This document shows, piece after piece, positions 1 to 64,000 of a stretch of DNA of 64,000 bases (its first letter is position 1; each line of letters opens with the position of its first letter). The notes below the pieces were generated by a model. The model was not told the DNA's origin. It saw only the letters and a list, made by a program, of their open reading frames with translations, and searched no databases. This stretch comes from Xanthostigma xanthostigma. Taxonomy: Eukaryota > Arthropoda > Insecta > Raphidioptera > Raphidiidae. The stretch covers positions 25,444,465 through 25,508,464 of the forward strand of contig OY754468.1 of NCBI GenBank assembly GCA_963575645.1, written 5' to 3'. Made by a program: the position numbers and the translations under genes.

Positions 1-295
1 GAATTCCTAGTCACTGCCGGCAACTGCATGTTTTGATGGTTCGATAGTGGGAACACCAAACCGCTTTCTAATTGTTTGGTAACAAAGTTTGCTAATGTGG
101 ACTTGACCTTTTTATTTACGAAGTCTTGGAAGTTATATAACTGTAATCAATTTTGGAATTGACGTGTTGCATGTTTCAAAAAAGAGAATCATTGGAATAT
201 ACCTGCCCGTTTTTTTTGTAACACAGTACAAATTTCTTATACGATTTAAATATTGACGTAAAACGGTATTTTCGTCTTCAATGTGGCCAAGAAAT
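1..295. other. Unassigned AT-rich DNA
   Basis: No reading frame or repeat recognised. The first six bases are an EcoRI site, which may only reflect where the clone or window was cut. Confidence 0.6.
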
Positions 296-740
296 GCGAT
301 TATTACCACATTTTTATTAACTCGTTTTCTTGTATGTCGCTTGTATGTCTGCCGGGTGGAATTTTGTAATTGATTTTAAACTAACTTCCTGATGAGATAC
401 AGACTTGAAATTCTTGAATTAACTCAGAATTAAATCACAATACAAAATAATACTACAAAGAAGAAAATAATTAAATAAAAAAATTAATATACCACGTTTT
501 TAAAACGAACTAAAAAGTATAAAATAATTTCTTTAAGCCTCATGTGTAGGATTTGAAAATAAAAACGTGGGCCGCATGCGACAGTTATATAAGAAGTGTA
601 AAGAGTATTTATCAAAGAAAAAATCTATTTATGAGATTAAACGAATAATGCGCACCACGTTTTTCGTTTCAAATCCTACTAGTTAAAGATATGTCTGTAA
701 AGAAGTTATTTTATAATTTTTAGTTCGTTTTTAAAACATG
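296..740. repeat. Foldback repeat family G, copy 1
   Basis: The segment from about 490 to 575 (TACCACGTTTTTAAAACGAA, then GTAGGATTTGAAA) returns inverted at about 655-740 (GTTTCAAATCCTAC, then TTAGTTCGTTTTTAAAAC), forming a stem of roughly 85 bp around a loop of about 80 bp. The left flank 296-440 matches 52290-52450, so a larger unit exists. Related copies lie at 50282-50790, 51590-52450 and 53145-53390. No protein is encoded. The class is unknown. Confidence 0.7.
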
Positions 741-754
741 CTATATTACATTTT

Positions 755-1624
755 GACGTGATAACGTCTTATAAATTGATGAATCACCAATCTTATAAAT
801 TGATAAAACACCGACTGCATGCACGAAAAGTGTAACGTAACGTCTTAAACGAAAGAGGAGAACATTTTACATAGACTTCGTATAACAGAATTTGCCTACA
901 CAGTTTTTTTATACAAATTTATATAGAAAAATAGCTGTATAAATGCAATGTTGTCTAATGCATGACGCGACGCGGTCGGTCGTCTTTGTTTGCCGTACAT
1001 GGAAATTAGAAGAGAACGTATGTCTTGTCTTAACATGAAAACGGCTGCATTTCTAATGTTTAATTCAATTTTTTGACATTAGTATTTTGTGAAATGCAAC
1101 GCCTTCTAAGTTAAGTATTGGAATAACTAATTATTATTAGAACATAATACTTTGACAGTTGCAAACGTCACTTTTGACATTTCTTATCATTCCGACACCA
1201 AGGATAAGCGGATTGAAACCAAATTTTGGGAGGATGTTTGATATGCAAATATGAAGTGGCCTATTGTTTTTGGGGAACATCGGCGCATGCGTAAAAGAAT
1301 ATATCTCTTATAATGATGTTTTATATAATAATAATATAGTTTTTAAAACGGTTTTTACTCTATCTATTTTTACTAGAAATTTTTGTAAATTTTTTGGGGA
1401 AAATCGGCGCATGCGCAAAAGAGATACATGCCATAGTTGTTTTTTATATAATAATAGTGTACTTTTTATAGTGTTTTATTATTCTACTTAATAAAATTTA
1501 CCTAAATTTGAAGCGAAAAATGCAATATCATAGATTCGAATTATTATATAAATTTAGGTTATGTATTACGGAATACGTTATCACGTAAAACTATCGTCCG
1601 TAAACCGACTTTACAGACAACCAA
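755..1624 (+). mobile_element. Family A non-autonomous element, copy 1
   Basis: The left end is GACGTGATAACGTC and the right end is CGACTTTACAGACAACCAA, the same ends as four other copies in this window. The interior 846-1233 matches copy 5 (54855-55255) almost base for base. Copy 1 also holds an extra block at about 1234-1555 related to repeat family X (7300 and 26400 regions). The ends share only a subterminal inverted motif (ACGTGATAACGT and ACGTTATCACGT), not a classical terminal repeat. The element sits between T-runs on both sides. It encodes no transposase, and I cannot place it in a superfamily. Confidence 0.75.
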
Positions 1625-2385
1625 TTTTTTTTTTTTTTTTTTTTCTCTTCAAACACAGTAAGATATCTTGGTAGGTACATACGTTTGTGCCGTTTATGGT
1701 AAAAATAGTTTTGAACAGTAAAATCTCTTCCTTAATTTTAGTATGCGCTAGATTTAATTACGATAGCAGTTCGTGCCAAAAATACTGCATTGCATCAATC
1801 GCTTACTATAAATAAGGTTTATTATTAAATCTCAACTATTTATTTTAAATGAATCGATATTATATATATTCACAATTGCGTCATTGCCTTTTACAAAGAT
1901 AGCCTTGAGAGTTTGTAACTTTGCGTCGTATGTACATTTTTATGTATAGTACTATCTTACTATGTATTTTGTATACCCTTCTTATATATGTATGTGTGTA
2001 CATGATTCCGACCCATCCTTTCTGTTTCGCTTCTTAAAACATTTAACTTTTAAGGACAGTAAAAAGTAAATTGGCTCGCGTTGCGCAAGTGGCCCATAAA
2101 GCAACAACTATCCAATTTCCTTCGTCGCTATCGTCTCGATGTACAGCGTACCGGGGTCCTCGTCAGTGGACGGGGTACGTCGCATAACGTTGTCAGGTAC
2201 AGTAGCTATACAGGTCGACAATTCTTGCTGTATAGCGGCGACTAGGGCATTGTTTCGGGCGGAAACGTTGAGTAGGACGGAATACAAACTCTGGCGTAGC
2301 TAAGTGACCAAGGATCTCGAGACAAAAAATCAGCACTGAGCCTCCTAACCATTGTCTTTAACAAAATATAAAGTAAAAATATTTA
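1625..2385. other. Gene-free stretch with a GC-richer island
   Basis: An 18-20-nt T-run follows family A copy 1. AT-rich unassigned DNA continues to about 2040, and a GC-richer island covers about 2070-2330. Confidence 0.5.
2108..2278 (-). pseudogene. Coding-like relic, unknown origin
   Basis: On the minus strand a 56-codon stretch stays open and ends in TAG at 2108-2110, inside DNA much richer in G and C than its surroundings. It lies in the position and style of a transposase C-terminus (a helical segment with AAIQQEL, then TVPDNVMRR), but no family signature is clear. The sequence upstream on the minus strand needs frame changes to stay open. It is most likely a decayed transposon tail; chance is possible. 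Confidence 0.2.
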
Positions 2386-2530
2386 CCGGGCGGTGTAGCG
2401 TAGTGGTGAGACTAGACTCGCATTCAGGAAGTACAGAGTTCGAATTCCGGCCGGGGCTGGGACTTTTTCCTACTGCCTCTCGCCGAGAAACGGTAATTCC
2501 TGTACCGGCCATATTATTGAGATTTTCCAT
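2386..2530 (+). repeat. tRNA-derived SINE
   Basis: It has an RNA polymerase III split promoter: box A TAGCGTAGTGG at 2396-2406 and box B GAGTTCGAATTCC at 2436-2448, about 30 nt apart as in a tRNA gene. The anticodon arm is not convincing. A non-tRNA body follows with TTTTTCCTACTGCC and GAGAAACGGTAATTCCTG. A decayed relative with the same body words lies at 44745-44880. Confidence 0.75.
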
Positions 2531-3443
2531 GGTTTCCCTCAATAATTCCAGAAAAATATCAAGATGATTCCATATATTTAGCATGGCTGATTACCTGTCA
2601 AACTCCTATATGCTCAAAATTCGCCTACCTTATCCTAATTTCCTAAAAATTTCTTCATTCGTTCATTGCTATTAATTAAGTTGAAGTTTAAAAATGTTGA
2701 AAATAACGGGAACTGTGGTAGATAAAAAAATAGTAATCGTGCGAATGGCGTCTGTTATGACATAAAGTTGAGAAACGGACGTTATCACACGCACACATGA
2801 GCTAGGAACCTATTCGGATTGTTTTAAGAGAGATGTTCGTATGGTAGAACCAGAAAATGTTCTTGGGTTCTCAAGACGTCTACATCTCTTGAAAATTCGA
2901 TTTTCTAGAATCGGAATGAAAATAATAACGTCCCGAATTTTTGATAATTTGGGAATTTCAAACAAATATATTCAATTGATTCTAAATTTAATTAATTGAA
3001 CAACATCATATTTGAATCGAAAAAATATTATTTAGTGAAAAATAACTCTATTAATTTAGAGTGATGATGATCCTGTTTAAATGTTGGAAGTTTAAAGGAT
3101 GAATCCTGGTGGCATAGGATCGATGAACTAAGCAAATACTGAAGGTTTTTTTTATTGCATTTTATTGTCTGACGTTTCGGCAAACTTTATGCCATCTGCG
3201 GGGAATCTAAAACTGTTTATATATAAATCTTCTAGATTCTTGGAACCATATAAAGATATTTGTTTGAACTAACCACATTTTTTTCTAAGTTTGAGTCTTG
3301 AAACAAGGAGAGACACTATTATATGGACGTGATGAGAAAGATGACTGGCCGGTGCAGTCTATTATCGAGAACCGACTAGAGAGATCAAATTCGGCGAAGT
3401 TGATGCTTTCTTAGTGGTCACGGAAAAAATTTCCGCCTTCGAA
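2531..3443. other. Unassigned AT-rich DNA with an old repeat fragment
   Basis: Around 2840-2945 there is a decayed match to the right part of the element ending at 12362 (GAAAATTCGATTTTC, then ACGTCCCGAATTTTTG). Around 3160-3210 is GACGTTTCGGCAAAC, a word common in insect repeats. No gene seen. Confidence 0.4.
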
Positions 3444-4552
3444 AAGGATCCCGCACAAACCTTCTGGGATTTAGTTCTTGGTTAAATTGATTGAAAATGG
3501 TTTTATTTTATAGTTTAAAAGTCACTAAGAAAAAGTGTCCATGGACGCATAGCTTAAACACCAATAGATTTTTAGCTACCGATAAATGTTTAGCGAGATT
3601 TTAGATACCTATAAGGATATCCATTGAATTCACAAACATGTTCCGTGTTTTAATTTTGTGCTTTCTTTAGAAATAGAAAAATAGTCGAAAACTATAGGTA
3701 ATGTTGGAAGGTGGCACCCAGTATAAAACAATAATGTCATATTCAGATTCAGCGCACTAAAAAACGTATTTATTCAACTCATGCGCGCTATTCATGTTTT
3801 ATCATGCCTAAAAACCGAACCCTAAATAGCCATTTACCGACTGGTGACAATTACTTGTCATAACTCAATGAAAATTCCTACTAGCTCGGCCATTGTGGAG
3901 TAATGAAAATAAACGTAACTATTTTCTGAGTAAATAGTAGGTAACAACAACTCCCTGTTGTTACCCATTGAGGCTAAAATTGAGAGGCCGAATGTTTTCG
4001 ACATGGAGTTTATTCATAACCGGCTAACCTCAAACCAAAACATTGAATCGTGCTGTTTGGTGCTGTTAGCATTGACAGTTTTTTTTATAAAGAAATAAAT
4101 AGATATTTACAACATATCGTTTTTTAGGCAATGAATAAAACATGAATAACGCGCAATTGTTGAATAAAATTATGGGCGCAACTTGTAGGCAAGTCATGAC
4201 CTGTCAGTTGCGATCTTTTCAGCACTCGTCTCCGGTGCGCAGTATGCACTCGCTTCGCTCGTGCCTGCGCACCTACGACTCGTGCTGAAAACATCGCGCC
4301 TGACACGCCATGAATGACTTAGACTACTAGTTACGCCAATAACTATTTTAGAGCTTAAGATTGTGAATTCAATGGATATCCCTATATCTAAAATCTCGCA
4401 AAACATATCTGTAGCTAAAAATCTATTGGTTTTTAGGCTACGCGTCCGCATGGACACTTTTTCTTAGTGATTTTTAAACTATAAAATAAAACAATTTTTG
4501 ATCAATTTAACCGACAACCAAATCCCATAAGGTTTGTGCGGGGTCCTTTGCC
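3444..4552. mobile_element. Foldback element family B, copy 1
   Basis: About 195 bp at the left (from AAAGGATCCCGCACAAACCT to about 3640) return inverted at 4360-4552 (ending GTTTGTGCGGGGTCCTTT). Both arms contain CACTAAGAAAAAGTGTCCAT-like and GATATCCATTGAATTCAC words. The inner arms (about 3775-3830 and 4125-4180) are also inverted. Copy 2 at 46956-47503 has the same arms and the same internal CAGATTCAGCGCACT word but a shorter centre. No transposase frame is present, and no clear target duplication could be fixed. Confidence 0.75.
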
Positions 4553-6290
4553 GCCGTTGACTACAGCTTAGCTTAAAGTCCGCCACTGTTTCAAATAGAT
4601 TTGTCGCACTGTACGTTTTATATATAAGGTGCTCGATAGGGACGCGAGGGAGATGCTATGATGGTGATGTTGACAGAATATAACCGACACTTCTACTTGC
4701 TCCTCATCTCCACTCGGTCGGAAGGTTTGTTTGCCTGCTGTGAAAAGTGACGCTCAATTGTACTGCTCTGTAGACTTCATTATGTCAAGAGTTTGTTTCC
4801 TGAAGCCATTTTAAACATTTTTCCAGATACCTCTTATTTACATAGTAAGAATGTTGGTGTTGGGAAACACAATTTAACACTTTAATTTAAACGCCGAAAC
4901 TCTGTAGCGGCGTACATTGTTAGTTTCACTTTAGTTTTAATTGTTATTCTTGATGAAGTTGACTTTTTTGGCTGAATGAGTGTTGAGTTTGTTTTAAATT
5001 CGCCGTGAATTCTTCACCAAAAATACTTTCATCTGATAGGATGGGAAAAGTCGTTACTATGTGATCACAGTGACTGTTACTTCAATTACACAAAAATCAC
5101 AGTGAAAAATCACCATGACTTTGTTAGTTCAGTCAGACTATAATTATACACAACACATAAATCACTTTTACTTCACTTGCACATGCTCGGCTGTAGCCGA
5201 TCAACGCCGAATGCCGCCCGACCGAGTAAACACTCGGTCGGACGTTACGTCGGCGTTGGTCGGCTACTCGGTTGGAGCGAGCGTCGTGATTGTGATGACA
5301 GAAAAGCATACGTTACTGTACGTCACTTTGGAACGTAGTTATTTCCGTGTCAGATCAGTGGTCTTTTTAGACGGCTGGATCACGGTGATTTTTTTATTTT
5401 GAAGTTATTTATTTCCCAACTCTATCAGTTGCTGCTATTGCACTTTTTAATAATTTAGATTCCTTGACGATGCAAGTTCAAAATGGTGTGAAAAATTTCA
5501 CCTTGTAGAAGTCGGATTCTATTCTCATGATTTTCCTGGATGCATTCCACAATCGAAAATGGTTTAAGTACACTTATAAGTTTTTTAAAAATGGAAATTA
5601 GAAAAAAACAAGAAAAAGAGTACCATATATTTACCGTAATTATCAATATAGTATCAAGTTTAATTATTATAATAATTTTCAATTGATGTTAATGCAAATA
5701 GGTAAAGGGATAACATTTTTGGAAACATGTTATCTCGTCTAGGTGTTACACAAAAATATAAAACAAGATAACTGCAGACATTGGTTCCATCAGCCCTATT
5801 TTATACATCGAAATTCATGATTACTGTGCATCAGACATAGCTAACCTTTTTTCCACCTACGTGTCACTTTTTTTCAAAAATGTTTAATTTAGCCATGACG
5901 TGCCAATAAGCAGCCAGAGAAATTTAGTTGTCAAAAGAAAATTTATCAAACAGATGAAAATAATAGTTTCGATAATACATTGAGCGTCATGAAACTTTTT
6001 CGTATTTGTTATTTGGTGATAGTCAATTTTTGATGTGAAACATCTAATGGCGCGTTTGGATGGGAGTAAGACCGTGGAATTGACGCTTCACTTTTATGGG
6101 AGGACGTTACGTTTGTGTGTGTTGGTTTATACATGGCTTTAGTTGAAAGCGACATCTAGATAATAGAGCGAAATGTAGTTATTACAATTTCGCTTTTCAT
6201 ATTTCACATCTGCCTGGCGTTCTATGAACGACTCACATTTTTTTTTTGTGACATCTAGCATATGTTTTAATTATTTTGATTTTGCATCTC
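4553..6290. other. Gene-free stretch with one stem-loop
   Basis: Apart from the stem-loop at 5191-5275, no repeat or gene is recognised. The short frames here lack codon bias and known motifs. Confidence 0.5.
5191..5275. repeat. GC-rich stem-loop
   Basis: GTAGCCGATCAACGCCGA ... CGACCGAGT pairs with ACTCGGTCG ... TCGGCGTTGGTCGGCTAC around a 3-4-nt loop at about 5230. Stem arms are about 38 nt with a short internal mismatch region. It is probably the centre of a small palindromic MITE; the outer ends were not resolved. Confidence 0.65.
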
Positions 6291-6295
6291 AATCA

Positions 6296-6366
6296 ATGCC
6301 GTGCCAATAATAATTTGTCGCTTGCCACCTGGAGCACGCGTGCCATAGGTTGGCCATCCCTTCTGT
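6296..6366 (-). mobile_element. hAT-like element end
   Basis: Read on the minus strand from 6366, the sequence begins GGGATGGCCAACCTATGGCA and continues CGCGTGC...AGGTGGCAAGC, the wording of a widespread hAT terminus. The opposite end was not found, so this is a fragment. The overlapping minus-strand frame (6293-6646) is probably fortuitous. Confidence 0.4.
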
Positions 6367-6704
6367 TAGTTCTGATTTGAAACATATGACGAAAGACATG
6401 TTGTAATATGGTGAATAAGGAAACAAGTGAATTGCAGTGTAAGTAATTCATCCAAAGAACTGCGACAATAAAAGGCAAACAACCCGTGTCTTGATAACTC
6501 GCCACATTAATTTTAACGCTGATATATTTCAAGCCCTGACTTCTATGAGTTGTTACGTAGATATAATAATATATTGGACGCTCAATAGGAAGGTGCAGGA
6601 TTAAATGCAACAGAATCTGCTTCTGATGGCTTTCGGAGCACTCCATTTAGTGGATTTACATATTATGTGAGAAATTCATTCTAAAAGACCTGGGCAGGGC
6701 CTTG

Positions 6705-7131
6705 TTAAGAGTATTCGTCCCTGCAAATACCCCCTGCACCCTTCATCTCAAATCTTTTCCCCTCGCCTAAAAACGGTTCGCGCTCTTCCGACGCTATTTT
6801 TAAAGCTAGAGGGTTCTGGTAAACGCCAAATGAAAGACAAAGAATCAGACTACAGATCCTTCAGGCGATTTTTTTGAAAAAAAAATCCTGAAAAAACTTA
6901 CAACCTTTCGAAAAAGATAATAAGTTACGTAATATTTCACACGTAGGCGAAACTGTTTTTCAAAAAATTCGCCTGAAGGATCTGTAGTCTGATTCTTTGT
7001 CTTTCATTTGGCGTTTACCAGAACCCTCTAACTTTAAAAATAGCAGAGGAGAGCGCGAACCGTTTTTAGGCGAGGGGAAAAGATTTGAGATGAAGGGTGC
7101 AGGGGGTATTTGCAGGGACGAATACTCTTAA
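6705..7131. mobile_element. TTAA-flanked foldback MITE
   Basis: Two arms of about 175 bp (6709-6880 and 6958-7127) are nearly perfect inverted repeats, beginning GAGTATTCGTCCCTGCAAAT and ending with the complement. TTAA lies immediately outside both ends (6705-6708 and 7128-7131), as expected for piggyBac-type insertion. The loop is about 75 bp of AT-rich DNA. High arm identity suggests recent insertion or strong arm homogenisation. No protein is encoded. Confidence 0.8.
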
Positions 7132-7299
7132 TACAAAAAAATGTGTTTTTTTGGTTTCGTAAGTAAATTACTGACTCACTGAGTAGGTCTACAGTAAATG
7201 TATGCAGTGAATAAAAACAATATATTTTTACCATTCCAACTTTACAAGTAGGGCATGGTGCTAATTTAAGTCAAGATTAACTTGTCACAATTCTACATT

Positions 7300-7590
7300 A
7301 TTTTTTCGGTTTAAGGTCCCCCGAATCCAACAAAACTTATTTCTGGAAACAGTCTGTTTGATTGTTTGTCTGTGAGCATGATACAGGTTAAACGGATGAG
7401 TGGATTGAATTCAAAATTTGAAATGATATTTGACTTACAATTATGAAGAGCCATTTTGTTTTTGGGGAATGTCGGCGCATGAGCAGAACAAATATGCGCT
7501 ATAACGTGTTTTCTGTCGCATGGTTGTATTTTTCATAATGGTTTATTATTTTATTTATTTTTCCAAAAAAGTTTTAAAAAAATGTTTTTC
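7300..7590 (+). repeat. Dispersed repeat family X, copy 1
   Basis: It contains GTCTGTGAGCATGATACAGG, AAACGGATGAGTGGATTGAA and TTTTTGGGGAATGTCGGCGC. The inverted copy is at 26390-26665, and a third partial copy lies inside family A copy 1 (about 1205-1400). Type unknown. Confidence 0.6.
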
Positions 7591-7781
7591 TAAACAAAAA
7601 TTTTGAAAATAAAAAAAAATCGACTGTTCTTTTATTTTGAAGATTTGTCAAAAAGAAATTAGTTAGCTGACAAGTATGTTTTGATTAATTTTCACGTACG
7701 ACACCATTTATATACTTAATACTAACCGTTACCCAGGCCATCGCGCGCGTTTACAGAAATTTTATTTTCATTATTATAATA

Positions 7782-8278
7782 CAGTGTAACCTCTTTATAA
7801 CGTCCTTCGTTATAACGAAAAACTCCCTATAACGTAGACATTTTTACAATTTGGTTGGTTTACCTTAAAACCCATACATTAATACCCTCTTTATAGCGCA
7901 GCAGCCATTCTCTATTACGAAGAAATATGTTCATATTTAGGCGTTAGCAAATGTTTACAGACGTAAAGAGAACGATTCTAAACCATCACCAACTATTCAA
8001 CAAGCACTTGATGCCGCCAAATTTATCGAAAAATTCCTATTGTTTAATGAAAATGATTCCACCACATCCCAAGCTACGCATAAGATACTTAGTAAAATAC
8101 AAAACAAATATTGGTATAGCAAAAAACGTCAGGCAAAGTTAACAGACTATATGTGTTTGTAATAAATTAATTAGGTGAAATTTGGGTATTTTTCTTTCTT
8201 CCCTCCATATAACGGAAACTCTTTGTAACGAAAAAAAATGCTCGGTCCCTTGAGATTCGTTATAAAGAGGTTACACTG
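7782..8278 (+). mobile_element. pogo/Tigger-type MITE
   Basis: Terminal inverted repeats CAGTGTAACCTCTTTATAAC and its complement are bounded by TA on both sides (7780-7781 and 8279-8280). This is the standard structure of the pogo/Tigger branch of Tc1/mariner. At 497 bp it is internally deleted and retains only the C-terminal end of the transposase. Confidence 0.88.
7980..8162 (+). pseudogene. Tigger-type transposase, C-terminal remnant
   Basis: Sixty codons stay open and end in TAA. They read TIQQALDAAKFIEKFLLFNE and then KYWYSKKRQAKLTDYM, the typical helical tail of Tigger/pogo transposases after the DDE domain. The N-terminal DNA-binding and catalytic parts are absent, so it cannot work. 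It lies inside the TA-flanked element, which fixes its origin. An unrelated local element (22295-22775) keeps the opposite, N-terminal piece of a similar transposase. Confidence 0.7.
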
Positions 8279-9324
8279 TATGTCAAATCTCAATATTTCT
8301 GAAGTTGGAATTGTCGCTCAATTGGCTGAAATTTTTTTTATGATAAGAAAAGAATACTTTTATGGTCGGTCTCAAGAAAGGAATTACTTCGACAACAGTT
8401 ATTCGTCGGTTAAAATAAAAAATATTTGATGCAGAGTTTGCCAGTTTCCATTCAGTATCCACTATGAATCCTATAGGTTCTTTTGGTAACGTTCAGAGAG
8501 CATTCCTTCCAGCATCATGTATGTCTGGCAGCACACTTTGCCTCCTACAATGAATGGTTGTACTTTCTTATCGCGTCAACTTGAAAGATCAGTTCAGTTT
8601 CTAAATACCTCTGCCATTGACGCTAACTTGACAGCTCTGCTGACGTGAGAAAGAGCTAACCTCTACCATAAGCTATACCTCACACTGCAGACATGCATAC
8701 AGTGTGACACGTTGATATTTGACACTAATTGAAGAATTTTCATTCTATTGAAGTAACACTTCTTTAGGCGCGACTAGAGAGTTACTCAGATCTTTTTATC
8801 GAACGGAAATAACGTGCGTACGCAGTTTTCGCTATTTGAAGGCGTCGACTGACAGATGGCGGCATCAAAACCCATCTGTAGGAAACATAGCTACGGACGG
8901 TTCATGAACGACACGTCGGCTCAATACGACTAGACAGAAATTACAGACGACCGATGACGGTCGTTGCTGGTGCTGGTCTAATTTGCGTTACTTCGTTAAA
9001 TAACGTGGATATTGGTACCTTCCTGAACAGATGCTGGTTCGTGCAGGTCCATGATTGATAGGCGTGTAAGAACGGAATTACAAACGCATTTCTTGTTATT
9101 AATAATGTATATATTAATATTTGTAAACAAACAATCCCTGTGCAAAAATGAGCATTAGAGTCGAGCCTAGATAAGCAAGAGTTCAAGGGACCGCAATCTC
9201 TTTTTCGCTTATGGATGTTTTTAACTAACCCGAGTTTCCAGCTTATAGAGCTACAGGATGGCCTTTCTCACTTATAGAGGTCTATGAAAATAGCAAATAT
9301 GTAGTGACTAACATATATGTATTA
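8279..9324. other. Unassigned gene-free DNA
   Basis: No gene, long repeat or tRNA seen between the pogo MITE and the Helitron. Confidence 0.5.
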
Positions 9325-10329
9325 CTAGCGACCCTGTACGTGCTTCGCTACGTAAAAAGTGAAATAATAAAAAAATTTAATAGGAACATCTATCTATCTA
9401 TCTATTTTATTAATTGCTAGCTATTTTAAAATCTACATGTGCGTATATGTGTGTATGGAAATATATGACTGCATACGTCAATAAAAAAATAGCGTAAAGT
9501 ATTCGTGGATAACTGGTCTTTAAAACACTTGCTCTATTTCGAGCACTCCGGCTGCGCCGTCGTGCCCGAAAAAAAAAAATAGCGTAAAGTATTCGTGGAT
9601 AACTGGTCTTTAAAACACTTGCTCTATTTCGAGGGTTCACTCAGGCTGCGCCGTCGTGCTCGAAAAAAAATTGCGTAAAGTATTCGTGGATAACTGGTCT
9701 TTAAAACACTTGCTCTATTTCGAGGGTTCACTCCGGCTGCGCCGTCGTGCTCGAAAAAAATAGCGTAAAGTATTCGTGGATAACTGATCTTTAAAACACT
9801 TGCTCTATTTCGAGGGTTCACTCCGGCTGCGCCGTCGTGCTCGAAAAAAAATAGCGTAAAGTATTCGTGGATAACTGGTCTTTAAAACACTTGCCGGTAC
9901 TTGTAAAACTGATTCGCCGTCATCTTGATCTATGATATTGCATCTTTCGCTTCAAATTTAGGTTAAAAATTTCTTTATTATAATTACTCACCTATAATAA
10001 TAATTGTTTTTAACTTTCTTTCAAATACGTATTTATTTTAAGTCTCACTTGGATAGTAATTAAAGATTAACTGTCATAATATTTTGAAAACAATTGTTTC
10101 ATTGTTTGTATAAAATTCCAAAACCTACTTACAATATCTAAGTATTTTCATACGTCAAAAAATTTATTTTTAAAAAATGTGATAAATGAAGAACCGCTCG
10201 ACCTTCGAACTTCACATAAACCATCTACTAAATAGTCCGAACAAAGCCTAAAAATTTGGTTTGGATAGGTGAGCCCGTTCTTGAGTTATAAAATTACAAA
10301 AAAGTGGCATTGATTTTTATATATATAGA
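9325..10329 (-). mobile_element. Non-autonomous Helitron
   Basis: On the minus strand it begins TCTATATATATAAAAATCA at 10329 and ends in CTAG at 9325-9328. It is inserted between A and T (rc), the Helitron rule, with no target duplication. The 3' end CGAAGCACGTACAGGGTCGCTAG is shared with the Helitron at 28529-29102. Inside are a five-unit tandem array (9490-9895) and a block at 9935-10165 that matches the interior of family A copy 2 (19222-19450). No Rep/helicase is encoded. Confidence 0.82.
9490..9895 (-). repeat. 90/91-bp tandem repeat, five units
   Basis: Units start at 9490, 9580, 9671, 9761 and 9852. Each carries TAGCGTAAAGTATTCGTGGA, CTTTAAAACACTTGC and GGCTGCGCCGTCGTGC; the last unit is truncated. 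Single units recur in inverted orientation at about 28855-28980 and 48100-48190. Repeated in-frame translations are a by-product of the array, not protein genes. Confidence 0.9.
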
Positions 10330-11252
10330 TTTGACATAGATAATTCAACATAGATGCTAAAAAAAGAATACAAAAAAACCGAAAAACCAATGATACAACA
10401 ACAATGTTAGTTAGTTCAGCTATTTATGACTCATTCTTAAATTTCGGGGAACTATTAATCCGTTCAACTATCGCTTATAGAGTAGAGGCAAGTAGTAGTC
10501 TCAGCTATAGAGACCCATGAGTGAAAAAAGTCTTTCTCTTATAGAGATTTCTGTTTCTCACTTATATTTTGGAGGGTTACAAAGACGGTACCTGGCAATT
10601 ACTCTCACTTAGACAGTTTTCTTGCTTACCCAGTTCTCACTCACTCAGGTTTGACTGTATAAATGTCGTATAATGTATTTTTTAAAACATGCGGTATTTT
10701 CGATATTCAGTACGTGTAACCTATTAGATCGGTTCGTATGTTTTAACACAGGAGTTAAGTTGGTGGGAAATATATTTGGCTTGTGAAAAGGTGTTAGTAG
10801 TGGTGCTTGTTTTCATGAAATGTCGTTTTACGGTGAGATTGATGAATATTCTTACTGGTTTGTTCAGTGCGGCATTTGCTTCGAAACGTAACAAGGGAAA
10901 TTCTCACCCCATTTACGGAAATAAAAGTACATTAGGGGTATTTGAATTTAGATAGCTAAGCCTAACACATTTTATATTTAGTATAGGGATTAGCACAATA
11001 ATTATTCGTTTGTTTGGAAAATTAAAAATTAAAAAAAAAGCGACGATCAGACACGTCTTGTCGAAAACATTTTGAATTATACGAGTAGGTACCTATATAA
11101 TATTATATATAATTAGATAATAATAAATTTTAATAACCATTTTTATGGTTTTTTATTTTGAATTGAAATCCGCTTCGACAACCACAAACGGTCTTGATTT
11201 ATCTGCAGTTCAAAAAATTTGAAAGGTAGTTTGACCCTGCAGGCCATCCCTG
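10330..11252. other. Unassigned AT-rich DNA
   Basis: No gene or clear repeat recognised. Confidence 0.5.
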
Positions 11253-11344
11253 TAACTTCCCGCTATTTTCGAGTTCAAACCGCTCAAAAATATATCAAAT
11301 ATAGCAAGAAGTTTATTTTTTAGCTCTTCGAGCTCAAAAAAAAA

Positions 11345-11990
11345 CACTTTGTTACGAAATTTTCGTTCACGATATCTCATGAACAAATGAACCGATTTTG
11401 ATGCGATTGGCGGCAGTCGACGCAATTTTTTAACCTTAAAAAGTAATTTAATACAGAAAAATCGATCTCATAGGAATTTTACGAGCAATTTAAAAAAAAA
11501 CACTTTTTAAAAATTTTTCGTTCACGATATCTCGTGAACAAATGAGCCGATTTTGATTCGGTCTGCTGCAATCGACGCAGTTTTTTTAACCTAAGAAAGT
11601 AAATTATTACAAAAAAATCGATTTGATAAGAATTTTACGAGTAATTTTAAAAAATTACTTTTTTCCTAATTTTTCGTTCACGTTATCTCATGAACAAATG
11701 AACCAATTTTGATATGGTTTGCGGCGATCGACGCAGTTTTTTTAGCTTAAGGAATTAATTCATTACAAAAAAATCAATCTGATAACAATTTTAAGAGTCA
11801 TTTTAAAAAAACACTTTTTTACGATTTTTTCGTTCACGGTTTCTCGTGAACAAATGAACCGATTTTGATGCGGTTTGCGGAAATCGACGCAGTTTGTTAA
11901 GGAGAAGAGCTGATTAGTTTTTGGAATTAATCGGTTTAGTAGTTTAGAAAATTTTTTACAAAAACAAATTTTTAAAAATTTTTGAAACTT
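11345..11990. repeat. ~160-bp tandem repeat, four units
   Basis: Each unit contains TTTTTCGTTCACGATATCTC, then ATGAACAAATGAACCGATTT and a variant of GATCGACGCAGTTTTTTTA. Copies start near 11350, 11515, 11675 and 11830. Divergence between units shows the array is old. Confidence 0.85.
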
Positions 11991-12125
11991 GTTTTTTTAA
12001 GATTTCTCAAAATTTTTTTGGCCGAATCGTTTCAAATTTTCAGGAAGTCTAAGTTCACCAAGATCACGTCAGATGCCGCAAACCGCGTTTCAGTCGGACA
12101 CTCCGTTCAAAAGATATAAAGGGTT

Positions 12126-12126
<1 letters not shown>

Positions 12127-12156
<30 letters not shown>

Positions 12157-12157
12157 C

Positions 12158-12199
<42 letters not shown>

Positions 12200-12201
12200 T
12201 A
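12127..12201. repeat. ACAT/AC microsatellite
   Basis: Short ACAT runs flank a (CA)n tract interrupted by CCCC. It lies within the element ending at 12362. Confidence 0.95.
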
Positions 12202-12434
12202 CAGCCCTACGGACATCATCGCCAAAATAGTTTCAATAGCTTCCTAGGACCTCAAAACGTCGAGATCTGGCGAAAACTCGATTTTCGAAAATCAGGGTGA
12301 AACCAATAACTTCCCGATTTTTGAAAAAAAAAATTTTTTTTTTTTTTTAAAGCGGGAAGTTAAAAAATTAATTTAATAATTAAAGTACCATTGCTCATAA
12401 AAATAATTTTATTAATGCCCATATTCTATTAAAG

Positions 12435-12990
12435 ATAAAAGTTACTATTCTTGGAACAAATTTATTCATTAAAATATTTACTTTCAATTCATCAAGCAAA
12501 GTATCAGGTAGAAAAGTTAGTTAAAGAATAAAATATATACACTGCACTGTACTCCTTGCTCTTTTTGTTGAATATTTTGACGTTCACCCAAAAATCCGAC
12601 CCATGACGTTAGAGTAAACGTCAAAAAAAAATTTCACAAAATAATAATGTTTTATCCTAACCCAATTGCACACAAAACTTCCACTAACTTTAATGTTTTA
12701 CAACTATACAAAGGTTAATAAACTCACTAGAGCAAACTGTAGGTATAATACACCATGTTTATAAGTTAGGTATTATGATCTATGTGGCGGCCATTATTGT
12801 TTTATCAGGCGAATAAATATTTGTACCCTGGAAGTAAGACAGAATAGATTTATATACCTGAAGTAAACATATAATTATGTTTGGTGAATTGAATTATCGC
12901 TATTTATTCAGAGGAATAGTTACCTAAAGAACAAATGAACCGAATAAATAACTACTTACGTTCGGTGAATATGTTGCGAATAGAAATGAA
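12435..12990 (+). repeat. Dispersed repeat family V, copy 1
   Basis: This stretch matches the complement of 43465-44000 over its full length. Shared words include CTCCTTGCTCTTTTTGTTGA, CCCAATTGCACACAAAACTT and GTGGCGGCCATTATTG. No terminal repeats or reading frame were found. It could be a transposon of unknown class or a segmental duplication. Confidence 0.75.
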
Positions 12991-13529
12991 AAGAGTGTGG
13001 TTTCGATATCATTTCGGTATCGATGCGATATCGTTAGGTATCGTTTCGATCGAGACGAACCTGAAAAAGGCTCAGGCGAAATCCTACAATTTGTACATTT
13101 AGCGAGTTTTATTCTGTAAGCACTGTTAAGTTCTTACTTTAAAAAAAATAAAACTCTTTGGTTGAATTAAAAATAATTCGAAAGTTGATGTTTTCTCAAG
13201 AGTGGTTAGAAATCAATTGAATTTTTTCCAAAATTATAACAACCTTGATTTTTCCAGCGTAGCTAAGGAAAACTAATTTTGACAATATTACAAAAGAGAG
13301 AGAGAGAGAGTGAACGTAACAAAGCTTGCTACAATTCTTTTAGAGCCACTGCTTGGATTAACTGATCGCGTGTATGTCTCGAACTATTAAATCTTTCATC
13401 CCTAATATTGCTCCTGTCTATTTCCCGTTACGTTACATACGGCTTTAAATTATCTCTGCTGAACACACTCCAGATGTCATTTTGTGTTCTTAAGTTTTTT
13501 TCATACACATTTTAAGTAGTTATATTAAC

Positions 13530-14079
13530 TTGACCCCTTCGGTCCTGGCAGTCATTTCAATGGACATACTATTCTAACGCGTGTAATTTAAGTCAGTGTA
13601 ATTAAATATTAAATATGAACATTTAATTGTGCTTGGGGTTTATCTGAGATGTAGGTATGCCAAACAAAACAAAGAAATACTATGTGGGTGGATAGAAATA
13701 TCGAGTCAAGTGTTGACCGCAGTCATGGATTAACGCAAAGCTGGTAAAAGTGTACATTCTGATTATGTATTACGTAGTATAAGTTACGAATTTTCATGAT
13801 TTAATCTATTATTCTTGCGCGGATATTTATTTTATTTTTATGATATTAACTTTACTAATTATACTTAAAAAGTAATTAAACATCGTATGCTATTGATTAC
13901 CGTAAAAAATATTTTTTTTACCTGTTATCCATTTCAAAGGACATAGGATTTTCCAAATTTCTGTAAATGTTAAATTTAGTTTTTCACCGAATGTACTTTA
14001 ATTCCACCTTAAATAAGTCCAACATCCTAAAAAATATTTTGTGTTTCAAAAATATAACATTCAGGTCCGAAGTGGTTAA
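13530..14079 (+). mobile_element. TTAA-type (piggyBac-like) MITE, copy C1
   Basis: The left end CCCCTTCGGTCCTGGCAGTC follows TTGA (a mutated TTAA); the right end CAGGTCCGAAGTGG is followed by TTAA at 14076-14079. Copy C2 (36526-36973) has intact TTAA on both sides. Shared interior: GCCAAACAAAACAAAGAAAT and ATCGAGTCAAGTGTTGACCG. No transposase. Confidence 0.75.
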
Positions 14080-15724
14080 GGAAATTGACAATTTCATATG
14101 TTAAGAAAGTTAAAAATTAATTGTTAACATTAATTAAAAATAAAACTTGTGCCTCTTGCTCAGTTTTACGAAATTATAATTAAGTGCCGAAGGATGAACA
14201 TTTTTAAGTTTTTAGTTCTTTCAAGAATGTAGACTTTATGAATTCACAAGCATTTAGTACCTATGGCGCTGATGTTTACAATATCATATATAAAGGCTTA
14301 ATACTAAATTAATATAATAATAAAGCAAAAAATACAACACAATATTGGGATAATTCTCTTATTCAGATAAAAATAACCATCCAACGCGCACATTACACCT
14401 CACGTTTCCTTTGCGGGCGTTGAACGGAAGTGGTATATTCAGAATATTCCTGGGGTCATGAATATTACAAGAAACCTAAAATATGAGGCGATAAATCAGT
14501 AATATTGTAAAAAAGATATCATCTTACGACTTACAGTATTCCTAAAGCTGCCTAGTAACATTATAATATTCCTAAAATCTGTTAGTTATATTGTAAGTTT
14601 TACAAAAATTCGTAAGATTGTCATTTTCTCATAATTTTTATAATATTCCAGATTTTACAATATTTCATCGACACTATATATACTGGTACCCTTTGATTAA
14701 ATAGCTTTTTGTTACAACTGGAATAATTTTTGTCAGATACTAACAGATTAAATAAACGAAGATTAAAAACCAGTTTTTGAATTCTGCCATTGTCACAAAA
14801 TAGTAAACTAACCCTCATATTATCTGAAATGTGAATTTATTATAGAAAGTATGAGAACGAGCGATATCTATGTGAGAATGTATGTGTCTGTAAGCGAGAG
14901 AGAAAATCCTACTTGAATCTGAACAAGAAACCTATTATATACGTTCCGCAGCCTTGGATTCAGCGCCTATATATTTGGCTAACAACAAATTTGAAAAATG
15001 TCATGTTTGAAAACTTTAAAAAAACTTTTTCTTCGAATGACGCGCCTTTATACACGTTCGGCTTCATTGGCACATACAAACTGCCAGGGCTGTACTACAC
15101 CTATAACTACTTCTAAGAACGCCGGTATAGAACCGAATTCGATCTTCCTTGGTGACAAATCGTTTTTAAAGATAGATCGCCATTAGTTAAAAATTCGGCA
15201 GAATTTATTCAGAACACACGCACTTACGAAGGAAAAATAAACTTCGAAATGTGTGTAAAAGAAGCTATACTCTAAACTCTGTTAATATAGTCTACTTGTA
15301 GTCCTTCGGAAGAGCATTGAAAAAAATGTAATTTTTAACGAGCGTGTCTTAGAAGGGAGAATTGGTAAAATATCAAAAAGTATTCCAACTTTCACAATGT
15401 GAAATATTTTATTTAAAAAAATTGCTTTCAAAAAAATGTTATTAAAGAAATTGCTAACAGTTTCGGAAGTCCCAGTACTTAAATAAATCTGAACGTTGAA
15501 CGAAAAAAAATGTCAGAAGAGGAAATTCTTCCATGTGGAATGTTTAGAAAGCTTATATACCTAAATGTAAAAGCAATTGACTTTTACTTGTTTACCGCCG
15601 AAAGACATAAAATTTGATGCTACGCTACTAACAAAAAGAAAATTTTGTTGCAGTTCTCTGAAATGTTAAAACGTGTGTCGGCAGTATAGAATTCTTCGGA
15701 GTTTGGACCTAACTGCGTGTTTTT
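14080..15724. other. Unassigned AT-rich DNA
   Basis: No convincing gene. Short overlapping frames near 14913-15186 have no recognisable motif. No tRNA or strong repeat seen. Confidence 0.5.
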
Positions 15725-15965
15725 AACAGACTTCAACAAAAAGGAGGAGGTTCTATGTTCGTCTGTATATTTTTTTTTTATGTATGTTTACCGATTTCTC
15801 CGTCAATTATGGACCGATCGGAACCAAGTCAGGATCTGATGGTGGAATCCGGAGAAATCGAGGGAAACTCTCAAATTTCAAAGGCACGCATAATGTTTTT
15901 TATGTATGTTCACCGATTTTTAGTGTTAGATTAACACGAAAAAGAGAAAAATAAAATATTTTTAA
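15725..15965 (+). repeat. Insect-type GGAGGAGGTTCT repeat
   Basis: ACTTCAACAAAAAGGAGGAG, then TTCGTCTGTATATTTT and TTATGTATGTTTACC, is a wording very common in dispersed repeats of insect genomes. It runs directly into the hairpin at 15966-16138. Part of it (TATGTATGTTCACCGATTTT) is repeated at about 15902. Confidence 0.55.
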
Positions 15966-16138
15966 CAAAAAAAATTAACCGACTTCACACTAAAAAGTAA
16001 AAAATAATTGCGTATTGAAATGTTTTGGAGTCGGTGTAGTTCTTGGAATAGATTTCATTTTGGCTGACACCGACTCCAAAACATTTCAATACGCAATTAT
16101 TTTTTACTTTTTAGTGTGAAGTCGGTTCAATTTTTTTG
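15966..16138. repeat. Hairpin with ~70-bp arms
   Basis: The arms 15966-16038 and 16069-16138 are essentially perfect inverted repeats (TTAACCGACTTCACACTAAA ... GAAATGTTTTGGAGTCGGTG and complement) around a loop of about 30 nt. If transcribed it would form a long double-stranded stem. Confidence 0.9.
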
Positions 16139-16204
16139 TTAAAAATATTTTATTTAGTAATTGACTTCTCGAATCAGACTGTTTGTAGTTCTAGGCTTCT
16201 AGAA

Positions 16205-16600
16205 ATGCTAAAACCAAGCTCAAACAATCCGAAAACTTACAAACACGCAATTGTGTCCGAAGAATTCTGTATTACCGACAGAGGCTTTAGCAGTTCAGAA
16301 CCGGATCAAACTGAACTATTTAAAGATCTTTGTCCATCGACGCAAAAAACTAGATTGCTAGTCCAGATTGCGTACAAACAGAAAGGGTTACGAAATAGGA
16401 GCATATTCTGTCTTCGTTCAACAACAACACGTACATCTGCTAATGGCAAAAAGCAAATGGGAAAACGTCAGAGCGAGACAATATGCGCCAACTATTATCG
16501 CTCTCTTTTGTCTGCAACTTTGGGTAAACACTGGTTAGTTCTTTACGTCCGCATCGTTGCCTTTATCTCCTTAATACAGCCCTGTGCACGGATAGATTGA
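16205..16600 (+). CDS. Unidentified 131-codon open frame
   Basis: From ATG at 16205 the frame is open to TGA at 16598-16600; without requiring ATG it reaches back into the hairpin. The predicted product is basic and serine/threonine-rich, with no signal peptide, membrane segment or motif I recognise. Base composition is less AT-rich than its surroundings, which hints at a former coding or transposon sequence. It may equally be chance. Confidence 0.2.
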   Translation: MLKPSSNNPKTYKHAIVSEEFCITDRGFSSSEPDQTELFKDLCPSTQKTRLLVQIAYKQKGLRNRSIFCLRSTTTRTSANGKKQMGKRQSETICANYYRSLLSATLGKHWLVLYVRIVAFISLIQPCARID

Positions 16601-17617
16601 AAACAAGAAGGGAGAGGCCAACCGTAGCTGCTGTCGCCTGCTTTCTTTGACGCGGATAAATTAAAGTCCGATTTAGACGAACACATTCAACGTTTGCACT
16701 CGTAGTTCAGGGGTGTATTTGTTTAAGATTTTTGGTAAAAATCGTTTTGTAAATACCCATTATTACAATCCCTAGTATTTAGTATTTTTAAAAATATGTT
16801 TTGTTGTCAAAGGGTAGATTTAAGAGCATAATATTATATCATTTTGCTAAATACAGTATAAATAATATTACTGGAGAATATGGTCGGTGCACTATATGAT
16901 ATGTATTTACAGTGCTTGAAAAAAATCACAATAAACTGACGAACGTCGCACATCAGTCATCAATTCGATGTGAATGTCTTCAGTTTATATTTTTGTCCAA
17001 TTTTCTATGAATTTTAATGTTAATGTTTGTTTGTTTTTTTGTTGCAGGTAAGAACCAGAGTAGAACGCTTTTGTAAGTTATTATTGTTATATTTTTTTTT
17101 TCTGACTTGAAACAACTATATTTTTAATTTTACTTGGTTATTGCTGTTTAATTTTCTTAAAACATCTGGTTTGAAGTTTATTTTGGGAGACAGTGATACA
17201 CGCCGAGAGAATAATAATTGTTATTTGCTATATTCTTTGATAACCAACGTTTCAACTCTAAATTGTGCCGTCTTCGGGACTGAAATTGTGCCTTTTTGAG
17301 GTCATAGTTTTGATATTCTGAGGTCTAATCTGTGCGAAAGTAATGGCGATTTAAGGAAAAAGGAATAGGACCCCGGTACTAATGTAGAGAAATAAATTAA
17401 CTTGCCAACAAGCTGTGTTGATTCGCGACATTTTTCACAGTTATAAAAATAGTTATTTCTTGCAACACTTTACCATTGATTACTATAGATTATAATTGAT
17501 AAATCAACAAACGCGAAATTGGGAGTTTCATGTATGCGTCCTGATGGTAACTAGTTGTATATTTAAAATTTTTCCAAATTGATAACATGAACATTTTCAA
17601 TAGTGCGTGATTAAAAG
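16601..17617. other. Unassigned gene-free DNA
   Basis: No gene or long repeat recognised. Confidence 0.45.
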
Positions 17618-17811
17618 CAGGGCCCGATCCAGCTATTTCGCCGCTCCGGGCAAAATAATATTGGCCGCCTTTTACCCATGCGTTGTTCCATAGATGGTGT
17701 AATTTTTTTTGGTTAACCATCTTTCAAATTTTCGACGCCGCGCCGCCCTCAATTTTGCTGCCCCGGGCAAATGCCCGGATGCCCGGTTTTCCCCCCCTAG
17801 ATCGGGCTCTG
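17618..17811. mobile_element. Short hAT MITE (194 bp)
   Basis: Ends CAGGGCCCGATCCAG and CTAGATCGGGCTCTG are inverted repeats. The flanks ATTAAAAG (17610-17617) and ATTAAAAT (17812-17819) form an 8-bp target duplication with one mismatch. The GC-rich interior (CGCCGCTCCGGGC, GCTGCCCCGGGCAAATGC) contrasts with the AT-rich surroundings. Confidence 0.85.
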
Positions 17812-17819
17812 ATTAAAAT

Positions 17820-18631
17820 GAACACTTATTATTACTAATTTTAATGGAGTCGGGGAGTGATAGGTATCGATCTTACATAAAATTAAAGATAAAGTTCGAA
17901 AAACTTTCTGATTTCTGTGAATATTTGAGGTACAAATGAGGTGCAAAAATCTACACCAGAATCTCGCACTTCAAATTTTGTAAACGAATCATCGAATGAA
18001 CTTTCGCACGGGATTTGCACAAAAGTTATTCTAGATTCTGATATATCATTAATTCATGATTCATGTTTGTTGTTCATATTGTATGTATTTGCCAGAGCCG
18101 ACTAAATTCAAATAGTAATTTGGGACGATATTGTGGACATATTTGCATGTAAATATGCAATATAAACCGGTGTACATATTATAATGTACATACTACATCA
18201 ATAGTTAGGTTTTATCACAGTTTCATGTATGTTTACGTCTTTACAATATGTTGTCATGTTGCCAACTGTGCAATATATAAACTAAAGTGACAGTTGTTGG
18301 CTGAACCCGATGTTGCTTTGTTTATGTGTCGTATTCCCGTTTGCTATGTTCTCCATAATATTGAGGATGGAATAACAGGAGAGAAGTGAACACTAAAAAT
18401 AGATTCTCTATATTGTTGGGAGAAAACACGAAGATTCTAGGATTATATCTATATTTCTTAAATACTTTTTCTGTTTAAAAGAATGGCCGAAGCAAACTGA
18501 ATGATAACACGTTATAAGATGAAACTGAGGGACCGCAACAAAAAATTAATCGATGCACTTACATCAGTATATCGATATTTTCCGATTCTTCATTCGATAT
18601 TAAAGAAATGAGAGGTTTTTATATGTTAAGA
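17820..18631. other. Unassigned gene-free DNA
   Basis: Nothing recognised apart from short palindromic AT-rich words near 18140-18190. Confidence 0.45.
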
Positions 18632-19053
18632 CCGCTGCACACGAGGCTGGAAACATCACTAGAATCACTGCTTGGACTTCTGCTGGTCGGGAGGTTGGGT
18701 ATGAAGGCTGGAAATGACGTCACTAGCTTACAAGATAGATTTTAAAATTAGAACAGGGGCTATTTTTTTTGCTGGGTCCTTTGATTGCTTTGAGAACCAA
18801 TCACGTAAGCGACTTGAACAAACGCCCACAGACCAACATGGCATCATTCTGTTCAGATAACACAATAACACACGTTTTGCTCTGTGTTTATATTTGAACG
18901 GGCACCAGATCTATCTACAATACAAGGCACAAGCTGGAAAAGACGTTACGTGTGAAGCGAGCACATGAAAGCAATTAAGAAAACCAGCGCTCGAATGCTA
19001 GTAGTAAAATCTAGCAAAGAATCTAGCGGCATATCCAGCCTCATGTTCAGCGG
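18632..19053. mobile_element. Family U element, copy 1
   Basis: The left end CCGCTGCACACGAGGCTGGA returns inverted at the right as TCCAGCCTCATGTTCAGCGG. The interior contains GGCTGGAAATGACGTCACTA and GAAGCGAGCACATGAAAGCA. Related copies are at 56457-57400 and 44880-45360. No transposase and no clean target duplication. Confidence 0.65.
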
Positions 19054-19136
19054 CCTTTATTCCTTAAAGCAACAATTCAGACCATGATTAAAAATCATAA
19101 TTGTTGCAGAACCTCATTGAATGTGACAAAAAAAAA

Positions 19137-19718
19137 TTGGTTGTCTGTAAAGTCGGTTTACGGACGATAGTTTTACGTGATAACGTATTCCGTAATACAT
19201 AACCTAAATTTATATAATAATTCGAATCTATGATATTGCATCTTTCGCTTCAAATTTAGGTTAATTTTATTTATTTAAATTACTCACCATATAATATAAT
19301 TGTTTTTTTTAACTTTCTTTCTTTCGTATTTATTTTAAGTCTCAAAGATTAGCTGTCATAATATTTATAAAACAATTGTTTCACTGTTTATAATATAAAA
19401 TTCCAAAACCTACTTACAATATTTAAGTATTTTCATACGTCAAAAAATTGATTTTTATAATGATAAAATTTGTAAGAAAACGATTTTTTCGAGAGATGAG
19501 ACCTAGCTAAAACGATTTTTTGCCCCCCAAAAACCCTTTTCAGTAAATTTCATCCAAATCGTTAGGGCCGTTTTCGAGAAAAGCACGCACAGGGTCAGGC
19601 GGAACGTTACGCGTTACGAACGTTACGTTAGGGACGTTACACTTTTTCGTGCATGCAGCCGGTGTTTTATCAATTTATAAGATTGGTGATTCATCAATTT
19701 ATAAGACGTTATCACGTC
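19137..19718 (-). mobile_element. Family A element, copy 2
   Basis: The same ends as copy 1 in reverse order (TTGGTTGTCTGTAAAGTCGG first, GACGTTATCACGTC last). Its interior differs: it contains CGCACAGGGTCAGGCGGAAC with a run of ACGTTAC words, plus a block shared with the Helitron at 9935-10165. Confidence 0.8.
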
Positions 19719-20145
19719 AAAAAAACAGGTAGCTAAAATTCGTAATCAAAAATATTTTTCTGACATATTTTGTTTTTATTATTATGAAATTTCCTATCTC
19801 TTAATGCTTTTTAGGCCTTGTAATAAAACGATCTGATGTATATTTTAAATTTTCTCACTATAAATTATTTACTTTGTTCAGAATTCCGTAATCGACCCAC
19901 TTTGGTCTACAACTGTGTTCCTCATGCGAAGTATTTTATACTGTGAAAGACTTTTTAATTTACTTTGTAAGTTTGACGTGTTTTACACCTGAGGTATTGA
20001 AAAAATAAATCGTTATTATTATTAACACAATACGTTGGGTAATTCAAATACCTTGTATATCTGGTCTGGACAATTCAACAATTCAACGTGTTAATGAAAT
20101 TTGAAAAATACTTAATTATTTTATATAGTTTTAAAATCTATTTTT

Positions 20146-20574
20146 GACGTGATAACGTTTTATAAATTGATGAAACACCGGCTGCACACACGAAAAAGAG
20201 TAACGTTCCGCAAGCGAGAGCGCGTTATAAGCGATAGTCTCTCTCTTCTCGCGTGACGTCAGAGAGTAGTGTGCGTTCAACATTTTTTTCGGCTGTTCCA
20301 GCGAAAGCTACATCTGACAGATGGCCAGATAAATTATACGGTTTGTTAACAAATATATAATATATGTATATATACATTCTTTTAAATGTCTTTTATAATT
20401 GCTTAAAAATATGTATTTTGCTTTGGTTGATCAAATTATTAGTCGGTAAAAATATAGTTTGACAGCTACTAAAATTTAGGTTATGTATTATTAAATATGA
20501 TATTCGAGCGGAATACGTTATCACGTAAAACTATCGTCCGTAAACCGACTTTACAGACAACCAATTTTTTTTTA
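20146..20574 (+). mobile_element. Family A element, copy 3
   Basis: GACGTGATAACGTTTTATAA at the left and CGACTTTACAGACAACCAA at the right. Its last ~130 bp are virtually identical to copy 4. The interior contains CAAGCGAGAGCGCGTTATAA. Confidence 0.8.
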
Positions 20575-21139
20575 TTAGTTATCCTGCTTCCGTAAAAAAT
20601 TAAAGGGTGTCCAATAAGACCTGTCAAATGAATTTAGTTGTTTTGAAGTAAATGTCTATTATAAACAATGTAAGTTTTGCATTCGTCCTGTATTTATGAA
20701 AGAACTAGAGTTGAGCGACGTTAATGGTGCATAATTATGTGGTGCCCCCGCTACAAGTTCCCTTATCGAGAGCATTTGTTTTCTCTCCACGTCTGGGGAA
20801 ATTAGCCTACTAAAAGTAAGTGGGGTGCGTATAGATGTAATTTTTATTTTAAAACTGTTTTTGGGGGCATTGTTTTACCGTTATCTTCTGCATCTAAATA
20901 GCAATGAGGTGAAATTTAGTTGAGATTTGTGGCGGACTTTATCGCCCGGAACACATTGCTTTTATCTTTCTTTCTTTTACTTCTTCCGTTGAAGAAATTT
21001 GTAAGATTAAAGATAATATAGGTACATATTATATGGTACGTATAGTCTGCTTGCGGGTGTAGGCCTCGTGCTTTGACCGTGTAAAGTTTTGGTTACATTC
21101 TGTGCCATTCCTCAGAGCTGTTATTCATATTGTTTTTTT

Positions 21140-21373
21140 GACGTGATAACGTCTTATAAATTGATGAAACACCAGCTGCACGCACGAAAAAGTGTAACGT
21201 TCCGCCTGACCCTGTGCGTGCAAGCGAGAGCGCAGTATAAGCGATAGAGAGTCGGTAAAAATATAGTTTGACAGCTACTAAAATTTAGGTTATGTATTAT
21301 TAAATATGATATTCGAGCGGAATACGTTATCACGTAAAACTATCGTCCGTAAACCGACTTTACAGACAACCAA
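21140..21373 (+). mobile_element. Family A element, copy 4 (short)
   Basis: Same ends as copy 3, but only 234 bp because most of the interior has been deleted. The right part from AGTCGGTAAAAATATAGTTT onward matches copy 3 (20442-20574) essentially exactly. Confidence 0.8.
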
Positions 21374-21697
21374 TTTTTTACTGAAGTTTTTGATCTGTAA
21401 ACATCGATAATATTCCACCTTTCCTCAGTTTACCTGTCAATAATCTCAGAAAAGTGACGGATATACGTCATATGCGCAGCGAAGTCAGTATGCACGTCAT
21501 CTAAATCATGGAGGAAATAAATGCGTTTTCGGTACTCCTCAGTGATAATTAAATTGTAAATAAACATTCATCTATGATGAATTAAAATCTAATTTGTGCT
21601 TTTATAGCTACAGTATTTTTTACAGACAAATTAAAGAATAAAATTGTTTACATATACTATGAGAGTGCTAACTGCCTGGGGTTTCTATACGAATGTA

Positions 21698-22288
21698 GGG
21701 TAGGACCGGGGAATGGCGTTCACTTAAGGAAAACATGGTGTATTTTTTAAATTATTTATTATAAATCAAAATTAAGAAGAGTAACAAAGTCTTTAATTAT
21801 CGAGTAATCAACAATTTAACAACAAAAGCATATATCTTTCACCTACTAGTAGTAGGAAAACATTAAAAAAACATGTTTGAGCAGCATTGCCCCTGACTTT
21901 GGGTAATGCCGCTCAGGGTCTCATAAAGTAGTGTCCTCAATCCAATCCGGCTGTTTTACTGCTTTGATCATAATTGTTTTTGATATTGATGCGCTCAGCA
22001 AATTTATAAACAAGTTTACGCAAATCTGCAACACTGAGTCCATAGTATAGCGAGCCCAGCAACTTAACTTGTTCAGCAACTAATTAAAAATTAGATCAGC
22101 GCGGCCGCAAACAAAGAAACGCTCTTCACGGTCGCATGACGCGAGCTGTCTGTCCGTTTGCATCGCTGTCTATTAAAGGCCCCCTCCCCTCGCGCTTCAC
22201 GCGACGTGACATGTTGCTACTTTCCTTTTTGACAGAGTTACAGGGGTGAGCGCCATTACCCAGTGAGCGCCATTCCCCCTTCCTCCCC
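21698..22288. mobile_element. TA-flanked TIR element
   Basis: The left end GGGTAGGACCGGGGAATGGC matches the complement of the right end (GCCATTCCCCCTTCCTCCCC) with few differences. TA lies on both sides (21696-21697 and 22289-22290), as in the Tc1/mariner superfamily. No transposase frame. Its right edge is separated by only 6 bp from the next element. Confidence 0.75.
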
Positions 22289-22294
22289 TATATA

Positions 22295-22775
22295 CAGTGT
22301 AAACTCTATATAGCGATACTCGGAGAGATCCATTAATATTTTTTTACTATAATATGTATATCCAAAGCATCTTCCAACATCACTTATCTTTTCTCCCGCC
22401 TCTATTGCGCGTATTAATAAAACTTTTTTGAAAATACACAAAGATTTTCTTTTACTACAGTTTGCAAGTTTGTGGGCAACTAAGAATATGATAACTTATT
22501 GATAAGCAGCTGAGCTAAACATATGAAAGATAATCCCAACAAAAGAACGAATTGCTCAGAATCTTCGGTACACATAATGCCGACAACAAAGTAACAAAAT
22601 AACAAACAAGTACTGTTTATTGCTTAAGATGACGTATAGTTATCATTATTTAGAGTGGGTGCGTCGTTATTTAGAGTGTATTCATTGTATGAGCAACAAG
22701 GTAAACTAACTAGAATTTTCAACGTTTTAAGGAGTTTGTCGTTATATCGAGTGACGTTAAATGGAGTTTACACTG
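22295..22775. mobile_element. pogo/Tigger-type MITE
   Basis: CAGTGTAAACTCTATATAGC at the left and GTTAAATGGAGTTTACACTG at the right are imperfect inverted repeats bounded by TA (22293-22294 and 22776-22777). The internal sequence includes the N-terminal helix-turn-helix of a Tigger transposase on the minus strand. Confidence 0.82.
22313..22429 (-). pseudogene. Tigger-type transposase, N-terminal HTH remnant
   Basis: On the minus strand this reads KKVLLIRAIEAGEKISDVGR followed by CFG, matching the first pipsqueak-type helix-turn-helix that lets CENP-B/Tigger proteins bind terminal repeats. The residues after the glycine degenerate, and the frame ends before any DDE domain. It lies inside a TA-flanked element with matching ends, so it is a deleted transposase gene. 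Confidence 0.65.
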
Positions 22776-22777
22776 TA

Positions 22778-24308
22778 ATTGAAAACAATTTATTGTTTTA
22801 CACCTTGAAGCTTTTCTAGGCCTGCGATTTTTAAGTTCCGTTTTGTAGTGTTATGAAAATGCAAATACAGGTGAACCTTTATTTACAACCTTTTGAGAAA
22901 CGAATAATTCATATTTACGAACGTAGCTCTGAGTAATGCATTGTTACATAGTTAATATAAAACCTTGCTCTTACGAGTTACGAATATTTTGACAATTAAA
23001 AACTTTAATGCGATAATTATATGAAAATAAGGACTTCATCTGACGAACATTCAATTTCCGCACATTGGACACTGCTTATGAGATCACTCTATGATATTAT
23101 TGAAGTGTAACTTCTTTAGTCATGATGAGAATTAGTTCGTTCAACAGCGTGATGAACAGCGTCACGAGTGGGGAAAATGAGCTGCTAGCTGGCAGGTAGT
23201 GTAGGTAACTCGATCGACACGCCCCTTTCTGTTCAGTTTTTACTTGGTGTTTACACATAATACAATTGTTTACTCTTGAAGTTTCACTTCAGATGCATCG
23301 CTCAGTTTTTTTACATTTTTTTCGTCTTTCAAAAATTGTTTACTGGAATACTCCAATGAAGTTCTAGGTCATGCACTATAAGTAGGTAGGTACCTAAAAT
23401 AGGGGTTGGCGAGGTAGACGAATATAAGGTTGGAATTCTTATTACGATAAATTATCAGCTTAGTTCCTCGCCGCCGGTTATGACAGCGGCCTACCGCGCG
23501 CTCTTTGCTACCGCTGCCACCTCGGAACGTTAAAATAAACTATACACACCTTCCTTAGTCATATCCTCCCTTCGCTTTGAATAAAACGGCTAAGAACAAG
23601 TGATAACTCGTGAGCGAGAATAGAAAAATTAGCATGTGGAGGCACACCACTTGTTATCTATTTATATGCATACTGTTTTTAAACTTCAAATCTTGCAATC
23701 GATTATTCACCTACTTCCCGTTATCCGATTGAGTTGAAATTTTGCACACAAGTGTAGTTGTGATGACAATACAATTTTATGATAAAACTGATCGCTTCGG
23801 CTTTCGTTGAATATTCCCCTACCTCTCGTGAACAATGCTTCCTCTAATTTTTTCGCTGACAAGGCGGTACAAAAATATATGGAGGCAAAAATGTTCAAAA
23901 TATGTAAAAGTGTGCTAGTTGGGTGGAATGAAGATTATTACTGACGAGCCGTGACATTATGTGAAATCGAACACCAGCTAGTTGTAACAGTCACACGAGT
24001 CATAATATTATGCCGTCCACGATACATATATACTGTGTTTTTTGCACGTAAATCCTTTACACTTAATTTTCAGTATAATAATTTGACCGTTTTTGATAGT
24101 TCATTTTGGGTGACAAGCTTCATTTTGAAATATCTACTAAATTAAATTAATCTTTGGTAAGTGCACTGACACAATGGGTCACTATAATCACTAATATTAA
24201 ATAACTATTTCAGCACTAGTGCATAATGAGCCACTTTATATGGCTGCCTACATGAATTAAAAGCAGCTATTTTATGGGGGATAATGCAACAAAAAACTAA
24301 AAGTATTG
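22778..24308. other. Gene-free stretch
   Basis: No gene. At 23827-23925 there is a decayed copy of the left end of the hAT element at 54477 (CTTCCTCTAATTTTTTCGCT, GCGGTACAAAAATAT). GC-richer DNA at 23460-23530 has no recognised content. Confidence 0.5.
23827..23925 (+). mobile_element. hAT fragment related to 54477-55460
   Basis: CTTCCTCTAATTTTTTCGCT, then GGCGGTACAAAAATATATGG and GTAAAAGTGTGCTAGT, corresponds to the left end of that element. No second end or target duplication. Confidence 0.5.
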
Positions 24309-24316
24309 CTTTAAAG

Positions 24317-24583
24317 TAGTGATTCCCAAATTGGGCGCTGCAGCGATCCAGGGGGGCCACAGGTGCATTTGGGGGCGATGAATTCTGAGTTCAATAAATA
24401 GTTTCATTATTTAAAACTTCAATGTTCCTATTTTACACTTTTCTTTACTGTATTTTACGAAATAGGTAGAAACATATATCTTTCTGTTTAATTTCTATTA
24501 AAATAAAAAGAAATTCCAGGGAGCGCTGAGTAATATTTTTTCTGGAAAGGGGGTAGTAGGCCAAATAAATTTGGGAACCACTG
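24317..24583. mobile_element. hAT MITE (267 bp)
   Basis: TAGTGATTCCCAAATTGGGC at the left and TTTGGGAACCACTG at the right are hAT-type ends (left C mutated to T). Target duplication CTTTAAAG (24309-24316) and CTTTAGAG (24584-24591), seven of eight identical. The GC-rich subterminal GGGGGGCC and GGGCG words are usual for this group. Confidence 0.85.
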
Positions 24584-24886
24584 CTTTAGAGCGGTGAAGT
24601 AGCTAGATGAAATCTAAGGGATTTTTATTTCGGAATTTCGAGAGAAACGTGGACCCGCATTGACGCTCAATGTCACATCCCTGGGGTTTTCGAACGCACT
24701 GTACCCGTCAGTGGCGTAGCATGGACTGATGGACTGATGTGGGCGAAGCTGCATCAGCGAGGTCTTTTTATTTCAGAAGGTACCTATTCTCAAAAACAAT
24801 GCACTGACCCTACCATATTTGTATGTAGGTTATATTTAGTAAGGTCTTTTAGGGTATTAATCGTACTACTTATTTAGCGTAGGTGT

Positions 24887-25481
24887 TGTTGCGCGTTTTC
24901 CCCCAGTTGATACGCCAATGGGTTTTACCGAACATTCTAGCACAACAACAATGACTGCAGGCCGCATGTTTTTGTAAGCAGGTCGCCAAATCCCGGCCTT
25001 TATAAAATTGCCTGAAGAAGGCAATGCAAGTGTAGGAAGGTTCTCGACCCAGCTAGATGTTTCTGGAACATTCGACCAGGCGGGGGTCGAAGCTATAAAT
25101 ACGGCGACAGTCAGGCGGTCGGACAGTCAGATTTCGTGTGTGAGTGAGCTCATAGTCAAACACGTGTGCGAAATAAATAACTAGTGCAGAGTGCGGTATA
25201 TATTGATTATATAAATCTGGTTTTACATAAACTCTTGTATATAGTTAATAAATAAGTGTGCTGATTAAATTTTTGTGTGTTACGGGTTGTAAATAGTTTG
25301 TGTTCATAGATAGTGACTTGTATTCTTTATTACTTATTCTCTTATTTTATTAGTTAGAATTTGTTGTTTTGTGTCTGTTAAGTTAAAGAAGTACTTTTCG
25401 TTTGTGTGTTTAACTGTTTTGTTAAACGTTCGTTATTGTAAATAAATAGTTTCCACCACGAATTAGAACAGTTTTGTTACA
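24887..25481 (+). mobile_element. Solo LTR, copy 1 (Ty3-like)
   Basis: It starts TGTTGCGCG and ends CAGTTTTGTTACA. A TATA box (TATAAAT, 25094-25100) is followed about 40 nt downstream by CAGTCAG start-site words. AATAAA at 25441 lies shortly before the 3' end. The second copy, 42364-42813, shares the order of blocks and the same 3' end (CCACCAC, then GAACAGTTTTGTTACA). No gag-pol lies on either side, so it is a solo LTR. The left boundary could shift by 3 bp; no clean target duplication is visible (GTGT and GTAT). Confidence 0.7.
25094..25100 (+). promoter_or_regulatory. LTR TATA box
   Basis: TATAAAT in the middle of the LTR, preceded by GTTTCTGGAACATTCGACC, which resembles heat-shock-element spacing (GAA..TTC), and followed by CAGTCAG repeats. 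Confidence 0.5.
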
Positions 25482-25592
25482 GTATAATATAGTTCATGGA
25501 GTTTGGCCTCAATTCAGCACACAAGAGATCTCGCGGGAGGTCGAGGGCGAGGGCCCGCTTCACCCACTAATAGCTACGCCACTGGTACCCGT

Positions 25593-26389
25593 GCACATAT
25601 CCTCGCGCTGCATAGATCGTATGACGGTCAAGTTTTGCGCAAGTATAGTCTAACGTCGATCATTGTCGTCGCAAGGACACGAGAAAGCTCTTCTCCTACA
25701 TCAATACTCGGGGGTAACTTTGTAAAGTTTATCATAAAAAACGCCATTTACTGAAAGCTTTCTTGTATGGATGTGCGTTTATTCATATAGGAAAAGTGTT
25801 CCGAAATTTCTGCTCGTTACACATCAAACGATTCTTCGGGGGAAAAACTGTCCTTACAGCTTTCTCAAAGCTTGTACTGAATTATCTTGTATGACTGAAT
25901 AATGTTGTGAGACTTTTTAGATAAAATATTCCAAACGAAGCAAAGCTCATCTACTTTAGACAAGCGGGCCGGTACTTTACAAAAATGTTCCATATTATCA
26001 TGAATCTGTTGTCAAAAAAACGAAAAAGGTTTTCTATAATCTTCTTATTAATAATTTCGTCGAGGGATATGGTGGACTTTATTGAAATCTCTGAAAAATT
26101 CCACCCAATTGGGCGACGGGATAATTTCAACGTCAAAATGTTTACATTTGATATAGCTGTATAATAAAGAAAATAAAATTTCTGATATCGCGTGAGGTGA
26201 CGCGGGTAATGGCTAATATTCAATATGACATTTACACGCGTTGTCATGGTTACCGACATAATATGTTCCACGTCATGTGAAAATTAATCAAATCATGCTT
26301 AACTAGTTTATTTCTGACAGATCTACAAGACAAAAGAGCAGCTTATCTTTTTTATTTTCAAAATATTTCCAAAACTATATAAAGCTTAG
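25593..26389. other. Unassigned gene-free DNA
   Basis: Short frames only; no motif recognised. Confidence 0.45.
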
Positions 26390-26665
26390 AAAAAAAAATG
26401 TTAACGAAACTTTCTTGAAAAAATAAATAGAATAATAAGCCGTTATGAAAAGTACCTATACCATTATTTAAAAAGTTATAGCATAAATCTCTTCTCCCAA
26501 AAACAAGGGCTTTTCATACTTGCATAGCAAACATTCTCTCAAAATTTGGTTTCAATCCGCTCATCCGTTTGACCTGTATCGTGCTCACAGGCGAACAGAC
26601 ACCAACAGACAGACGCACAGAGTTTTTCCAAAAATATGTTTTTTTGGATTTGGGGGACTTCAAAA
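26390..26665 (-). repeat. Dispersed repeat family X, copy 2
   Basis: Inverted relative of 7300-7590: CAATCCGCTCATCCGTTTGA, CCTGTATCGTGCTCACAG, and AATAATAAGCCGTTATGAAA match its complement in the same order. Confidence 0.65.
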
Positions 26666-26968
26666 CGAAAAAAATATTGTAAAATTTTGAAAACTGAATT
26701 TTAACCTGAACTATTAAGAACAATAAAATATTAATTTTGTATCGACAAAATACTTACATCATCAAAATTCGAATACTCACGTTGTTACAATAATAATAAC
26801 AACTGTCAATTCATATTATACACTCACCATGTTAGTTTACTAAAAATAAAACTGAAATAGTTTACTATCGAATCGTTGAGTATAATAGCTAAATTCGGTT
26901 TTATCCACTTATGTCGCTGATAGATGACGCTTTGGTATGATCTATTACGCACTTTAGTTTCGCATGAT

Positions 26969-27195
26969 GTATTTTGGAAAACAAATTATTGCATTGAACT
27001 GCCAATATAATATAAATATTGACATAATAAAATAGTTTGTTAACGTGAAGCGAAAGAGTAACGTATTAATTATTAGTATTTGTGTATTTTGGAAAACAAA
27101 TTATTGCATTGAACTGTCAAAATAATATAAATTTTATATAAATAATAAAATGCGTTGTTACTTTAAAGCGAGTGAGTAATGTATTAATTAATTAT
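26969..27195. repeat. Two-unit tandem duplication (~115 bp)
   Basis: GTATTTTGGAAAACAAATTA and TTGCATTGAACTG occur at 26969 and again at 27084, and the rest of each unit aligns through GTAATGTATTAATTA. Confidence 0.85.
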
Positions 27196-28243
27196 AAATT
27201 CGAAACAACGAGCATTTGATTTGTGTTACTTTAAAAACTTATTCTACGGTGGATCTGAAGGCTTCACCGCTGTTGTCGCTGCCGAGCAGGACGCATGCAG
27301 CCCCGCGAGACAGAACTAAAATGAAGTCTAGCCATTATAAAGATTCTCAGAGTTTAAAATAATGTATAAGATTTAAAAATTATATCCGCGGGATAAAACT
27401 GATGTAGCCCATAATTTTGTAAGTTTTTATGGAATAAATTCATAAAAATGATAGTCTAATATTACAAGTTTAGTTACGTGGGCTATAGACATTTGACGTT
27501 CACAAATAGAAAACCAAACCAATAGTGAAAATTTGTCCACGTTTAAATTAAAAATTCACTTTAAGTATTAGCGCAATTAAGAGTATTATGACCATTGATT
27601 TGAGATTTCTTGTATTCGAATAGGAAGTGTAGTTTCTCCAATTTCCGTTAGATGTCCACCGCACATTTAATATTCGTTACATTGATCAGTTGCAATTTGC
27701 ATTAATAAATAGGATGGCAAGTGCAGACCTAGTTTCTCGGTGCAGTGAAGGGTGAAGAACTTGAACCCATTGGTGCGGTTTGTGTGACCGCGCGCTTAAC
27801 ATCGGTCGCCTCCTACGCCCTCGTTCACTTCGCAGTAGTGTTGTCTGTGTATTGGCTAACTTTACTACAGTTGTTGTGTGTGGTGATGGGTGTAAAAGAC
27901 ATACCGCGCAAATTCACCATTTGCCTTTGATATCTCTCACATACACATTTATATATAAATAGTAAATACCAACTAGGAATTAGATATTAGAAGCATAAGC
28001 AGTATTAAAGCGCTTTGTTTCGTGCTGGATTTTAGGAAACGTAAACAGTACTTTGTAAACATTTAGATTGCCTTAATTTATACATACTTAGGAGGTTTGC
28101 TAAGAAATAATAGGTATGGTCCAAGCATGGGTACCTTCACAAACAAGCTTTTTTGCTCCGTGTTGTGCAGGGCGTGCAATTTCATGCTTAACAAATGTGC
28201 CCAGTATATTGCTCTTTGTATCGTGGAGGATAATAAATATTTA
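27196..28243. other. Unassigned gene-free DNA
   Basis: Short overlapping frames near 27745-27960 have no motif. No repeat recognised. Confidence 0.45.
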
Positions 28244-28258
28244 TATTATATTTATTGT

Positions 28259-28398
28259 CCAAATATTTGATTAACGTCTGATAAGAACTCTTCAATAAAT
28301 AAAATTATCGACCATTTTTTTCCGGATTGAAACGTTAATGTATTAATTTTATATTTTTTGTTAATATATTGTCTGAAAAATTGGTCGATAATTTTATT
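28259..28398. mobile_element. Family D foldback MITE, copy 1 (Mutator-like)
   Basis: CAATAAATAAAATTATCGAC near the left pairs with GTCGATAATTTTATTTATT at the right. It is flanked by a 15-bp direct repeat, TATTATATTTATTGT (28244-28258 and 28399-28413). Copies 2 and 3 are likewise flanked by direct repeats of 10 bp or more, which fits Mutator-like insertion better than the 2-, 4- or 8-bp rules of other families here. Confidence 0.7.
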
Positions 28399-28528
28399 TA
28401 TTATATTTATTGTGCTGATAAATAACAAGAAAAATAGAAACAATGGCGATTCGTAAAAACTAATACATAATATATTTTCGTGAGCAACAATATATTATGT
28501 ACCTATTTATACTCTATGAGTCTATACA

Positions 28529-29102
28529 TCTTTATATATAAAAATTACGTGTCACATTGTTGGTCCGCGTTTGTCCTCGATGAACTCCTAAACTACTGAA
28601 CCGATTTTAAATTTGATTTGCACACCGTGTGCAATTCGATCCAACTTGAAAGATAGGATAGCTTACATTTCAATTTATAGTCGCAATATTATTTTATTGC
28701 AAATTATTTGTCTATACCTTGACAGTCATAATACAACCATATAAGATGGCGTACCTGTTGACTGGATTGAGTGAATATTCAATAGATGGCGCAACGAACT
28801 TAACAACCATATATCTAGATCGAGGATGTAAAAAAACTGAATATCGTTTAACACTGTTCGGCACGACGGCGCAGCCGGAGTGCTCGAAATAGAGCAAGTG
28901 TTTTAAAGACCAGTTATCCACGAATACTTTACGCTATTTTTTTCGAGCACGACGGCGCAGCCGGAGTGCTCGACATACACACATATACGCCCATGTATAT
29001 TTTAAAATAGCTAGCAATTAATAAAATAGATAGATAGATGTTCCAATTAAATTGTTTTATTATTTCACTTTATACGTAGCGAAGCACGTACAGGGCCGCT
29101 AG
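28529..29102 (+). mobile_element. Non-autonomous Helitron
   Basis: Starts TCTTTATATATAAAAATTAC after A (28528) and ends GGGCCGCTAG before T (29103). Its 3' end, including one and a half units of the 91-bp repeat and TACGTAGCGAAGCACGTACA, is shared with the Helitron at 9325-10329. Its 5' end instead resembles that of 40666-41174 (CGTGTCAC, then GTCCGCG). It looks like a 5'/3' combination from two subfamilies. No protein. Confidence 0.82.
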
Positions 29103-29725
29103 TATTATATAAAATTTAGGTGTCTGTTTGTAATGTCAAAATAACAACTTTTTAGGTACTAAATGCATATGAATACGATACTTAAAATAAAATAGCATTT
29201 TAAAGTTTTTATCTGTCTGTATTCCTGGGTGTGTTCCGGCTAATTTCCTAAACGACTGGACCGATTTTGACGGAACTGTCACTGGCAGATAGCTGATATT
29301 ATAAGGTGTAACTTAAACTGAGTCCTGACGTGACTGTCGGCTCCGTTATCAGGCCGAATGCGTTACCGACCGTAACCCGCGCGCTGGCGGTCTACATCAA
29401 AGGAAGTCGAACCGACTTGCCTAGTGAGGACGTGTTTCGGCTCAATCTCAGTCGGCATTTGGTGTTTGTAGTAACCAAAATAGCATCGTTCTACTACTCA
29501 TCTTGTCGAAACCGAATACCGCGCGCGACTGAAAAAAAATGTATGTGGACGTATGCCGATTTCGAAGTGGCCATTCGGCTTTTTCACTTGGTATTGCCGA
29601 TCGGCATAGTCAGGACACAGCTTTAAGCTACAAAAAAAAATAAAAAGATAGGAAAGTCTTTTCGTAAACTCTGCAAATTGAACAAACATAAATTCTACGC
29701 GGACGAAGTCGCAGGTTACAGCTAG
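29103..29725 (+). mobile_element. Probable second Helitron-like element, directly abutting
   Basis: TATTATATAAAATTTAGGTG with TCTGTCTGTATTCC and CTGGACCGATTTTGACGG resembles 5' parts of insect Helitron-like repeats. The right end ACGCGGACGAAGTCGCAGGT continues to CAGCTAG followed by T. The interior contains an inserted MITE (29312-29627). The left boundary is not certain. Confidence 0.45.
29312..29627. mobile_element. GC-richer MITE with GTCCTGAC ends
   Basis: CTTAAACTGAGTCCTGAC at the left and GTCAGGACACAGCTTTAAG at the right are inverted with one extra base. The interior is palindrome-rich (CCGAATGCGTTACCG, CCGATCGGCAT). The 98-codon frame across it is a consequence of base composition. 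Confidence 0.65.
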
Positions 29726-30237
29726 TTATAAATAAATTACTAGGCATTAAATATTAGAAGCTTTGACATTTAAAGGCGCTCTTTTTGTTTCACATGGTGT
29801 CGATAAATAAAAATTGAAATTGATTGTGTTATCTTGAACACCATCATATTAAATTAACAAGTGGGTGTTTCAAAGCGATTCTAGATACTCATTTCGGTTC
29901 TTAATGTAAACAATAGTAATTTTTGTCTTGATCTTGATTTAGTTAACAAAATGCGCTTGAAAAGTTTGATTGCTATAGTTTTTTTTGATTCATTGTTTAT
30001 AGTACAATTAATTTAGGTTTGATAGAAACATTACATTTTAAAAATATGTAAGCCGATTGATTGAATTGTGCTGAATGTTCGAAACTCATAGCGTTTGAGC
30101 AAATGGGTCAAGCAATTCCAAGTATGTTCACCGCATCAGTGGATGTACAGTCAAATTAGAACTTGTATCATTTGTGCTCTTGTATTGTACAGAATGCAGT
30201 GCGTTTGATAAATCCATGATTTTTGTATAATAAACAG
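29726..30237. other. Unassigned AT-rich DNA
   Basis: Nothing recognised. Confidence 0.45.
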
Positions 30238-30485
30238 CAGTGCTTTTCAATATTTTTCATTGCGCGACCCCTTTAGTATGAAAACATATTTTGGAACCAC
30301 CTACCCTCCGTTGTTCCTAATCAGTATAGTTAATGTTACTCATGGGTAGTTTTTTAAAATTTTGTTAATTTGTGTTAGTCTATAGTCTATAGTCGGAAGG
30401 TGTCGAAGCTTCGACACCTTCCGACCCCCGTGTAGAGGCTTTGCGACCCCCCAGGAGGTCGCGACACACACTTTGAAAAACACTA
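30238..30485. mobile_element. hAT-like element with GCGACCCC subterminal repeats
   Basis: The left end CAGTGCTTTTCAATATTTTT with TTGCGCGACCCC pairs with GGTCGCGACACACAC and TTTGAAAAACACTA at the right. It belongs with the hAT at 34593-35365, which has the same GGGTCGCG layout. The last base is mutated and no target duplication is visible. Its centre holds a 34-bp perfect palindrome. Confidence 0.65.
30392..30425. repeat. 34-bp perfect palindrome
   Basis: GTCGGAAGGTGTCGAAG followed directly by its exact complement, with a HindIII site at the centre and no spacer. Confidence 0.95.
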
Positions 30486-30530
30486 CTCTACAATATATAA
30501 TATTTGCAAAAGTAAAAATAATTTATAGTC

Positions 30531-30780
30531 ATTAGCGGGTCCCGGGTTCACACGGGTGCGATATATATAATTCTGCAAAATGTATTTCGTTTGCGGCCCG
30601 GCGTCTGAACTACCAGATTTGTTTCTGAACTAATAGCTTGGAACGAATTCTATCAGATGTCGCTACTTGGTACTAAAACTGTTTTCTGTTTGCTTTTGAA
30701 CTAATAGTTTTGAGTAAATTCTATCAGATGTCGCAACATGTTACTAAAACAGTTTTTTCTCACAGAACACCGTAATTTAG
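30531..30780 (-). mobile_element. Helitron remnant (40666 family)
   Basis: ATTAGCGGGTCCCGGGTTCA, CACGGGTGCGATA, TTTCGTTTGCGGCCCGGCGT and ATTCTATCAGATGTCGC match the minus-strand 3' half of the Helitron at 40666-41174. The middle GAACTAATAG...TCAGATGTCGC segment is present twice. The 5' half is missing. Confidence 0.7.
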
Positions 30781-31485
30781 AAATATAAAATATATTTTAT
30801 TTTATACACAGGTAATCTGAAGTACTAGCTATTATTGAAAATTTGGCAGTGCCAGTGCTAGGGCAGTAGCAAAAATGTTGCCATTTTTATTTTGGTTATT
30901 TGTGTACTTATTCTATTAATGCATTTTTTTCAGCTTTTGAAAATCACTTCTAAATGAAATATAGTTCCACTTGTTTGGAAAAGTAAAACAATGTGCAGAT
31001 AGGTTTTTTTTAAAAAAACTTGCTGACTTCTTGAACACACTCTATGGTTTGCTTGAGGGCACAACGATACTACGCCTTCTCTAACGTCCCAACTCCCCAA
31101 CAATTTCAACTTGTCCCAGGAACAATAATATCGAAATTAATGTCGACTTAATTGTTGTTTATGTCAATATTAATTGTTAACTGGAATTTGTTTAATGTGA
31201 ACACATAGTGCTTGTTAATAAATTCATGTTAATTAATACCTTTGGTTTGTTTTGAACTTTAAAACATGTATAATTTATACAAGAGAATATTTAGATACAG
31301 AACAATTTTATTTTTTTTTTCATTTTTCATGTTATTTGTTATAAAAACAACTTTTATACTACCGTAAACAGTAAACTATTTTTTTTTATTCGGTTTATTC
31401 ACTTTACGGAGTACTGAGTAGTTAATTATAGTATTATACTTCGCCTCGGTCTACTGTGACAACACGTTACGCTTTTATATAGGTA
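30781..31485. other. Unassigned AT-rich DNA
   Basis: Nothing recognised. Confidence 0.45.
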
Positions 31486-31544
31486 CCAGCGATCCGTCCT
31501 GGTTTCGCCCGAGTGCGTTAGATATTATTCTGTAAAATGCATTT

Positions 31545-32613
31545 GAATCGGTTATTTCGAAAAGGGAACATCACCGGAAATTTGAATTTTACAGGAGAGA
31601 CAAAAAACTAATTTTACGAAAACGAGTTCAGTTTTAATCAATTTTATTTTTATATTACTATTTAACTTCATAGACCTCATATTCCTACGAGGCTTCAGAA
31701 TTTTATCATTACTTCATCAAGTAATTTTTTGAAAAAACAAAAATGGACATGTTCCCTTTTCGAACTAAATTAGAAGGTTTTAATAAAATTTTACTAGTTT
31801 CAGATTTTTTTATTGATAAATACAACGAAATAATACCTTCTTCTTAACAAAAGTTATAAAAAAACAAATTTCTAATAATCTTCTATATATACAGTGTGTT
31901 CCCGGATTGAGTTCACAATAGGTGAGATTGACCAAAAATTTTCGAATTGGAATTTCATATTTTGGGATTCCGCCCTGCTTGGTCTGAAACTTATTTTTAG
32001 TTTACTTTCGATTTTTTTAAATCAAGTAGGCCTTTACAGTTGAGCAAAATCTCTTTTCGTTTCAGGTAAAGTACCTTTTCCGTTCACAGTACGCAAAAGT
32101 GTCACTAAGAAAAGTTGTTCACAATGAAAAATTATAGCGTTATGCAAATTTTCAGAATGATCGGCTTGTAAAGTGCATAGGCGCCAAACTCTCTTTGAAC
32201 TTATGCCATGCAATCCAATAAAAGCCTTTTTGCACACTGGTGTTCGCTGTCGGTTTAGAATGATATGATATTTAAAAGTGTGTATTTTTGATTTTTTGGG
32301 CTTAGTACTGCGTTTTCTCTTGTCTTTAACGTCCTCAACTCCAATAAGACTCACACGGTTGCTTGAAGTGATACTAAAAGCATTGACAACTATACCTACT
32401 AGCGTCATCTATAGTACGAAAAAGAAACATATCCAGCACTTGTTCCCTTTTCGAACATAACAAAAAATATTCATGCATGCTGCTACTATAAGAATAACCG
32501 GATATGCTTCTTTTTCGCATCAAATGATGGGTTTATGTTCAAAGAATAAATTTACGTAAAAAAGTTAAAATGGCCCAGAGTTGGATATGTTCCCTTTTCG
32601 CAATAACCGATTC
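31545..32613. mobile_element. TIR transposon with 27-bp ends, nested in Helitron
   Basis: GAATCGGTTATTTCGAAAAG plus GGAACAT at the left is repeated inverted at the right with one mismatch. The interrupted Helitron shows the insertion point exactly: ATTT is duplicated at 31541-31544 and 32614-32617 (alternatively CATTT with a one-base shift of the element). The interior carries a minus-strand relic of a transposase-like domain. Superfamily not assigned. Confidence 0.85.
32034..32408 (-). pseudogene. Transposase-like N-terminal domain relic
   Basis: A 124-codon minus-strand frame contains FKYHIILNRQRTPVCKKAFI followed by GLHGISSKRVWRL. This VCKKxF...HGIS.KRV pattern occurs in a DNA-binding-like region of transposase-derived proteins common in invertebrates, where a basic DKRG-type segment and a DDE-type core usually follow; neither is seen here. 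It lies wholly inside the 31545-32613 element, consistent with a deleted transposase. The family match is from memory of the motif. Confidence 0.4.
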
Positions 32614-32800
32614 ATTTAGTTTGCGGCTGGCGTCTGAACTTAGGCTTTGAGCAAATTCTACCAGGTTTGCTTCTGAACTAATAGCTTTGAGTAAATTCTA
32701 TGAGATGTTGCTACATGTCACTAAAACAGTTTATTTTTACAAAACACCGTATTTGTTTACAAAATATTTAATAAAAATTATCCTTTAGCGTAAGTTCGAT

Positions 32801-33949
32801 CGTTGGTTAAATATTTTTTCTCTTGGAGACTTTCTTTTTGCTCCTTAATATGTTGATAGAATTCAACAAATGAGTATTCCATGTTGAATTGAACAAGTAA
32901 TTTTGATTTGAAAAATTGTGAAATTGCTGTCCCGCACGGGACATTCAACTGTAACGTCAGGGAACGCTGCTTCCAAGTGTAAACACATCTTAACTTTATC
33001 AATAACGTGTTTACACTTCTGTTTACTAACCCTGAAGTAAGTCAGTTGCAGATACGCTACGTAATACACAGTTGAAGAAATAAATATCTGCAGCGCGACG
33101 TGAAGTTTGTCCAACAACTCTACCTGCCTTCACACAATATAAAATCTAAAACGTCAAGCGCAGAGCTTAATATCGCCTTTCTGTAGTGCCGATAAAGTTT
33201 TCTCATACACAATGAATGTGCGACGCGGCTGCGTCTTGGAGCCGTTAGCAGTACTCTGTACTCCTTGTGTCTGTCTGTCTGTCTGTATGTTTGTGTGTAT
33301 TGCAGAAGTTATGTTAACAGTTATATCTTGTATCTAACCGCTGCCTGTATATTGTCTGTTTTAGTTTATTCAAGTTTGTTATACTACTTGTAACTTTCAT
33401 TGAGAATTGCGAGAAATTGTTGATTGTACGGTGTATCACAGTAATGGCTTCGTGACACATGTTTTTATTTATTGTTTGCTTCCATGTTTAGTAAGGAAAT
33501 GAAAATATGGTGATAGGATCCAAAAATCGTGTCCGAAATACGAACAGATTTTAATAACAGCTCTGTTCCAACCTTCTCTCTGCGAACGGCAATGTTATCG
33601 TCACAGTCTTGAGCACTAGTTAAAACGGAAGATGTAGAGGCCAATAAACTATATATTAAAAAAAAAACTTACAACACTTATACGGGCTTTTCTGGCAAAT
33701 TCCAGTAACTTTTTTATGAAAATAATTACAGCCATGTAAGATTCTCCACACAAAGGGCGTGGATATGGGGTTAAAGGGGGTAATTACCCTCCCCAGGACC
33801 ATAATAAAAAAAGAGTGTGCTTTAGACCACACGACTGAAGTAAAACTTCTTCCTGCCATAATTTGTTATTATTCACCCGAAAATTCACAAAATATGAACT
33901 TTAAAATAAATTTGCAATTTTATTCACTTTAAACGTAGAATATTTAATA
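32801..33949. other. Gene-free stretch
   Basis: Two overlapping minus-strand frames (32778-33117) lack recognisable motifs. A (GTCT)n tract lies near 33268. No repeat ends found. Confidence 0.45.
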
Positions 33950-34115
33950 GGTTCGTTCCAAGCAGCCGCGAACGGTAATAAAACCGTACACAGTCTTGTC
34001 ACTGCGCAAGACTAATTTGCGCACTAGCTCAAAAATCGATACTGCGCAAGACAGTCTTGCGCAGTAACAAGTCTGTGTACGGTTTTGTTACCGTTCACGG
34101 CTGCTTGGAACGAAC
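33950..34115. mobile_element. Palindromic MITE with AAGACTGTCTTGCGCAG core
   Basis: GGTTCGTTCCAAGCAGCCGC at the left and GCTGCTTGGAACGAACT at the right continue inward as inverted repeats for over 60 bp (GTAATAAAACCGTACACAGT and complement). Flanking TTAAT-type bases on both sides may be a short target duplication. No protein. Confidence 0.8.
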
Positions 34116-34584
34116 TTAATGAATTGAACAAAATATTAATTTATAAAATTGTTCAAGAACGAAATGAACAGTCTAATGTAAGAAGAAAGAAATATAAACA
34201 TAAAGATAATGAAAACAAAAGTAATACATTGCAATTACTTAGCTCTCTTTGGATTTTAAGCGTAAATCTTTATGAAATATCATTTAGCTCTGCAAGTTAA
34301 GTAGGTTTACAAAACTTTTTTCTGTCACCCGATAGCGCCACTGGCAAGTAAAGTATGTGTCAATCTATTGTTAGTACTGCTTATATTTTCGGCCACCTGA
34401 TAGCACCACTAGCCAGTGAAGTATTTGTTTCGGCCACCTGACGGCGACACTAGCCAGTGAAGTATTTGTCATCCTCTTTGCTTGACAACTTCCGTCGTGA
34501 GTATTCTTGTTTGATATTAATATAGTTTTAAAAAAATATATTTTTTTACTTTCCCCCTTCCCAGAAAAAATACCTACGCCCTTG
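34116..34584. repeat. Short stretch with ~50-bp repeats
   Basis: CGGCCACCTGATAGCACCAC (34391) and CGGCCACCTGACGGCGACAC (34433), each followed by TAGCCAGTGAAGTATTTGT, are two tandem units. A third diverged one (CACCCGATAGCGCCACTGGC) starts near 34327. Confidence 0.75.
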
Positions 34585-34592
34585 CTCTACAC

Positions 34593-35365
34593 CAGTGTTT
34601 TTCAACCTGTGGGTCGCGAAGTTTCTGTAGGGGGGTCGCTAGAGGTCGAGAGAATTTTAGTAAAAAAACAATAAATAAATAAAATTCTTCAATAAATAAA
34701 ATTATCGACCAATTTTTCAGACAATATATTAACAAAAAATATCAATAATACATTAACGTTTCGATCCGGATTTGGATCTTCTTCAGAACGGATCTAAAAA
34801 TATAAAAAAATTATTAATAACTAGTTTCTATTTATTTTTAATGTAATTCAATATTATTTTTTCAATATTTCTATAATAAAAAAAATCTTTCACGAATTAC
34901 ATTAAAAATAAATAGAAACTAATTATTAATCATTTTTTTATATTTTTAGATCCGTTCTGAAGAAGATCCAAATCCGGATCGAAACGTTAATGTATTATTG
35001 ATATTTTTTGTTAATATGTATATTGTCTGAAAAATTGGTCGATAATTTTATTTATTGAAGAGTTCTAATCAGACGTTAATCAAAGATTTGAAAAAACAAT
35101 AAAGATTGATTTATTAAGTAAGAGAATTTTAACAAAAGTATTCGATGTATGTACATAATTGCAAAATAATGTGTTTCACGTACTATATTATGTACTTATA
35201 TCCGAATCCTAATTATGGAGACGTATAAAAACGTCGTATGGAATGAATATTTGTAACACTCTAACATACACATACATACATGATAAAAAAGCGAAGGATC
35301 AGGGGGTCGCGAAATATTTTTTCATACCAGGGGGGTCGCATCATGAAAAAGGTTGAAAAACACTG
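34593..35365. mobile_element. hAT element with exact 8-bp target duplication
   Basis: CAGTGTTTTTCAACC and GGTTGAAAAACACTG are perfect 15-bp inverted repeats. CTCTACAC flanks both sides (34585-34592 and 35366-35373). Subterminal GGGTCGCG words are hAT-like. More than half of the length is a family D foldback inserted later; the host hAT is about 345 bp. No transposase. Confidence 0.93.
34676..35090. mobile_element. Family D foldback MITE, copy 2, nested in hAT
   Basis: Arms of about 190 bp (34688-34880 and 34890-35064) contain CAATAAATAAAATTATCGAC, AAACGTTAATG..., CCGGATTTGGATC and GATCCAAATCCGG. They meet at an AT-rich loop near 34880. It is flanked by the 13-bp direct repeat AAAAAACAATAAA (34663-34675 and 35091-35103). 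The right arm keeps an outer ATCAGACGTTAATCAAAG segment that the left arm has lost. Copy 1 has that segment at its left end. Confidence 0.85.
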
Positions 35366-35373
35366 CTCTACAC

Positions 35374-36525
35374 TGATCATTTATTTTGGTATAACTTTAA
35401 GGTTTTACGTGATTCTCGAACTAATGCCGGAGCTTCTGAATTATAGTTATATTTATTATACAGAAACATATATTTTGTTGTATACTCAATAGTTAATAAA
35501 AAAGTATCTCAATGTAGGAACGAAGTTTGCAAGTCAATGTTTAGTTTTTTTTATTCTTTCTATTGTATGCGCTGGATATATCGAAACTTCGATAATGTCT
35601 TGCGTAGAAAAAGTTTGTCACTGAAGTATAGATGAAGTTTAGCTTCTTTAGTCTCATAATAGCGTCTCGATTTATTTTTTCGACCATACACTTGTGAATA
35701 GGCTATTACACCGTTTTTTGAAAAGTGTTTTAAATGAATCCAAAAGTGATAAAGAAGCACTATAATTTTTATAATAATATTTTATAACCGAATAGTGTCA
35801 TAAAAACGACTTTTAATTTATTATTATAAATTTTCGCGCGAAAACGACTCGTGACGTCACTATAATTGTAAATAATAACGGTAGTGCACAGTAACCATAG
35901 TAACACTGTACAATTAAAAATATTTAAGATTACTATGACTACTACATTACCAGTGTAAGTAAGTATACAAGTTAGTAAAAGTTTATTTATTTATTAAACG
36001 TATTTATTCTTGGTAGATTAGTACTTTCTGCTTTTAAGAAACCGTCTTCCATGATGCGAAATCAATAAAATACGGGATAGAAGTCTATAAACGTGATAAT
36101 AACTTGAAATAACTTCAAAATAACACACAGCACAACAGAAACGTAGACTAGTTTACAGACGAAGTGACGTCACGCCGAAATCCAACATGACGAACAGCGT
36201 TTTAGACTTGTGAAAAACAGATTACAAAATACAATTCTTAAAATAGAATTATAAAAATTATAGTTCATTATTATGTATAGAAATCAACATTTCTCGTTTG
36301 CTTTTTACAAAATCTATCAAGAATATGTAGGTACATATTATTAGATTTTTTCTTACATGGTGCAAAATACCGTATTGCTCAAGCCTCAAGCGTGACACAC
36401 CAATCAATACACACCGGTTGAGTCTTGATTAGACACGCACATTCACAACTGCATTTCTTTGACATTTTAATTAATAAATATTGCAGTGGTTGTCAAACTT
36501 AAGGCACATGCGAGCTACATATAAT
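35374..36525. other. Unassigned AT-rich DNA
   Basis: No gene or clear repeat recognised. Confidence 0.45.
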
Positions 36526-36973
36526 TTAACCCCTTCGGTCCTGGCGATCATTTTACAATGGACATATTCTAACGCGTGTAAAGTCAGCGTAATTAAATAT
36601 CAAATATAAACATTTTATTGTGCTTAGGGCTTATCTGAGATGTAGGCATGCCAAACAAAACAAAGAAATATTATGTGGGTAGGATAAATATCGAGTCAAG
36701 TGTTGACCGCCGTCACGTAGGTAATTTATTTTTCTTGTGCGGATATTTATTTTAATTTTATGAAGTTAACTTTACTAATTATACTTAAAATGTAATTAAA
36801 AATCGTATGCTATTGATTACTGTAAAAAATAATTTTTTTTTGACCTGTTATCCATTTCAATGGACATAGGATTTTCCAAAATTCCGTAAATGTTAAATTT
36901 AGTTTTTCACTGAATATACACCCTAAAAATATTTTGTGTTCAGAAATATAAAATTCAGGTCCGAAGGTGTTAA
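36526..36973 (+). mobile_element. TTAA-type (piggyBac-like) MITE, copy C2
   Basis: TTAA at 36526-36529 is followed by CCCCTTCGGTCCTGGCGATC. The right end CAGGTCCGAAGGTG is followed by TTAA at 36970-36973. It aligns with C1 (13530-14079) over its length, with deletions of about 100 bp. No transposase. Confidence 0.82.
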
Positions 36974-38557
36974 ATTACATATTTCGAGTGAAACTTTTCG
37001 ATTTTGAATTTATTTAGAATCATTCAAATGATTTTTATATCTATGATTTGCGACTTTATTACAATCTCCATCAATCAGTTACTGCACTACGCTTTTTCTT
37101 TACTCTTTGAAACACTGCATTTACCGTACGTCTTTTATCTGCCTCTATTCTTTGAAAGTGACACTGTCAACTCTCATAAGCGATAATTAGAGCTAAATTC
37201 ATTCGTTATAATATGTCGAGCGCATAAGCAGATCAAATGAATTGCATTGACACTCGCATAGTACCAAACCATTCGAGATATTAATGCATTACACAGTATT
37301 GAATGGGATTACTTACGTATGCGTTTGTTCTGTGAAGCACTGTATGCACGTGACTTTCTCAAGACTGACAATCGAAACGGAGAGCAAAATTCATTCGAGA
37401 GTTGAAACATTCATTAATTCACGCATCGTATTATAATACCTACATCGTCCGAAAGAGACATTTCAAATGAATCGCATTTGATTATAAAAATCATCCAAAT
37501 AGCAGCAGTCTTACAATTATTAAAACAGTTCTATTATTCCCAAATCATAATTTATATTATCAGGTGAGCTATATACCTGTTTTGAACCTTTAACAGCTGC
37601 GTAACATTGAATAAATCAGGAATGAGAATAATAATGTCTTTATTGATAAAAAAAATTATCAGAAGGTGTGGCATTCGGTAAATCTGGCTTCTAATCAATG
37701 CGAATAATTATAATTTTGTGTTTATTAAGTATATTGATTTTACGCAAGCTACCGGTAGTTCGCAATCGACGGTTTCTGTTCTGCTTGAGCAGTCGATGAG
37801 TGTATAGTCGAAGGTTTACTCATTATTTGTTGATTTTCGCATCCCCTTACCTCTCCTGCTCTGACTTTGTCTTTGTTTTACAAACGAGGTCAATTTCATT
37901 ACGCGCTGTCTTACTACAAACACGTTTGTTGTTTCGCGTTTAAGATTAAGATAATGAGTCATATTTGTATTTAAAGCTGATACTCTGAAGAACTATATTC
38001 TTAAAATGCAACCTTACATACACGTAATATTTAAAGTTAATCCGCGAGGTTCTAGCTGCCATGGTATGAGAGTACCTATGTTGATTAGTAGGAGCAGATT
38101 TTGGTTTGGCGGTGAAATAATCAAGAGCACAAGGTACACCAATTTACTTTAGAAATCCTCGGCTTGCTTTACTTTTTCGCTTACTTATAATCCACCTTTT
38201 GTCTTAGCGTTATAATATCTAACTGCCTGTCCGTGGCAAAATGAAAAGCAAAAATTTCCTTCTAACTACGGTTTAGTACTGTAGTTATAATACGTAAAAA
38301 TGACCACAGTAACGCCATCTCTTAGTGTAAAAATGAAAAATCAAAGTGCATTTGTGTTCCTATAAACAACAGAGCGTTTTAGTAGATCGTCTGTTTTCAC
38401 GCGTTTCGTCAAAATCGCGCGCGATGCCGCGGTTAACGGCTAGTATATATATTAGTATGTATGAAGTTTGAACTGTAAAACAAAAACTGGAAATTATGTG
38501 AAAATGAGCTATTTTTATAAACGTTCGTTTTTCGATAAAATTGCAACTTTTAATATA
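36974..38557. other. Unassigned gene-free DNA
   Basis: Nothing recognised. Confidence 0.45.
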
Positions 38558-38720
38558 ATCGGGTGTTTTTTTTTTTTTGTTTAGAGTGATAAAACTTTAA
38601 ATTGAAATAAACATTTAATCAAAAAAAGATTGAAGCCATTTTTTTTATTTGAAAGATAATTTTATGACATTGAAGTTTATAAAATATTTTCCGACATAAT
38701 ATGTCGGAAATTATTTTTAA

Positions 38721-38900
38721 TAGACGCTTTGGAAGTCAACATAACTCGTGTTATTGATGAAATAAGGTCTGAACTACTCGAAAAAGTGGTCTGATCGTGG
38801 TAGACATAATATGTCCACCACGATCAGACCAATTTTGGGCCACTTTTTCGAGTAGTTCAGGCCTTATTTCATCAATAACACGAGTTATGTTGGCTTCCAA
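38721..38900. repeat. Snapback duplication of the transposase 3' end
   Basis: The plus-strand segment 38721-38806 (AACATAACTCGTGTTATTGA, TCGAAAAAGTGG) is immediately followed by its own complement at 38814-38900, with a short centre (GTAGACATAATATGTCCAC). The plus-side copy lacks about 15 bp (the GCCCAAAATT segment). A separate 21-bp palindrome, TTCCGACATA-A-TATGTCGGAA, lies just outside at 38689-38709. Confidence 0.9.
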
Positions 38901-39479
38901 TGCCTCTATTGTTTCTGGTTTATCAGCTTAAAACAATGACTTCACATAACCCCAAAGAAAATAATCCATATACGGCAATTTAGCTTGTTTACGTAGCCAT
39001 TCAACCAGAAATGAGCTTCATCACTAAATACAATTTTTCGAGAAAAAAGTGGATCAACTTCAAGCTGTTCTAGGGCTCAATCAGCAAACAAACGACGCTT
39101 TTTATGGTTACATGGCTTTAGTCCTTGAACCAGTTGGATCTTGTATGGGTGTAGACCAAAATTTTTACACAAACTTTTCAATGTGGTGAATGCACAGAGT
39201 CCAACTTTTCATAAACATCCACGAATAGACGGATCTTCATTAACACTAGCACCTACAGCACCGATATTTTCTTCTGTACGTACCTACAGTTCTTTGCTTG
39301 TTGTTTTTGCATCGAGTAGAGAAAATGTTGCCTGAAATCTATGGATAGTTCGGCGAATAAGCTGCTCTGATGAACGATTATGTAAACCACAAATTTCTGT
39401 AAGTTTTACGAATAGAACCCTGATTTTGAAAATAAATTTCGACAATTTCTAAACGTGATTGCGGCGTGAGTCTTTCCAT
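38812..39479 (-). pseudogene. IS630-like transposase pseudogene
   Basis: The minus strand starts MERLTPQSRLEIVEIYFQNQ at 39479, the usual N-terminal helix of the arthropod IS630-like transposases. After several frame changes it shows HPYKIQLVQGLKP and then KIVFSDEAHFWLNGYVNK, where the second catalytic aspartate lies in SDEAHF. It then jumps to the C-terminal DYFLWGYVK-like segment and TRVIDEIRPELLEKVAQNWS. The segment carrying the third acidic residue is therefore missing and several stops interrupt the frame, so the gene is dead. The 3' end runs into an inverted copy of itself. Confidence 0.8.
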
Positions 39480-39819
39480 GATAATTTGTCAATGCTTACT
39501 GAACAGAAATGTCAAAACAACATGGTTTCTACCTTCTCTCAAATCACAGTTATCCCGATCGAAAGTTTTATCACTCAAAAAAAAAAGACGGGTTGCACTC
39601 TGAGAGTGCCGGCAGAAGTGAAAACTTGAATATTACCTCTACTCTCCATCCGTCTTACGAATTTTCGATCAGTTTACCCATACCTCTACTCTCCATCCGT
39701 CTTACGAATTTTCGGTCAGGTCACGTGTCCAGACGCGAGTTTAACATTTTTTACCCATTAGAAAAAAAGGGTACAACGCCGCTAAAGAAGTTTTCACTTC
39801 AAAAAAAAAAACACCCGAT

Positions 39820-40665
39820 ACTTCTGTTATTGTAGCTTAAATTCTGATAAATTCGCTGATATATAGATTTGAACGGTCAATTAATCGTTTGTGTTTGACT
39901 TTCGTTGCATTTGAGAATATCAGTGAGCAGATTTGCGATAGGTAGGTATTGGTTTGTTCAAATACTCGTATAAGCGCATGCAGTAATATCGGAAGTCAAT
40001 ATGACTAATTAACATGTGTTGATGCCGTGTCATCTGCCTAACACTCACTCATTCACTCACTTACTTGTTCTGTCGACCTATAAACACGTTGCTGATTCAG
40101 GGCTACCACAAATGACAAATTGTTTTTGCACTGTTTCTCAGTAAATGATGAACAGTCACTACAAACACTGTCTTCAAAGAACAATATTTTTAGTGCAGGA
40201 TTTCGCCAATTTTTGTTTTTGCAAACACAAAACTTTTTTACACGTGTTTGTGGGGCCGTTTTCAAAGATTGATGTGTTTTGATACCCGCGGCGCAACTTA
40301 CTATTCTTTACTTACACACAACATTTTTGCATTTGATTTTGGCATAGTTTTCAAAGGTTTATGTGTTTTGATACACGCCTGCCCAATTACCGTAACAGGC
40401 GTACGCGAAACATTTTTGAATATGTTTTTTTTAGAATAGTTTTCCAAGATAGATGTGTTTTGAAACTGATTTGGGCGAAGGGCACTCGGTTCTTCGAGCC
40501 TCGAAGTGTTAATCCGGGTACAAAAACATTTATGTTTATAATAATGCAACTTACTGTAACATAACTATAGCGCAAGTCATTTTATTAGATTATTATTCGA
40601 GAAAGAAATAGCATATCAATCAATCATAAAGGTTCATGAATATGTCTTATTTAATTATATAATAA
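39820..40665. other. Gene-free stretch
   Basis: TTGATGTGTTTTGATACCCG, TTATGTGTTTTGATACACGC and AGATGTGTTTTGAAAC recur at about 40269, 40358 and 40450 in a loose tandem arrangement of about 90 bp. The 62-82-codon overlapping frames on both strands follow from that. No gene seen. Confidence 0.5.
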
Positions 40666-41174
40666 CTAGCGGTCCGTCCCGGTTTCACCCGGGTGCGATG
40701 ATAGGTAATAATTCTGCAAAATGGATTTCGTTTGCGGCCTGGCGTCTGAACAAATAGCTTTGAGCAAATTCTACCAGATTCGCTTCTGAACTAATAGCTA
40801 TGAGTTAATTCTATCAGATGTCGCTACATGTTACTAAAATAGTTTTTTTTGAGAAAACACCGTAATTTTGTACAAAAAATTTAATAAAAACTATCATATA
40901 GCGTAAGTTGAACGAAGCAAGACACATTTACAAAATTTCATTAAAATCGGTTTCGTGGTTTCGGAGATTAGCGCGGACGAACATCGTGACACGAGGTTTT
41001 TATATATATATATGTTACCGGCCAAACCCGATTTAAGGACAAACTAGTTCAGCCTAACTATTCATACTAGGACAAACTAGTTCAGCCTAGGCCCAATTGG
41101 TTTGTAGAACTAGTTTGGCCTAGCCAAAACTAGTTTGTCCTGAAATCGGTTTTGGCCGGTGACATATATAAAGA
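40666..41174 (-). mobile_element. Non-autonomous Helitron interrupted by a MITE
   Basis: On the plus strand it begins CTAGCGGTCCGTCCCGGTTT after A and ends AAAGA before T. Reversed, it has a TC start (TCTTTATAT...) and a CTAG end. The 5' part CCTCGTGTCACGATGTTCGT, then CCGCG, is typical of insect Helitrons. A 150-bp palindromic MITE sits in its TATA-rich 5' end. Remnants of the same family are at 30531-30780 and 31486-32800. Confidence 0.82.
41014..41163. mobile_element. 150-bp palindromic MITE
   Basis: GTTACCGGCCAAACCCGATT ... GGACAAACTAGTT pairs with AACTAGTTTGTCC ... TTTTGGCCGGTGAC. The interior repeats GACAAACTAGTTCAGCCTA twice. It is inserted in the (TA)n of the Helitron 5' end, so the target duplication cannot be delimited. 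Confidence 0.85.
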
Positions 41175-42363
41175 TTAAATTAAATAACTATCCATGGTAA
41201 AAATACGTAGTCTTTTAGTAAAAATTACATTTTAAAAATTTGCTGAAAAAAATTATTATTAAGTAGTATTTTATTCTTCGGAGCGTTACCACTTAAATTT
41301 AATTCTATTGTAATGCTCACTTCTACACTTCAACCTACCTGTTGCGTCTTACTCGCACTAGTATATAATATACAGTTTTGTACCCTCCTTGCAGACATAT
41401 TTTAGTCTTGCTTAAATAATCAGGCTTTTTTATTTTATTAAATACTAAATTTGAAGGTATTAAAATCTCAAAATGCTTCAAGGACTTTTTTTTTCAAATA
41501 AAATTTTGCAAAGTTAAAAATTCACAGCTTCGCTAGGCACCACTACCCTTCAGCCAGGTTTTCGGTTTTGTGTTGAGACATTACAAAAGAAGTGTTACAC
41601 AAATCAAGCTGCCTCAAATACCTACCCAAAAAAATGTTTGATAGCTTTTGGACTAATATGACAGCTATTCAGAACCGAAAAATTAATATGTCTGTGGTGC
41701 TACTGGTACGGTAGGTATAAATGTACCACTAGCGCCACACACGAACAATTTTTCGTTCTTAACGATAACGACTCATTCAGATTTGTGCTTTAATTAGACT
41801 TCTTTCTGCTATGTTGTTTCTAGTGGCATCCTTGTTTCGTGGAATCGTTGTATGTAGACAAATAGAGTATAGTTAATCATATCGTAACTGGATATATAAC
41901 TTGACAAGATAGACTGGTGAACATCCTCTTCGCCCTCCTTCTCTATCGCACACATTAATGACTCCTGTCGTCTGCACGGATCTGACACACACGACCCAAC
42001 ACAATCAGTACTGCCAACGTGACAACGCCAATATAATTTAGTCTGACATACTCAAATGTTCAATAATAATATTGATTTGCAGTAGCGTTAATTATTTTAG
42101 CACGATCAAAGGTATAGTAAGTATGAAGAGCTATTTTCTTTTCAACCGATTGCAAAAATAGAGAAGGTTATCAATACGACCCGTAATTTAATTAGATATA
42201 CACCGATAATTCAGAAATGGTTCCACCGATTTGATCGATTTTGACTTTATATTGTTTTCAGCAGGACATTGAAGTGGCCTTATATATATTTTTTACTCAA
42301 AGTGTTCAATATAATCTTTTTTACCCAAATACCTCTGTATTACGAGCATTTGAATGTGTACAA
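41175..42363. other. Unassigned gene-free DNA
   Basis: No gene or clear repeat recognised. Confidence 0.45.
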
Positions 42364-42813
42364 TGTAACACGCTCCCAACCCCTAACTGGCACACAACAA
42401 CAAAAGCACACAGAATTACGCGGAACAATATCGGAGCAGGTAGAAAAGAGTTTTTGTAGAATCAGGTAGCCAAAATCCCGACCTTCCTAGAATTGCGTGA
42501 AGAATATCGATGCTCAGGTAGAGAAGGGTTTCGAATATTCGAGAAAAAACTAGAATACGATCCCCACGCATTTAAATAAACTGCGTCTGCAGTTCACAGC
42601 TCAGTTGAACAGACACAATTGGGTAGCGCTAACAATACGTGTGTTCGGTCGCCAAACATAAAATTACTTAGAAGTCTTTGTTTTGTTTGTTACATTATTT
42701 CTATTTCATTTCCATTATATAAGAGAAGTACCTACTTTTAGTTGATTTGTTTTGTAACATTTTATTGTTGTCAATAAATATTTACCACCACATCGAAGAA
42801 CAGTTTTGTTACA
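42364..42813 (+). mobile_element. Solo LTR, copy 2 (Ty3-like)
   Basis: It begins TGTAAC and ends GTTACA, a perfect 6-bp terminal inverted repeat with TG...CA termini. It has a TTTAAATA box at 42571, TCAGTTGAACAGAC about 30 nt later, AATAAA at 42773 and CATCGAAGAACAGTTTTGTT near the end. It aligns in blocks with 24887-25481. No internal retrotransposon sequence or matching second LTR lies nearby. Flanks show no clear duplication. Confidence 0.7.
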
Positions 42814-43464
42814 GTCTGTATACAAAATACTGGAATATCTACTGTGTATGCAAAACCCTAATTTTATTGTCAAAATGATTTTACGTTCGTCCAGACAACC
42901 GTGACGGTTGGTGGTTTTTACAAAACATGTAGTATATTGCTCGATGTTCGAATAACGGCAAGACGACGAACACCACTGTTTCTCATAGGGCCCATTGTGT
43001 AGCTGTAGTTAAGCACGAGGCGGTACATGTTGGGCGGTCGGACGGGTGAACGCTTCGAGTTGGGGGCGCCGCTTTCATACACTCCTGTTTTATGAAACTT
43101 GATGTGAATAACGACATACGGAGGCCATAATTTGCCAACACTCTTCCTGTCTGCAGTTTCTCTCTTATCTGCATACATAGAGGTACCTTTACACGATTCA
43201 GGGATGACAAAACACAATATAATCGAACCGCTTAGGCCTGTGCTCGAAAATACTAACTGTACTTTAATCCACCCTAGCACTGGCTATGCCAAGTTGGTTG
43301 GATCAATTTCAATTAGGTATAAGACAGCAAATTATATTATTATTGTATACTGTACTTATTGAAATATATTTATTATTATTAGAAAAAATAAAATAAAAAA
43401 AACGATATGGATGCTAATGACCTTAGTTGTCAAGCGTGTATTATTAGCAATCCTTACCTCAGTC
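42814..43464. other. Gene-free stretch, GC-richer centre
   Basis: Overlapping minus-strand frames (42918-43280) in a GC-richer block show no recognisable domain. Confidence 0.4.
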
Positions 43465-44000
43465 GCTACCATATTCACCGAACGTAAGTAGTTATTTATT
43501 CGGTTCATTTGTTGTTCAGGTAACTATTCCTTCCAATAAATAGCGATAATTCAATTCACCAGCCATATATAAATTTATTCTGTCTTACTTAGAGGGTATA
43601 ATTAATATTTATAAAATAATAATGGCCGCCACATAGATCATAATACCTAACCTATAAACGTGGAGTATTATATCTAAAGTTTGCTCTTGTGAATTTATTT
43701 ATGTGTCGTTTATTAACCTTTTGTGATGTGTATATATAGTTGTAAAACATTAAAGTTAGTGGAGGTTTTGTGTGCAATTGGGTTAGGATAAAGCATTATA
43801 ATTTTGTGAAACTTTTTTTTGACTTTAACGTCGTCGGTCGGATTTTTGTGTAAACGTCAAAATATTCAACAAAAAGAGCAAGGAGTATAGTGCAGTGTAC
43901 CTATATTTATTCTTTATGTAAATTTTATACCTGATATTTCGCTTGGTGAATTGAAAGTAAATTTTATTCTAACGAATAAATTAGTTTTAAGATTAGAAAC
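43465..44000 (-). repeat. Dispersed repeat family V, copy 2
   Basis: Complement of 12435-12990 along its whole length; shared words include AACAAAAAGAGCAAGGAGTA and AATAATGGCCGCCACATAGA. The 161-codon minus-strand frame at 43914-44399 starts beyond the shared part and has no motif. Confidence 0.75.
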
Positions 44001-44744
44001 TTTTATATTTAATAGTGTTCGGTGAATACGGACATACGTCAATGATCTTGAGTGGCTATGGAATATTGTGGAAATATTAGATGATGTACTTGTTAGACAG
44101 ATAGAACTCACTAAAATCGTTTTAAAGCGTAAATAATACCCAGGGTTGAACCAGATGAAAACAAAATATCGATTCACAGGTTGTTTCTCTTCACCCGTCC
44201 TTGTCGAATCCACGGCATTTACATTATATTGATGTATTCCAAAGGGAAAATTGAATCTTAATTTCCATTTTATTAAATGTTTGGAAAAAATAGCAACAAA
44301 AAGTTGTAATAATAACAATAATGAATATACTAACACGCCATTTCGGAAGAGCTGATACACTGGAATACACTTACACAGTAGTACCAACTGTATAATCACG
44401 AAATTTCAAGCCGAGACATTGCCACTCGATTTCCTCTGAAAACGACTGCATCATACAATGCTTTTCACAGCTCAAATTTTTAGTTATTAATATTGACAAT
44501 GACATGTTAGTACCTACTATACTTTGGTATGGAAGTTTCCCCTTGCCCCGTTTTCTCCCGTTGTACCAGTGGAACTTCCTTTAATAATGCATTTTGTAAT
44601 AATCGAATATAATATAAATGAAAAGAGTTGAAACTGTCGCCTTTTGTCAAAATAACTTTGCGCAGGTTCTGAATATAGTATGTACGCGAGATAATTTCGG
44701 CAGAGTTCGGCAGTTTTTAATTCTACTTTGTAGAGTTATTCGAA
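44001..44744. other. Unassigned AT-rich DNA
   Basis: Overlapped by a 161-codon minus-strand frame of low-complexity hydrophobic and serine-rich character that I do not recognise. Confidence 0.4.
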
Positions 44745-44880
44745 CTGGAAACTTCAAGGAGTAGTGTAGTAACTCGCATTCGTAAGGCAGATGTGTATTT
44801 TAGGACTGTTTCCTACGGCCTTTTTCTGAGAAACGTTTATTTGTGCACCGACCATAATGTTGACATTTTTCTTCTAATAT
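44745..44880 (+). repeat. Decayed SINE, relative of 2386-2530
   Basis: GGAGTAGTGTAGTAACTCGC resembles the box-A region, then TTTCCTACGGCC, TGAGAAACG and GCACCGACCATAATGTTGA parallel the body of the 2386 SINE. Box B is destroyed. Confidence 0.5.
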
Positions 44881-45360
44881 TTTCCCGTAAATGGTAGAGA
44901 TTGTGCACACGAGACTGGTTATTCCGCTAAATTCCTTTCTAGATTTGGCTGCTACGTTTCAAGCGTGCTGTGGCGCTGGGTTTCGTGATGGCTTTTACTT
45001 GTTTGCGTCACACGATAAGTGTATTGAAGTTGGTTTTGTAAATGGGTTTGATGCGCGCGCAGTGACAGTTCGAATGTTAACAAGACTGAACGTTTATTGT
45101 ATCTGAACGAAACACACACTATGACGCCATGTTTGTTTGTGCGTCGCCCACGTGACAATATACTGTTTCTTGCTCAAAACAAGCAGATAAATGAGCACGA
45201 ATAATAGCCTCGGTTTTAATTTTGAAATCCATCTTGTGACCACGCACGTGTGAGCCAGTAATGACGTCATTTCCAACTTCGCTGCCAGCGCGCTAGCCAG
45301 CACAAGTTCCAGCAGTGATTCCAGCAGCAATATTAGCCTATACAAAACCATGGCTGCTAG
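44881..45360. mobile_element. Family U element, copy 3
   Basis: GTGCACACGAGACTGG at the left and CCAGCAGTGATTCCAGCAGC at the right correspond to the ends of 18632-19053. The interior (CACGTGACAATATACTGTTT, ACACACTATGACGCC) matches 57180-57260. Open frames on both strands reflect GC content. Confidence 0.55.
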
Positions 45361-46955
45361 CCTACTTACCTGTGATCCCTCCACCTCAAATATAATTTTA
45401 AAATTGTCTTCCTAAAAAATAACTCAACTCTTAATAATGATGAGATATCAAATATATAACAGCCTGTAAATTTTCTATTAGTGGCTGTTATCACCCACGC
45501 CATAATCATTTTACTAATTTCCTTGTTACTCTTCAAACGGTGAAGAGAAATTTAAACGCTGACGATGGAAGTGACGGGTATCGTCACGTTGCTTACACCA
45601 CATAATTTTTGTCATCAGCCAAGAAGCTTCCAATAACCCATTTAACTTCGAAGTGCATTTTAAACGTTGGCGGTGTAAGTGACGGGTGTATTATATATAG
45701 CACGTTTAATTTATAAGCCTATAACATTTTTATGCCGATCGGATATTTGATCCGTTATCCAACTCCTGTAATATCAAAGACGTGCTCTGACATTGGCGAA
45801 TTCTGACAGCCATTGTGTATTCGGTGCGCCGCTAACACATATCAACTCGGTATAAGTTTTCTTTTGTGTTTATATAAAACAGGTCGGCCTTACTGATATA
45901 CACAAATCTTATTACCATAGACTACCCGGTTTTATAAATTAAACACTTAATACTGAGTTGCAGAACGCTTTGTCAGAAAATCTAATTTGACAAAGACTTT
46001 TGATTGTGATCATACATATTTCTCCGTAAGAAAAGCATAATAGAATTTCAATTCGATTTTGCTAAAAAAATAATTGATTGATTTGAACAATGTTTTTCTC
46101 AAACTGTGTTTACATTTTATATTTTTATTTTTTTGTACACATTTCACTTGAAACAAAATTTTTCTAATCAGTTTGTTGAAGATTTATCTTAAGGATGTTT
46201 GAAATATACAGTCGCAGATAAAGGTAGGTATGTCCATAACCTCAAATCATAAGATGAAGCAACAACATCAGGTTTTATCAAAACTTCTATTTCGGTACAA
46301 TTTGTTAGGCAGCCACAGAAATACATGCGCATATATTACAAGAGTGAGTATGAATGAATGAATGATTAAATTAGGGGTTATGGCTTAATAGCCCGTTATG
46401 CACGTCATCCTAAAAGAATTTTTGTGCTCCCCCTTGTTCTAGACCTAGTTCTTCAGTAGTTTGGATCTCCTCATGAACTCCAGAAGATAGGTGACTAGAT
46501 CATCTTGAGGAATTACTCCGCTTCCATCAATGTATTCAAAGATGGTTGTTCTCCTGTAGGCTAGGCTCTCGCATTCGAACAGTAAATGGTTGGCTGTTTT
46601 GTTCTCCATTTCGCAAAATCTACACTGTGTTTATCCCTGACGTATCCCTATTGTGCGTAGATGCTTTCTCAGGGGTGCATGCTGAGTGAGTAACTAACAT
46701 GGTTAGGCAACAAACAAATTTTTTAATTTCATTGATTATTATTTGTCACGCCATTAGTTGTTTCCAATCAAAAAATCTGTTTTAGTCTCATTGGGCCGGA
46801 ATTTTTTAATTTTATTATTTTAATAAATAACATATTTATTTGAACTTAGCGTATATTGAACAATTTTTTTACTTTGAAAAAATGAAGCTACGAATGTTTA
46901 TAAAACAGCAATAAATACCCGAACCGTTTGAAACAAGTAGGATTATTTTTTACAA
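45361..46955. other. Unassigned gene-free DNA
   Basis: A loose repeat of AAACGCTGACGATGGAAGTG and AAACGTTGGCGGTGTAAGTG (45554 and 45662) is the only structure noticed. Confidence 0.45.
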
Positions 46956-47503
46956 AGGACCCCGCACAAACCTTATGGGATTAGGTTCTTGGTTAAATTG
47001 TTCGAAAATGGTTTTATTTTATAGTTTAAAGGTCACTAAGAAAAAGTACCCATGAGCGCTAAGCCGAAAAACCAAAAGATTTTTAGCTACAGGTATGTTT
47101 AGCCATATTTTAGATATAGGGATATCCATTGAATTCACAAACATGTTTCATGTTCAACTTTTGTACTTTTTTTAGAAATATAAAAATAGTCGAAAACTAG
47201 GTTATATTGGAAGTTGTCACCCTGTATAAAATAACAATGCCATATTCGGATTCAGCGCACTCGAAAACATATTTGTAGAGCTTTTTTTTAGAGGATTTTT
47301 AAGATTCTGAGTTCAATGATTATCCCTATATCTAAAATCTCGCTAAACATATATTATGTAGCTAAAAATCTATTGGCTTTTAGTCTATGTGCCCATGGAC
47401 ACTTTTTCTCAGTGATCTTTAAACTATAAAATAAAATCATTTGCGATCAATTTAACCGAGAACCAAATCCCGTAAGGTTTTTGCGGGGTTCTTTACTGGT
47501 CTT
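46956..47503. mobile_element. Foldback element family B, copy 2
   Basis: The arms 46956-47140 and 47310-47503 start AAAGGACCCCGCACAAACCT and end GTTTTTGCGGGGTTCTTT. It carries the same internal words as 3444-4552 but about half its length; the centre of copy 1 is absent. Confidence 0.78.
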
Positions 47504-49402
47504 TTTTTGAAAAGTGGTTGTTTGAAAACTGTACCGTACTATAGTTTTTTTAGCAAAATATTTCATTTGTCGGTTTCATGAGCACGCTGAGTTATTCGAT
47601 GTTTTGCTTGCAATCAGCAAGCACACCGGGCCGGTTTTAATGCATTAAGGCGACTGCAAGAAGGCAAGCTCAAGAGTTAGCAGGCAGGCAGCGTGCGATG
47701 GCGGTTCGTGTTATCTCCGTTGTGAGAAGTTCTGCTGTAAAGCGGAATGAGCTGGGTCTCTTGTAAAGCTCTATAATGTAATTTAGGTAACACACTGACT
47801 GCTACACCAGCGTGATGTAAAACGCAGCGGCCACGCCCACCGAATTCCGACGACTCTCATCGACTACTGAACTGAACTGAGCTTCTGTTTATTCGCTATG
47901 CACATCACCTTGACTACCTATGGAATAGAATTTACAGAGACCGCGGTGGAGAAATGCGAGACATATCGATGAACTGAAAACATTGACAGGTCACATGTGT
48001 GAAAAAAAAATGAAAAACACGTGAAAGAGACATTTAAGCTTTACAAATCTGTAAATAGTATATTAAAGTATAAGTGGATAAAAAGGTCTTTAAAACAAGC
48101 GTGATTTTTCGAACACGACGGCGCAGCCGGAGTGCTCGAAATAGAGCAAGTGTTTTAAAGACCAGTTATCCACGAATACTTTACGCTATTGTTTTTTATT
48201 GGTGCACTTTGAAATCATAAATACTGGTATTATTACTACAAAAAAATAGAAATAAAAGCTAATAATGTAAAATGATTGAATTCGTGATGTGACATCAGTA
48301 TACCTTTCGTTGTCATGGAAATGAGAAAAACAGAAATTAATTTGCAATTTGTTATTAAAGATTAATTGTTTAATAATGTTTGAATAAAGGTTTTGCATTT
48401 GTTAGTAATATTTTATTTGACGTTACACGCTACTCCTGTCAAATCAATAATCAAAAAATTCTCGAGTTGTTGATGTTCCCAAGGTAACTTTAAAAACGCG
48501 CGTATTTGAAAGTTCGCTTTAAACACTCTGAGGCGTGCTTTAAATAGGTAAAATAGGGCACCAATAAAAAAAAATATATTTTAGAATTCCTCTTCTATTA
48601 TTTTTTTGTTAAATAATGCATTTGGGGGGGTTCTGAGTGGTAGTCAGAGGGAAGCATGAAACATTAACCAAACAAACGATATTTGAGGTTAGAGCATTGA
48701 CAGATAGCTAATATCATATACTTTTATTCTATACTGAGCATAGGAATAAAATCGCAATCGAACTATTAAGGTGCAAACATATCCTTCTGTCCTTTTTTAC
48801 GCCGTAAGCACTGACATATCCAGGAGAGCAAAACAAGCACGGGGGACCCGACTTAAGAAATTTGTAATTTGACCCCTCCTACGCCCATGTTAACGTCATA
48901 GAAAAAGACAAAGTTTTTGAAACAGAGATACTTTATTCAGATTGAATGCAAGTACATCAACCAATTCTATCATCGGAGAAATTAGGGAATTACATCGAAG
49001 AAAGAGACGCAGATATATTTTCGATACACTTTGTTGCCTTCACTCACCGCACATTGAGTAGATAGGCAATGATTCATATAGGTAATTAATAGATATATGG
49101 CTAATATATATTATGTGCTTTTTACCACGTTTTTATTAAGTCGCTTTGTTGAGAATATTTTCTTGTTTCATATTTTTCAGTAGTCGGGTTTTAGTTTTCG
49201 AACTTTATTTAAATTATTTTTTTGAACTTATTTTTCATGTGTTTTCAATTTGCTCCCCTCTGGAACCAAAATTCAAAAAGAAATGTAGCCTATGTTACCC
49301 GAATCGATTGTCACCTTATTTATCAAAATCGAATTAATAGTTTAGGCGCTACGGTGGAACATCCGTAAATACAAACATACATACATAGACTGCTAAATAT
49401 TA
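47504..49402. other. Gene-free stretch with one Helitron-repeat fragment
   Basis: 48100-48190 is one inverted unit of the 91-bp Helitron repeat. Near 49121 TTTTACCACGTTTTTATTAA matches the left edge of family G. No gene recognised. Confidence 0.5.
48100..48190 (+). repeat. Single unit of the 91-bp Helitron repeat
   Basis: GCACGACGGCGCAGCCGG-type core (GACGGCGCAGCCGGAGTGCT), then GCAAGTGTTTTAAAGACCAG and CACGAATACTTTACGCTATT. Same orientation as the unit at 28855. Confidence 0.8.
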
Positions 49403-49572
49403 TTAATAAAAATCACAGGATTGTGGACGAAAAGTTATTTATTTAGTGTACGACGTTTCGTCTATTTTAGACTTTTTCAAGTACTTTTTTACTTGAAAAG
49501 TCTAAATTTATAAACGAAACGTCGTACACTAAATAAATAACTTTTTGTCCACAATCCTGCGATTTTTATTAA
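49403..49572. repeat. Hairpin with ~80-bp arms
   Basis: AAAAATCACAGGATTGTGGA through ACGACGTTTCGTC and AGACTTTTTCAAGTA is followed by its complement up to GATTTTTATTAAAT. The loop is only a few bases. No target duplication could be separated from the AT-rich ends. Confidence 0.9.
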
Positions 49573-50281
49573 ATTATCTCGATGGACACGATATCTAATA
49601 TATATAGACTGCTAAACTCATAACCCTTCCTTTTGGATTCTCCGTAGCCGGGTAAAAATAAGATAAAAATGGTGCTTAAAACAAGGTATTTGTGAAGAGC
49701 GGATCATACTCCGAGGTTAGACTTTTGCTAAAATGAGATGCAGTTTTTGAGAACTTTGTCAGTCCTATCGTTAGAGTCAGTACTACAGATAGAAATGACC
49801 TGGGTTAGAGCAAAATGCATCAACCTTAATGGCAGTTGTGTCAACAGTAAAACATCTTTACCACTCACTGACTTTACATTGCATTTGCAGACGGCCGAAA
49901 CTCTTTAATGGCCAACGTCTGTATGTTTTGCACTTCCACTTTGCAAGTAGTTTTTTTAGGTTGTCAACTACCATGTTTATGAAGGCGAAGTATCAGATTT
50001 TCGACGATATTTCTCAAACTGTTCACTTTAGCGTGGCACTTTTTTATACATAAAAATGCTTAAAATTCGGTCATTTTCTAAATTCGTCGAAAAAAAAACT
50101 ACTACTTAAAATAACAAAACTGTGTAGGGGGCGGCGCAACGATTCGACACTTGTGTTGTGTCTCCCTATCGATTGTCAAAGTTTTCAATGTCTGACTCAA
50201 ATGGCAAAACAATGAAACTCGTGAAAAGTTTTCGCGTGAAGACCCGGTTCTGTGTCCTGTTCTGAGTTTAGGGTTATATAA
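49573..50281. other. Unassigned gene-free DNA
   Basis: Nothing recognised. Confidence 0.45.
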
Positions 50282-50800
50282 AAAAAATAATATACCACGT
50301 TTTTAAAACGAACTAAAAAGTAATAAAATAGTAAAAGGAAATTAAAAAAAAAATGTTAATATACCACGTTTTTAAAACGAACCAAAGAGTATAAAATAAT
50401 TTCTTCAAACCATATGAAGGGTACACGGGAAGAAGGCGGTTTGTCTAAAAATGTAAATTGTGCAGGAGAGCATTTTGAAGTGTTTAAGATCGTACCATTT
50501 ACTTGCTGATGCATTTCTTTCAACGCTTATAACTTTTGACCTAGCATATTCTTGTCTAAAATGAATACACCAACAGAAAGGTACGACTTTTGGCTACAAG
50601 ATGGCATAAAAAAATTAATTTCGAATGTTTACTGACAAATCGCCTTCTTCCCGTGTACCCTTCATAGAGTAGGATTTGAAACGAAAAACGTGGGGCGCAT
50701 TATTCCTTTTATCTCATTCATTGACTACTCTCTGCACTTCTTTTGTAACTGTCGCATTCGCCCCACGTTTTTCGTTTCAAATCTTATTCAGGAAGCTTAA
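50282..50800. repeat. Foldback repeat family G, copy 2
   Basis: TACCACGTTTTTAAAACGAA appears twice in tandem at the left (50293 and 50361). After the inserted MITE, GTAGGATTTGAAACGAAAAA and CGCCCCACGTTTTTCGTTTC form the inner inverted pair (about 50668-50790). Confidence 0.7.
50415..50664. mobile_element. TA-flanked MITE nested in family G
   Basis: TGAAGGGTACACGGGAAGAA plus GGCG at the left is perfectly inverted at the right (CGCCTTCTTCCCGTGTACCC plus TTCA), with TA outside both ends (50413-50414 and 50665-50666). TIRs are about 30 bp with one mismatch. Tc1/mariner-type insertion rule; no protein. Confidence 0.88.
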
Positions 50801-51589
50801 AACACGTTAAACGCCATATGCATCCATAAAGATGCACAATTAAATTTGATTATTAGGCCGCATGTATCCACATTTATACACAGACAAGGTCTTACTTTTG
50901 GACTGCGTGTGCTTATACAGCTACACAATATCCATATCTAACTCACTAGTATGGCCCAGGGAGTTAAACTATGCGCTGGTCCACGATATTTTTTTTTATT
51001 TAGTACATATTTTATCGTTTATAAAAAAGTAAAAATCATGGCTGATTTTTAGGTTTTATTTATTACTTAAAAATTGAATACGAAAATAAACAATATAAAT
51101 ACATTATTGCACATAAAAAATAGATTCAGAACACAATATTAAAAAAAAAATCATTGTGTGATTGTGTGAATTTCAAAAAAGCAACTAATACAAATATACG
51201 TGTTACATGCTTGACATTTGTAGTGTGTTTGTGTGGCATGTTTTGAGCGAATTTTCTCTTTTTTAGCGTCTCTATTTTCTTTTGTACCAATGAGTACGAC
51301 TTTTCTTTTGATTCGTTTGTAGTGAATTATATTCATGGAGAAATACTTAGTGAGAATATGTAGATGAATATGGGCATACTCTAGGATACACGTGGTCCAA
51401 TATGTATTTTTTTTCTCAGTGGGCCGATGCAGCTAATTAGATGCACGGCAATTACTTAGAAATTATGTGACATATGCACGAATTGTGAGATAGACTAAAT
51501 AATATATTTTTTGTTGTTAATATACAAAAGAAACACTTTGGCCCACAGATTAAATGCAATCTGCATGTGGTGCTTAACGAGTTAAAAAC
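50801..51589. other. Unassigned AT-rich DNA
   Basis: Nothing recognised. Confidence 0.45.
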
Positions 51590-52450
51590 CAATTATACTT
51601 TTTAGTTCGTTTTCATAACGTAGTATAATAATTTTTTTTAAAATTTCTTTTATTATTTTTATACTTTTTAGTTCGTCTAAAAATGTGGTGTATTATTTAA
51701 AAAATGTTATTTCTTCTATTTCCACATGTTCTTGTATTGTCATCTGATTCTGAGTAAGTTAAAAATTTCAAGTCTCTATCTCATTAAGAAGTTAGTTTAA
51801 ATCTTTGTATTATTATTATTTATTGATATTTTTTGTTAATATATTGTCTGAAAAATTGGTCGATAATTTTATTTATTGAAATTAGTTTAAAGTTAATGAC
51901 AAAATTCCACCCGGACAGACATACAAGAAAGCAAGTTAATAAGAACTTAAAATTAGTTTGGTTCAAATATTTTAATATCTATTGTTGAAAGTAACGTAAT
52001 TGAATTCAACTATTAAGTAGTCTGTTGGATGAATGAACGGTGCTTTCTCTGCACTTGGATAGTGAGTTATATATTGTAAGTGGATACTTAATGTGTGCTA
52101 TGTTACACTAGGTGTAGTGCATAGACTGCAAGTAGCAACACTAATGGCGATGCACCAACTCCCATTATTTGACTCACCGGAACTCGACAAGTGCTTCCAT
52201 AGAGCTTTGCAGATGGACGCTCTGTGCGTTATCGCCTTCACTACACCTTGGTACAGCTGTCTCAATAGTACATGGGTGCAATAACGATATTTTACTACGT
52301 TTTTATTAACTATTGCTTTTCTTGTTGTTGGGTGGAACTTTGTAATTAGTTTTAAACTAACTTCCTGATGAGATAGAGACTTGAAATTTTTAACTTAACT
52401 CAGAATTAGATAACAATACAAGAAAATACAAAAAAAAGAAGAAAATAATG
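51590..52450. repeat. Large inverted repeat, family G, copy 3
   Basis: 51590-51960 (TTTTTAGTTCGTTTTCATAA, TTTCAAGTCTCTATCTCATT, AATTCCACCC) is inverted relative to 52290-52450 (GGGTGGAACTTTGTAATTAG, ATGAGATAGAGACTTGAAAT). The left arm contains family D copy 3. Between the arms, 51970-52290 is unassigned. Confidence 0.7.
51802..51881. mobile_element. Family D fragment, copy 3, with 10-bp duplication
   Basis: TTATTGATATTTTTTGTTAA ... GGTCGATAATTTTATTTATT is one arm of the family D foldback. It interrupts the family G arm, and TTAGTTTAAA is present on both sides (51792-51801 and 51882-51891) but once in the uninterrupted arm at about 52355. Confidence 0.8.
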
Positions 52451-53010
52451 AAAAAATGTTGAATGTGTAAAGAAGACCAATTCCAAAATACATCTTCAGA
52501 TTAAAATCTGTCTACAATCAAAATTATAATATCATGAACAATTTTTATACATTGAATAGGTTTTAAAAATATACTTGAATTATTATATGTACTTACAAAG
52601 TTTTGAAAATAATTTATTCAAGCTAAATCTCATAGCGAAGTTTTTATGATATAAATGAATGAAAGAAAAATGATGATTTTAATTTTGAATACATTATTTA
52701 AAATTGAATTTAATAATTTTTAAATTGAAATTTTTGATTAATATGAACATCACTATCAGCCGGCTGATAGTCAAGTAATGCTGTACAACGAGCAAATTTT
52801 GATACGAAAAAGCAGGAATGTTGCGAAATGCCCGTAGTGGTGCCTTGTTTATAAGTTATGAAATGCAATTATTTCTGTAAAAAATCTATTATTCTCCACA
52901 CATTCAACATGTATAAGTTATTCCACACTCGTCACCGTATCTTTCAAATAATGATGAAAGAAATAAAATAATTAATAATAATTCAATCGATATATAATAT
53001 AATTCATTCT
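52451..53010. other. Unassigned AT-rich DNA
   Basis: Nothing recognised. Confidence 0.45.
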
Positions 53011-53083
53011 TACTTTGCTACTCAGTTGGTTAGAGCGTTGTGCTAATAACTCGAAGGTCGCGGGTTCTATCCCCCATGGGCCA
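53011..53083 (+). pseudogene. tRNA-Ile (AAT) pseudogene
   Basis: CTCAGTTGGTTAGAGCG is a complete D arm. GTGCTAATAAC carries the AAT anticodon, and AAGGTCGCGGGTTCTATCCC is variable loop plus T arm (box B with one change). The 3' acceptor strand ends ATGGGCCA, but the 5' strand (TACTTTGCTA) no longer pairs with it, and one base is missing between T arm and acceptor. It is therefore a decayed copy rather than a working gene. It may be the head of a SINE, though no body was recognised. Confidence 0.8.
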
Positions 53084-53144
53084 TATAATAGTAAAATGTT
53101 TTTACGGTGTATTTTTGTTTTTACCTAATTTTTATTAACTGAAA

Positions 53145-53390
53145 AGAATATAATAATTTCTTTAGAGACAGATTTTTAACTTGTAGGATTTAAAACGTAA
53201 AACGTGGGGCGCGTGCGACACTTATATAAGAAGTGAAGAGCGAGTAGCTTTCAATGAAAAAATCTATTTATGCGATAAAACGAATAATGCGCCTCACATT
53301 TTTCGTTTCAAATCCTACAAGTTGAAAATCTGTCTGTAAAGAAATTATTATCTACTTTTTAGTTCGTTTTAAAAACGTGGTATATTAATA
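53145..53390. repeat. Foldback repeat family G, copy 4
   Basis: TTGTAGGATTTAAAACGTAA and CGTTTCAAATCCTACAAGTT are inverted. GACAGATTTTTAACTTGTAG and its complement extend the stem to about 70 bp. The right end TTTTTAGTTCGTTTTAAAAA matches copy 1. Confidence 0.78.
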
Positions 53391-54468
53391 ATTTTAATTA
53401 TTTATTATTTAAGTTTAGAATTCAGCTTATGAAGTTCTGCTCGTGAAGGGTGTTTCCCAATGAACAAATCTAAATGTATAGAATGTAAGGTATCATTGAT
53501 AAATTATTTTTATTATTTTCGATTGTCGTAAGTAAAAAAATATATTGGAAAAAAACAATAATATATTTCCGAGGTACCTTCAGTAGAAGACAGAATGTTC
53601 AAATTTCCATATTTCAGTCGCTTTTAATTCCACAAGGGAATATGATTTTACTGGGCGACCAGCATTCATCCCCTGGTGGCGTAAATTGAAATATTTTATT
53701 TAAAAAAAAATGTTTCATGGCCGCTTTCGACGCATATACGGAGTTATCATCAAGTACTTGAAACTGTCAGAGAGATACACATAGACGTTGGGGAAAATGC
53801 TGCTAAAATTGCTAAAAAATGGAAATTTACATCAAATTTATAAGACCTTCGTACCTTCAAATGTTTGTTGAATGTGTGTTTAAAATAGGGAAAAATATCG
53901 TTATATAGATATTAAAAATTGATTGTTGTATCAAAATAATATTGCCGTTATCTGTTTGTTCGCTTATATTGCTTATAACCGATTTTCATAGACCTTTTCT
54001 TTCCTGCGCAAGGAGGGTCTGGTTTTCCGCAAAGATCTGTAATTTTTAATTTACAGTGTAATATTTAAAACGCAATGCTATTATGACTCGTGTGATTTTT
54101 CGTTTAAATCCCAAGTCGAAAATCTGTGTCATTACGCCCTAGATAAACTATATACAACGACGTTAAAGTTCAGCTAAATGATAAATGTTAGATTTTTTCG
54201 TAAGTTCACTTTTGAGAATAGAAAAAATATTAAGTTAGTTTGAAAACTGTCTGTATATACAAATGGAGCATAATACAGAATATCTTAAAGCATTCTGAAT
54301 GACGTACAAGGACCAAGGAATAATCCGGATAAGTAAATTGAGAATAGAAAGTTTCCTAGTTCATTATAGTTTCGGTTAACTAGTTCTTACAATCGACCAT
54401 TTTATGCTGCGTTGCAGTAAGCATTGTCAAAAAGATCGATTTTGAGATCGTAAAATTATAGTTTTTAT
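53391..54468. other. Unassigned gene-free DNA
   Basis: Nothing recognised beyond an insect-repeat word at about 53710-53770 (GCTTTCGACGCATATACGGA). Confidence 0.45.
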
Positions 54469-54476
54469 ACAGGAAG

Positions 54477-55460
54477 GAATGTTCCCTCTAATTTTTTCGC
54501 TGACTACGCGGTACAAAAGTATGGGAGCAAAAATGTTAAAAACGTATGTAAAAGTGTGCAAGTGAGAAGAAGGGGTCATGTACCTGGGCCTGAAGTCAAA
54601 ATTTCTTTTAATATATTTTTTGATCCTTTAAATTTCACTTTTTTGTGAAATTTGGAATTTCGTCATTTTGACGTGATAACGTCTTATAGATTGATGAATC
54701 ACCAATCTTATAAATTGATAAAACACCGGCTGCATGCACGAAAAAGTGTAACGGTCGTAACGTTCCTAACGTTCGTAACGCGTAACGTTCCGCCTGACCC
54801 TGTGCGTGCTTTTTGCTAATTTCTCGCTCAATTTAAATCAGATCGGTTTGAAACCAGTCTTAAACGAAAGAGGAGAACATTTTACATAGATTTCGTATAA
54901 CAGAATTTGCCTAAACAGTTTTTTTATACAAATTTATATAGAAAAATAGCTGTATAAAATATAAATGCAATGTTGTCTAATGCATGGCGCGACGCGGTCG
55001 GTCGTCTTTGTTTGCCGTACATGGAAATTAGAATATAACGTATGTCTTGTCTTAACATGTAAACGGCTGCATTTCTAATGTTTAATTCAATTTTTTGACA
55101 TTAGTATTTTGTGAAATGCAACGCCTTCTAAGTTAAGTATTGGAATAACTAATTATTATTAGAACATAATACTTTGACAGTTGCAAACGTCACTTTTGAC
55201 ATTTCTTATCATTCCGACACCAAGGATAAGCAGATTGAAACCAAATTTTGGGAGGTTTAGGTTATGTATTACGGAATACGTTATCACGTAAAACTATCGT
55301 CCGTAAACCGACTTTACAGACAACCAATTTTTTAGATGTAATTCTTTCATAAAAAAAAATTTAAAAAATTGTGAACAAGTCCATTGTGCGCAGAATACAA
55401 AGACGGCTGCGCAACTTTCTAAAAATTGGAGCGCGGCCGCGTAGCTTAGAGGGAACGTTG
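54477..55460. mobile_element. hAT element with family A nested inside
   Basis: GAATGTTCCCTCTAATTTTT at the left and TTAGAGGGAACGTTG at the right are hAT-type ends with two mutations at the left. ACAGGAAG (54469-54476) and ACAGGAAA (55461-55468) form the 8-bp target duplication. Removing family A copy 5 leaves about 325 bp. No transposase. Confidence 0.85.
54670..55327 (+). mobile_element. Family A element, copy 5
   Basis: Ends as in the other four copies. It contains both the ACGTTAC-rich block with GCCTGACCCTGTGCGTGC and the interior of copy 1 (GAAAGAGGAGAACATTTTAC, CGCGACGCGGTCGGTCGTCT). It is the most complete copy apart from lacking the family X block found in copy 1. Confidence 0.82.
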
Positions 55461-55468
55461 ACAGGAAA

Positions 55469-56456
55469 AACCATCTAATGTGGTTAAACTTCCTGGTTTG
55501 TAGAACATTAGATTCTATTAACACAAGAACCAATAATTGATCAACATATAATCGTTCTTTAAGTTAAATTTTGATCAAAAGTGTAAATTACATGGTTTCA
55601 ATCGATCAGTTATATTATTCGAGCAAAATTGATTTTTAAATTCGACTATCATATTATGCTTTTTTATAAAAAGTGAGTGCAAAAAATCAGATTTTCATAT
55701 TTCCCTCGTACTATACGAGAAGAGCTGTATCGATTTTAATTAACTCCTTATAGGTTTTAGAGATAATAAAATTTTTTTAAACAAAATATTATTTATTTTT
55801 TGTAACTACGCTGTACAATAATTATTATTTACGTTATAACTGAGTGATCTGCCATATATATAGATGATTTAACAGTGTTCATTTTTTAATTCAAGCATTT
55901 TGCTCTAAAAAATAAGTTTGTACCTATATGTTAAGAGCCCGTTTCCCCTGGTTTTCTCAATGCAATACAGTGGTCTGCGGTCCCGTATAAATCTGATCGT
56001 AAAACGAGAGATAAAATTATGAAAAATTATTTTTATGGAGATTAAGGATCAATCTATGTCCCTATTGTACCATTTTTTTAATTTTTTTAGCAGAAGATTT
56101 TTTAAAAAAATTTTAAAAACCGTAAAAAGTGTCTTTTAAAAGCATTCGCCATTATTTAACAAAGTAAAAAATGAAAAATTTGTTACAATACGGACATAGA
56201 TTGATCCTTAATATAACTAGAAAAAAATATGGCGTAGCCTGTTTTCCAAAATTACGACCCAGTTTATACGGGAAGCCGTAGCTCTGCAATGAAAAAATAT
56301 CGTAATATGTTGAATTGACTGGTGCTGTAACTACGGAAAGAACGGGTGTTTTTGAAATTATCATCTGTGCTGGCATGTGCCGTTAAAATTTAGGGCTGGG
56401 TTGTATACTATAATATAGTGGTTTGATATATTCGTTGCAACGATTTTAATTTAAAG
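55469..56456. other. Unassigned AT-rich DNA
   Basis: Short inverted words around 56040 and 56200 (GATTAAGGATCAATCTATGT and complement) hint at a decayed palindromic element. No gene. Confidence 0.45.
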
Positions 56457-57400
56457 TTCGCTGCATACGAGGCTGGATTTGCCGCTAGATTTCACAACTA
56501 GTTTTCTTAATTGCTATTATGTGCTCGCTTCACACAAGGGCGTAGATATTTTTTTTTCTAGGGGGCGGGGTATAAAGCTAAAGAAATCAATATTTTTAAG
56601 TTTTATTAATAGGAATAAACACCAAAACCAAATGACTAAACTAAAAAACTTTGTTTTGGGTAGAATTTGAAGAGCCAAAAAAAAGTCTTTTTCATATAGG
56701 CACACGGGTCTCGTAAAATTCACGTAATAATGCGGGACATTTCCTATAAATACGGGACACAGAGCTTTAATGCAGGACTGACCAGGAGTATGAAACTCAA
56801 TACTATTCGAGCTTCTCTTATTTGTCTGAAGGAATAATTTTAATGCCAACATGATAGCATGAAAATTGATGAAAATATACTTTTGACGAAATGACGCCAG
56901 CTCACCAAAGCGCATCAAAGCGGGAGTTTCAAAATTGTCTACTTATGTTATGAACAATATTATTTAATAAAAAAGGATGAAAAACTGTTCAATTCTTACA
57001 AAATTACAATTATAAGACGAAGTGTATTTTAAACAAAAACCATTTTGTTCGAAACGTGCTTGTTGTGACAACACCATTTCTAGGGCAGCTACGTACACAC
57101 ACCATTTTACACAGTAGGTATTAAAATCATTCCTTGTCATTTAAGAGGTCACCTTGCCATCACACAAGACATCTTTACAAACACACACTATGTCATAATG
57201 TTTGTTTGTGGTCCTTTGTTCATGTCGCCCACGTGACAAGATACTGTTTCCAGATTGGTTCTTGCTCAGAGCCAGCAGATGACCTTAAAAGAACAATAGC
57301 CCTTGTTCTTATTTTAATTTTGTGAGCTAGCAGGCGAGCCCACAGTGGCTTCATTTCCAGCTTTGTACCAACAGAAGTCCAGCGTTTCAACATGGATTAT
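56457..57400. mobile_element. Family U element, copy 2, disrupted
   Basis: CGCTGCATACGAGGCTGGAT and GTGCTCGCTTCACAC at the left match the right end of 18632-19053 in inverse. The other side (GTGGCTTCATTTCCAGC, AACAGAAGTCCAGCG) matches its left end. CACGTGACAAGATACTG is shared with copy 3. The middle (about 56535-57060) is unrelated DNA, probably inserted; the 133-codon minus-strand frame there is not recognisable. Confidence 0.5.
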
Positions 57401-57561
57401 CGCCGTGGAAAAAAAAAAGATTACCTTTGTCAGCAGTACGTAAGAAAAAATGTAACATTGCCAAATATAATAGGTAAATATTTTATCTATAATACTTATT
57501 TTATTGATTTATATTGATATTTAACTTCCAATAGGAAGTTATTGTAATGGGTTAGAAAATG

Positions 57562-58077
57562 ATGGAACGCCGTTTTGCTATTTAATAGTAGAAGAAAAAT
57601 TATCTGAAAAGTCAAAACAGAAAAAAAAATTGTCACAGCATAATTAAAATGGAACAGATTAATTTTATATCTATTGTATGCACATAAAATATATTGAGAA
57701 TTTTAATTATGAAGAGATAATAAAATAAATATGAATTCAAATAAACTTATGTACATAATAAAAATTCAGAATTAAAATTATGACAAAATAAGAATTTTGA
57801 ATTCAATGATGTACATAATAGAAATGTTTTAATTACTATGGCACGCCGTTTTACTATTTAATGGTAGAAAGAAAAATATCTAAAATTTAAAAAGTCAAAA
57901 CAGAAATAAATTTTTTTTGTCAAAACATAATTAAAATGAAATAGATTAAATTTATGTGTACACATAAAATTTATTGACAATTTTATTTATGAGTGGACAT
58001 AATAAAATAAAAATGAATTGTAATAAAATTATGTACATAATAAAAATTCAGAATTAAAAAACCAAAAAAATAAAAAA
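57562..58077. repeat. ~276-bp direct repeat upstream of the transposase
   Basis: ATGGAACGCCGTTTTGCTAT at 57562 and ATGGCACGCCGTTTTACTAT at 57838 start two similar units containing AAAAGTCAAAACAGAAA, CATAATTAAAATGGAACAGA and TGTACATAATAAAAATTCAG. The header recurs at 58321 and inverted at 58786-58815. Confidence 0.85.
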
Positions 58078-58716
58078 TGTGCATTCATTTTTTTAATTGG
58101 TTTCTAGTAAATTAACTGATTTATTATTATGTAGAGGCATAATTTTATTATTTTTGTCAGGATGTTTTTAGTTAGAAAATATTTATTATCACAACACAAT
58201 AAAATTATTTTCAATTATTTTTATGGCACCAGATAATAAAAATATTTTTATTTTTCCAAGAGAAGAATCCTAAATAATTATATAATTATGTCACCACATA
58301 ATTATAATTCGTCGTTTTTTATGGCACGCCGTTTTACTATTTAATAGTAAAATATTTTTCCAAAAATTATAAAAATATTTAACAATTTTAATTTCAGAAA
58401 AAAATTTTGAGTGAATTTTTTTATGTGGTGACATAATAAAAATACATTATTTTTATGTCATGACATAAAATTAAATGATAGGAAAAACGACGAATTATAA
58501 TTATGTCATGACATAAAAATAATGTATGTTTATTATGTCATGACATAATAATAATGTATTTTTATTATCTTGTGACATAAAAATAATTATAAATACTTTT
58601 ATTATGTGTAGAGATAATAAATATTTTTTTAAATAAAATCATCCTGACGAAAAATAATAAAACGTAATAATAAATCAGTTAATTCACTAGAAACCAATTC
58701 AAAAAATAAATGCAAC
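58078..58716. repeat. Large palindrome, ~240-bp arms
   Basis: TGCATTCATTTTTTTAATTG, GTTTCTAGTAAATTAACTGA, TTTTTGTCAGGATG and ATAATTATAATTCGTCGTTT run along the left arm (58078-58318). They return inverted along 58485-58716. The loop holds the GGCACGCCGTTTTACTATTT header and one of three TATGTCATGACATA palindromes (58454, 58502, 58534). A third copy of the outer arm is at 59007-59095, in direct orientation. Confidence 0.85.
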
Positions 58717-58825
58717 CACTAAAAAAAAATTCATTCGAATTTTTTTTTCTGAAATTAAAATTGTTATAACTTTTGGAAAAAAAATTTACTATTAAATAGT
58801 AAAACAGCGTGCCATAAATTACAAT

Positions 58826-58985
58826 TATGTACATAATAAAAATGTTTGAATTAAAACTATGTACATAATAAAGATGTTTGAATTAGAATTATATACATAA
58901 TGATAATGTTCGAATTAAAAGTATGTACATAATGAAAATGATTGAATTAAAATTATGTACATAATAGAAATGTTGGAAAAACCAT
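58826..58985. repeat. 32-bp minisatellite, five units
   Basis: Units start at 58826, 58858, 58890, 58922 and 58954. The consensus begins TATGTACATAATAAAAATG and ends TTGAATTAAAA. It ends about 200 bp before the transposase frame. Confidence 0.92.
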
Positions 58986-59191
58986 AAAAATAATAAAAAA
59001 TGTGCATTCATTTTTTGTATTGGTTTCTAGTAAATTAACCGGTTTATTATTATGTATGGGCATAATTTGATTATTTTCGTCAGGGTATTTTTAGTTAAAA
59101 AAATAATATTATATTAATAACTTATGTATTTTATTTTAGAAGTCGTCATTTAGATTTACCCTGCCTTACCAGAGAAATATTGCAAGGTAAA

Positions 59192-61699
59192 ATGTGCAGA
59201 AAAGAACATGAAAATAATCAAGTAAACAATTTGCATCCAATAGGTGAACAAGATTGTAGTACGGTTGAAAATATAAATCCTCCATTAAAAAATTTTCCGA
59301 ATTTTGAGCTAACGAACGAAAACAGTCCTCCTCAACAAACATTTCCAGAAATTGTAGTATCAGAGGAAGTAAGTTTAGAACCAGAATTTGCTTTAGAGGG
59401 AGCGCGAATCGTTCTTATGCAACAATTTTTGAAATCCCTCCAACAATTAAGCAATCATGCGCCACACTTTGGATGTAATTTTAATACATTACAGCTTGTA
59501 GCTGAAAAACGGAATGGATTGGAAAGTGAATTAGTTTTTAAATGCAATATGTGCAATTACGTCGATTCTGTGTCAACATATCCGCAGAAAAATTCAATTT
59601 CTAATATTAATACAGCCGCAGTGATTGGAAGTATGAATATTGGCATCGGTCATTCACAACTCCAGTCTTTACAGAGTGCTATGGAAATTCCTCCAATGGG
59701 ATTTAAAACATTTAAGACTGCACACACAGCAGCATGTAACGCTTGGGAAGAAACAGCAATCCAATCAATGCATGAAGCTGCCCAGGAAGAAGCGAGGTTA
59801 GCAGTTCAGTGTGGAAGTGTTACAGAAGAAGGAATACCTCTTATTACCGTAGTGTGTGATGGCAGCTGGGCTAAACGTTCGTATCGTGGTGGAGGGAATT
59901 ATAATTCGTTGTCGGGAGTAGCCGCAATTATTGGTTTCAAAACAAGAAAAATTTTATTTATTGGCATAAAAAATAAATATTGTGTCATATGTCAACGAGC
60001 TGTTAATAAAAATGTGAAAGCAAATGAACATTCTTGCTATAAAAATTGGTCCGGTTCATCTACAGCAATGGAATCTAATATAATTGCAGAAGGCTTCTGT
60101 AAAAGTTTAGAAATGTATAACATAATTTACCACAAAATGATCGCCGATGGAGACAGCAGTTGCTACCGTAAAATATTAGATTCGAGGCCATATAAAAATC
60201 ATACAGTAGAAAAAATAGAATGCCGCAATCATTTATTGCGCAATTACAGCAATAAATTAAAAGAAATTGGGAAAACAAGAAATGTGCCTATCGCCCTAAG
60301 AAAAATAATTAATGGCAGTATTTTAAAAGCAAGAACCGCTGTTACAAAAGCAATTTTGTATAGAAGAAGTGAAGACACGGACAAAAATCAAAAAATTCTT
60401 TTTTTAAAAAAAGATATCATCAACAGTGTTAGTCAAATTTTTGGCGAACATAAGGAATGTTCATTATTAAAATATTTCTGCTTAAAAGAAAATCCTGATC
60501 CCATAAATTATATGTCAGAGTTTAGAAGTTTTGGCTTAGAAGAACGTTTGATGGTAGCAGTACGCTATTTAGCCAATCACGCAAAAAGTTTAATTGAAAA
60601 CGTTGACAACAATACGGTGGAGCAATTTAATTCCATTATAGCCAAATATACAGGTGGTAAACGAATCAATTTTACTATGAGGCGTTGCTATCAAGCGCGA
60701 TGTATGGCTGCTACTCTGTCCCGAAATTCTGATGGAAGACCTCTGTACAAAGTACATAAATATTTAAATAATGATGCTAGTCCCGGAAACATTTTGAAAA
60801 AATTTGAAGAAACTAAAAAACGACATTCAGGAAGCGGAAAGAAAGGAAGATTGCCATTTTCTTCAAAAACCAAAGGACCAGATGAAGATTACGGTGAAGT
60901 ATGTCAAAAACTGGATTTAGATAAAGATGAGTTTGACGAAGAATGCCGTAAATTTAATAAAATATTATCCAAAATGGCCGAAGAAAGTCAAAATATTGAA
61001 AGGCGGACTAGATTGCAAGCAGACAGTATGGAGTGGCGAGAATATCGGAAAAAAGTGCTGACAGCTTCTAACTTCGGGAAAATCTGTAAAATGCGTCCCA
61101 CAACAAGTTGCAGATCCACTGTGAAATCTATTTTATATAAGGAAGATTTATATGTAAAATCTATTATGTGGGGCAGAAATAACGAAGATATTGCAAAAAA
61201 AGTAGTTGAGAATATCCTTAACACTAAAATAAACCACTGTGGTCTGTTTATTAATCCAAAATGGCCGTATTTAGGTGCAACGCCAGATGGAGTAACACAA
61301 GACGGATTAATTGTCGAAATTAAATGCCCGTTTTCTGCTAAAGATATGACAATTGCTGATGGTGTACAAGGAGGAGTGATAAAATATATTAAAAATACTA
61401 ATGGGACATATGAAATTAAAAAAAATCATGAATATTTTTATCAAATTCAAGGCCAATTAAATATCTGTGAAAAAAATATATGTATCTTTGCTGTATGGAC
61501 ACTGGCTGATTGTGTAATATTGAAAATTGAAAAAGACAGTGTTTTTTTTGAAAATGAAATGGTAAATAAACTAAAGACATTTTATTTCAATTGTTTAGTC
61601 CCAGAAATAATCGATCCACGACATACACGCAACATGGAAATAAGAGAGCCAAAATATATAACAGACGCTCAAAATAAAAAAAGGAAACGTCCGAATTAA
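59192..61699 (+). CDS. Mutator-like DDE transposase fused to a YqaJ-type exonuclease
   Basis: 835 codons without a break. Residues ~65-540 read as the Mutator-like transposase domain of invertebrate MULEs (Pfam Mutator type): an early C-x2-C (118/121), then TVVCDGSWAKRSY with D223, a C-x2-C/H-x-C insertion (264, 267, 280, 282; KNW follows), MIADGDSS with D319, C344/H347, and NNTVEQFNSIIAKYTGG with E477, giving a plausible DDE triad. A charged linker follows. Residues ~605-780 are a lambda-exonuclease/YqaJ fold: W615 and ITAS-like LTASNFG, GRNNE (661-665), GATPDG with D699, VEIKCP with E709 and K711, and YQIQGQL (750-756). All PD-(D/E)XK residues are present. KKRKRP at the C-terminus is a likely nuclear signal. 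An in-frame stop lies at 59096-59098. ATG 59192 is the first start; TTATTTTAG at 59131-59139 is a good splice acceptor, so a spliced 5' exon may add residues (SRHLDLPCLTREILQGK precedes this ATG). Confidence 0.9.
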   Translation: MCRKEHENNQVNNLHPIGEQDCSTVENINPPLKNFPNFELTNENSPPQQTFPEIVVSEEVSLEPEFALEGARIVLMQQFLKSLQQLSNHAPHFGCNFNTLQLVAEKRNGLESELVFKCNMCNYVDSVSTYPQKNSISNINTAAVIGSMNIGIGHSQLQSLQSAMEIPPMGFKTFKTAHTAACNAWEETAIQSMHEAAQEEARLAVQCGSVTEEGIPLITVVCDGSWAKRSYRGGGNYNSLSGVAAIIGFKTRKILFIGIKNKYCVICQRAVNKNVKANEHSCYKNWSGSSTAMESNIIAEGFCKSLEMYNIIYHKMIADGDSSCYRKILDSRPYKNHTVEKIECRNHLLRNYSNKLKEIGKTRNVPIALRKIINGSILKARTAVTKAILYRRSEDTDKNQKILFLKKDIINSVSQIFGEHKECSLLKYFCLKENPDPINYMSEFRSFGLEERLMVAVRYLANHAKSLIENVDNNTVEQFNSIIAKYTGGKRINFTMRRCYQARCMAATLSRNSDGRPLYKVHKYLNNDASPGNILKKFEETKKRHSGSGKKGRLPFSSKTKGPDEDYGEVCQKLDLDKDEFDEECRKFNKILSKMAEESQNIERRTRLQADSMEWREYRKKVLTASNFGKICKMRPTTSCRSTVKSILYKEDLYVKSIMWGRNNEDIAKKVVENILNTKINHCGLFINPKWPYLGATPDGVTQDGLIVEIKCPFSAKDMTIADGVQGGVIKYIKNTNGTYEIKKNHEYFYQIQGQLNICEKNICIFAVWTLADCVILKIEKDSVFFENEMVNKLKTFYFNCLVPEIIDPRHTRNMEIREPKYITDAQNKKRKRPN

Positions 61700-61726
61700 G
61701 ATATAAGACGTCATAATTTCAAACAA

Positions 61727-61800
61727 TGCCACCGTCGGGATACGAACCGCGAATATTTCCACACTCGCGGCGGACTGAGTTTCATTACTCCACAGTGACA
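61727..61800 (-). ncRNA. tRNA-like segment after the transposase
   Basis: Read on the minus strand, GTCACTG can pair with CGGTGGC as a 7-bp acceptor with a following A. TG then GAGT...ACTC form a D-like arm, TCCGC...GTGGA an anticodon-like stem, and GGTTCGTATCC is a box-B match. The T stem pairs only at two positions and U33 is absent. It may be a decayed tRNA, a SINE head or a transposon end that mimics a tRNA. Confidence 0.3.
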
Positions 61801-61844
61801 CAACAACATCAGTCAATCATTCTAATATTTATAGCAATGTGTAA

Positions 61845-62035
61845 CTGTTTTTTTATTCACATCATGCGAGAGCTAGATAACGCTAGATATGAACCTAAAC
61901 AAAAGTGAGAGTTATGGGTAATGTAAGGAAACAATTTTCACCTTTGATTCACCTATAACTCTCACTTCTTTGAAGGTTCATATCTAGCGTTACCTAAGAT
62001 AAAAATTAGCTCGCGCATGATGTGAAAAAAAAACA
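61845..62035. repeat. Hairpin sharing its ends with the adjoining foldback
   Basis: TTCACATCATGCGAGAGCTA and GATAACGCTAGATATGAACC return inverted at 61965-62030 (GGTTCATATCTAGCGTTACC and GCTCGCGCATGATGTGAA). The two arms flank an inner AGTGAGAGTTATGGGT and complement pair. The right arm doubles as the left end of 61985-62860. Confidence 0.8.
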
Positions 62036-62860
62036 GTTGGCATTCCATGTCAAAGTTGGAATGAACTTTGCTCGTAACTTTTTTTTTATCCTATAATGAA
62101 GTTTCATCAATGGAAAATAATTAAAAAACATTTTTTCAAATGAGTTGCAAAAATCAAAAATTTATCATTTTTTGGAATCTTTCAAGTTTATTTTTTGAAT
62201 ATCTCAAAAAATATTATACCTAGTTACAAAAATCGATCTTGGTTCATTTTAAAGAGGATCTTTGGGGCTAAAAATAAAAATATAATTGAACAACATTTTG
62301 AAAAATCAAAAAATTGCAACATTTTGAAATTTTGTAAAATGAATAAATCAAAAACTTATATTATTTTTTGACATATCTTCGAAAAAAGAAAAACACCTCT
62401 CTGAAAATTTCATGGTCTTTTAAAAACAATTAGAGGTAGGTGCATAGTCTACAAAAAAATTTGAGCCAAAAAAATAGAAGTTTTTGATTTATTGATTTTT
62501 GAAAATTTCAAAATGCTGCAAATTTTTGACTTTTCAAAAAATTTTTGCAAATATATTTTTATTTTTAGCCCCAAATATCCTCTTTAAAACCAAGGTCGAA
62601 CTACAATAGTTTTCGAGATATTCAAAAAATTATCTCGGAAGATTCCAAAAAATGACAAATTTTTAAATTTTGCAACTCATTTGAAAAATGTTTTTTTAAT
62701 TTTTTTCCATTGTTAAAACTTCGTTATAGGATAAAAGAAAAGTTTTGACCAAAGCTAATTCCAACAACTGGTCGATTTGACATGGAATGGTTCAACTGCT
62801 TTTTTTTATCATCATACGCGAGTTAATTTTTACCTTAGGTATCGCTAAACAGTGGTTCTT
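61985..62860. repeat. Large foldback, ~400-bp arms
   Basis: TAGCGTTACCTAAGATAAAA, CGCGCATGATGTGAAAAAA, GGCATTCCATGTCAAA, TTTTTTATCCTATAATGAAG, TGCAAAAATCAAAAATTTAT and GGGGCTAAAAATAAAAATAT run to about 62400 and return inverted from about 62450 to 62860 with moderate divergence. No reading frame. Its right edge abuts the transposase fragment exactly. Confidence 0.85.
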
Positions 62861-63124
62861 GCACTTAAAATACTGCTACTATTTATGTTTCTTAGAGCGA
62901 TAGGCACATTTCTTGTTTTTTCAATATCTTTTAATTTATTGCTGTAATTGCGTAATAAATGATTGCGGCATTCTATTTTTTCTACTGTATGATTTTATAT
63001 GGCCTGGAATCTAATATCTTACGGTAGCAAGTGCTGTCTCCATCGGCGATTTTTTGTGGTAAATTATGTTATACATTTCTAAACTCCTAGAGAAGCCTGC
63101 TGCAACTGTATTAGATTCCATAGC
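62849..63124 (-). pseudogene. Inverted fragment of a second transposase-exonuclease copy
   Basis: The minus strand closely matches 60066-60344 of the intact gene, corresponding to residues ~292-384 including the D319 motif (GCCGATGGAGACAGCA is conserved). Two single-base losses, one just before the D319 motif and one near codon 340, break the frame. Neither the rest of the transposase domain nor the nuclease is present on either side. It adjoins the foldback at 62848 and a 33-bp inverted repeat at 63154. High similarity implies a recent relative rather than an ancient paralogue. Confidence 0.9.
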
Positions 63125-63186
63125 TCATTCGTTAGCTCATAAGTTGGCTAATAGTTGTGTCACAGTGGAGTAAAGAAACTCAGTCA

Positions 63187-64000
63187 TAAATTAAATAATT
63201 AAATAAATAATAAGTATATAAAATAAATAATGAAATAATGAAAATAAATGTGTACTATTTTTTCCCTGAATTTCCCGAAAGTCCTATATTTTTGCAACTT
63301 TAAAAAAATACTTTTTTTTCGAAAAAAATGTGGCAACCCTAATTGTAACAAACAGTAGTTACACTTTACTGTATTATAGTTATTATTATGAATATACAAT
63401 AAATTTTTTTTCCATATTTTTGTGACATTTAATATCATTCTATTTTTTGTAAAATATTTCTTTGCAGATAATTTATGTTGTAATGTTTTGTAATTCTGTA
63501 TATAAAATGAATATAGCACATCCCTATTTGATATCTGCAGTCTATACGTGACTGTGTTAGTATACTAACACATGTAATAGTATGTATATCACTATAACCA
63601 GGTATATAATAATTCGGTTCTCTTTGTCAATCCTTCTCACATGTGTGAAAGATAGAGAGAGAGCATTCAATTCTCATAGACCACAATAGTTAGTTGTACT
63701 ATTATGAATGGAATGTTTCAAAATGTTTCCTCACCACACGCCGCAAAATACAGCTTCCCCTCTGCTATCGGCAAACGGGCTCTTAAATCCCTGTTTACCA
63801 CGAGAGCAGTTCAGTACCAGCCGGTATATAATATATACGTCCATAGATTTACTATTGTCCATATCAGTATATCTATGGGACGCTGCGCGTTCTTCTGCTG
63901 TTTTATCAGCACAAACCGCGTTTCGAATGGTCGAGATAAATCCCGTGCGTCCAGTTATCTGATTAAGATTCTTTTATTTGTTAAAATTATCCTTGAACTC
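63187..64000. other. Unassigned gene-free DNA
   Basis: No gene or repeat recognised to the end of the window. Confidence 0.45.

Follow-up and report, generated by a model that had tools for sequence, protein, structure and literature searches.

A TTAA-bounded transposon with a transposase-exonuclease fusion gene in Xanthostigma xanthostigma, most probably of the KolobokE lineage

The 623-Mb genome of Xanthostigma xanthostigma (28 contigs) carries, within the window analysed here (the whole 64-kb stretch C5:25444465-25508464), an element that is best explained, taken as a whole, as a TTAA-specific DNA transposon of the KolobokE type which moves ~4-kb relatives in trans; we give this reading a probability of about 0.88. 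The element encodes a transposase fused to an exonuclease, an arrangement that is already known as the KolobokE lineage and is not a new system. The find itself is unremarkable: one more well-preserved member of a named lineage. The element keeps its gene intact, has clean ends and is accompanied by many gene-less relatives with those ends; it provides a usable start for testing the role of the nuclease, and it could help explain why transposons adopt lambda-type exonucleases.

The element, its ends and its copies

The transposon extends over 7856 bp from TTAA to TTAA (window positions 55931..63786, forward strand), as delimited by the block it has in common with a second full copy on contig C8. 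When 24 kb around the gene were compared with 20 kb around the C8 copy, a single common block was found, and the flanks were unrelated. The genome holds two such full copies, C5:25500395 in the window and C8:10817822 (7905 bp), which lie on different chromosomes and are 98% identical. Aligned over the 7856 bp, they show 60 substitutions and 61 gap columns; 9 substitutions and no gaps fall in the 2520 bases of the gene, with 18 substitutions in the 3249 bases of the 5′ part and 33 in the 2087 bases of the 3′ part.

On the left, the element begins TTAA-GAGCCCGTTT, with the presumed target-site duplication at 55931..55934 and the terminal inverted repeat at 55935..55944 (forward strand); on the right it ends AAACGGGCTC-TTAA, with the repeat at 63773..63782 (reverse strand) and the second presumed duplication at 63783..63786. 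These assignments come from reading the ends of the copies and, for the terminal repeats, from the C5/C8 comparison as well. The terminal bases just inside TTAA are GA...TC. In all 12 copies read (2 full and 10 gene-less), TTAA was present on both sides and the terminal repeats were intact. Outside the TTAA, a direct repeat of 3–11 bp was found in 0 of the 12 copies, and a 2-base match in three. Neither full copy yielded an empty site when its joined flanks were used as a query: the C5 query returned both true flanks and a further 15 matches, all confined to the left flank (query 4-132), and the C8 query both true flanks alone. We take TTAA to be the target-site duplication on the basis of the family's known behaviour.

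A whole-element search yielded, among the best 40 of 5811 candidates, the two full copies (100% and 98%), one broken copy on C13 and 35 gene-less copies. The latter match element positions 1 (or 2) to 1914 at 92–96%, and many also match positions 2059-2199 and 7171-7856. Queries with the separate ends gave 99–100% identity for the left end (best 40 of 247, all starting within 3 bases of the TTAA) and 96–100% for the right end (best 40 of 272). An exact 16-base end motif occurred 410 times (212 + 198), and a reversed-pattern control 0 times, so that there may be up to about 200 copies with common ends; only two of these ~200 keep the gene. In a sample made of the first 100 ends, from C1 and part of C2, 70 make up 35 facing pairs, which span 0.6–10.6 kb with a median of 4.2 kb, 26 of the 35 lying at 3.8–4.3 kb. 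The element is a recently mobile DNA transposon.

Two arrangements among the copies are recorded here as observations. At C2:25957856-25966807, two family copies in opposite orientation are separated by just 461 bp. One gene-less copy (L076, C10:12860600-12862100) contains an internal insert whose ends read ACTTCCCGC...GCGGGAAGT and which looks like a further nested transposon.

The fusion gene and its relatives

The gene occupies 59180..61699 on the forward strand, on which each feature of the protein given below also lies; the product has 839 aa if translation starts at the TTG and 835 aa if it starts at the ATG at 59192. The frame is far beyond chance, as judged by its Pfam E-values and by its longest rival, since the second longest ORF in the window has 161 aa; none of the window's nine other ORFs of at least 105 aa has a Pfam match. 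The original prediction of one unbroken frame holding a transposase and a phage-type exonuclease was borne out, with PF20700 and YqaJ domains in the same ORF, and the HMM search that it proposed recognised both halves. Its frame stands, but its start at 59140, 40 bases upstream of 59180, lies in another phase, which stops there. Its residues (D223/D319/E477 and D699/E709/K711) are correct if counted from the ATG; counted from the TTG, as we do throughout, they are D227/D323/E481 and D703/E713/K715. Both catalytic sets are indeed present, and likewise in the second full copy on C8.

The transposase domain (Pfam PF20700, residues 74-434, 59399..60481) was matched with an E-value of 4.5e-102. By their motifs we assigned D227 (VVCDGSW, 59858..59860) and D323 (ADGDSS, 60146..60148) as the first and second catalytic Asp, and E481 (NTVEQFN, 60620..60622), which lies beyond the PF20700 match, as the catalytic Glu. 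Motif reading also gave a CCHC zinc knuckle (C268, C271, H284, C286; 59981..60037) and a CxxH motif (C348-RN-H351; 60221..60232). Between CxxH and E481, H424, C427, C434 and H467 are candidate zinc ligands. The transposase part had 0 matches in the PDB.

The nuclease domain, residues 618-764 (61031..61471), was identified as YqaJ/lambda exonuclease-like by Pfam, alignment and profile. YqaJ (PF09588) matched these residues at E 1.1e-15, and Viral_alk_exo (PF01771) matched residues 602-703 at E 7.4e-10; the NCBIfam lambda-exonuclease model TIGR03033 scored 57.3 bits, under its cut-off of 68.05. In a single-sequence phmmer search, residues 656-724 matched lambda exonuclease gap-free at E 5e-4, aligning E669, D703, E713 and K715 with chain positions 85, 119, 129 and 131. 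Positions 119, 129 and 131 (D, E and K) and the further E85 are what we take to be the catalytic residues of lambda exonuclease, and this alignment places the PD-(D/E)XK site of the fusion protein at D703, E713 and K715 (61286..61324). A profile built from eight relatives recovered LHK exonuclease (3syy, 6e-28) and lambda exonuclease (1avq, 8e-23). The columns of lambda E85, D119 and K131 were invariant in all eight readable aligned sequences, as were the adjoining P and C. Among phage records, 26 matched, the best at 28% identity; in the 15 inspected, the annotation, where there was one, read exonuclease or hypothetical. Viral contigs gave one weak nuclease relative (27%). By its alignments, the nuclease half appears to belong to the lambda exonuclease/YqaJ family, with conserved D, E and K.

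Across the genome we found 33 stretches matching PF20700 and 17 matching YqaJ, with the whole PF20700 profile in an open frame only at C5 and C8. Clustering took 55 of 57 search hits, dropping two inverted fragments that lie within the full copies on C5 and C8, and added the 11 PF20700 and 6 PF09588 hits that were kept once those overlapping a hit of the first set had been left out. The result was 48 loci, of which 10 carry both parts, 24 the transposase alone and 14 the nuclease alone; C10:10849201, clustered as transposase only, also has nuclease sequence, which brings the counts to 11 with both and 23 with transposase only. More than half of the loci (27 of 48), and the majority of the broken KolobokE-type relics, lie on contig C10 at roughly 0.45–16.4 Mb, an uneven spread.

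The nuclease triad was intact at 13 of the 15 distinct nuclease places in which all three columns aligned, the exceptions being C3:21182, where Q replaces E, and C10:8974, where N replaces K. This count covered all loci longer than 100 bases, with C10:13886427, C2:27121202, C4:29857253, C10:10431093, C2:24221909 and C2:27790784 set aside; at C10:8969 the D column alone aligned, which placed it outside the count. Four of the 15 places look ISL2EU-type, three by an adjoining DDE_Tnp_4 ORF and one (C10:15145) by eye, from a common SWIM-like N-terminal part; among the remaining 11, the triad is intact at 9. The original prediction had named a nuclease half usually missing or mutated as the finding that would count against it. 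A mutated triad was seen at two of those 15 places. As to absence, nuclease sequence lies close downstream at 11 of 34 transposase-bearing loci and none was within reach at the other 23, a figure that neither confirms nor excludes loss because the loci are mostly short and broken.

Nei-Gojobori dN/dS for the nuclease half was 0.24 against C8 (1 synonymous and 1 non-synonymous change) and 0.29 against the stop-free C13 piece (5 and 6); for the transposase it was 0.63 against C8 (2 and 5) and 0.39 against C13 (6 and 9). On so few changes, these values are suggestive of constraint at most.

One nuclease relative stands alone. At C3:21182670-21183539 (L047:5670-6539), an intact 289-aa ORF is 39% identical to the KolobokE nuclease. 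It carries Gln where the catalytic Glu would be, and no transposase match lies within the 10 kb examined. It could be domesticated or inactive.

Palindromes and the role of the nuclease

Inverted repeats are dense beside the frame, just as the original prediction had noted. Upstream lies a nested palindromic repeat (58320..58817) with TA-TGGCACGC...GCGTGCCA-TA ends, the unit of a dispersed family that matches many other places in the genome (787 candidates, best 40 scored). Downstream lies an 863-nt foldback (61985..62847, folding z -49), whose inner part from about 62056 likewise belongs to a dispersed repeat family and matches elsewhere at 76–86% (1135 candidates, best 40 scored). Because their families are spread over many other places, both blocks look like dispersed repeats inserted into the element. 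The exception among the inverted repeats is a 278-bp stretch at 62848..63125 (reverse strand), which derives from the element's own transposase gene: it is an inverted copy of 60064-60343, 91% identical, and is found in the C8 and C13 copies as well. The gene-less copy L076 joins at the last ~25 bases of this stretch.

Other repeats were noted in the same regions. Just upstream of the gene, 58817..58978 holds an array of five 32-bp repeat copies, all of which contain the palindrome TATGTACATA or one very like it; the array could bind protein. The inverted transposase piece at 62848-63125 lies downstream of the gene, so that RNA read through into it could base-pair with the sense strand of the gene. 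The 32-bp inverted arms paired at 61773-63185 may or may not mark a nested transposon; no duplication was seen by eye in their flanks.

Binding of terminal repeats, excision and insertion at TTAA by the DDE domain are known behaviour of the family. By this precedent, we expect the short inverted repeats at the termini to be bound by the fusion protein, whose DDE domain would excise the element at TTAA and reintegrate it at a different TTAA. The protein would also move in trans the many ~4-kb gene-less relatives with the same ends, which we infer because those copies have common ends. Its lambda-exonuclease-like domain, if catalytic and of 5′-to-3′ polarity, would in our preferred reading resect 5′ strands at the donor break; such resection would favour repair templated by the sister or homologue, which would leave a copy behind at the donor site. 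That the fusion protein might cut and then resect, as the original prediction had it, is reasonable. Of all the steps in the scheme, we are least sure of resection at the donor break, which we hold tentatively and prefer over its rivals.

What the nuclease acts on, and whether its catalysis matters, can be read in other ways. In the original prediction, resection and single-strand annealing of the inverted repeats that flank the gene would drive insertion or donor repair. Strong palindromes do flank the gene, but both blocks belong to families found away from the element, and the gene-less copies scored in the whole-element search lack any match to element positions 6055-6917, the 3′ foldback, and of the 5′ block match only 2059-2199. 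We therefore rejected the palindromes as part of the mechanism, both being repeat families dispersed genome-wide, and regard annealing of this kind as very improbable. A less remote alternative, still unlikely, is that the nuclease trims strands of the excised transposon or its intermediates, or removes abortive products, rather than acting at the donor break. The authors of PMC9587614, in the part of that paper available to us, propose such a role, by 3′-end degradation, for the unrelated DEDDh exonuclease of KolobokD; a lambda-type enzyme acting on the element's 5′ ends, however, would put the terminal repeats at risk, and these are intact in the 12 copies read. Somewhat less likely again, the nuclease half might serve to bind DNA or to oligomerise, or might be a passenger, its catalysis being irrelevant. 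The intact stand-alone relative on C3, with Gln for the catalytic Glu, would suit this reading, whereas the intact triad at 13 of 15 loci and the invariant E85, D119 and K131 columns, with P and C beside them, argue against it.

If resection at the donor break is the correct reading, cutting and resection could be coupled in one protein, and the transposase would itself select homology-directed repair of the donor and gain copies thereby. We consider this coupling possible, if doubtful, and we are equally hesitant about its corollary, that copies are gained by repair and not by replication timing. Were it true, then together with the separate nuclease ORF of ISL2EU it would mean that a coupled strategy has been adopted by two unrelated transposon groups.

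Family identity and comparison with known systems

The Kolobok superfamily is marked by TTAA duplications, 5′-RR/YY-3′ ends, a C/DxxH motif and a zinc finger before the last Glu, and KolobokP, E, D and 5 have a CCHC finger after the first Asp; the C/DxxH motif is common to MuDR and Kolobok (PMC9587614, available part). The window element fits KolobokE because every mark open to test matches. The family's copies are bounded by TTAA, with no empty site found for C5 or C8; the GA...TC termini agree with 5′-RR/YY-3′; C348-x2-H351 lies between D323 and E481; and C268/C271/H284/C286 lies downstream of D227, as in the KolobokE lineage. H424, C427, C434 and H467, as candidate residues, fit the order of the zinc finger before the last Glu.

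The label 'Mutator-like' in the original prediction did not hold. It is just the Pfam name of PF20700, since the copies are bounded by TTAA without a further 3–11 bp duplication, and the TTAA sites and printed motifs point to Kolobok and its KolobokE lineage. That name, together with the E-value of the match, would favour a Mutator-superfamily element (MULE) to which a nuclease had been added. MULEs produce 8–11 bp target-site duplications, and none of the 12 copies has one; on this target-site evidence we rejected MULE membership. The CCHC knuckle and TTAA are, in addition, marks of Kolobok in the available part of PMC9587614, and a MULE is highly unlikely. More improbable still is a host gene domesticated from a transposon. 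A single long intact frame under apparent constraint would be expected of such a gene, but the frame is present in two near-identical copies, each of them part of a full element that has terminal repeats, and the two elements lie on different chromosomes with unrelated sequence around them.

Our literature search found no functional study of KolobokE, and the available part of PMC9587614 gave no description of a role for the nuclease in its transposition. Compared by the described marks, rather than residue by residue, no feature was found that sets the window element apart from the KolobokE lineage as presented in the available part of that paper (Kojima and Bao 2022). KolobokD, with a DEDDh exonuclease, and KolobokP, with a His-Me finger nuclease, are likewise Kolobok elements with an added nuclease (PMC9587614, available part); their nuclease folds are unrelated to that of the window element. 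Lambda and LHK exonucleases (1avq, 3syy) resemble the nuclease half in their aligned D, E and K and another conserved E, but they are stand-alone phage enzymes, whereas the window domain is fused to a transposase.

The closest parallel in composition is ISL2EU, also a DDE transposon with a YqaJ exonuclease, which differs in its separate nuclease ORF, Harbinger-like transposase and AT duplication (PMC4482050, PMC9179366, available parts). The window element, with one fused frame containing PF20700 and with TTAA ends, is not a member of that group. The genome has three ISL2EU-like loci (L049, L050 and L053, at C5:7409, C1:38014 and C11:11478), at each of which a DDE_Tnp_4 ORF faces a separate YqaJ ORF, so that the KolobokE and ISL2EU types are both present in it and carry related exonucleases. 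Eukaryotic DNA transposons have taken up lambda-type exonucleases in at least two unrelated groups, KolobokE as a fusion and ISL2EU as a separate ORF.
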